From positions 1 to 34,014 of the forward strand of contig JABDAZ010000030.1 in the NCBI GenBank assembly GCA_013288945.1: a DNA stretch of 34,014 nucleotides, given 5' to 3'. Below the pieces are notes generated by a model. The model did no database searches, was not told the origin of the DNA, and saw only the letters and a program-made list of their open reading frames with translations. This stretch comes from Bacteroidota bacterium. GTDB taxonomy: Bacteria > Bacteroidota > Bacteroidia > Chitinophagales > Chitinophagaceae. Of this stretch, positions 1 to 34,014 are shown one piece after another. Made by a program: the position numbers and the translations under genes. How positions within the stretch are numbered: the first letter of the stretch is position 1; every line of letters begins with the position of its first letter.

Positions 1-692
1 TAGACGCCGTTCCGGGACAACCAGTATTTTCATTATATGCTTCTGATTGGAACAGAGATCCGCAAGGGCATATTATTGTAGATGGAATCACAGGCATGCC
101 TTCAGTGAATTCAACCAAACAATATGCAGGCAATACAGAGCCGAAATATTTTCTTGGTATTAATCCCAATTTCTCATACGGCAGGCTTTCATTGAATGTA
201 GTATTAGACTACAGAGGCGGTAATAAAATCGTAAACAGCCTTGGAACCGCGCTAGACTTCTCCGGCATATCATCAACAAGCGGCGAAAACAGATCGCATT
301 TTATTATACCAAATTCTGTAATTGCTGATGGCAATGGGTACACACCGAATAAAAATATTCCTATATCAAGCGGGGTATATCAGTATTGGTCTACAATCTA
401 CAATTCAATCGGAATGCCTTATATGGTAAATGCTTCTTTTTGGAAATTAAGAGAAACAGCTTTAGTGTATGATTTACCACTGAAAATGTTAGGCAGCCAA
501 AAAATAATTAAGAAACTCACCTTTTCTTTAATTGGACAAAACCTATTAATGATTAGGGCAAAAACAAATAAATGGACTGACCCGGAATTTAGCACAAGCA
601 TTAATGCCAATGCAAATGCTGCTGGAAGTGTTAATGAATATGTGACGCCGCCTACCAGAAGTTATGGATTTTCTATTAACACTACTTTTTAA
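1..692 (+). CDS. SusC/RagA-family TonB-dependent outer-membrane receptor, C-terminal fragment
   Basis: The frame is open from the left edge (first full codon at base 3), so the gene begins outside the window and only about 229 C-terminal residues are visible. The fragment has alternating aromatic and polar strands typical of a 22-strand barrel (for example FSYGRLSLNVVLDYRGG). It ends with SYGFSINTTF, the terminal aromatic-residue pattern of Bacteroidota outer-membrane barrels. The segment NASFWKLRETALVYDLP matches the conserved late barrel region of SusC proteins, where 'ASFWKLRE' is common. A SusD-like gene follows 20 nt downstream on the same strand, which is the standard SusC-SusD order, so the product probably forms the transporter half of a SusCD complex. 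The substrate cannot be judged because the plug and N-terminus are missing. Family assignment is confident; the ligand is unknown. Confidence 0.9.
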   Translation, partial: DAVPGQPVFSLYASDWNRDPQGHIIVDGITGMPSVNSTKQYAGNTEPKYFLGINPNFSYGRLSLNVVLDYRGGNKIVNSLGTALDFSGISSTSGENRSHFIIPNSVIADGNGYTPNKNIPISSGVYQYWSTIYNSIGMPYMVNASFWKLRETALVYDLPLKMLGSQKIIKKLTFSLIGQNLLMIRAKTNKWTDPEFSTSINANANAAGSVNEYVTPPTRSYGFSINTTF

Positions 693-712
693 TTATTTAA
701 GCATTATAAATT

Positions 713-2218
713 ATGAAACTAAAAAATATTTTCCAGCCATTATTAATGTTCACTTGCGCTGCGGTTGCATTGTGTTCATGCAAGAAAAAATTGGATACCA
801 ATTTAACTAATCCAAATGCAGTCGCCGTGACTGGTATTTCTGGCAAAGATGTTTTTGCCGGGGCTTTGGTAAACACAGTAAATATTGTTAATGTCAATTC
901 CATTTCATATATCAACCAGGAATGGATGGGATATTGGGCAAGAACAACAAGTTATTCTGCCTCGGGCCAACAATTCAGAATAGAAACGTTTAGTTTAAAT
1001 AATGCAGATGGCGATAACTTTTGGGATGCGGCCTACCATAATATTTACGATTATGATTTTGTAGAGAAAAATAGTACCTCCGGTTCTATTTTACCCGGTG
1101 CATCATTAACGATGAAAGTGTTGATGTTTCAGGATTTGGCAGATGTGTTTGGGAATATTCCTTATTCGCAGGCAATTAATCCAAACGACACCGCGGTTTC
1201 TTACGATGATGCGTCAACGATTTATACAGGATTGGTTTCGCAGATTGATTCTGCAATGGGATTAATAAACAAATCCGCAGCTACAAGTGATGATGCTGCC
1301 GATATTATGTTTCAAGGAGATAAAAGTAAATGGCTTTCATTTGCAAATACTATTAAGCTTCGTCTTCTATTAAGGCAAATACCAAATATTTCGGCTGCAA
1401 GCGCTTTGCAGGCTGAGGCTGCATCAACCGCTGCTTACGGTTATTTATCAGCAGGCACAGATGCAACAATTAATCCCGGGTTTGCAGATGCCGTAACGCA
1501 ACAAAGTCCATTTTGGGGAAGTTATGGATTTCAGGTAGGTGGAGTAAATGCATATCAGAACCACACCTTTTATATCGCTTGCCAAACTTTTATTGATTAT
1601 TTAAATGCAACAAGTGATCCCCGATTAGGATACCTATTTGCAAAAAGCCCGTCAGGCACTTATGGTGGAAATTATTTTGGCGATGGTGGAAGTACATTGA
1701 AGTTGTCCAGTCAGTTAAGTCCGATTGGCGCAGGCATATTAAAAAGTGCATCCATGCCAGCCGTTATTATGACTGCAAGCGAAGGCCTTTTTTTGCAAGC
1801 AGAAGCAGCGCAAAGAGGGCTTATTCCTGGAACATTTATGACGTTGTTTAATACGGCAGTTGCAGAATCGTTCAGATTTTTAGGAATTGATAATTCCGTT
1901 TCAGTAGCAGCATCATTTATATCCACTTCAACAGACGACAGGGTAAATCCCGCGGTTGCATCAGATCCCATTAAAACAATCATCTATCAAAAATGGGTGG
2001 CTAATGCTGAAATAGATCCCTTAGAATCATGGTGTGATTATAGGAAGACAGGTTATCCAGACAGGACCAATCCCTCCATTAATCCATCTGTAAGTTCTAA
2101 TACAGTTCCTAAACGTTTTTTATATCCTCAAAGTGAAATTGATGTGAATAATACTAATTATTCCAGTCAACATCAAATTGCTTCTGATATATATACCAAA
2201 ATATTTTGGGCTAAGTAA
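713..2218 (+). CDS. SusD/RagB-like nutrient-binding outer-membrane lipoprotein (SusD-like_2 type)
   Basis: This 501-residue protein starts with a lipoprotein signal peptide: a hydrophobic stretch, then the lipobox LCSC with the lipidated Cys at residue 23, followed by KKK. Helical TPR-like segments follow, with the block GDKSKWLSFANTIKLRLLLR (about residues 200-220). That block resembles the 'W..FANTLKLRLAMR' signature of the SusD-like_2 family (PF12771). SusD proteins sit on the cell surface as lids over SusC barrels and capture ligand. The gene is 20 nt downstream of the SusC fragment and about 50 nt upstream of a DUF1735-like lipoprotein, so the three probably form one operon. Length is normal for the family. 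No degradative enzyme is visible nearby, so the substrate (glycan, peptide or other) is open. Confidence 0.92.
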   Translation: MKLKNIFQPLLMFTCAAVALCSCKKKLDTNLTNPNAVAVTGISGKDVFAGALVNTVNIVNVNSISYINQEWMGYWARTTSYSASGQQFRIETFSLNNADGDNFWDAAYHNIYDYDFVEKNSTSGSILPGASLTMKVLMFQDLADVFGNIPYSQAINPNDTAVSYDDASTIYTGLVSQIDSAMGLINKSAATSDDAADIMFQGDKSKWLSFANTIKLRLLLRQIPNISAASALQAEAASTAAYGYLSAGTDATINPGFADAVTQQSPFWGSYGFQVGGVNAYQNHTFYIACQTFIDYLNATSDPRLGYLFAKSPSGTYGGNYFGDGGSTLKLSSQLSPIGAGILKSASMPAVIMTASEGLFLQAEAAQRGLIPGTFMTLFNTAVAESFRFLGIDNSVSVAASFISTSTDDRVNPAVASDPIKTIIYQKWVANAEIDPLESWCDYRKTGYPDRTNPSINPSVSSNTVPKRFLYPQSEIDVNNTNYSSQHQIASDIYTKIFWAK

Positions 2219-2270
2219 TAAACTAATAGAGCTATTAATAAATAATAAACAGGAATTAAAAATAATAAGA

Positions 2271-3149
2271 ATGAAAAAAATAAAAATAGTTGTACTGTAT
2301 TTTTTTATTACAGCGGCAATAAGCTCCTGTGTAAAAGATAATGCATTTTTAGATGTAAGTAATACTTCCACTCTTGTTGAATTTGCTAAAGGCACCCCTG
2401 CAACCCAATTGAGTACTTGGGGATCACTTGCAGACACATCAGTTGTAGACACGGCCGTAGCAGTTGATATAGCGTCACCGCAAGTATTGAATTACGATGT
2501 CACTGTAAACATTGACTTTGATCCAACAGTAATTGCTAATTACAATACTGCAAATCCAACCAACCTTCTTCAACTTTTACCGGACAGTTGCTATTCTATA
2601 CCATCGAAAACAGCCACAATACCCGCAGGTTTCCGAGTTGCCAGAATACCGGTAATCTTGTATCCCCAGAAAATTTCTCCTACTATAAGCTATGGGATGC
2701 CTTTTGCAATTACCAGCACTTCGCAAACAGGCGTGGCACCTATTATTAGCGGAAATAAACAAAACATTTTATATGCGTTTATCGGAAACCCGATTGCAGG
2801 TTCATATAATAATGAATGGAAAAGGTGGGCAAACAATTCTTATTCAGGAACGCCTAGTTTTGATGAGACTGCTGTTGCTACATTTTCTCCCAACACGCCT
2901 ACAGAAATTTCTGTAACCAGCCCACAAAATGGTTTGACTTACATTATTGATTTTACCAATACAGCCGGTGTATTAAGCAAGTTTACAATTACTATTGATC
3001 CAAATAGTTATTCGAACGCAGGATTGGCTTCTTTGGTAGGAACTCCATCGATTACTGTTTCATCTGATTACAAAACGATAACGATTAGTTTTGCTTATCT
3101 GAATACTTCGAATGCGCCAAGATCAATCATTGATGTTTTTACAAAATAG
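2271..3149 (+). CDS. DUF1735-domain surface lipoprotein
   Basis: The chosen ATG at 2271 gives 292 residues with a clear lipoprotein signal: MKKIKIVVLYFF..., lipobox ISSC, lipidated Cys 20. An upstream in-frame ATG at 2178 lies inside the SusD gene and would bury the signal peptide, so I rejected it. The N-terminal half carries a DUF1735 (BT_3987-like) pattern: beta-rich sequence with YNTANPTNLLQLLPDSCY and then IPAG. The second half is a beta-rich domain with GSYNNEWKRW near its start. Such lipoproteins are often the third gene of SusCD loci and are thought to act as accessory surface binding proteins. It is the last gene before a strong palindromic terminator. No catalytic motif is seen; the ligand is unknown. 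Confidence 0.82.
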   Translation: MKKIKIVVLYFFITAAISSCVKDNAFLDVSNTSTLVEFAKGTPATQLSTWGSLADTSVVDTAVAVDIASPQVLNYDVTVNIDFDPTVIANYNTANPTNLLQLLPDSCYSIPSKTATIPAGFRVARIPVILYPQKISPTISYGMPFAITSTSQTGVAPIISGNKQNILYAFIGNPIAGSYNNEWKRWANNSYSGTPSFDETAVATFSPNTPTEISVTSPQNGLTYIIDFTNTAGVLSKFTITIDPNSYSNAGLASLVGTPSITVSSDYKTITISFAYLNTSNAPRSIIDVFTK

Positions 3150-3210
3150 TAAATTAAGAAGTTGAAATGCATAATGCCGTTTTGTAATTTTCCATCTTTA
3201 AAAAAATCTA

Positions 3211-3256
3211 TTATAATAAAAAAGGAAGCAAAATTTTGCTTCCTTTTTTATTATAA
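3211..3256. terminator. Perfect 46-bp palindrome, bidirectional transcription terminator
   Basis: Bases 3211-3233 are the exact reverse complement of 3234-3256, with no unpaired centre. The GC-containing core is GGAAGCAAAATTTTGCTTCC, flanked by A-rich and T-rich arms that give a T-tract on either strand. It lies between the 3' end of the SusCD operon (stop 3149, +) and the 3' end of the DUF2723 gene (stop 3321, -), so it can stop transcription from both sides. In RNA the few central bases would form the loop. Confidence 0.9.
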
Positions 3257-3320
3257 TAGTATTTCCAACTTTTCCAGATTTTTTTATTAATATAATTCTG
3301 GATTAATAATTATTACTGAT

Positions 3321-6300
3321 TTATTTCTTTTTCGTTTTTGAATCCGATAGAGGCGGCGCTGTGTTATTTATTAATGGGGTGCTTTTTTCAACGCCGTTAT
3401 TTGTTCCGCCGGCATTGTATTGTTTTTCCCAATCTGCCATTTGCAATAACATGCGGTAACTTGTAAAAATATCCTGTGCAAACTGTGCTTGTTTTTCAGG
3501 TAAATTTCCGCCTTTGCCTTGTAGCATCATGTATGCGCTGTTTGCAAGTTGGTCGTCGCTCATACTTTCTTCACCAAAAGATTTATAATAACGCATTTGC
3601 TGTTGCAAATCTTTTTTCAAAGATGTGCTTACTTTTTTAGCAAGCGTAAAATCTCCGGATGCATAACATGCTTGTAAAAATTGTGCAGATATCTGATCCT
3701 GTTGATTGCCGCGGTTGCTCGTCATGCCATATAAAAAATTAGATTCCAAAACATTTTGATCAAAATGTTCAAGCACTTGTTTTGCGGAATCTTTTTTTCC
3801 TGATTGAGCCAGGCTCATTGCCAATTCTGCATGTGCCAGCCTTATTGTATTTAAATGACGGCGATTTTCTTCATCGTAATAAACGCCTTTTTTATCAGCA
3901 TTTCCGTAGGCGAATTTTTCCATTATATTTTTATACGCCGTTTCATTATCAACATAACTGTTTTCTACAGGAACAAGTTCGTAAGCCAATCCTGTCATGC
4001 GCACATATTTCTGCAAACCTAGATCATTTAATTCCTGTGTTGATGTAAAACAAACAGGGCGTTTCCATTTGTTGGAAGCGATAACTGCATAAATCGCCAA
4101 ATCATTTTTTAATAAATACTGGCGGTTTGGTAAATCAATATGCAATTCGCTTACAACACTGTCTGTTGGATGTGTAAGGCCAATACTTGCCGCCGCAGCA
4201 GCATCAACCGGCACGCTGAATTTTCTTGAAGGAAAAAGATTTAATATGTCACCGTTTTCCTGCTGGCTTGTGTATTTCGGATCTTTGCCACTTACAACAT
4301 CACGCAACATACTGTAGAGATCATAATATTTATCTTTATCAAAACCAGGCATTGCATTATAATAAGCAACGTTTAAATTATTTCCCTGAATTTGTTCCGG
4401 CGTAAATATGATATCGAAAGGCGCACTGTTGTTTACTTTGTAACGCAACTGGTTCATGTACCAATCAGTTCCCAATAAGCTATTAACAACCACACGCACA
4501 TCCGGGCGAATGCCTTCAACTTCCTGCGCGTACCATAATGGATAAGTATCATTATCACCAAAGGAAAATAAAATAGCATTTGGCGGGCAGCTTTCTAAAT
4601 AATCTTTTGCCAAATCTCTTGCTAACGTTTTTTTGCTCCTGTCATGATCATCCCATTCCTGCTGGCCCATTAATGCGGGCACTGCAAGAAAACATAATCC
4701 TGCTGCTGTATAATTTACAACCGGCGCTTTCATTATTTTTTCCAATAATTCTTTTACAAGAATTACACCCAGCCCAATCCAAATGGCAAATGCATAACAT
4801 GAACCTGCATAGGCATAATCACGTTCGCGCGGCTGATAACCGGCTTGGTTTAAGTAAACCACAATTGCAAAACCGGTGAAGAAAAATAAAAGGAATGCAA
4901 CTAAAAAATCTTTCCTGTTGCGTGAATAATGATAAATTATTCCCATGAAACCAAGAATAAGCGGCAACAGAAAAAGCCTGTTGTACGATTTATTATTGGT
5001 ATGAATGCTATCAGGCATCTTGCTTTGATCGCCTAAAAAAAGATTATCAATAAAAGAAATTCCTGTAATGGCGTTTCCATCGCGCGGGTTGCCGAATCCT
5101 TCCAAATCATTTTGTTTACCTGCATAGCTCCACATAAAATATCTTACATACATCCACATGTTCTGGTATCGTACAAAATATTTTATATTATCAGCCATCG
5201 TTGGTTGATCGCCGTCGGCAAGGCCGGAAAATGTATGATAACAATCAATCTGCTGGCGATCGTTTCCACTATCCCACATGCGTGGAAAAAGATGAGGGCG
5301 CAATTTGTCTACATCCCAGTCTGGATGCTGCTTTTGAATGGTTGCAATTTCTTCCTGCGAAGGGCCAGCGGTAAAATCTTCACCACTTGTTTTGCCAGCA
5401 ATTTCATATTTATCTTTTCCTTTTACATATAAATCGCCGGTTGTTATTTGAGGAGCACGGTATGTAAAATCAGGGCCGTATAATATTGGCCAGTCGCCAT
5501 ATTGATCTCGGCTTAAATAACCAACCAAACTCACGGGATTATCTACATTAAACATATCAACTGCAGGATCTGCATTTGAACGAATCATTGTAGTAAAATA
5601 TGTAGAGTAGCCCAACAACATAAATGCAAAACTCCACAAAGCAAGTTTGAGGTAATGATATCTGCGTTTCACCGCAAAGCGTATTCCGAAAACTATTAAT
5701 GCTGTTAATAAAATAAAGAAGAATGCAAACCCAACAAAGAAAGGTGTGCCGATTGTGTTTACAAAAAAGATATCAAAATCTGCCGCGCCTTTTATGGTGT
5801 ATTGAATTACAAATTTTTGAATAAATCCTGTAATTACACAACCAATAATAAACGCGAAAATCGTTCCTCTTGGAGTTGTTTTGTATCGTTTAAAATAATA
5901 AACCATCACTACTGCAGGGATGGTTAATAAGTTGAGCAAATGCACACCGATGGATAATCCCATCATAAAGAAAATGAAAATGATCCATTTGTCTGAACCT
6001 GGTTTATCTGCTGCATTTTCCCATTTTAAAATTGACCAGAACACAAGCGCAGTAAAGAATGCAGATGATGCATATACTTCGCCTTCAACAGCGCTATACC
6101 AGAATGAATCGCAAAAAGTATATGCAACTGCGCCAACAACACCGGCGCTCATTATGGTAAATAATTGCTGGCCGGTTAATTCTGTATTTGCTTTTTGCAC
6201 CAGCTTGCGTGCAAAGTGTGTTATCGACCAGAATAAAAATAAAATTGAAAAACCGCTCGTAGTTGCGCTCATAAAATTTACACCACGCGCTGCGGTTGTT

Positions 6301-6512
6301 GGGCTATCGCCAAATAGAATAATAAAAAACCTGCCCATTAATACAAACAACGGTGCGCCTGGCGGATGCGGAATCTGAAGCTTATAACAACTGGAAACAA
6401 ACTCACCGCAATCCCAAAAACTGCCGGTGGCTTCCATCGTCATTATATAAACAGCGCAGGCGAACACACATACGATCCAACCTACAATGTTATTCGTTTT
6501 GTTGAAATTCAT
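3321..6512 (-). CDS. DUF2723 membrane protein, probable protein O-glycosyltransferase-like
   Basis: This 1063-residue protein has many hydrophobic membrane segments in its first 600 residues and a large soluble C-terminal half ending in a Lys-rich tail. The N-terminus carries the DUF2723 signature: WDCGEF at residues 33-38 and HPPGAP at 49-54, in the first periplasmic loop where GT-C glycosyltransferases keep their catalytic acidic residues. DUF2723 is the domain of human TMEM260, reported as a protein O-mannosyltransferase. In Bacteroidota the family is widespread and its acceptor is poorly defined, so glycosyl transfer from a polyprenyl donor is inference. The C-terminal part (about 640-1063) includes helical regions that could be TPR-like. 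It is monocistronic, with its own -7-like element upstream and the shared palindromic terminator downstream. Confidence 0.88.
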   Translation of the reverse strand: MNFNKTNNIVGWIVCVFACAVYIMTMEATGSFWDCGEFVSSCYKLQIPHPPGAPLFVLMGRFFIILFGDSPTTAARGVNFMSATTSGFSILFLFWSITHFARKLVQKANTELTGQQLFTIMSAGVVGAVAYTFCDSFWYSAVEGEVYASSAFFTALVFWSILKWENAADKPGSDKWIIFIFFMMGLSIGVHLLNLLTIPAVVMVYYFKRYKTTPRGTIFAFIIGCVITGFIQKFVIQYTIKGAADFDIFFVNTIGTPFFVGFAFFFILLTALIVFGIRFAVKRRYHYLKLALWSFAFMLLGYSTYFTTMIRSNADPAVDMFNVDNPVSLVGYLSRDQYGDWPILYGPDFTYRAPQITTGDLYVKGKDKYEIAGKTSGEDFTAGPSQEEIATIQKQHPDWDVDKLRPHLFPRMWDSGNDRQQIDCYHTFSGLADGDQPTMADNIKYFVRYQNMWMYVRYFMWSYAGKQNDLEGFGNPRDGNAITGISFIDNLFLGDQSKMPDSIHTNNKSYNRLFLLPLILGFMGIIYHYSRNRKDFLVAFLLFFFTGFAIVVYLNQAGYQPRERDYAYAGSCYAFAIWIGLGVILVKELLEKIMKAPVVNYTAAGLCFLAVPALMGQQEWDDHDRSKKTLARDLAKDYLESCPPNAILFSFGDNDTYPLWYAQEVEGIRPDVRVVVNSLLGTDWYMNQLRYKVNNSAPFDIIFTPEQIQGNNLNVAYYNAMPGFDKDKYYDLYSMLRDVVSGKDPKYTSQQENGDILNLFPSRKFSVPVDAAAAASIGLTHPTDSVVSELHIDLPNRQYLLKNDLAIYAVIASNKWKRPVCFTSTQELNDLGLQKYVRMTGLAYELVPVENSYVDNETAYKNIMEKFAYGNADKKGVYYDEENRRHLNTIRLAHAELAMSLAQSGKKDSAKQVLEHFDQNVLESNFLYGMTSNRGNQQDQISAQFLQACYASGDFTLAKKVSTSLKKDLQQQMRYYKSFGEESMSDDQLANSAYMMLQGKGGNLPEKQAQFAQDIFTSYRMLLQMADWEKQYNAGGTNNGVEKSTPLINNTAPPLSDSKTKKK

Positions 6513-6536
6513 TTTATAGTTATTTTAAAGAATTGG

Positions 6537-6544
6537 CAAATATA
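6537..6544 (-). promoter_or_regulatory. Candidate -7 promoter element for the DUF2723 gene
   Basis: On the minus strand the octamer reads TATATTTG, an exact match to the Bacteroidota -7 consensus TAnnTTTG. It lies 24 nt upstream of the ATG at 6512, giving a short leader. No matching TTTG was seen at the -33 position, so support is partial. Confidence 0.42.
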
Positions 6545-6611
6545 AGGTTCTGGTTAGAATGAAGAAGAGGAGAATGGTGTTTTAACGATAATTTTTTAAG
6601 CATTATAATTA

Positions 6612-7433
6612 TTATTCAAAATAAACCCGTACGGTTTGGTAGAATAAACGGTTTTGCAAATATTGATTTTGCGATTGCTCCGCAAAACCCTGCAAGCCAA
6701 ACAAGCCGGCAGCATTGCCTTTATTAATAGCTATTTCCAAATATCCTCCGGAATTAAACAATGCTAATTTTTCACCGTCAGGAACATCGGCATATGTTTC
6801 ACTTATTTTATCAATCACTTCATCGCGTTTAAAAACTATACGGAAGCTTCTGCCCTTTCGTTGTTCTTCAAATTCGCTTCTTGTAATATTTACAATTACA
6901 TTTTCAAAGTTATCAATGAAAATAATTTGCCCTTCAATCCACCTGTCACCAAGCAATGCGCGCAAATGATTTTTTTCAACAAACGGAACATCAGGCATTC
7001 CTATTTCCAATAAACTTTTTCCTTTTATCAAATCATTAATAGCATTGCCCATTGTTTGGATGCAATACAATGTATTTTTTATTGCGAGTTTATCAAGTGG
7101 TAAACCGATAATCATTTCTGGTTTGCCTTCAAGAATCATCGTTAATAAACCATTATCTGCACATAAAATATATTGATTGTTATGAAATGCAAGAAGCAAC
7201 TGCTCCGGTTTTTGTTCAAATAAATTAACGAGAATAATATGATATGTAAATGCCGGAAAATTTTTTACTGCATTGCGGCAAACATAAGCTGCCTGCGGAT
7301 AATTGAATGGCGATAAAGTATGTGTGATATCAGCAATATTAAATTCGGCATTGATTTGCAACAACTGTCCTTTAATAGCACCAGCGAGATAATCCTGCTG
7401 CCCGATATCAGATGTAAGGGTTAAGATTGCCAT
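6612..7433 (-). CDS. SAM hydrolase / SAM hydroxide adenosyltransferase family protein (DUF62)
   Basis: This 273-residue protein begins MAILTLTSDIGQQDYLAGAIKG. That is the family N-terminal motif (T-D-x-G-x-x-D-x-x-x-G-x-x-K-G), with Asp 9 and Asp 14 as expected for binding the SAM ribose. The C-terminal domain contains NSGGYLEIAINKGNAA (about 228-243), the conserved base and methionine-binding loop. Characterised bacterial and archaeal members use water to cleave SAM into adenosine and methionine; fluorinases and chlorinases are rare relatives. Without the halogenase-specific features, hydrolase is the safer reading. It is downstream of the SDR gene on the same strand, separated by a 168-nt intergenic region holding an unusual heptamer repeat element. 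Length is normal. Confidence 0.88.
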   Translation of the reverse strand: MAILTLTSDIGQQDYLAGAIKGQLLQINAEFNIADITHTLSPFNYPQAAYVCRNAVKNFPAFTYHIILVNLFEQKPEQLLLAFHNNQYILCADNGLLTMILEGKPEMIIGLPLDKLAIKNTLYCIQTMGNAINDLIKGKSLLEIGMPDVPFVEKNHLRALLGDRWIEGQIIFIDNFENVIVNITRSEFEEQRKGRSFRIVFKRDEVIDKISETYADVPDGEKLALFNSGGYLEIAINKGNAAGLFGLQGFAEQSQNQYLQNRLFYQTVRVYFE

Positions 7434-7456
7434 GTAAATATTAATAGTTGTTGCGA

Positions 7457-7602
7457 AGTATGAAGTATAAACTATGAACTATAAAATATTTTTTAAAATA
7501 TAAATCCTGCAAAAAAATCATAAAAAAATTTATTAATACTTTTTTAAAAATAAAGTGTCATGACTTAACAAACTTTATAACTTATATTTTATAGCTCATA
7601 CT
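7457..7602. repeat. Inverted pair of heptamer arrays (intergenic element 1)
   Basis: The left arm (7457-7484) is four contiguous heptamers on the plus strand: AGTATGA, AGTATAA, ACTATGA, ACTATAA. The right arm (7575-7602) is four contiguous heptamers read on the minus strand from 7602 inward: AGTATGA, GCTATAA, AATATAA, GTTATAA. The arms can pair imperfectly: in the best register 17 of 21 positions match. The AT-rich spacer of about 90 bp contains a further small inverted repeat. The outer unit of the right arm reaches the stop codon of the SDR gene. The left arm ends 24 nt before the start codon of the SAM hydrolase gene. A second element of the same design lies at 33256-33350. Confidence 0.8.
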
Positions 7603-8408
7603 TACTTTACAAATTTTCCATCTTTATAATAATGATTATAAACCAACCTGTCTGCAAGCGATGGAAAAAATTTATTTAGAAACACGGTTAATTTTCCTGT
7701 AAAAGTAAGCACCAGCGTGCGTTTGCGCTTTTCAATTGCGCGGATAATATGGCGCGCGCACACTTCTGCCGTCATCAATTTACTTTCATCCAGCGGGTTT
7801 TCGCTTTGCACTTTTCCTTCATTATTCAATGCCGCGTTGCGGATATTTGATGCAGTAAAACCAGGGCTTACCCACATGATATTTACGCCAGTTTTTAAAA
7901 GTTCCGTACGCAAAGATTCTAACCAGCCTTGCAATGCAAACTTTGATGCAGAGTATCCAGTTCTTCCCGGCAAGCCGCGAGAACCTGCAGTGGATGAAAC
8001 GCCAACAACTGTTCCTTGCTGTTCTATAATATATGGCAGCGCATATTTTGTACAGTACACAGATCCGAAAAAATTAATGTCCATTGTTTTTCTTATCACA
8101 TCTACATCCACATCTTCAAACAACGAACGCATACTTATTCCTGCATTATTAATTAAAATATCAATCGTACCAAAAGTTTCAATAGTAGATTCTATAAAAC
8201 GTTTACATTCCTGCTCGTTACTGATATCGCAAGCCATTGTGTGCAGCATTACTGTAGGATATTCCAGTTGAAGCCTGTATAATTTATCGTAGTTGCGCGC
8301 GCATGTTGCAATCCTGGCACCAAGTGGAATCAATAAATCGATTAATGCTTTACCAATTCCATCGCTGCCACCAGTGATCACCACCACTTTCTCATTAAAA
8401 AAAGACAT
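7602..8408 (-). CDS. SDR-family short-chain dehydrogenase/reductase
   Basis: This 268-residue Rossmann enzyme has the NAD(P)-binding glycine motif TGGSDGIG at residues 12-19 and NNAG at 87-90. The catalytic residues are Ser 139, Tyr 152 and Lys 156, in SSTAGSRGLPGRTGYSASK. These are all the key positions of classical SDRs, so the enzyme should be active on an alcohol/carbonyl substrate that cannot be named from sequence. The C-terminus is slightly extended and basic or hydrophobic (FLNKFFPSLADRLVYNHYYKDGKFVK). Together with the overall resemblance to DHRS7-like SDRs, this could mean membrane association. A -7-like element lies 21-28 nt upstream of the ATG. The SAM hydrolase gene follows on the same strand beyond a heptamer element. 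Confidence 0.92.
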   Translation of the reverse strand: MSFFNEKVVVITGGSDGIGKALIDLLIPLGARIATCARNYDKLYRLQLEYPTVMLHTMACDISNEQECKRFIESTIETFGTIDILINNAGISMRSLFEDVDVDVIRKTMDINFFGSVYCTKYALPYIIEQQGTVVGVSSTAGSRGLPGRTGYSASKFALQGWLESLRTELLKTGVNIMWVSPGFTASNIRNAALNNEGKVQSENPLDESKLMTAEVCARHIIRAIEKRKRTLVLTFTGKLTVFLNKFFPSLADRLVYNHYYKDGKFVK

Positions 8409-8428
8409 GTTTATATTTATTAAGCATG

Positions 8429-8436
8429 CAAAAATA
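8429..8436 (-). promoter_or_regulatory. Candidate -7 promoter element for the SDR gene
   Basis: The minus strand reads TATTTTTG, an exact TAnnTTTG match, 21 nt before the ATG at 8408. At 19 nt spacing upstream there is TTTT rather than TTTG, so the -33 element is one base off consensus. Confidence 0.5.
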
Positions 8437-8510
8437 GTGAGTTAAGTTGCCGCATAAAAAAGAAATGTTGATAACAAGTGATTTATATCTGATAAAAATA
8501 TCTTTTTAAA

Positions 8511-8541
8511 TTTGGCTGCAAACTATTTTGCCGTATTTTTG
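8511..8541 (+). promoter_or_regulatory. Bacteroidota-type housekeeping promoter of the tRNA-Lys gene
   Basis: TTTG at 8511-8514 is followed after exactly 19 nt by TATTTTTG at 8534-8541. This matches both boxes of the Bacteroides promoter consensus (TTTG at -33, TAnnTTTG at -7) with normal spacing. Transcription would begin around 8548, about a dozen bases before the mature tRNA 5' end. Confidence 0.82.
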
Positions 8542-8560
8542 CACTCCTTAAAAAAAGGAT

Positions 8561-8633
8561 GATTCCGTAGCTCAGTTGGTAGAGCAATACACTTTTAATG
8601 TATGGGTCCTGGGTCCGAGTCCCAGCGGGATCA
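8561..8633 (+). tRNA. tRNA-Lys (anticodon UUU)
   Basis: All four arms fold. The acceptor stem is GATTCCG (8561-8567) with CGGGATC (8626-8632). The D stem is GCTC/GAGC. The anticodon stem is ATACA/TGTAT around the loop CTTTTAA, giving anticodon TTT at 8594-8596. The T stem is CTGGG/CCCAG with loop TCCGAGT. The discriminator base is A8633. The acceptor stem has one T-G pair, and the 3' CCA is not encoded, as is frequent in Bacteroidota. A consensus promoter lies just upstream and a terminator hairpin 36 nt downstream, so it is a single-gene unit. Confidence 0.97.
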
Positions 8634-8668
8634 CAAACTCGGAAATTAAACCGACTCAAAACTTAAAT

Positions 8669-8702
8669 AAAAATCCTGCAAAATTATTTGCAGGATTTTT
8701 TA
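8669..8702 (+). terminator. Intrinsic terminator downstream of tRNA-Lys
   Basis: The stem AAAAATCCTGCAAA (8669-8682) pairs perfectly with TTTGCAGGATTTTT (8687-8700) around the 4-nt loop ATTA, followed by more T. It is a classic hairpin with a T-tract ending the tRNA transcript. The A-run on its 5' side also allows action on the minus strand. Confidence 0.85.
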
Positions 8703-8905
8703 TTTGAAAAAATTATTAAAATTTAAATCGATTAGTGAAAGGTTCAAATTTTTCTTGGGATTTATAAAAATTAAAATCTGTTATTCTGTCAATGAAAAAT
8801 TTTATTAATAAAAATTAAACGATCACATATTTTTTCTTTCTGAATTTAATTTTCATTTATTAATGAGCTCGCGAGAAGTGATAGAATTTACAATAACATA
8901 TGTAA
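8703..8905. other. AT-rich intergenic region without a gene
   Basis: Between the tRNA terminator and the small Cys-rich gene I see no coding frame or RNA fold. Two ATTAAT sites occur here, one at the centre of the near-symmetric stretch AATTTTATTAATAAAAATT. Confidence 0.5.
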
Positions 8906-8924
8906 AAGAAAATTTGATTTTCTT
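8906..8924 (-). terminator. Possible weak terminator hairpin after the Cys-rich small gene
   Basis: AAGAAAAT (8906-8913) pairs with ATTTTCTT (8917-8924) around a 3-nt loop, directly after the minus-strand stop codon at 8924-8926. On the minus strand it is followed by a short T-rich run. The stem has only one G-C pair in each arm, so efficiency is doubtful. Confidence 0.4.
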
Positions 8925-9169
8925 CAATCATTAATACGGTTCAAAAATTTTTCTACTCTTGATTTATCCCAATGTTCTTTTGCCGTTAATTGATCTACAG
9001 TTCCCCTGTCAAAATCCCAAAATCTTGCTTCGCCTGATGAACAATGAAAAGTTATTTCCTGATTCCCGTGATCTGTTGGATATAGATTATTTCCGCATAT
9101 TTTACAGAAAGCATCATGTTGCACATTTTCATTTTGCTTATTAATAAATTCAGGATTTTGCTGCTCCAT
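8924..9169 (-). CDS. Small Cys-rich protein, possible zinc-binding, function unknown
   Basis: This 81-residue protein has CKICG at residues 22-26, a third Cys at 43 (FHCSSGEARFWDFDRG), and His and Asp nearby. That would suit a single zinc site, but only three Cys are present, so a His or Asp ligand would be needed. No signal peptide or membrane segment is seen, so it should be cytoplasmic. The block 'HCSSGEARFWDFDRG...HWDKSRVEKFL' has the look of a conserved family, but I do not recognise a named domain. It stands alone, with a weak hairpin after the stop. The ATG at 9169 is the first start in frame and is preceded by an A/T-rich leader. Confidence 0.72.
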   Translation of the reverse strand: MEQQNPEFINKQNENVQHDAFCKICGNNLYPTDHGNQEITFHCSSGEARFWDFDRGTVDQLTAKEHWDKSRVEKFLNRIND

Positions 9170-9323
9170 GCTTTTAAATTTTTTGTGTCAAATTAGATCA
9201 TTTACCTGAAACTTTTTTTTTACCAGAATTATTTTATGGTTATTAAAATTGACATAATAACAAAACTTAACATTGCCAATATTAAGTTTGCGTTAATTTT
9301 ACAGCTATTCAAAAATTATTATA

Positions 9324-9587
9324 ATGAGCAACAAAACTGTAACCGTTTAAAAAATTTCTAAGAAAGAAGCTAAAACAATTGTTTATAAAAAACTTGCCGA
9401 AGCGCTTTCTGATTATAAAAAAGAAATCAAGCCAAAAAAGTTTGAAGCAAAATTGAAAAAAGCAAGTAAACTTTTTGCAACTGATATTGCAAAAGCGGCA
9501 GGTAAAATAAAACCTGTAAAATCTAAAAAATTAAAATTGAAAAATAAAACTTCAAAGAAAAAAGAAACGCAGCCAACTGCTGAATAA
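9324..9587 (+). pseudogene. Lys-rich small protein gene interrupted by an in-frame TAA at codon 9
   Basis: From the ATG at 9324 the frame reads MSNKTVTV, then TAA at 9348-9350, and then continues open for 78 codons to TAA at 9585-9587. The downstream part (KISKKEAKTIVYKKLAEALSD..., then DIAKAAGKIKPVKSKKLKLK) looks like a small, very basic, helical DNA- or RNA-binding-like protein. No ATG, GTG or TTG lies near the start of the downstream frame. The 8 codons before and the 78 after the stop share one frame, so a frameshift cannot explain it. A single base change (AAA to TAA) would. Alternatives are an ATT start just after the stop, readthrough, or a sequence error. It is followed by a hairpin shared with the opposing gene. 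Confidence 0.6.
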
Positions 9588-9619
9588 TCATTTCTTTTTT
9601 ATACTAAAAGTATTTGTAA

Positions 9620-9648
9620 AAGCCCGCATGTTTTTTAACGGCGGGCTT
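9620..9648. terminator. GC-rich terminator hairpin between convergent genes
   Basis: AAGCCCGC (9620-9627) pairs with GCGGGCTT (9641-9648) around a 13-nt loop. It lies between the Lys-rich gene remnant (+) and the small secreted-protein gene (-), whose stop codon at 9647-9649 overlaps the hairpin base. On the minus strand the stem is followed by TTTTA. On the plus strand the tail is ATTCCTTTCTTTT. It could serve both directions. Confidence 0.68.
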
Positions 9649-9964
9649 ATTCCTTTCTTTTAAACCAAAAATAGTATGTGGTTATAATGTCGCGTTCTAT
9701 AGCAGTTCCGGCAAGTTCCCATCCATCTGCAGACATAAAATTTAATATATCAATATTTGATTTTACCCTAAAAATATAAGCCGAAATTTTTATACTGTCT
9801 GCTGCATCGTTATATTTAATGCTATCTTTTCCAAACGTAACCGAAGCATGAAATTTTGAACGCGTTAATGCATAACTCTGCACTTCACAATATAAAGATG
9901 GTTTATCCTGCGCTTGTAAAAATGTTGCACTGCATAAAATAAAAAGAAGAAAATAATATTTCAT
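9647..9964 (-). CDS. Small secreted or periplasmic protein, function unknown
   Basis: The ATG at 9964 gives 105 residues that begin with a signal peptide (MKYYFLLFILCSATFLQAQ, cleavage probably after LQA). A longer frame from TTG at 9973 adds three residues and is less likely. The mature part is a compact alpha/beta sequence with IFRVKSNIDILNFMSADGWELAG and ends TYYFWFKRKE. The 'GWEL' and 'YYF.FKR' pattern resembles small periplasmic proteins of Bacteroidota that lack a known role. It lies 18 nt after the UspA gene on the same strand, so it is probably the last gene of the PiT-UspA group. I do not recognise a named domain. Confidence 0.7.
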   Translation of the reverse strand: MKYYFLLFILCSATFLQAQDKPSLYCEVQSYALTRSKFHASVTFGKDSIKYNDAADSIKISAYIFRVKSNIDILNFMSADGWELAGTAIERDIITTYYFWFKRKE

Positions 9965-9982
9965 AACAAACAATTATTAATC

Positions 9983-10804
9983 TTATTCGTGTAAAACCAA
10001 TATTGCTTTAATTGATTTGTTCATCACTTGATTTACAGTGCTCCTATTAAAAATTCTGTAAACAATATTATGATGGTGCTTCACCACACAAAGTATATCT
10101 GTCTGGTTGCTCACTATATAATTCATAATTCCATCAGTGGTTTTGCTTTCAGCAATGTATTTAAATTCGAGCTCTACCTTATTAATTTTTTTCCTGAAAT
10201 TATTTTCGCCTTCTTCATTTATTTTAAAATCTGAGCCGGCAAGAATGTTTAATATATTTAGTTTTTCAGAACCAAGTGCAATGATTAATTCATTAAGTGC
10301 ATTGGCATCTTCATCAGATAATTTAGAAGAAAAATCTGTAGCAAGTGTGATAACAGGATTTTTAGAAAATTTACTTTCCAGCGGAACAATGAGTGTTGGT
10401 ATTTTAGTTTTTTCAACCATCATACTTGCGTTGCTTCCAAAAAGCCCGGTGATACCAGTTGATCCCATCGTTCCCATCACCAGCATTTCAACCGGGTTTG
10501 TTTGAATGTATTTGCTGATAACTGTACTTAGTGTTCCTACTTCACAAACAGTTGAAACAGTTACTTCTTTAAAATCATTATTGTTGGTAAAAGTTGCAGC
10601 CCATGTTGCAAGTGCATTTCTTTTATTGTTGTAATAATCTTCAATATAAAGAGCATTATATGTATTATTAAAAATGCCTTCTGTGGAACCAATTGCATGG
10701 ATGGCGCATAATTCTATCTTAAGCATTTTTGCAATTTCCATGGCATATTGCATTGCATTGCCTGCGCAAACTGAAAAATCGGTAGCTACTAATATTTTTT
10801 TCAT
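9983..10804 (-). CDS. Tandem-domain universal stress protein (UspA family)
   Basis: This 273-residue protein contains two Usp domains. The first starts MKKILVATDFSVCAGNAMQYA, with the conserved Asp 9 after the first strand. It ends with the nucleotide-binding loop VMGTMGSTGITGLFGSNAS at about 109-127, followed by TLIVPL. The loop is G111-x2-G114-x8-G123-S124, one residue shorter than the usual ATP-binding G-2x-G-9x-G-S/T. The second domain (about 145-273) keeps the fold but lacks the glycine loop (HHHNIVYRIFNRSTVNQV). This layout is common in Bacteroidota and suggests that only one domain binds nucleotide. The gene is 64 nt downstream of the PiT transporter gene on the same strand, and pairing of Usp proteins with transporters is frequent. 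Confidence 0.92.
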   Translation of the reverse strand: MKKILVATDFSVCAGNAMQYAMEIAKMLKIELCAIHAIGSTEGIFNNTYNALYIEDYYNNKRNALATWAATFTNNNDFKEVTVSTVCEVGTLSTVISKYIQTNPVEMLVMGTMGSTGITGLFGSNASMMVEKTKIPTLIVPLESKFSKNPVITLATDFSSKLSDEDANALNELIIALGSEKLNILNILAGSDFKINEEGENNFRKKINKVELEFKYIAESKTTDGIMNYIVSNQTDILCVVKHHHNIVYRIFNRSTVNQVMNKSIKAILVLHE

Positions 10805-10868
10805 AACAAAATAGAATTGATTTTATTAAAGGCCAGAAATTTCTTTATCAAATTTATTTAATAAACTA

Positions 10869-12287
10869 TTAAACAAATAAATGAAAAACTACAAACAATC
10901 CAAGTGCAAGTAAAATAGATACAGGCAATGTAAGCACCCAGGCAAGTGCGATATTCCTTAATGTATTTCCATTTAAATTTTTAGTTCCTTTTGATGCAAC
11001 CATTGCACCTGCAATACCACTTGAAAGAACATGCGTTGTACTCACCGGCAAACCAAAACCTGTACTTAAACCGATAGTTGCTGCGGCAACAATTTCTGCA
11101 GTCGCACCTTGCGCATAATTCAAATGTTCCTTGCCAATTTTTTCGCCAATTGTTAATACAATCCTTTTCCAGCCAATCATTGTTCCGATACCAAGTGAAA
11201 TGGATATTGTTGCAATAACCCACACTGGTGCGTAATCCGTCAGGTTCGTTAAATCTTTTACTGAAGCGCTTAATGTTGATTTATCAGCTGCAGCAATATT
11301 TATTTCTGATGATGATGATATAGCTTTTAATTTTTTTGAAAGTGCCTGAACTTGTTTTCTAAACGTATAAGTTTGTTTGGAAGTGAAAGCTTTTTTTGAT
11401 GCAACCGAAGTTTTTATAGAACTTATTAATGCAGTTGCTGAATCAACTTCATGATTGGAAGAATTTGTTGATGCTGATTTTTGTAAAACCTGTTCTGTTT
11501 TATTTAACGAAGCAAGTATTTTATCATCAGGCATATTTCTGTCAAGTGCAAATTTTGCCGGTAAAAAAGCAATGAGAATCAGCATTAATAAACCAACACC
11601 TTTTTGCCCATCATTGCTTCCATGAAAAAAGCTAACAAGCGTACATGTTGTTATTAATAAAATTCTTATTAAAAAAGGCGGCCTGTCTTCGCCTTGCGGA
11701 ATATGAAATAATGATTCTGCTTTCAACACATTTTTTAAGAACCACATTAATAAAGCAGCTGCGCCAAATCCAAACAATGGCGACATGATTAATGACAAAC
11801 CGATTTCTCCGGCTTTGCTCCAGTTAACGCCGCTTCCTCCATAATAAAATGTAAATGCTAAACTAGCACCAATCATTGCACCGATTAATGTATGTGAACT
11901 TGAACATGGAATACCAAGGTACCATGTGCCCAAATTCCATATGATGGATGCAATTAAAACAGACAGCACCATACATGCACCAACTTGTACCGGCAAGGCC
12001 ATGAGTTCGTTTAATGGAACTAATTTCAGGATACCCATTGCTACTGCAACACCTCCGGTAAATACGCCCAAAAAATTAAAGAACCCAGACCATGGAACTG
12101 CAATCATAGGTTTTAAAGCCTTTGTGTAAATAACTGTGGCAACTGCATTGGCAGTATCATGAAATCCATTTACAAACTCGAAAGCCACAACACATAAAAG
12201 ACAAACAAAAAAAATAACCAGGATGGAACCTGTAAGATTTACTTCCCCTATAAAAGGGAGATTGATATCAGAAAAAATAAGGGGCAT
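10869..12287 (-). CDS. Inorganic phosphate transporter, PiT family
   Basis: Taking the ATG at 12287 gives 472 residues; a GTG at 12320 would add 11. The family signatures are present. GFHDTANAVAT lies at 41-51 (the PiT repeat motif). PCSSSHTLIGAMIG is near 127-140. HGSNDGQKGVGL lies at 222-233. The second repeat GLPVSTTHVLSSGIAGAM is near the C-terminus. About ten membrane segments are separated by a hydrophilic central loop (about 245-355) rich in Ser, Lys and Thr. Members import phosphate, usually as metal-phosphate, driven by proton or sodium gradients. The usual DUF47 partner PhoU-like gene is not adjacent; a UspA gene follows instead. Two secreted phosphoesterase genes lie within 3 kb. 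Confidence 0.93.
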   Translation of the reverse strand: MPLIFSDINLPFIGEVNLTGSILVIFFVCLLCVVAFEFVNGFHDTANAVATVIYTKALKPMIAVPWSGFFNFLGVFTGGVAVAMGILKLVPLNELMALPVQVGACMVLSVLIASIIWNLGTWYLGIPCSSSHTLIGAMIGASLAFTFYYGGSGVNWSKAGEIGLSLIMSPLFGFGAAALLMWFLKNVLKAESLFHIPQGEDRPPFLIRILLITTCTLVSFFHGSNDGQKGVGLLMLILIAFLPAKFALDRNMPDDKILASLNKTEQVLQKSASTNSSNHEVDSATALISSIKTSVASKKAFTSKQTYTFRKQVQALSKKLKAISSSSEINIAAADKSTLSASVKDLTNLTDYAPVWVIATISISLGIGTMIGWKRIVLTIGEKIGKEHLNYAQGATAEIVAAATIGLSTGFGLPVSTTHVLSSGIAGAMVASKGTKNLNGNTLRNIALAWVLTLPVSILLALGLFVVFHLFV

Positions 12288-12473
12288 AAACAGCGTTGGT
12301 TTTAGTTCAGCAAATGACACGATAAGAAAGCATGCAGCGAAATAAAAACCATTATGAAATTGTTATCCAATTATTAACTGAATAATCCGCGCTTGTTAAT
12401 TAATCATGGCTTAACACAACGGAAAAATTGCGGACATACAAGCTTGCTAACTTACTTTTCTAAAATATATTTT

Positions 12474-12686
12474 ATGTCAAAAGAACACGCAGACCATCAC
12501 AAAAAAGCAGCACATCATTCAGAGAAAGCTGCCGAACATCATCATGAAGCTGCAAAGCATTATTAAGAAGGAAACCAGCATGAAGGTGCGCACCATGCAC
12601 ATTCTGCACATGCACATCACCTGCATGCAGAAGAACATGCAAAGCATGCTGCAAAAACGCATGAAATGCACCACGGCAACAAATGA
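12474..12686 (+). pseudogene. His/Ala-rich small protein gene interrupted by an in-frame TAA at codon 31
   Basis: From the ATG at 12474 the frame reads MSKEHADHHKKAAHHSEKAA...AAKHY, then TAA at 12564-12566. It then continues EGNQHEGAHHAHSAHAHHLH... to TGA at 12684-12686. Both halves share the same frame and the same composition (22 His in 69 residues, with Ala, Glu and Lys), so they once formed one amphipathic His-rich protein. One substitution (for example CAA, AAA or GAA to TAA) accounts for the break. The first half alone could still be made as a 30-residue peptide with 9 His. A terminator follows 20 nt later. Similar short His/Ala/Lys proteins occur in Bacteroidota with no firm function; metal binding is a guess. 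Confidence 0.62.
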
Positions 12687-12706
12687 TTGCAAGCCCACTA
12701 ATTTGG

Positions 12707-12741
12707 AAAAACCGTCCAGAAAATATACCGGACGGTTTTTT
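12707..12741 (+). terminator. Intrinsic terminator between the His-rich gene and GtrA
   Basis: AAAAACCGTCC (12707-12717) pairs with GGACGGTTTTT (12730-12740) around a 12-nt loop, and a T follows. The hairpin ends only 15 nt before the GtrA start codon, so transcription entering from the His-rich gene should mostly stop here. GtrA then needs readthrough or a promoter inside this short stretch. Confidence 0.82.
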
Positions 12742-12755
12742 ATTAATAAAAAATA

Positions 12756-13127
12756 ATGATCACTTTTTTAAAAACGCAGGCAGCTTCTATTATTGGATCT
12801 TTTGCCGATTTCTTGATAACAATATTATTGGTTGAAGTTTTGCACACCTGGTATGTTGCCGGAAATTTTGCAGGAAATATTTCCGGTGCATTATTGCAAT
12901 TTTTACTTTGTAAGGATTGGGTTTTTAAAACAAAAACGCACAATAAATATTCTCCATTAATAAAGTTTGCAATCGTGTGGATTGGCAATTTATTATTATC
13001 TGCGGCAGGCGTTTATTTGCTTACAAATTTTGCGGGATTAAATTATATCATTTCAAAAATTATAATCTCGGTTATACTTGGCACAACTTATAATTATTTG
13101 CTGCTCAAAAAATTTGTATTTGTATAA
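12756..13127 (+). CDS. GtrA-family small membrane protein
   Basis: This 123-residue protein has four predicted membrane segments (about 9-28, 32-50, 70-92 and 98-118). It has the GtrA-like (PF04138) layout: an N-terminal SIIGSFADFLITILL..., a short positively charged loop with DWVFKTKT, and a C-terminal NYLLLKKFVFV, the typical 'N[FY]..NR.WVF'-like ending. GtrA proteins are proposed to move or flip polyprenyl-linked sugars for surface polysaccharide modification, but no glycosyltransferase partner is adjacent, so its substrate is unknown. It starts 15 nt after a terminator hairpin. Its 3' end overlaps the 3' end of the opposing AP-superfamily gene by 34 nt. Confidence 0.85.
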   Translation: MITFLKTQAASIIGSFADFLITILLVEVLHTWYVAGNFAGNISGALLQFLLCKDWVFKTKTHNKYSPLIKFAIVWIGNLLLSAAGVYLLTNFAGLNYIISKIIISVILGTTYNYLLLKKFVFV

Positions 13128-14176
13128 CGTGGATTTAATGAAAGTGGCTGGCAGCTTTTGTCAGATGAAGTTTTAATGGGATTAAATTTTTCTCCAACAA
13201 GCAATGCAAGTGTTGGCGCATTTTGTTTCTGGTAAATCTGTTCATTTACTTTAATTTCTCCTGCGGGAATTATTTCTGGCCCCATTACAGCAAACCACGT
13301 GTTTGATGATCCTTTTGTAAATAAGCCATGTGTAAACCATGATGAAGGGCTTGCTCCGCGCCCGTGATCCGTTGTAATAATTAAGGTTGTATTGTCTTTA
13401 TAAAATGGATCAGTTTGTAACATGTACCACAATTCTGCAATCATCCTGTCGATGGCAGATGCTTGTTGTAAATACAAATCATATCTTCCTTCATGCGCAA
13501 ATTCATCGGTTTGCCCGAAACCAAGAAACACAACTTTAGGATGATGGTTATTAATATAATCTTTCGCATTTAAAAAAGTAAGCATGTCGTAATGCGTGTT
13601 CTTTTTATTAATAACATTTGTTTCCACATCATTAATATTCAGAGGAAGCTTACTTCTTTTTTCATTGAAGATGTAAGGAAAAATATTCCACGAAGTAAAT
13701 GCAACAGTTTTTCCAATATAATTTTCAGTGGTGTTTAAATATTCAAGCACTGTTTTATTTCTGTTATTAATCGGAATATTTGGAATGAAAAAAGGATCAG
13801 CATAACCAGTAAGCATTTCATTGTAACCCGGGTAAGAAATCTTATACCACTTTGTTACATCAGATTTATTATTTAAAAAACGATTGCCATAAATCTGCCC
13901 TTTTGCAGCAATAACGCTCCATAAAAAAGGCATCATTTTTTTTCGCCTTAAATCTGCAGTTGTGTCCCAGAATAATTGTTTGGTGAGCGATGTATCTTTT
14001 ACAAAATTTGTATTGCTGATAATATTTTTATCCGCTCCGCTAAATAATTCCTGCCAGCGAAAACCATCAATGGTAATGATAATAATATTTTTTGCTTTCG
14101 AAGAATCCTGTGCGTAAACATTGCGAGTTGAAAAACAAAAGAAGAGAAAGATAACAGATAAGACGATTGGTTTCAT
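13094..14176 (-). CDS. Secreted alkaline phosphatase superfamily phosphodiesterase/phosphatase
   Basis: This 360-residue protein has an N-terminal signal peptide ending near VYAQ (residue 23). Metal-binding motifs of the alkaline phosphatase/nucleotide pyrophosphatase superfamily are present. ITIDGFRWQELFSGAD contains Asp 37. GFGQTDEFAHEGRYDLY carries Asp and His ligands. ITTDHGRG carries the final Asp-His. The block SYPGYNEMLTGYADP (Ser 114) occupies the place where the family keeps its Thr or Ser nucleophile. It should act on phosphate esters in the periplasm or on the surface. A GDPD gene lies upstream on the same strand, with a 121-nt gap. The C-terminus runs 34 nt into the opposing GtrA gene. 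Exact substrate not readable. Confidence 0.86.
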   Translation of the reverse strand: MKPIVLSVIFLFFCFSTRNVYAQDSSKAKNIIIITIDGFRWQELFSGADKNIISNTNFVKDTSLTKQLFWDTTADLRRKKMMPFLWSVIAAKGQIYGNRFLNNKSDVTKWYKISYPGYNEMLTGYADPFFIPNIPINNRNKTVLEYLNTTENYIGKTVAFTSWNIFPYIFNEKRSKLPLNINDVETNVINKKNTHYDMLTFLNAKDYINNHHPKVVFLGFGQTDEFAHEGRYDLYLQQASAIDRMIAELWYMLQTDPFYKDNTTLIITTDHGRGASPSSWFTHGLFTKGSSNTWFAVMGPEIIPAGEIKVNEQIYQKQNAPTLALLVGEKFNPIKTSSDKSCQPLSLNPRYTNTNFLSSK

Positions 14177-14190
14177 GATAACGGGTTTTG

Positions 14191-14198
14191 CAAATGTA
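14191..14198 (-). promoter_or_regulatory. Candidate -7 element for the AP-superfamily gene
   Basis: The minus strand reads TACATTTG, an exact TAnnTTTG match, 15 nt before the ATG at 14176. No TTTG was found at the -33 distance, and the implied leader is very short. Confidence 0.33.
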
Positions 14199-14297
14199 CC
14201 TTTGCTGTGTAACCTGATCTTTACGAAAACGTTACCGCATCATTATCATTTTTTACATTTTCTTAAACGAAAAATTTAATATTTTAAGCGCCAAATT

Positions 14298-15128
14298 TTA
14301 TCTCAACTTTTTAGCTTTCAAATAATCTATTAATGCGCCAGGATGATCGGTTTGCAATGCGTGCAAACCTTTTTGAACAGCAGTATCCCACAATTCAGGC
14401 CGCTCATTAATACTTTGAATATCCGGCAACACCAAATATCCTTTTTGTTCTGCATCATGTATCATTTCAATTGTATATTGTTCGAAACTGCCATCCAATA
14501 TATCTGGTTGCACTTCTTGTAAAAATTTATTTAGGCCAATTGTATCTTTTATATTTCCAGGAAGGCTAACCATTAATGGCATTGTTGGAGCAATTTTGCG
14601 CCATTGATAAAACTGGTTTTGATTATTAATGTAGACAACAATTTGCTTTTGCATTCCGAGCTCAACAATTTGCTTAAATACTGTTGAAGGATCTGCATTT
14701 TTAAAATCCAGATAAATGTAAATTTTGTTTTTACACAACTGCATTACGCCTTTAAAAAATGGAATATCAAATTCGCCCCATTCAGGATGTGCTTTGTCTT
14801 TTACTTTCAGTTTTTTAATTTGTTCTGCCGTTAAATCTTTTATTAATCCTTCACCATCAGTCATTCTGTTTACAGATGCATCATGCATAATGATTAGTTG
14901 GCTGTCGATAGTTGTTCGCAAATCAATTTCTACATAATCTGCACTATCATTAATAGCATTTTGAAAAGACTGAATAGTATTTTCAGGCGCATGCGTATGG
15001 TCTCCCCTATGCGATACAACTATAAACGAATGGCGCGGCTTTGGCAAAGCATTTATTACCTGCGCATGCACATGTTGAAAAATATTTAAACAAATAATGT
15101 AAAACGCAAATTGTTTCACTCGGATCAT
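14298..15128 (-). CDS. Secreted glycerophosphodiester phosphodiesterase (GDPD) family protein
   Basis: This 276-residue protein has a signal peptide ending near VHAQ (residue 23). The GDPD catalytic set is complete: SHRGDHTHAPENT with His 40, Arg 41, Glu 49 and Asn 50; YVEIDLR with Glu 68 and Asp 70; and MHDASVNRMTDG with His 82. Later strands show YIYLDFK and a C-terminal ALQTDHPG, as in the family. Such enzymes hydrolyse deacylated phospholipids to glycerol 3-phosphate and an alcohol. Export suggests scavenging of phosphodiesters from outside the cytoplasm. It sits upstream of another secreted phosphoesterase gene, about 2 kb from the PiT phosphate importer. Length is normal and no defect is seen. 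Confidence 0.93.
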   Translation of the reverse strand: MIRVKQFAFYIICLNIFQHVHAQVINALPKPRHSFIVVSHRGDHTHAPENTIQSFQNAINDSADYVEIDLRTTIDSQLIIMHDASVNRMTDGEGLIKDLTAEQIKKLKVKDKAHPEWGEFDIPFFKGVMQLCKNKIYIYLDFKNADPSTVFKQIVELGMQKQIVVYINNQNQFYQWRKIAPTMPLMVSLPGNIKDTIGLNKFLQEVQPDILDGSFEQYTIEMIHDAEQKGYLVLPDIQSINERPELWDTAVQKGLHALQTDHPGALIDYLKAKKLR

Positions 15129-15460
15129 AACAAAAATTTTGGCAAAAGACTTAATAAGTATTTCGTGCAGGAAATAATTTGAGTTACCAAATTGTTATAC
15201 TATTCTTTCATTATATAATATCAAAGAAGTTCAATGAAGAATAAACGATTATTATAGCTAATGTTTTTACGTTCAATTTTTACTGTTTGCCGTCCTGCAA
15301 ATTTTTAAGATTTGAACTCAAACATTCTTTAAATGAAAAAAATACGAGCGAAAAAGAGATGATTGAAATACCGATATGCATTTGTACATTTAATAACAAC
15401 TATCAAACCTTTTATTAACATACTCTAACCGGCATTTGAGTAGTAAGCAACAACTGTTTT
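15129..15460. other. 332-bp intergenic region between divergent GDPD and sensor-kinase genes
   Basis: No coding frame or structured RNA is seen. A near-palindrome at 15203-15228 has arms TTCTTT and AAAGAA around the palindromic core ATTATATAAT; it could be an operator for either gene. No full TTTG/TAnnTTTG promoter was recognised; the nearest is TGCATTTG, one base off the -7 consensus, about 80 nt before the kinase start. Confidence 0.45.
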
Positions 15461-18400
15461 ATGTTTAATTGTAGATCTGTTTTTAAGTTAGTCATAATTT
15501 TTAGTTTGCTTATTGCACAACTAAATTGTTTGTCGCAACCCGGCGCTGAAAAAGGGCAGCCTTTTATAGTAAATTTTAACCCGAAAGCATTTGACTTTTA
15601 TCCGCAAAACTGGAGCTGTGTTGAAGACAACCGCGGCATAATGTATTTTGGAAATATTGGTTATATACTTCAATATGATGGCGCTTCGTGGCGTAAGATT
15701 ACATTTCCCGGCTCAAAGCAGTCAACGGCAAGAGCAATGATACGTGATCATGAAGGCAGGATTTTTTATAGTGCTGTTGGAGATTTTGGTTACTTGTCGC
15801 CCGACAGTTCCGGTAAAATGCAATGTGTTTCACTTTTGCCTTACATTCCTGTTTCACAAAGAAATTTTTATGATGTATGGACAATTTACGAAACCGATAA
15901 TGGCATTTATTTTCAATCGAGGGATTATATTTTCAGGTTTACAAAAACTTTTTTACAAGGGAAAGAAAACTGGCGTGTAAAAACGTGGCCAGCATCTGCA
16001 AAGTTTATGTATGCTTTTTATCTGGATGGAACATATTATGTTCATGAACAAAATGCAGGCTTATTTAAAATGATAGATGATTCACTGCAAATTGTTCCTG
16101 GTAGTGAATTTTTGGGCAAAGACAGGATGCAAATGATGTTGCCGTATGATGAAGAAAATGGAAAACACAGTTATCTCGTCGGCTTGTTTTACGGCGGTAT
16201 TTATTTATACGATGGCGAGCATTTTAAATTATTTAAAACCGAAGCTGATAACATTATTAAATCAGCATTACTTTATAAAGGCATATTATTAAAGAACGGA
16301 ACGTATGCTTTATCAACCACAGGAAAAGGGCTTATCATCATTAATAAAAATGGTAAAATCCTACAAAAAATAAACAGGGATGTAGGATTGCAGGATGAAT
16401 CAGTTTATGCCGTTTATGAAGATGCGCAAAATAATATCTGGCTTGCGATGGATAATGGCATTTCAAGAATTGAAACTTCATCGCCATTAACGCAATTCAC
16501 TATTCAGTCTGGCGTCAATTCTGCTACGCTAGTTGTTAAACGTTTCAATGGAATTTTATATCTCGGCACATCAAATGGCTTGATGAAATTTGACAGCAAT
16601 AGCCGAACGTTTAAGGAAATTCCTAATTTTCCGCAAACGCAGGTTTTCAAATTGTTTCAGGATAATAATAATTTATTAATCCCGTCCGACGGAATTTTTA
16701 CAGTTAATAATAAGGGATTGCATCTTGTGCGCACCACTATTGGCGGGGATCTTCAGGCATCTTGTCTTCTTATTGCCAAAAAAAATCCGGATATACTTTA
16801 TGCTGGTACTTCACTCGGGGTTTCTGTTTTTAAAAGAAATAAAAACACTGATAACGAAGACTGGACGCTGCTTGGAACAATCCCCAAAATTGAAGAACAA
16901 ATATGGACATTAATAGAAGAAGATAATGGAAATATCTGGGCCGGAACAAACGGATCAAATATTTATCGATTCAATTTGAAACTTGATAACGTTGGTATGC
17001 CTGAATTAAAAAATACGGATATCAAAACATATGACACAGCAAACGGATTGAAATTTGGCAGCGGGCCTGTTTACAAAATAAAAAACAAATTATATTTTCC
17101 AGATGATTCGTCAATCAACGTTTTTAATGAACATGATCAAAGGTTTTATGTCGATACAACTTTTGGTCGTTTTATCGGCGGAGCTTCGAGCCAGTTTTGC
17201 ATGACTGAAGATAGTTCTGGCAGTGTGTGGATAAGGGCTGGCAAAACATTCAGGCTTGCAACGCCGCAAAAAAATGGAAGTTATAAAATAACCGACAATA
17301 CCGCTTTTTCTCCCATCGCTGATGGTACTATTTCAGCTATTTATCCAGAAAAAGATGGCACCATTTGGGCTTGCGCAACAGATGGATTAATCAGGTACAA
17401 TGCAAGCATCAGCAAAGAATATGATCAATCCTTTCAAACATTAATAAGAAATATTAATGCGGGTTCATTATTATTTAATCCTTTGCAGGATAGTGTTTAT
17501 AATGAGCAATTAATTTCTTACAAAAACAATTCCATCCGCTTTGAATATGCCAGCCCTTTTTATGAGCAGGAACAAAAAACAAAATATCAAACCTGGCTCG
17601 AAGGCTTTGACAAAACATGGAGCGACTGGTGGTTTAATGATTATAAAGAATACACGAATCTATCCGAAGGCCGTTATACTTTTCATGTGCGTGCATTAAA
17701 TGTATTCAACAAAATAAGTACGGAAGCGGTATATCATTTTCAAATATCAGCGCCTTGGTACAGGGCATGGTGGGCTTATCTTTCTTATGTAATTATACTC
17801 GCGATATTAATATCATTATTCATTGGCTATCGTTCAAGATCATTAATAAGGCAAAACAAAATGCTGGAAGAAAATGTTGCCAGCCGCACAGAACAATTAA
17901 ATAAATCTGTCGAAGATTTAAAATCTACTCAGGCACAACTTGTTCAATCAGAAAAAATGGCGAGCCTTGGTGAACTTACTGCAGGCATTGCGCATGAAAT
18001 ACAAAACCCATTAAACTTCGTTAATAATTTTTCTGAGATTAATAAAGAACTGGTTGACGAATTACAGATAGAATTAAAATCAGGAAATGTTGATGAAGCG
18101 ATTGCATTATCAAATGATATTAAAGGCAATGAAGAAAAAATAAACCATCATGGCAAGCGCGCTGATGCTATTGTAAAAGGCATGCTGCAACATTCCCGCA
18201 CAAGATCCGGCGGCAGGGAACAAACTGATATTAATAAACTTGCAGACGAATATTTGCGCTTAGCTTATCATGGATTAAGGGCGAAAGACAGTTCGTTCAA
18301 CGCATCTATGAAAACTGATTTTGATGAAAGCATCGGAGAGATTAATATCATTGCGCAGGATGTTGGAAGAGTGTTTTTAAATTTATTCAATAATGCATTT

Positions 18401-18700
18401 TATTCTGTTGGTGAAAAAAAGAAACTGCAGCGTGAAGGATATGAACCAACCGTTTTTGTAACTACGAAAAAGATTTTTGATAAAATAGAAATTAAAGTAG
18501 AAGACAATGGAATTGGTATTTCTCAAAAAATAGTTGATAAAGTTTTTCAGCCATTTTTTACAACCAAACCCGCAGGAGAAGGCACAGGACTGGGTTTGAG
18601 TTTAAGTTATGATATTATAAAAGCCCACGGCGGCGATATAACCGTTAATACGAAAGAAAAAGAATTTACCGCATTTATCATTCAAATTCCTGTGCGATGA
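15461..18700 (+). CDS. Membrane sensor histidine kinase with beta-propeller and Y_Y_Y sensor domain
   Basis: This 1079-residue protein has a signal peptide (about 1-26), then a long periplasmic propeller region (about 40-680). That region has repeated 'DNxGxxW.GT.NGI' style blades, such as DAQNNIWLAMDNGI and EDNGNIWAGTNGS. A Y_Y_Y domain follows (about 690-765, YQTWLEGFDKTWSDW and FHVRALN), then one membrane helix (about 770-793) and a coiled coil. The HisKA-like box GIAHEIQNP has His 845, and the HATPase has VEDNGIGI and GTGLGLSLS (about 1015-1050). It resembles the sensory half of hybrid two-component regulators but has no receiver or AraC output domain. Its partner must be encoded elsewhere. 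An outer-membrane barrel gene follows 86 nt later on the same strand. Confidence 0.93.
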   Translation: MFNCRSVFKLVIIFSLLIAQLNCLSQPGAEKGQPFIVNFNPKAFDFYPQNWSCVEDNRGIMYFGNIGYILQYDGASWRKITFPGSKQSTARAMIRDHEGRIFYSAVGDFGYLSPDSSGKMQCVSLLPYIPVSQRNFYDVWTIYETDNGIYFQSRDYIFRFTKTFLQGKENWRVKTWPASAKFMYAFYLDGTYYVHEQNAGLFKMIDDSLQIVPGSEFLGKDRMQMMLPYDEENGKHSYLVGLFYGGIYLYDGEHFKLFKTEADNIIKSALLYKGILLKNGTYALSTTGKGLIIINKNGKILQKINRDVGLQDESVYAVYEDAQNNIWLAMDNGISRIETSSPLTQFTIQSGVNSATLVVKRFNGILYLGTSNGLMKFDSNSRTFKEIPNFPQTQVFKLFQDNNNLLIPSDGIFTVNNKGLHLVRTTIGGDLQASCLLIAKKNPDILYAGTSLGVSVFKRNKNTDNEDWTLLGTIPKIEEQIWTLIEEDNGNIWAGTNGSNIYRFNLKLDNVGMPELKNTDIKTYDTANGLKFGSGPVYKIKNKLYFPDDSSINVFNEHDQRFYVDTTFGRFIGGASSQFCMTEDSSGSVWIRAGKTFRLATPQKNGSYKITDNTAFSPIADGTISAIYPEKDGTIWACATDGLIRYNASISKEYDQSFQTLIRNINAGSLLFNPLQDSVYNEQLISYKNNSIRFEYASPFYEQEQKTKYQTWLEGFDKTWSDWWFNDYKEYTNLSEGRYTFHVRALNVFNKISTEAVYHFQISAPWYRAWWAYLSYVIILAILISLFIGYRSRSLIRQNKMLEENVASRTEQLNKSVEDLKSTQAQLVQSEKMASLGELTAGIAHEIQNPLNFVNNFSEINKELVDELQIELKSGNVDEAIALSNDIKGNEEKINHHGKRADAIVKGMLQHSRTRSGGREQTDINKLADEYLRLAYHGLRAKDSSFNASMKTDFDESIGEINIIAQDVGRVFLNLFNNAFYSVGEKKKLQREGYEPTVFVTTKKIFDKIEIKVEDNGIGISQKIVDKVFQPFFTTKPAGEGTGLGLSLSYDIIKAHGGDITVNTKEKEFTAFIIQIPVR

Positions 18701-18786
18701 ATTTGAATAAAAGTTTTATTAATAAATTAAACGGCAATGTTTCTCAACTTAAGAATTTCTTCAGAATTGATTTTTAAGTTCGCCGG

Positions 18787-21255
18787 ATGTTTAGAAATTA
18801 TTGTAAATGTGCATTGATACTATTGGGAATATTGGTTTTGTTTGTTCAAAATATTTCAGCGCAGGATAAAGGAAATATTTCTGGAACTGTGATCGATTCT
18901 GTTGGAAAAAACGCTGTTAATTATGCAACCATCGGCCTTTTCAAAAGTGGATCCACAAAGCCGCTCAATGGAACAACAAGCGATGACAAAGGAAATTTTA
19001 TATTGAATGATTTGCCTTTTGGTGATTATAAACTTACCGTGGAGTTTTTAGGATATCATCCAAAATCATTTGCGCATATTATTATCGATCAAAAAAATAT
19101 GCATGTGCTCTTGGGGAAAATTTTTTTATCTACTTCGTCAACACAACTTGCAAGTGTTACGGTTACGGCGCATGCGCCTCTGGTGCAAAATAAAATTGAC
19201 AAACTTGTTTATAATGCGGCAAATGATTTAACATCACAAGGTGGCGTTGCGCTTGATGTTTTAAAAAAAGTGCCGATGATTTCTGTAGATGTTGATGGAA
19301 ATGTAGAACTGCAGGGAAATGCCAACATACGTTTCCTCATTAATGGAAAACCTTCCAGCATTTTTGGTGCTAGCCTTGCAGATGCGTTGCAATCAATTCC
19401 CGCAAGCCAGATAAAAAGTATTGAAGTAATTACAAGCCCCGGCGCAAAATATGATGCATCCGGAACCGGCGGTATTATTAATATTATTTTAAAAGACAGC
19501 AAAGTGGAGGGAATAAACGGAAGTATTAATGTATCTGCTGGAACACGTCTTGAAAATGGGTCATTTAATTTGAATGCGCGCAAAGGAAATATTGGTGTTG
19601 GTGTTTTTTTTAGCGGCAATGAAAAATTGAACACAACAATCATTAATACAATCAACAGGCTTTCTTACAATACCACAATGGATACGCTTACTTCTTTGTA
19701 CCAACAAGGCACGAGCCCGTTTGTGAGAAGCGGTTATCAATCAGGTTTAAATTTCAACTGGAGCATTACTAAAAATGATGAACTGACTGCATCATTTGGA
19801 TTCAATCATTTTGGAAATCATGGAACAGCTTTTACCAACCAGGATCAGCAATCACGTTTATCAAATGGAAATTTATTGTATGATATTTCAAGTACAAGAA
19901 ATTCTGCAAGCAGGTTCAGCAGCAATTCAGCAGATTGGAGCGCAGGCTATAAAAAGAAATTTAAAAAAGAAGATCGGGAAATAGAATTTTTGTATACATC
20001 AAGCTATGGAAAAAACACAGCGTATGCATCACAACTTTCCGAATATCAGAATGCAGGTTATCCGCCGTCGGGCTTGCAAAGCAACAACCCGGGACGGGAT
20101 CATGAAACCGATATTTCTATTGATTATACTGAACCATTAATAAAAGGTTTTACAATAGAAACCGGTGTAAAAGCAGTGCTTGAAAATTTATACAACAGTG
20201 TTGTTACAGATACGTTGTTTAATAATGACCATTATGTAAATAATCCTGGACAAACGTATAGTTTTCAATACAACAGAAATATTTATGCAGCATATATTTC
20301 CAGCTCGTATACTTTGTTTCATGATTTTATTAATGGCAAAGCAGGCCTGCGTTATGAACGTACAAATACAAAAGCAGATTTTGAAGGAACCAACATTCCA
20401 GGTTATAATATTTTTGCGCCGTCATTTGTTGCGCAGCATAAACTGGATGAAACACAATCTATAAAAGTTGCTTACAATTACAGAATTGAAAGGCCTGATT
20501 ATGGAGATTTAAATCCATTTCTTAACGTTAGTGATCCGCATAATATCAGCACTGGCAATCCATTATTAAAACCAGAAATCGGGCACAATTTTGAATTGGG
20601 ATACAACAAAACTTTTAAGCAAGGCGGCAATATTTATTTTGCAGGTTTCTATCGTTACAACACGCAGGATATTCAATCCTTCACAACATATTATCCCGTG
20701 TATTCTGCAGGTGGAACGGATTACACAGATGTATCGCTAACGCAGCGTTATAATATCGGGTTACAAACTGCACTTGGTTTTAATATTTTTGGATCTGTGC
20801 CGGTAACCAACGCACTTAACCTGCGTTCAAATATTCAGATTGGAGAACGCACAAACAGTACGCCCGGCCTTGCATCTGTAACTGGTTTTGCATATCGCGT
20901 AAACCTGAATGCTTCCTACCAGTTTCCGAAAAATTTATTAATAGAAGTTTTTGGAAATTATAATTCATCACAAAAAAATATACAGGGAACGCGGCCCGCT
21001 TTTGTATTTTACAATCTTGCCGTGCGCAAACAATTCATGCACAAAAATGCAAGCATAGGTTTTACCGCAGCCAATCCTTTCGGCGAATACGTGACCCAGA
21101 CATTAACAACATTTGGATCAAACTTTAATCAAAACAATATTCGCAAAATACCATTCCGTTCTTTTGGAATTACATTCAGTTACAAATTTGGTAAACTGGA
21201 ATTCAAAAAAACAAAAGAAACCAACAGCGAAGACATGAATATGAATACACCGTAA
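18787..21255 (+). CDS. Outer-membrane beta-barrel protein with CarboxypepD_reg and TonB-plug domains
   Basis: This 822-residue protein has a signal peptide ending near ISAQ (residue 26). A CarboxypepD_reg-like domain covers about 30-110 (GNISGTVIDSVGKNAVNYATIGLF..., FLGYHPKS). A plug-like domain lies at about 130-235 (GNANIRFLINGKPSS, IPASQIKSIEVITSPGAKYDASGTGGIINIILK). A large barrel of the OMP_b-brl_3 type follows, with RIERPDYGDLNPFLNVSDP and GNPLLKPEIGHNFELGY. It has no SusD partner, so it is not a SusC-type nutrient pair but the smaller single-gene class. The C-terminus continues past the last strand with a charged tail (KKTKETNSEDMNMNTP), which is unusual for a barrel ending. The 86-nt gap to the sensor kinase allows co-transcription. 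Ligand unknown. Confidence 0.9.
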   Translation: MFRNYCKCALILLGILVLFVQNISAQDKGNISGTVIDSVGKNAVNYATIGLFKSGSTKPLNGTTSDDKGNFILNDLPFGDYKLTVEFLGYHPKSFAHIIIDQKNMHVLLGKIFLSTSSTQLASVTVTAHAPLVQNKIDKLVYNAANDLTSQGGVALDVLKKVPMISVDVDGNVELQGNANIRFLINGKPSSIFGASLADALQSIPASQIKSIEVITSPGAKYDASGTGGIINIILKDSKVEGINGSINVSAGTRLENGSFNLNARKGNIGVGVFFSGNEKLNTTIINTINRLSYNTTMDTLTSLYQQGTSPFVRSGYQSGLNFNWSITKNDELTASFGFNHFGNHGTAFTNQDQQSRLSNGNLLYDISSTRNSASRFSSNSADWSAGYKKKFKKEDREIEFLYTSSYGKNTAYASQLSEYQNAGYPPSGLQSNNPGRDHETDISIDYTEPLIKGFTIETGVKAVLENLYNSVVTDTLFNNDHYVNNPGQTYSFQYNRNIYAAYISSSYTLFHDFINGKAGLRYERTNTKADFEGTNIPGYNIFAPSFVAQHKLDETQSIKVAYNYRIERPDYGDLNPFLNVSDPHNISTGNPLLKPEIGHNFELGYNKTFKQGGNIYFAGFYRYNTQDIQSFTTYYPVYSAGGTDYTDVSLTQRYNIGLQTALGFNIFGSVPVTNALNLRSNIQIGERTNSTPGLASVTGFAYRVNLNASYQFPKNLLIEVFGNYNSSQKNIQGTRPAFVFYNLAVRKQFMHKNASIGFTAANPFGEYVTQTLTTFGSNFNQNNIRKIPFRSFGITFSYKFGKLEFKKTKETNSEDMNMNTP

Positions 21256-21576
21256 ATCAAAATTCTATATTCAACTAAATTTTCTTTTTTAAATAATCAT
21301 AAAATAGCAAATGAAACTTGTTGGTGAAAGTTTTATAAATAGCGAAAAACCAAACTCAATAATTAATAAATTTTGTAACAATCTCCCAATTAATAATTAA
21401 GCTTCATTGGCGTCGCACTCTTGTACTTTTTGTTCTTTATTCAGCAATGAAATTATTTATTAATAAAGAAATTTTCATCGATCACTCATCAAGCGAAAAA
21501 AACATTATTAATAAAAAAAGCTTTTATATTTTATTATAAAAGCCTTTCTAAAATTTATTTTAATCCTATTAATAGA
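21256..21576. other. 321-bp intergenic region between convergent genes
   Basis: No gene is supported; a 29-codon frame from 21311 has no recognisable features. The region holds a GC-richer patch at 21401-21435 within very AT-rich flanks, several ATTAAT sites, and a terminator hairpin at 21513-21543 for the minus-strand YncE-like gene. No clear plus-strand terminator for the barrel gene was found. Confidence 0.5.
21513..21543 (-). terminator. Intrinsic terminator of the YncE-like gene
   Basis: GCTTTTATA (21520-21528) pairs with TATAAAAGC (21535-21543) around a 6-nt loop. Read on the minus strand, the hairpin is followed by seven T. It lies about 35 nt beyond the minus-strand stop codon at 21577. 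Confidence 0.8.
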
Positions 21577-22590
21577 TTATTTCTTCGCAACAACCAACAC
21601 CTGAAATGTTCCTGCAATTTGTTTTGGCCTTTCTGTTCCCACACTTTTTTCAGTATCTGCAGCTGGCAAAAAAACTTCGTGCGTTTGTTCATCAATAGCA
21701 AGCGTTCTCGCGCTTCTTTTTGTTTCTATATTATCAATTACTTTAAATGTGTCGCCATTTATTTCTTGTATAATACTCAATTTTCCTTCTCCGCATGATG
21801 CAAAAATATATTTCAAATTATTATCAAACGCAACGCCATCGCATCCATCAGCGATTTTTAATTTATTAATAACATGACCATTCGTTGCATCAACAACAAC
21901 CAACAATTTATCGCAGCCTGCAAATAATCTTTTTGTTTTTATATCAATTGCTAAACCAGTTGGGCCGTCTGCTGGCGTAATGCTCCAGTTGTTTTCAACT
22001 TTTCCGGTGGTAATATTTACAACAGCAATTTCATTTTTGTCTTCGATGTTTACATAAATTTTTCCGGCTTCATCGCTCACCGCGGTTTCAGGTTTTCCAT
22101 CAACCGCAATTGTTGCAACCACTTTATCTGTTGCAGGATCTATTACACTCAAATTTTTGCTGCGTCCATTACAGGTAATAATTTTTTTAGAAAAATTATC
22201 GTACATAATTGCATCAGGATTTTGCCCTGTCGCAATTTGCGTGATGATTTGATTTGTATTTAAATCAAACACCGTTACATTATTCAATCTTCCATTGCTG
22301 GTATATCCTTTTTTCATCGATGCAACAAAAGCAATTCCATGAACGCCGGTAGTGTTCGGAATTACACCAACAGAATCTCCTATTTTTTCATCAATAATAT
22401 TTACCTGCGTGCCATGAGAAACATACAAACGATTATTGTCTGGCCCAACTGCAATATAATCCCAACCGCCGCTGCTGGCGATATGAAAAGTTTTTGCAAC
22501 CGCATAACCGCTTGCATTTTGCGCGGAAGATTTATTAATATTAAGAATAAAAAAAACCATCGCAAATAAATTAATAACTATGCATTTCAT
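21577..22590 (-). CDS. Secreted YncE-like beta-propeller protein
   Basis: This 337-residue protein has a signal peptide ending near SSAQ (residue 24). It is then made of repeats of about 42 residues with the pattern 'xxxVFDLNTNQIITQIATGQNPDAIMYD' and 'LSVIDPATDKVVATIAVDGKPETAVSD', typical of YVTN/YncE propellers. Seven blades would fit the length. Such proteins are secreted or surface-associated and lack a single shared function; many are thought to bind partners or ligands, including metals. No lipobox, catalytic residues or sorting domain is visible. It is transcribed divergently from the two-component/efflux cluster, with 105 nt between the starts, which makes co-regulation by that system possible. 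It has its own terminator. Confidence 0.88.
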   Translation of the reverse strand: MKCIVINLFAMVFFILNINKSSAQNASGYAVAKTFHIASSGGWDYIAVGPDNNRLYVSHGTQVNIIDEKIGDSVGVIPNTTGVHGIAFVASMKKGYTSNGRLNNVTVFDLNTNQIITQIATGQNPDAIMYDNFSKKIITCNGRSKNLSVIDPATDKVVATIAVDGKPETAVSDEAGKIYVNIEDKNEIAVVNITTGKVENNWSITPADGPTGLAIDIKTKRLFAGCDKLLVVVDATNGHVINKLKIADGCDGVAFDNNLKYIFASCGEGKLSIIQEINGDTFKVIDNIETKRSARTLAIDEQTHEVFLPAADTEKSVGTERPKQIAGTFQVLVVAKK

Positions 22591-22695
22591 GTAATCTTAT
22601 TTTAATTTTATGTTAGAAAATTTTTATTAATAAATAAATTTGAACCCTGATTCTGAAGAAAAGTTGAAGTTTTAAAAACATGCACAAACAATAAA

Positions 22696-23373
22696 ATGAA
22701 AGTATTAATAATTGAAGATGAAAAAGCTTTGTGCGATAGTATTTTAAATTACCTGAAGCAGGAAAATTTTATTTGCGATGTGGCAAACAATTTTATTAAT
22801 GCCATCGAGAAAGTTGAAAGCTTCGACTACGACTGCATTCTATTGGATATTAATTTACCCGGCGGAAGTGGCATTGATATTTTAAAACAATTAAAAGAAA
22901 ATAAAAAAATGGATGGCGTGCTTATTATTTCTGCACGCAATTCTCTTGAAGATAAAATAAATGGATTGCAACTTGGTGCAGATGACTACCTGCCAAAACC
23001 TTTTCATTTATCTGAACTTGTTGCACGCATAACGGCAATTATCCGGAGAAGAAATTCTGGTGGAAATAATTTATTACAATTTAACGAACTCATTATTAAT
23101 ACCACTGCGCGCACCGTTTCTGTTGATGAAAAAATTATTGATGTAACACGAAAGGAATACCAGTTACTTTTATATTTTGCCTACAATAAAAACCGCGTGA
23201 TTTCTAAAAATGCAATTGCAGAACATTTGTGGGGCGATGAAATGGAAAGCGCTGGCAACTTCGATTTTATTTATACGCATGTAAAAAATTTACGCAAAAA
23301 ATTGATTAATGCAGGTTGCTCAGATTATATTCAATCCGTTTATGGAATGGGTTATAAATTTTCAGTAGCATGA
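22696..23373 (+). CDS. OmpR-family response regulator
   Basis: This 225-residue protein has an N-terminal receiver domain with acidic residues E7, D8 and E9, phospho-acceptor Asp 51 (CILLDINLPGGSG), Ser 78 in the switch position, and Lys 100 in DDYLPKPF. The C-terminal winged-helix DNA-binding domain (about 130-225) carries RKEYQLLLYFAYNKNRVISKNAIAEHLW and ends YGMGYKFSV. These are the complete features of an OmpR/PhoB regulator. Its stop codon overlaps the start of the kinase gene (ATGA at 23370-23373), so the pair is translationally coupled. The efflux genes follow, which makes the pump the likely target, as in CusR/CzcR-type systems. The inducing signal is unknown. Confidence 0.95.
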   Translation: MKVLIIEDEKALCDSILNYLKQENFICDVANNFINAIEKVESFDYDCILLDINLPGGSGIDILKQLKENKKMDGVLIISARNSLEDKINGLQLGADDYLPKPFHLSELVARITAIIRRRNSGGNNLLQFNELIINTTARTVSVDEKIIDVTRKEYQLLLYFAYNKNRVISKNAIAEHLWGDEMESAGNFDFIYTHVKNLRKKLINAGCSDYIQSVYGMGYKFSVA

Positions 23374-24635
23374 AGCTGATTACAAAATATAACCGCATTA
23401 ATATTGCTGCAACTTTTAGTGTGCTGCTTGCTGCAAGTGTTTGTTATTATTTTATTGTTCGTTACGTACTCATTCATCAATTGGATAGTACGTTGAAAGT
23501 GGAAGAATCAGAAATTCTTGATTATATAAAAACAAATAATAGTTTACCTGAAGAAACAAATTACAGGGATCAGCATACAAGTTTTACCAAAGTAAATGAA
23601 CCCGTAAAAAGAAAATTCAGCAATATTGATTTGTATAACGAAAGACATCACGAAAATAATTCTTACCGCCAGCTCGAATTTTCTGTCATTGTAAATAACA
23701 ATCAATTCAAAACATCGGTTATAAAACCTGAAGGCGAAGTAGAAGATTTAATTACGTTGATCGTATTAATAACCATTGCAATAATAATTTTGTTGTCATT
23801 GATTTTATTTATAACCAATCGTTTTTTATTAAGAAAAATATGGTCGCCGTTTTATGAAACATTATCATCCTTAAAAAAATTTAATGTTTCAGGAAACAAA
23901 GAATTGGTTATTAATAAAACAAATATTGAAGAATTTAACGAGTTGAATACAACCGTAAACTCAATGACAGCAAGGATTGTAAAGGATTATGACACGCTGA
24001 AAAATTTTACTGATAATGCTTCGCATGAAATGCAAACGCCACTTGCAATCCTTAATTCGAAATTGGACTTATTAATACAAGAACCAAATCTTACAGAAAA
24101 TAATTTAAAGCAGTTGCAATCAATGTACAATGCAATCGGAAGATTAACCAAATTAAACCAATCGCTTTTATTATTAACTAAAATTGAAAATAACCAGTTT
24201 GAAAAATCTGAATTATTAAATTTCGATTTATTAATAAAAGATAAACTTGTGCAACTGGAAGATTTGATAAACAACAAACATTTGAATTTGAATATCCAAT
24301 TACAAAATGTTGTTGTAAATATGAATCATCATTTGGCAGATATTTTATTGAACAATTTATTAAGCAATTCTATCCGCCATAATATCAATGAAGGAATTAT
24401 TAATATAAATCTCACGCAACAAGAATTATTAATAAGCAACACCGGGCCATTATTAAATTTTGATACCACTACAATTTTTGATCGTTTTAAAAAAGGCGAT
24501 AACACGGAAGGGCTTGGCCTCGGGCTTGCAATCGCAAAACAGATTTGCGATAATTATAATTTCCGGCTTTCTTATTTTTTTAAGGAAAACATGCACATGC
24601 TTTCTGTTGGTTTAACAAATGCAACAGATCAATAA
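23370..24635 (+). CDS. Two-transmembrane sensor histidine kinase
   Basis: This 421-residue protein has TM1 at about 10-31 and a periplasmic segment of roughly 95 residues rich in Asn, Glu and His. TM2 lies at about 128-150. The HisKA domain follows, with His 219 in NASHEMQTPLAIL. The HATPase has its N-box at about 325-340 (LADILLNNLLSNSIRHN) and the glycine box GLGLGLAIAKQ near 390. The N-terminal part of the ATPase is short and no HAMP is obvious. The periplasmic part holds HH and several acidic residues, compatible with metal sensing but not proof. It is the partner of the OmpR-type regulator that it overlaps by 4 nt. The efflux operon starts 83 nt downstream. Confidence 0.93.
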   Translation: MKLITKYNRINIAATFSVLLAASVCYYFIVRYVLIHQLDSTLKVEESEILDYIKTNNSLPEETNYRDQHTSFTKVNEPVKRKFSNIDLYNERHHENNSYRQLEFSVIVNNNQFKTSVIKPEGEVEDLITLIVLITIAIIILLSLILFITNRFLLRKIWSPFYETLSSLKKFNVSGNKELVINKTNIEEFNELNTTVNSMTARIVKDYDTLKNFTDNASHEMQTPLAILNSKLDLLIQEPNLTENNLKQLQSMYNAIGRLTKLNQSLLLLTKIENNQFEKSELLNFDLLIKDKLVQLEDLINNKHLNLNIQLQNVVVNMNHHLADILLNNLLSNSIRHNINEGIININLTQQELLISNTGPLLNFDTTTIFDRFKKGDNTEGLGLGLAIAKQICDNYNFRLSYFFKENMHMLSVGLTNATDQ

Positions 24636-24718
24636 TTGCATTTTTCATTCTAAATAATTCTTCAGTTTTTCTACAGAATTGCACTTGTAATTTGCGTTAA
24701 ATAATAACAGGTTTTGCA

Positions 24719-25954
24719 ATGAAGTTTTTTTTTCTCCTTATTAATATTATCGCATTTTCTTATGCCGCAACCGCGCAGCGTTCGCTGGATTATTATATTC
24801 AATCTGCTTTGCAAAGCAGCCCCTTATTAAAAGATTATCAAAATCAAATCCGCGCAAATGGTATTGACAGCATGCGCATCCGCGCTCAATATAAAACGCA
24901 GGTAAATGGTAACAGCACAAATTATTATGCGCCCGTAATTGGTGGCTGGGGATATGATAACGCAATTACAAACGGCACAAATTTTAGCCAGCTAATTGGC
25001 GCCAATCAAAAATTGGTAAGCAAACAAAATATTCAAAACCAATATGAAGCCATTCGGTTGCAAAATCAATCGCTTGATATTTCTGGAAAAATTTCGGAGC
25101 AGGATTTGAAAAAAAGTATAACCACACAATACATCACTGCTTATGGAAGCTGGCAGCAATTCAATTATAATAATGAAATGCTTGCCTTATTAAAAAATGA
25201 AGAAAATATTTTAAAACAACTTGCGCAAAAAGGCGTGTACAGGCAAACTGATTATCTTACTTTTTTAGTAACTGTTCAGCAGCAGGAAATACAGATAAAA
25301 CAAATCCATTTGCAATATCAAAATGAATTTGCCATGCTGAATTATCTCAGCGGCATTAATGACACTTCTTTTACAGCGTTAACAATGCCTGCCCTGGATT
25401 CCAGCATTGTCGCGGGTTTGGATGGTTCTATCTTTTATAAACAATTTGAAAATGATAGTTTGAAATTGCGTAACAGCGATGCCCAAATTGATTTTTTATA
25501 CAAACCAAAAGTTACGGTTTATGCAGATGCAGGCTACCTGAGTTCCTTTGCGTTTATGGCTTATAAAAATTTTGGCGCAAGTGTTGGCGTTAATATAACT
25601 GTTCCGATTTATGATGGGCACCAGAAAAAAATGCAGCACGATAAAATTGCGATTGCAGAAGATACGCGCAAACAATACAGCAATTTTTTCCGCACACAAC
25701 ATGATCAGCAGATTGCGCAATTGCAACAACAATTACAATCAACACAACAATTGATTGATGAGACAACAAACCAACTTCGTTTTTCGCAGGGATTAATAGA
25801 TGCAAACAGAAAATTGTTGCAAACCGGCGATGCGCGCATTGCAGATTATATTATTGCCATCGGAAATTATCTGGCTGCGAAAAATGTTATCATTATTAAT
25901 ACAATCAGTAAAATGCAAATCATTAATCAACTGAATTACTGGAACAGAAAATGA
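24719..25954 (+). CDS. TolC-family outer-membrane efflux protein
   Basis: This 411-residue protein has a signal peptide ending near ATAQ (residue 19). It begins RSLDYYIQSALQSSPLLKDY, the usual first helix of TolC-type proteins, and contains long coiled-coil helices (about 100-150 and 300-390, rich in Gln, such as QLQQQLQSTQQLIDETTNQL). The second half repeats the first with FGASVGVNITVPIYDG. Length is in the normal range for the family. It forms the outer-membrane channel of a tripartite pump. Its stop codon overlaps the ATG of the adaptor gene by 4 nt. It starts 83 nt after the kinase gene, where TAATTTG, one base short of the -7 consensus, might serve as a weak internal promoter. Confidence 0.9.
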   Translation: MKFFFLLINIIAFSYAATAQRSLDYYIQSALQSSPLLKDYQNQIRANGIDSMRIRAQYKTQVNGNSTNYYAPVIGGWGYDNAITNGTNFSQLIGANQKLVSKQNIQNQYEAIRLQNQSLDISGKISEQDLKKSITTQYITAYGSWQQFNYNNEMLALLKNEENILKQLAQKGVYRQTDYLTFLVTVQQQEIQIKQIHLQYQNEFAMLNYLSGINDTSFTALTMPALDSSIVAGLDGSIFYKQFENDSLKLRNSDAQIDFLYKPKVTVYADAGYLSSFAFMAYKNFGASVGVNITVPIYDGHQKKMQHDKIAIAEDTRKQYSNFFRTQHDQQIAQLQQQLQSTQQLIDETTNQLRFSQGLIDANRKLLQTGDARIADYIIAIGNYLAAKNVIIINTISKMQIINQLNYWNRK

Positions 25955-26895
25955 AAAAGAAAATAATTTCTATACAAATTTTATTAGTCACGATTAGTTT
26001 ATTAATCACCGTTTCATCGTGCAAACAAAAAGAAGTTCAGAAAGAAACGGAAGATAAAACTGAAGAATCAACAGGCACGCCAGTTACGGTTACAAACGTA
26101 ACAACAGGCGCAATGAATGAAACTGTTGATGTGAATGCAGTGTCTTCTTTTCTTTTAAAAACTTATGTGAAAGCAAATGCAAATGGCTATTTACAATCCG
26201 TTAATGCGCAGGTTGGAAAGTATGTAAACAAAGGCCAGGATTTATTTATAATAAAAACAAAAGAAGCGCAAAGCCTTGGCAACACTGTAACGCAGCTTGA
26301 TACTTCATTACATTTTGAAGGAACGATTCATATCAAATCTCCCGGCAGCGGATATATTTCGCAACTCACTTATCAGTCTGGCGATTACGTGCAGGACAAT
26401 GAACAGCTCGCAATTATTATTGATACAAAAAGTTTCGTATTCATTCTTAATCTTCCATATGAATTGAAAAATTATATTCCTGAAAATAAAAATGTGCAAT
26501 TAAAATTACCAGACGGAACATTATTAAACGGAATTATTGCAAATGCATTACCAACTGTTGACGCAGTTTCGCAAACACAGAATTATATTATTAAAGTAAA
26601 TACAAACAAACAAATTCCTGAAAACTTAATTGCCAAAGTGAGTTTATTAAAAAACGAAAAATCAAATACAGTTTCTGTTCCGAAAGCAGCAGTATTAACG
26701 GATGAATCGCAAAGTAATTTTTGGATAATGAAAATGATTGACAGCAATACGGCTATAAAAACAATCATTAAAAAAGGAATTGAAACAAATAATAATGTTG
26801 AAATCCTTTCTCCCATTTTATCCGCAAATGATAAAATTATTATCACTGGAAATTATGGTTTATCAGATACCGCAAAAGTATCCGTACAAAATTAA
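25951..26895 (+). CDS. RND efflux periplasmic adaptor lipoprotein (membrane fusion protein)
   Basis: This 314-residue protein has a lipoprotein signal with lipobox VSSC and lipidated Cys 24. A charged linker follows (KEVQKETEDKTEEST). The first lipoyl half is near 60-100 (VKANANGYLQSVNAQVGKYVNKGQDLFII) and the second half near 125-150 (IKSPGSGYISQLTYQSGDYVQDNEQLAII). The helical hairpin between them is nearly absent, about 15 residues, so this is a short adaptor type. Beta-barrel and membrane-proximal domains complete it. The tolC-like gene overlaps upstream by 4 nt and the pump gene overlaps by 1 nt downstream (TAATG), so the three are made together. Confidence 0.9.
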   Translation: MKKKIISIQILLVTISLLITVSSCKQKEVQKETEDKTEESTGTPVTVTNVTTGAMNETVDVNAVSSFLLKTYVKANANGYLQSVNAQVGKYVNKGQDLFIIKTKEAQSLGNTVTQLDTSLHFEGTIHIKSPGSGYISQLTYQSGDYVQDNEQLAIIIDTKSFVFILNLPYELKNYIPENKNVQLKLPDGTLLNGIIANALPTVDAVSQTQNYIIKVNTNKQIPENLIAKVSLLKNEKSNTVSVPKAAVLTDESQSNFWIMKMIDSNTAIKTIIKKGIETNNNVEILSPILSANDKIIITGNYGLSDTAKVSVQN

Positions 26896-29800
26896 TGTTC
26901 ATGAACAAACGTAATTTTTTTATCGCTTATAAAAATCCTTTATCGGTTATTGTTGTGCTGATTATTTTGGGCGGATTATTTGCATACAGCAAAATGCAAA
27001 CTGCGCTTTTTCCTGAAATTACTTTTCCTAAAATAAAAATTATTGCAGATGCAGGACAACAACCTGTAAAAAAAATGATGGTCACCGTAACGCGCGAATT
27101 AGAGAATGCCATCAAGCAAGTGCCGGATTTAAAAATGATACGAAGCACTACAAGCCGCGGCAGTTGCGAGATTTCAGCGTTTATGGCTTGGAAAGCTGAT
27201 ATCGATATCAGCCAGCAACGCATTGAATCGAAGATTAATGAAATAAGAAATTTACTTCCGCCGGGCATTCAAATTTCTGTTGAAAGAATGAACCCGGCTA
27301 TATTGCCTGTCATTGGTTATTCATTAGAAAGTAAAACGCGCTCGCCAATTGATATGAAAATTTTGGCGATGTACACCATCAAACCATTCTTATCACAAGT
27401 GGAAGGAATTTCGGAAATCCGCGTGATTGGTGGCAAAACAAAAGAGTATTGGCTGGTGCTCGACATACGTAAAATGAGTACGCTTGGTATAACGCCGGAC
27501 ATTATTAATACATCATTAAGCCAAACGAATTTTATAAAATCAAATGGTTATATAAGCGATTACAGGTTATTGTATCTCACACTTACGGATGCATCTGTAA
27601 ATTCAAAAAATGATTTGGAAAATATTGTTGTCAGCAATAATGGAAAGCGAATTGTTTTATTAAAAGATATTGCTGATGTACAAATTCAGGAAGCAAAAGA
27701 ATACATAAAAATAAATGCAAACGGCCACGAAAGTATTTTGCTTGCAGTGATAAAACAACCAAAAGCAAACCTGGTTGATGTGTCGGATAAAATGCAAACC
27801 AAGCTACAGGATTTGAAAAAAATTTTACCAAAAGATGTAACGATTGAACCTTATTATGTGCAGGCAGATTTTGTAAAAGATTCTATAAAAAGTGTAACAG
27901 ATAGTTTATGGATTGGGCTTGCACTTGCCATTATTGTTGCCATAATTTTTTTACGATCTTTTAAAGCAAGTGCAGTTATTTTAATTACAATTCCTGTTAC
28001 TTTATTATTAACGGTTATTATTTTATATGCGCTGGGGCAAACGTTTAATATCATGACACTCGGCGCCATGGCGGCTTCCATCGGATTGATAATAGATGAT
28101 GCCATTGTTGTTGTGGAACAAATTCACCGCACGCACGAGGAACATCCTGATTATGAACCAGGCATTTTAGTTAAAAAATCTATTCAATATTTATTTCCTG
28201 CAATGGTAGGTTCGTCGTTAAGTACCATTGTAATTTTTATTCCTTTCGCATTAATGAGCGGTGTTGCTGGCGCATATTTTAATGTGCTTACCAACACAAT
28301 GATCATCACATTAATCTCTTCGTTTTTTGTAACATGGTTGGCGCTGCGGGTTTTGTATATATTATTTTCTTCTTCAAAAAAAAATATCAAAAAACAAAAA
28401 CCACATGCAGTCAAAAATCAGCGTTGGGTAAAATTTTTTATTACAAAACCATATATCAGTTTAATAATAATTATTGGTTTTGCTCTTTCTGTTTTTTATA
28501 TCTTACCAAAATTAGAAACAGGTTTTTTACCAGAGATGGATGAAGGAAGTATTGTGCTTGATTACAATTCACCAGCCGGAACTTCGCTTGAAGAAACAGA
28601 CAGGATTTTACGTGAAGTTGAAAAAATAATCGTGCAGGTTCCAGAAGTGGAAACTTACTCGCGCAGAACCGGAACGCAAATGGGTTTTTATATTACAGAA
28701 CCAAACCGCGGAGATTATTTAATACAATTAAAAAAAACGCGCACAAAAACTACAGAAGAAGTAATTGCAGTTATAAGGAAAAAGATAGAAGCCTCACAAC
28801 CCTCGCTGCGCGTGGATTTCGGGCAAGTGATTACTGATATGCTTGGAGATTTAATGAGTTCGGTTCAACCAATTGAAATAAAAATTTTTGGCAACGATGA
28901 AAAAATTTTGCAACAATTATCAACACAAGCTGCAGGCATTGTTTCAAAAATAAATGGAACTGCAGATGTGTTTAATGGAATTGTAATTGCAGGGCCATCT
29001 ATTAATATTCAACCAAATTATTCGTCGCTTGCGCAGTTTGGTATCACGCCAAATAATTTGCAATTTCAATTGCAGTCTGCGTTGGAAGGCAATGTTGCAG
29101 GCACCGTTTATGATCGCGAGCAACTTGCTGACATACGAATGGTTTATCCTGGAAGCAAAACATTTAGTGTTGCTGATATTAATAAGCTTCCAGTTTTTTT
29201 ACCGAATGGAAATTTGAAACCGATTAATGAACTCGCCAATGTAAAAATAAATTCCGGCGATGCAGAAATTGAAAGGCAGGATTTGCAATCAATAGGAATA
29301 ATAACGGCGCGCTTAGACAACCGCGATTTAGGAAGCGCGATTAATGAAATACAAAAACAACTTTCAGCGAAACTCGCGCTGCCACAGGGTTATTCGATAG
29401 TGTATGGTGGAGCATATGCAGAGCAGCAACAATCTTTTAAAGAATTATTAATGATATTAATTACATCAAGCCTGCTTGTGTTTGGTGTGTTGTTATTTTT
29501 ATTTAAAGATTTTCGCATTGCATTTATTATTTTATTTATTGCGTTGCTTGGTATTGCAGGAAGTTACATTGCATTATACATTACAAACACGCCATTAAAC
29601 GTTGGCAGTTATACAGGATTAATAATGATTGTTGGCATTGTTGCAGAAAATGCAATCTTTACTTTTTTACAATTCAATGACGCATTAAAAACTTCAGGCA
29701 ATGTTGATGAAGCAATTATTTATTCCATTTCAACACGGTTGCGGCCTAAGCTGATGACCGCACTGGGCGCGATTATTGCGCTGTTGCCGATTGCGCTTGG

Positions 29801-29945
29801 TATTGGAACGGGCGCACAATTACACCAGCCTTTGGCCATTGCTGTGATTGGTGGCTTTATCGGCGCGCTGCCATTATTATTAATCGTGTTGCCAGGTTTG
29901 CTGAGAATTTTTTATAAAACAAAAAGCAATATTTACACAGCATAA
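26895..29945 (+). CDS. RND-family efflux transporter permease
   Basis: This 1016-residue protein has the RND layout: TM1 near 13-30, a large periplasmic domain, TM2-6 (about 335-480), TM7 near 520, a second periplasmic domain, and TM8-12 near 845-1010. TM4 holds the proton-relay pair Asp 401-Asp 402 in GLIIDDAIVVVEQ. Conserved stretches include RSTTSRGSCEISAFMAW and GFLPEMDEGSIVLDYNSPAGTS, the latter resembling the EMDEGSI block of heavy-metal and HAE-like RND pumps. Substrate is not decidable, since the Met/Asp sites of CusA/CzcA cannot be assigned without alignment. A second ATG lies two codons downstream (26901). It is the last gene of the coupled pump operon; about 200 nt separate it from the ArsB-like gene. 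Confidence 0.92.
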   Translation: MFMNKRNFFIAYKNPLSVIVVLIILGGLFAYSKMQTALFPEITFPKIKIIADAGQQPVKKMMVTVTRELENAIKQVPDLKMIRSTTSRGSCEISAFMAWKADIDISQQRIESKINEIRNLLPPGIQISVERMNPAILPVIGYSLESKTRSPIDMKILAMYTIKPFLSQVEGISEIRVIGGKTKEYWLVLDIRKMSTLGITPDIINTSLSQTNFIKSNGYISDYRLLYLTLTDASVNSKNDLENIVVSNNGKRIVLLKDIADVQIQEAKEYIKINANGHESILLAVIKQPKANLVDVSDKMQTKLQDLKKILPKDVTIEPYYVQADFVKDSIKSVTDSLWIGLALAIIVAIIFLRSFKASAVILITIPVTLLLTVIILYALGQTFNIMTLGAMAASIGLIIDDAIVVVEQIHRTHEEHPDYEPGILVKKSIQYLFPAMVGSSLSTIVIFIPFALMSGVAGAYFNVLTNTMIITLISSFFVTWLALRVLYILFSSSKKNIKKQKPHAVKNQRWVKFFITKPYISLIIIIGFALSVFYILPKLETGFLPEMDEGSIVLDYNSPAGTSLEETDRILREVEKIIVQVPEVETYSRRTGTQMGFYITEPNRGDYLIQLKKTRTKTTEEVIAVIRKKIEASQPSLRVDFGQVITDMLGDLMSSVQPIEIKIFGNDEKILQQLSTQAAGIVSKINGTADVFNGIVIAGPSINIQPNYSSLAQFGITPNNLQFQLQSALEGNVAGTVYDREQLADIRMVYPGSKTFSVADINKLPVFLPNGNLKPINELANVKINSGDAEIERQDLQSIGIITARLDNRDLGSAINEIQKQLSAKLALPQGYSIVYGGAYAEQQQSFKELLMILITSSLLVFGVLLFLFKDFRIAFIILFIALLGIAGSYIALYITNTPLNVGSYTGLIMIVGIVAENAIFTFLQFNDALKTSGNVDEAIIYSISTRLRPKLMTALGAIIALLPIALGIGTGAQLHQPLAIAVIGGFIGALPLLLIVLPGLLRIFYKTKSNIYTA

Positions 29946-30143
29946 CCATGTTTTGCTTTATTATCACAACAAAAAATCTTCATTATATTTTTCATTAACC
30001 AGATAATTATTTTATAAAAGCTTTGATAATCGGTTAAAAAATATTGCAGTTTATTATAAAAAACTTTCTCATTAATAATAAAAAATAAAACAGACAATGG
30101 ATGGATATTTGTATAAATCTTAACCAGGTTTTAAAACAAAAAG

Positions 30144-31391
30144 ATGTTTCAAATAGCTGTCTGGATTATTTCTTTTATGTCTGTTGCAGGTGTTATTATA
30201 AGGCCGTTTAAATTACCTGAAGCAGTGTGGGCTGTAAGCGGAGCCGCGCTGCTATTGGTTTTCGGGCTGATGAAACCTTCGGAATGTTTAACAGGAATTG
30301 CAAAAGGAACAGATGTTTATCTTTTTCTTACAGGTATGATGTTACTCGCAGAAACAGCGCGCGAAGAAAAATTATTTGATTGGCTCGCAGCTTATGCAAC
30401 CAATCTTGCAAAAGGTTCACCGGGAAAACTTTTTCTTCTTATTTACTCAGTGGGAATTATTGTTACCATTTTTTTATCAAACGATGCAACCGCAGTTGTA
30501 TTAACGCCAGCAGTTGCAGCCGCAATGAAAACTGCAAAAGTACAAAAGCCACTTCCCTATTTATTAATATGTGCATTTATTGCGAACGCTGCATCGTTTG
30601 TGTTGCCCATTTCAAACCCTGCAAATCTTGTAATTTATGGAAGCCATATGCCGCCATTATTAAAGTGGGTTCCGCAATATATTTTGCCTTCCATTTTTTC
30701 TATCGTCGTAACCTATATTATGCTTCGCTTTACGCAAAAAAATTCATTGAAAGAAAATATTGAATGCAATATTCATGTTCCTGAACTTTCGCATGGTGGC
30801 AAAACTGCAATTATTGGTATTGCTGCTACGGCAATTATTTTATTGGTTTCGTCAGCCTTAAATATTCAACTTGGTTTGCCAACATTTATAACTAGTATTA
30901 TAACTTCTGCTATTGTATTGATCAGCGCAAAAAAAAATCCGACAATAATTATAAAAGGCGTTTCGTGGCTGGTGTTGCCGTTGGTTGCAGGTTTGTTTGT
31001 AATTGTAGAAGCGCTTAATAAAACCGGCATTATTGATACGCTTACAAATTATTTGCACCAGCAATCAGAACAATCTGTTGCAAAAACTGCCTGGGCAAGC
31101 GGCTCTATAATTGCCGTTGCAAGCAACTTAATGAACAACCTTCCTGCAGGATTAATTGCTGGCGATGCAGTGCATGGCAACGTGCCGGAAATAATTAAAA
31201 GCGCCGTACTTATCGGTGTTGATTTGGGCCCAAACCTTTCGATAACTGGTTCGCTTGCAACCATACTTTGGCTCGTTGCATTGCGCCGCGAAGGGCATAC
31301 TATTTCTGCGTGGGCTTTTTTAAAATTCGGAATCGTAATTATGTTTCCTGCACTTTTATTTGCTATTGCATCTTTGTTTATTTCTATTTGA
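30144..31391 (+). CDS. ArsB-type arsenite/ion transporter family protein
   Basis: This 415-residue membrane protein has about 10-11 hydrophobic segments and conserved blocks of the ArsB/ion transporter superfamily. GTDVYLFLTGMMLLAE is near 65-80, FLSNDATAVVLTPAV near 112-126, SNPANLVIYGSHMP near 157-170, and SNLMNNLPAGL near 325. This two-fold repeated layout with N-D-A-T and N-N-L-P motifs is that of ArsB-type arsenite/antimonite extruders, though relatives carry other anions. No arsR, arsC or arsA is adjacent, so arsenic as substrate is inference. The gene starts 198 nt after the RND permease on the same strand. GATATTTG at 30104-30111 is one base off the -7 consensus and may be its promoter. 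Confidence 0.85.
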   Translation: MFQIAVWIISFMSVAGVIIRPFKLPEAVWAVSGAALLLVFGLMKPSECLTGIAKGTDVYLFLTGMMLLAETAREEKLFDWLAAYATNLAKGSPGKLFLLIYSVGIIVTIFLSNDATAVVLTPAVAAAMKTAKVQKPLPYLLICAFIANAASFVLPISNPANLVIYGSHMPPLLKWVPQYILPSIFSIVVTYIMLRFTQKNSLKENIECNIHVPELSHGGKTAIIGIAATAIILLVSSALNIQLGLPTFITSIITSAIVLISAKKNPTIIIKGVSWLVLPLVAGLFVIVEALNKTGIIDTLTNYLHQQSEQSVAKTAWASGSIIAVASNLMNNLPAGLIAGDAVHGNVPEIIKSAVLIGVDLGPNLSITGSLATILWLVALRREGHTISAWAFLKFGIVIMFPALLFAIASLFISI

Positions 31392-31426
31392 ATTTTTATT
31401 AATGATTTTTATTAAAAAAATTCAAA
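31387..31426. terminator. AT-rich hairpin between convergent ArsB-like and DUF1223 genes
   Basis: TTTGAATTTTT (31387-31397) pairs with AAAAATTCAAA (31416-31426) around an 18-nt loop. It lies between two convergent stop codons and overlaps the plus-strand stop. The stem is weak in G-C pairs, so terminator activity is plausible but uncertain. Confidence 0.42.
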
Positions 31427-31438
31427 AGCCAAATAATA

Positions 31439-32194
31439 TTATTGCAACAACTTTTCTGCAGCGCTTGTTATTTTCAAATCATTTTTATTTTGAACAAATG
31501 CGATTACTTTAAAATCTTTTGCAACCATTCCTGCTGGTATTAATAAATTAATATTTCCAGCATTATTTGTTGCCATTTTAAAAACGCGGACCACATTAAC
31601 GTGTTGTAATTTTTTGCCTTCGTTCTCTCCTTTTTTTACATCGCTTATTGCATGCAATTGCACCAATGCAAAATTTATAAAATCATTATTTGCATTGTTT
31701 ACTTTATAATCTACATTAATAAATTTGTTGTCGTTGTTTTTTACATCAATTGAAATGGCGGATGTATTTGCAATATTTAATTCCTGCGAAATTGTTTTGC
31801 GTAATTTATTTTCATCTGAACCAACAAATTCTGTTTTACCATTTACAACAATTTGCGGCGTGTAAATGCTGGTTAAATTAAATGTTGAAGCATATTGTTT
31901 TTGCCTGTTTGTAAAATCCGCATTACTGTAAATATCCTTCCAGCCAAGCTGGTTCCAGTAATCAACATGAAAGCCCAAAACAAAAACATTATTTTTAAAT
32001 TCCTTCGAAACCTTTGCCAGTGCTTCATCTGCGGGCGGGCAACTTGAACAGCCTTCTGAAGTAAACAATTCAACAACTGCAAAACCCTGCATATTTTTTT
32101 CTTTTATTTTTATAAAATTATTTTTATTAATAAAAGAAATGAGTAGAAACAACATTAATAACAAAACAGGAAGGATGATTAATAATTTTTTCAT
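31439..32194 (-). CDS. DUF1223 thioredoxin-like protein, membrane-anchored or secreted
   Basis: This 251-residue protein has an N-terminal hydrophobic anchor (about 4-22) and then the DUF1223 pattern. VVELFTSEGCSSCPPAD has Cys 49 and Cys 52 in a CxxC redox motif. It continues with FHVDYWNQLGWKDIYSNADFTNRQKQYA and IYTPQIVVNG, the cis-Pro region of the thioredoxin fold. The C-terminal half (about 150-251) is a beta-rich DUF1223 extension. The domain is widespread but its substrate is not established; a periplasmic thiol role is inference. The minus strand has TATTTTTG 20 nt before the ATG, a consensus -7 box. The gene ends opposite the ArsB-like gene, with a weak hairpin between them. Confidence 0.9.
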   Translation of the reverse strand: MKKLLIILPVLLLMLFLLISFINKNNFIKIKEKNMQGFAVVELFTSEGCSSCPPADEALAKVSKEFKNNVFVLGFHVDYWNQLGWKDIYSNADFTNRQKQYASTFNLTSIYTPQIVVNGKTEFVGSDENKLRKTISQELNIANTSAISIDVKNNDNKFINVDYKVNNANNDFINFALVQLHAISDVKKGENEGKKLQHVNVVRVFKMATNNAGNINLLIPAGMVAKDFKVIAFVQNKNDLKITSAAEKLLQ

Positions 32195-32213
32195 GGCAAA
32201 TGATTTTCATTAT

Positions 32214-32221
32214 CAAAAATA
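32214..32221 (-). promoter_or_regulatory. Candidate -7 promoter element for the DUF1223 gene
   Basis: The minus strand reads TATTTTTG, an exact TAnnTTTG match, 20 nt before the ATG at 32194. The -33 region is T-rich but has no TTTG at the expected distance. Confidence 0.42.
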
Positions 32222-32275
32222 AAAATTAAAGAAAAAGGTTTATGTCGTGAAATTGACAGAAAAATTTATAACTAG

Positions 32276-33238
32276 TTACTGTGTTTTTTCTTCCGCGCCT
32301 TTAATCATAAACACTGCGGGAACCGGCCGCTGGCCTTCATTATCAGATGGTTTGATGGTTTCTTTTCCATTAATAAGCATGCAACTGCTTCCGCCGCCGT
32401 CAACATTTAATGCTTCATAACAACCTAAGCTTTTTAAAATTTTGGCTTCCTGCATTAATGTGGCGCCATCGGCAACGCCGGCGGAACGGCCTTGAATTAC
32501 AAGAATAATTAAATAGCCTTTGTCAGTATAACCCATTGCTGTGCGCGGGCTTTTTTCATTTTCTTTTCCAACAAATAATTGTTCTTCCTTGTTTGTTATT
32601 AATATTTCTCCATCGTGAATTAATGTCGGGCCCCCGCCAACTGCAGTTTCCATTTTCCACCATTTCCATTCCACATCATCCAAATCTGTTATTGATGGAT
32701 TTGAAATTTCTCCTTTGGAAAGTACGGGCGAAAATTCAAATGCATAAGGTTTGCGGTGAAAAGAATCTGTGTAAATCCATGCAACATCGGCTTTTCTTTT
32801 TTTATCAATTCCAATGGCGCTGCGCGTGGGATAATAATATAAAGTAGAATCGTTGCCAATCCCTTTTAACGAAACAACGTTGTAAGCAACCAGTTTTCCA
32901 TTCTTCATAACCATATTAAGATTTTGATTAGTAGAGAAAGAAAAAAAAGTGCAGTTAACAACAATGTATGGCGATTTTTGCTGTCGATAATATTGCGATG
33001 GCGTGTAACGCTGTCCAGTGCCGGTTTGCGCGCTGAACGAAATATTTTTATCTTTTAATTTTGCAGCAACATAATATGCAATAAACGGCGCACCATCTAA
33101 CGAATCAAAAGTTTTATAAACATGTATTGATGGTGGAAGTTTGCCGAATAATGTATCTGCTTTTTGCCATTTTATTTGTGCAAATGCAAAACTTGTAGCA
33201 TTAATAAATAAAGTAAAGATTAATAATTTGCGCAGCAA
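32276..33238 (-). CDS. Secreted phosphodiester glycosidase family protein (NAGPA domain)
   Basis: This 320-residue protein begins at a TTG codon (33238): no ATG, GTG or stop precedes it in frame within the visible upstream stretch, and the next in-frame ATG is about 100 codons inside. With TTG the product has a good signal peptide (MLRKLLIFTLFINATSFAFAQ), which supports this start. The NAGPA domain (PF09992) is shown by VVNCTFFSF near 93-101, GGGPTLIHDGE in the middle, and ALNVDGGGSSCMLINGK near 275-292, the family's hallmark glycine-rich turn. Named for the enzyme that uncovers mannose 6-phosphate in animals, bacterial members are thought to act on sugar phosphodiesters or exopolysaccharide. 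It lies downstream of lipA on the same strand, across a heptamer element. Confidence 0.88.
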   Translation of the reverse strand: MLRKLLIFTLFINATSFAFAQIKWQKADTLFGKLPPSIHVYKTFDSLDGAPFIAYYVAAKLKDKNISFSAQTGTGQRYTPSQYYRQQKSPYIVVNCTFFSFSTNQNLNMVMKNGKLVAYNVVSLKGIGNDSTLYYYPTRSAIGIDKKRKADVAWIYTDSFHRKPYAFEFSPVLSKGEISNPSITDLDDVEWKWWKMETAVGGGPTLIHDGEILITNKEEQLFVGKENEKSPRTAMGYTDKGYLIILVIQGRSAGVADGATLMQEAKILKSLGCYEALNVDGGGSSCMLINGKETIKPSDNEGQRPVPAVFMIKGAEEKTQ

Positions 33239-33255
33239 TGTATAACGATTGAAAA

Positions 33256-33350
33256 ACGTAAAATAATTAATGTAAAATATAGAATGTAAGAGATCGGTTT
33301 TTATATTTTATTAATGCAAGCTTTTACATTTTGAATTTTACATTCAACAT
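33256..33350. repeat. Inverted pair of heptamer arrays (intergenic element 2)
   Basis: The left arm (33256-33290) is five contiguous heptamers on the plus strand: ACGTAAA, ATAATTA, ATGTAAA, ATATAGA, ATGTAAG. The right arm (33323-33350) read on the minus strand is ATGTTGA, ATGTAAA, ATTCAAA, ATGTAAA. One 21-nt block of each arm (33269-33289 and 33322-33342) is complementary at 17 of 21 positions, so a long hairpin can form. The right arm abuts the lipA stop codon (33351-33353). The left arm ends 18 nt before the TTG start of the NAGPA-family gene. This is the same placement as element 1 at 7457-7602, with a different heptamer sequence. Confidence 0.8.
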
Positions 33351-34014
33351 TTACATTTGTTCCATCAGCCATTTGTTTTTTCCATAACCAGGAATTACAT
33401 GGCGATCGCTGTGATAAGATGAACGAACAAGCGGGCCGCTTTCTACATAATCAAAACCCATTTCATAGCCTATCTTTCTCAGCTCCGCAAACTCGTCAGG
33501 ATGCACAAAACGCGCAACGGGCAAATGTTTTTTTGAAGGTTGTAAATACTGGCCGATTGTTATCACATCAACATGGCTGTTGCGCAAATCTTTCATCGTT
33601 TGTATTACTTCTTCTTTTGTTTCGCCAAGGCCGAGCATGATGCCGCTTTTGGTGCGCATGTTGCCGGCCTTTAATATTTTTAATGTCTCCATACTGCGCC
33701 AGTATTTGGCTTGTATGCGCACTTGTTTTGTTAATCGTTCTACAGTTTCAATATTGTGAGAAACCACGTCTGGCGCGGCTTCTATCACGCGCTGGATATT
33801 TTCTTTTTCTGCTTTAAAATCTGGTATTAATGTTTCAAGCGTTGTATTTTCATTCAGCGATTTCACGGCCTTAATCGTGTTGTACCAAATAATACTTCCG
33901 CCATCTTTCAGTTCATCACGGTCAACAGAAGTAATAACTGCGTGTTTCACTTTCATTAAATAAATCGCTTCAGCAACACGTTGCGGTTCGTCCCAATCAA
34001 CAGCTTCCGGGCGG
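33351..34014 (-). CDS. lipA: Lipoyl synthase, C-terminal part (gene runs off the right edge)
   Basis: The minus-strand frame is open to the window edge, showing about 220 residues. It starts RPEAVDWDEPQRVAEAIYLMKVKHAVITSVDRDELKDGG, a recognisable LipA radical-SAM core. It continues through TLIPDF, VSHNIETVERL, TKSGIMLGLGE, TIGQYLQPS and FDYVESGPLVRSSYHSD, the conserved C-terminal order. The closing R-S-S-Y-H motif supplies the Ser ligand to the auxiliary iron-sulfur cluster. Both Cys clusters lie in the missing N-terminal part. The enzyme inserts two sulfurs into protein-bound octanoyl groups to make the lipoyl cofactor. The internal ATG at 33956 is not the true start. The stop codon directly adjoins a heptamer repeat element. 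Confidence 0.97.
   Translation of the reverse strand, partial: RPEAVDWDEPQRVAEAIYLMKVKHAVITSVDRDELKDGGSIIWYNTIKAVKSLNENTTLETLIPDFKAEKENIQRVIEAAPDVVSHNIETVERLTKQVRIQAKYWRSMETLKILKAGNMRTKSGIMLGLGETKEEVIQTMKDLRNSHVDVITIGQYLQPSKKHLPVARFVHPDEFAELRKIGYEMGFDYVESGPLVRSSYHSDRHVIPGYGKNKWLMEQM

Follow-up and report, generated by a model that had tools for sequence, protein, structure and literature searches.

In a Bacteroidota genome belonging to Puia or its GTDB equivalent, a genus of the Chitinophagaceae, the gaps between genes hold a family of repeat arrays built in steps of 7 nt. The arrays are mostly inverted pairs, they fill the space between a stop codon and the gene that follows, and they are polar, with a G-rich 5′ arm and a C-rich 3′ arm. 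It is likely that they arise through 7-nt slippage and inverted copying and that they are either tolerated or kept as hairpins at gene 3′ ends. Two of these elements lie in the window, the whole stretch of 34,014 nt that was analysed, which is an entire contig of the 3.03 Mb genome (73% complete).

Two inverted heptamer elements in the window

The gap at 33239–33350 separates two genes of the minus strand. Upstream of it lies the 3′ part of a radical SAM gene (33351–34013), cut by the contig end and recognised as an open frame with a PF04055 match (E 1.1e-13); we take this fragment to be lipA, and its best matches in congeners are 79–88% identical. The downstream gene (32276–33238) encodes a protein with a phosphodiester glycosidase (NAGPA) domain (PF09992, E 2.4e-31), and its TTG start was called from the ORF list only. 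Sequence, period and inverted-repeat tests together delimit two arms. Reading from lipA, the 5′ arm (33322–33356, minus strand) consists of five 7-nt units, in which ATGTAAA-like units alternate with more divergent ones, and includes AATGTAAAATTCAAAATGTAAA at 33323–33344 on the minus strand. An AT-rich spacer follows at 33291–33321, with borders that depend on the alignment (33293–33320 by the ungapped inverted repeat). The other arm (33255–33290) has the same units inverted, such that its plus strand reads AACGTAAAATAATTAATGTAAAATATAGAATGTAAG.

The initial annotation had proposed a second inverted heptamer element between same-strand genes at this place, and the element is real, its 7-nt period and its inverted repeat both being beyond chance. 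The gap matches itself at 0.49, 0.50 and 0.47 at lags of 7, 14 and 21 nt; the combined self-match of 0.486, compared with a shuffle mean of 0.331, was reached by none of 2000 dinucleotide shuffles. The score of the best ungapped inverted repeat (33269–33292 with 33321–33344) was likewise reached by none of 400 shuffles. One arm had been described as touching the upstream stop codon, and the overlap goes further than that, as the TAA of lipA (33351–33353) sits within the first ATGTAAA unit (33350–33356). The other arm stops 17–18 nt short of the TTG at which the NAGPA gene was called to begin, in agreement with the 18 nt originally given, but this distance is uncertain because the start is an ORF call only.

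Folding of the RNA from 33239–33356 gave a predicted energy of −16.5 kcal/mol, compared with −10.5 ± 2.3 kcal/mol in shuffles (z −2.6; 2 of 200 as low), with 20 nt at the tip left unpaired. No terminator-like site was found within 33100–33500, and an Rfam search of 32900–33700 returned nothing above the gathering score, the best match being mir-7359 (21.8 bits against 90, E 0.23). Neither GGG nor CCC occurs in the element.

Element 1 occupies a gap at 7434–7601 between two minus-strand genes, with AAGTATGA/AACTATA-like arms at 7458–7492 and 7567–7601. Its period of 7 was reached by none of 2000 shuffles and its weaker inverted repeat by 4 of 400, and the distance from the gene boundary to its far arm is 24 nt, just as first annotated. 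Elsewhere in the window, a tRNA-Lys(TTT) at 8561–8634 is followed, by eye, by a hairpin with a T-run.

Layout of the family across the genome

The genome was sampled over 772,809 bases, made up of the window, contigs C1, C2, C3, C4, C7 and C8, and 20-kb pieces of C5 and C10; this sample is non-random, the contigs having had matches in a heptamer-pair search and the pieces of C5 and C10 having been picked for theirs. Greedy ORF calls yielded 381 gaps of 60–450 nt without N, and a gap was classed as period-7 when its z was above 4 against 60 dinucleotide shuffles. Period 7 was found in 68 of the 381 intergenic gaps, compared with none for periods 5, 6, 9, 10 and 11 and 6 for period 8; when repeated with 30 shuffles, the scan gave 62 gaps for period 7 and 10 for period 8. 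Inverted repeats with z above 4 were present in 36 of the 68 period-7 gaps and in 37 of the 313 other gaps (p 1e-12). The initial annotation had raised both the prospect of a family with several unit types and the concern that the two loci might be the only examples in the genome; the genome-wide family, with its single layout and its many units (see below), bears out the former, and because of it the two loci are not sole examples.

The period begins at the stop codon. Averaged over genes, lag-7 match per 7-nt bin was 0.26–0.35 in the end of the coding sequence, rose to 0.47 at the stop codon itself and stood at 0.46–0.56 beyond it, with values of 0.55–0.56 directly 3′ of the stop. Among tandem gaps 48 of 236 were period-7, among convergent gaps 17 of 65, and among divergent gaps 3 of 80 (p 6e-5). 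The arrays avoid coding sequence (of the merged elements of periods 7 and 8, 14 of 83 lie inside called ORFs) and divergent gaps, where promoters lie. Arm polarity was scored in the 56 of 68 period-7 gaps that have inverted arms of at least 21 nt, and the 5′ arm had more G than C in 46 of these, fewer in 4 and equal numbers in 6. Similarly, G–C skew over the 40 nt after stops was +0.36 in period-7 gaps and +0.04 in other gaps, and skew before starts was −0.35 and −0.12, respectively.

A set from other species, comprising 160 loci with 2,365,629 bases and 882 gaps, contained 39 period-7 gaps, compared with 13 at period 8 and 0–6 at the other periods. Arms of this kind were present in 31 of the 39, with the G-rich arm first in 25, not first in 4, and ties in 2; skews were +0.29 after stops and −0.25 before starts. 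Period 7 occurred in 5 of 213 divergent gaps and in 34 of the 669 gaps of other types, which is the same direction as above but not significant (p 0.12).

Since 7 is not a multiple of 3, a function in providing stops in all frames was considered and set aside: stop triplets after gene ends were no commoner than in shuffles (8.75 vs 8.42 per 100 nt), and the presence of stops in all three frames within 40 nt was somewhat raised (0.41 vs 0.30 in shuffles).

Several other features of the genome were recorded. A second, unrelated repeat family, with the core AAGTGTGCGACGC, is found at window position 21411, in L168–L197 and in other parts of the genome; with one mismatch allowed at most, 204 sites were counted in 3.03 Mb, compared with 3 for the reversed pattern. 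By eye its context is conserved over about 75 nt (GAATAAAGAAC..GTACAAGTGTGCGACGC..), and the 55 sites within the sample include 7 inverted pairs, 44–296 nt apart. The stretch of contig C5 at 29–49 kb (L049) is dense in AAAAGTA-type arrays and in a separate GTGCGACGC repeat (8 sites), and neighbouring genes there begin with similar sequences. The hexamer ATTAAT seemed to be in excess, but its 2835 occurrences in 772,809 bases are only 1.19 times what a maximal-order Markov model predicts, which places it 50th among the 1196 hexamers counted.

Units, arms and turnover among relatives

The 85 period-7 tracts of the genome sample fall into 25 unit clusters at one mismatch, compared with 35.5 ± 3.4 for random intergenic 7-mers. 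When these tracts were thinned to one per 400 nt (73) and then to those with G or C in the consensus (63), exact units were shared by 3.5% of pairs between loci, about 11-fold the 0.3% of a GC-matched null (maximum 1.0% in 60 trials). Across genera, sharing was below null, with 36 of 48 within one mismatch and 46.9 expected. The spacers are unrelated: with arrays masked, 2 pairs of period-7 gaps matched and 5 more did so through the GTGCGACGC repeat, compared with 373 and 287 pairs among gaps that are not period-7.

The two arms of one gap are more alike than arms exchanged between gaps (mean 5.14 vs 2.67), a likeness that goes beyond the genome-wide vocabulary of units, and the own-gap match was above the 95th percentile in 12 of 51 gaps, compared with 7% of 195 control gaps. 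Pairing in register was 0.705, with the register chosen as the best. A mirroring test, in which unit order was permuted and the register re-optimised, took 22 inverted elements out of the 68 gaps, leaving out 38 with a single tract, 7 that fitted better as direct repeats and 1 with fewer than 3 units; the observed mean was 15.8 vs 14.9, with 15 of 22 elements above their own permuted mean and 2 of 22 at p<0.05. Mirrored covariation of the arms was rejected on this basis, as the value of 0.705 was for a register picked as the best and the corrected excess is small. Single elements can nevertheless form perfect palindromes, variants included, as seen at C2:9601–9654. The arms have a vocabulary in common and do not clearly have an order in common, which counts against strict selection for base pairing. 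The initial annotation had suggested selection on structure as one of two readings; such selection is not supported, because unit order is not clearly mirrored between the arms.

Members of the genus are not close to one another, the nearest NAGPA ortholog being 68% identical and the samples ranging from 35 to 53% G+C. The lipA-NAGPA loci of relatives were found with an NAGPA alignment as query, a single NAGPA protein query having found no relative. Of 80 named loci, 65 have lipA next to NAGPA; 11 more have no lipA in the stretch, and in the remaining 4 the two genes are not adjacent. By eye, arrays of 7 or 8 nt with other units lie in the gap or at its ends in 13 of the 65 loci, and those of L075, L084 and L125 are inverted; a shuffle test for period 7 or 8 flagged the gaps of L075, L116 and L125. 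Thirty lipA 3′ ends were fetched, and among the 28 long enough for the test, that of the window being one of them, the window's alone had a period-7 z above 4. The lipA 3′ end of L243 came to z 3.8 with an inverted GTTGACC array, and that of L225 has an inverted array of roughly 8 nt, which the test for period 7 did not pick up. In L072 and L234, AGCTGCAAG-type inverted arms apparently lie, by eye, within the coding ends of lipA and NAGPA, and if so both proteins would carry residues encoded by the array.

The place between lipA and NAGPA is reused, its sequence is not conserved, and most relatives are without an array there. The initial annotation had regarded relatives without a 7-nt period as evidence against the element; such absence is indeed what most of them present, but a few carry the arrays of other units seen by eye, and the pattern is read as fast turnover and not as the lack of a family.

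Density was compared between this genome and 32 others of the order, from samples of 20–773 kb each. Period-7 tracts numbered at least 6 per 100 kb in 6 of the 33 genomes and 1–5 in another 6, and 21 had none; this genome has 11 per 100 kb and its relatives 0 to 10. With 21 of 33 sampled genomes lacking a period-7 tract, the arrays cannot be essential. The zero counts are soft, because 13 of the 21 come from samples of no more than 20 kb and because G002 and G008, both among the 21, have arrays at lipA by eye. Low G+C explains tract density weakly (Spearman −0.37). A match to SbcD is absent from the five densest genomes. Loss of the SbcCD hairpin nuclease was rejected as the cause, as G045 has SbcD with 6.2 tracts per 100 kb and the comparison of genomes scored ‘none’ with those ‘over cut-off’ gave p 0.13; the values of 0.003 and 0.04 pool sub-threshold matches and are not relied on, and G000 is 73% complete. 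Y1 transposases were also rejected as the cause of the distribution, being too common (41 of 58 relatives).

Origin, role and comparison with known systems

A scheme that would account for the arrays begins with slippage, by which they would lengthen and shorten in 7-nt steps, and continues with inverted copying (template switching) of the first arm, from which the second would derive. A set of units specific to the genome would be reused, and each locus would turn over fast. Slippage fits because of the 7-nt step, the variants within a vocabulary and the fast turnover, and inverted copying fits because of the inversion, the common vocabulary and the unrelated spacers. Transcribed as 3′ UTR or intercistronic spacer, the arms may fold into a long imperfect hairpin. 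Such a hairpin would be tolerated in this position and would probably be useful, protecting or insulating the 3′ end of the upstream mRNA, as hypothesised for REP palindromes. The position of the arrays fits tolerance and use as a 3′-end hairpin alike. That slippage and inverted copying are coupled with a real 3′-end role is put somewhat short of an even chance.

Alternatively, the arrays may be a neutral by-product, in which a habit of replication or repair particular to the lineage makes 7-nt slippage and inverted copies that survive where they are harmless, the hairpin being functionless. The patchy density, the lipA-NAGPA site with other units or none in relatives, the absence of clear mirroring in unit order, the unrelated spacers and the rarity of hits in divergent gaps all suit this account, as does the idea, cited in the available part of one source, that DNA polymerase holds a 7-nt stretch (PMC4692102); by itself, however, the account does not explain the G-rich 5′ arm of most cases or the recurrence of exact units between loci, and it is considered a little less likely than the version with a 3′-end role. 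The exact step and the recurrence of units within one genome could also point to arrays of sites bound by a protein that would recognise RNA or DNA at intervals of 7 nt, much as S1, cold-shock or Csr proteins are proposed for TAACTGA repeats in the text available (PMC4679880). A sequence-specific binder fits poorly with 25 unit clusters in one genome sample, with orthologous sites that have different units by eye, and with the absence of unit sharing above null across genera, and this explanation is quite improbable. A unit-agnostic process with dedicated machinery, writing inverted 7-nt arrays at the 3′ ends of genes in lineages scattered over several phyla, with the step, the inversion and the G-to-C polarity as the conserved signal, is regarded as unlikely; were it true, the elements would be a class defined by geometry alone, with each genome having its own unit vocabulary.

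Insertion of a mobile palindromic element of the MITE or REP/RAYT type after stop codons would be in keeping with arrays that are dispersed, palindromic and at gene 3′ ends, with two Y1 transposase matches in the genome, and with the presence of arrays in 15 of 44 gaps that have the GTGCGACGC repeat compared with 53 of 376 (p 0.002). However, masked period-7 gaps match in only the 2 pairs outside GTGCGACGC, and arm sequences differ between elements, making such an origin very unlikely. Ordinary intrinsic terminators, which are also hairpins at gene 3′ ends, are a poorer candidate still and highly improbable: none is present at 33100–33500, canonical terminators were found in 5 of 65 period-7 tandem or convergent gaps compared with 33 of 236 others (p 0.21), and many array spacers are long. 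Least probable are G-quadruplex or i-motif elements of the type linked to Xanthomonas and Anabaena heptamers, despite a layout and a strand rule that are the same as those in the available part of that report (PMC4692102). A G3 motif was found in 1 of the 68 period-7 gaps and in 0 of the 39 from other species, and a G2 motif in 4 of the 68; these counts refute quadruplexes as the general cause.

REPs are homologous copies of each other. The arrays described here differ from REP, BIME and MITE sequences in that they have no common spacer and no fixed sequence, and homology between copies was not found. REP, BIME and REPIN sequences are palindromic and extragenic, and the available text of the papers on them hypothesises roles in termination or mRNA stability (PMC3733652, PMC3116915).

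A very similar layout is that of the heptamers of Xanthomonas (GGGAATC) and Anabaena (GGGGA(C/T)T), which, in the part of the paper available, are linked to G-quadruplexes with no function found (PMC4692102). That text reports 70 and 75 inverted, or ‘convergent’, cases in two Xanthomonas species, variable between them. According to the same text, the coding strand is the G-rich one in the first 50 bp after stops, where some repeats overlap the stop itself, the non-coding strand is the G-rich one in the 50 bp that precede starts, and few repeats lie between divergent genes (PMC4692102). Inverted pairs, a G-rich coding strand after stops and rarity in divergent gaps are all found here as well; unlike those systems, which as described have one G-rich unit family per genome studied, the present genome has many units and belongs to another phylum. 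The initial annotation knew of no named family of this inverted form in Bacteroidota. No description of one was found in the open-licence papers searched, one of which, in the text available, reports TAACTGA and other heptamer direct repeats in some Bacteroidetes (PMC4679880); the inverted layout itself had been published elsewhere, as in Xanthomonas (PMC4692102).

The STRR heptanucleotide repeats of filamentous cyanobacteria resemble the arrays in being intergenic 7-nt units with point variants at many loci per genome; in Nostoc, 7-bp repeats near a gene 3′ end are hairpin-capable and of unknown function, with stability or termination suggested in the part of the report available (PMC2670836). 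As far as those accounts extend, the differences are the phylum and a layout that is measured here over many gaps. In a Trichormus plasmid (250 kb), 2 of 98 gaps were period-7 and 2 had period 8; one of the period-7 gaps was inverted with the G-rich arm first and the other was not, and the pooled skew after stops was −0.24 over 3 ends. Geobacter metallireducens has tandem units of 7 or 8 nt, mostly as pairs on opposite strands and in several classes per genome; these were termed putative binding sites of a global regulator, and the available text does not describe placement at stop codons (PMC2700814). TAACTGA direct repeats are intergenic, occur in five Bacteroidetes as well, in some cases beside other heptamer repeats, and differ, according to the text available, in being direct, of one unit and, in Beggiatoaceae, mostly right before start codons (PMC4679880).

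In summary, heptamer arrays have so far been known piecemeal, from cyanobacteria, Xanthomonas, Beggiatoaceae and Geobacter, each with a separate explanation. What is new is how many different units follow a single rule and how rare quadruplex motifs are among them, and because the same layout appears with very few such motifs, quadruplexes are removed as a general explanation. With one genome showing one layout and many units, attention shifts to how the arrays are laid out at gene 3′ ends, in steps of 7 nt, with inversion and with strand polarity. Two questions become open to test: why the arrays advance by 7 nt, and why they are abundant in some lineages when the samples of their relatives are empty.
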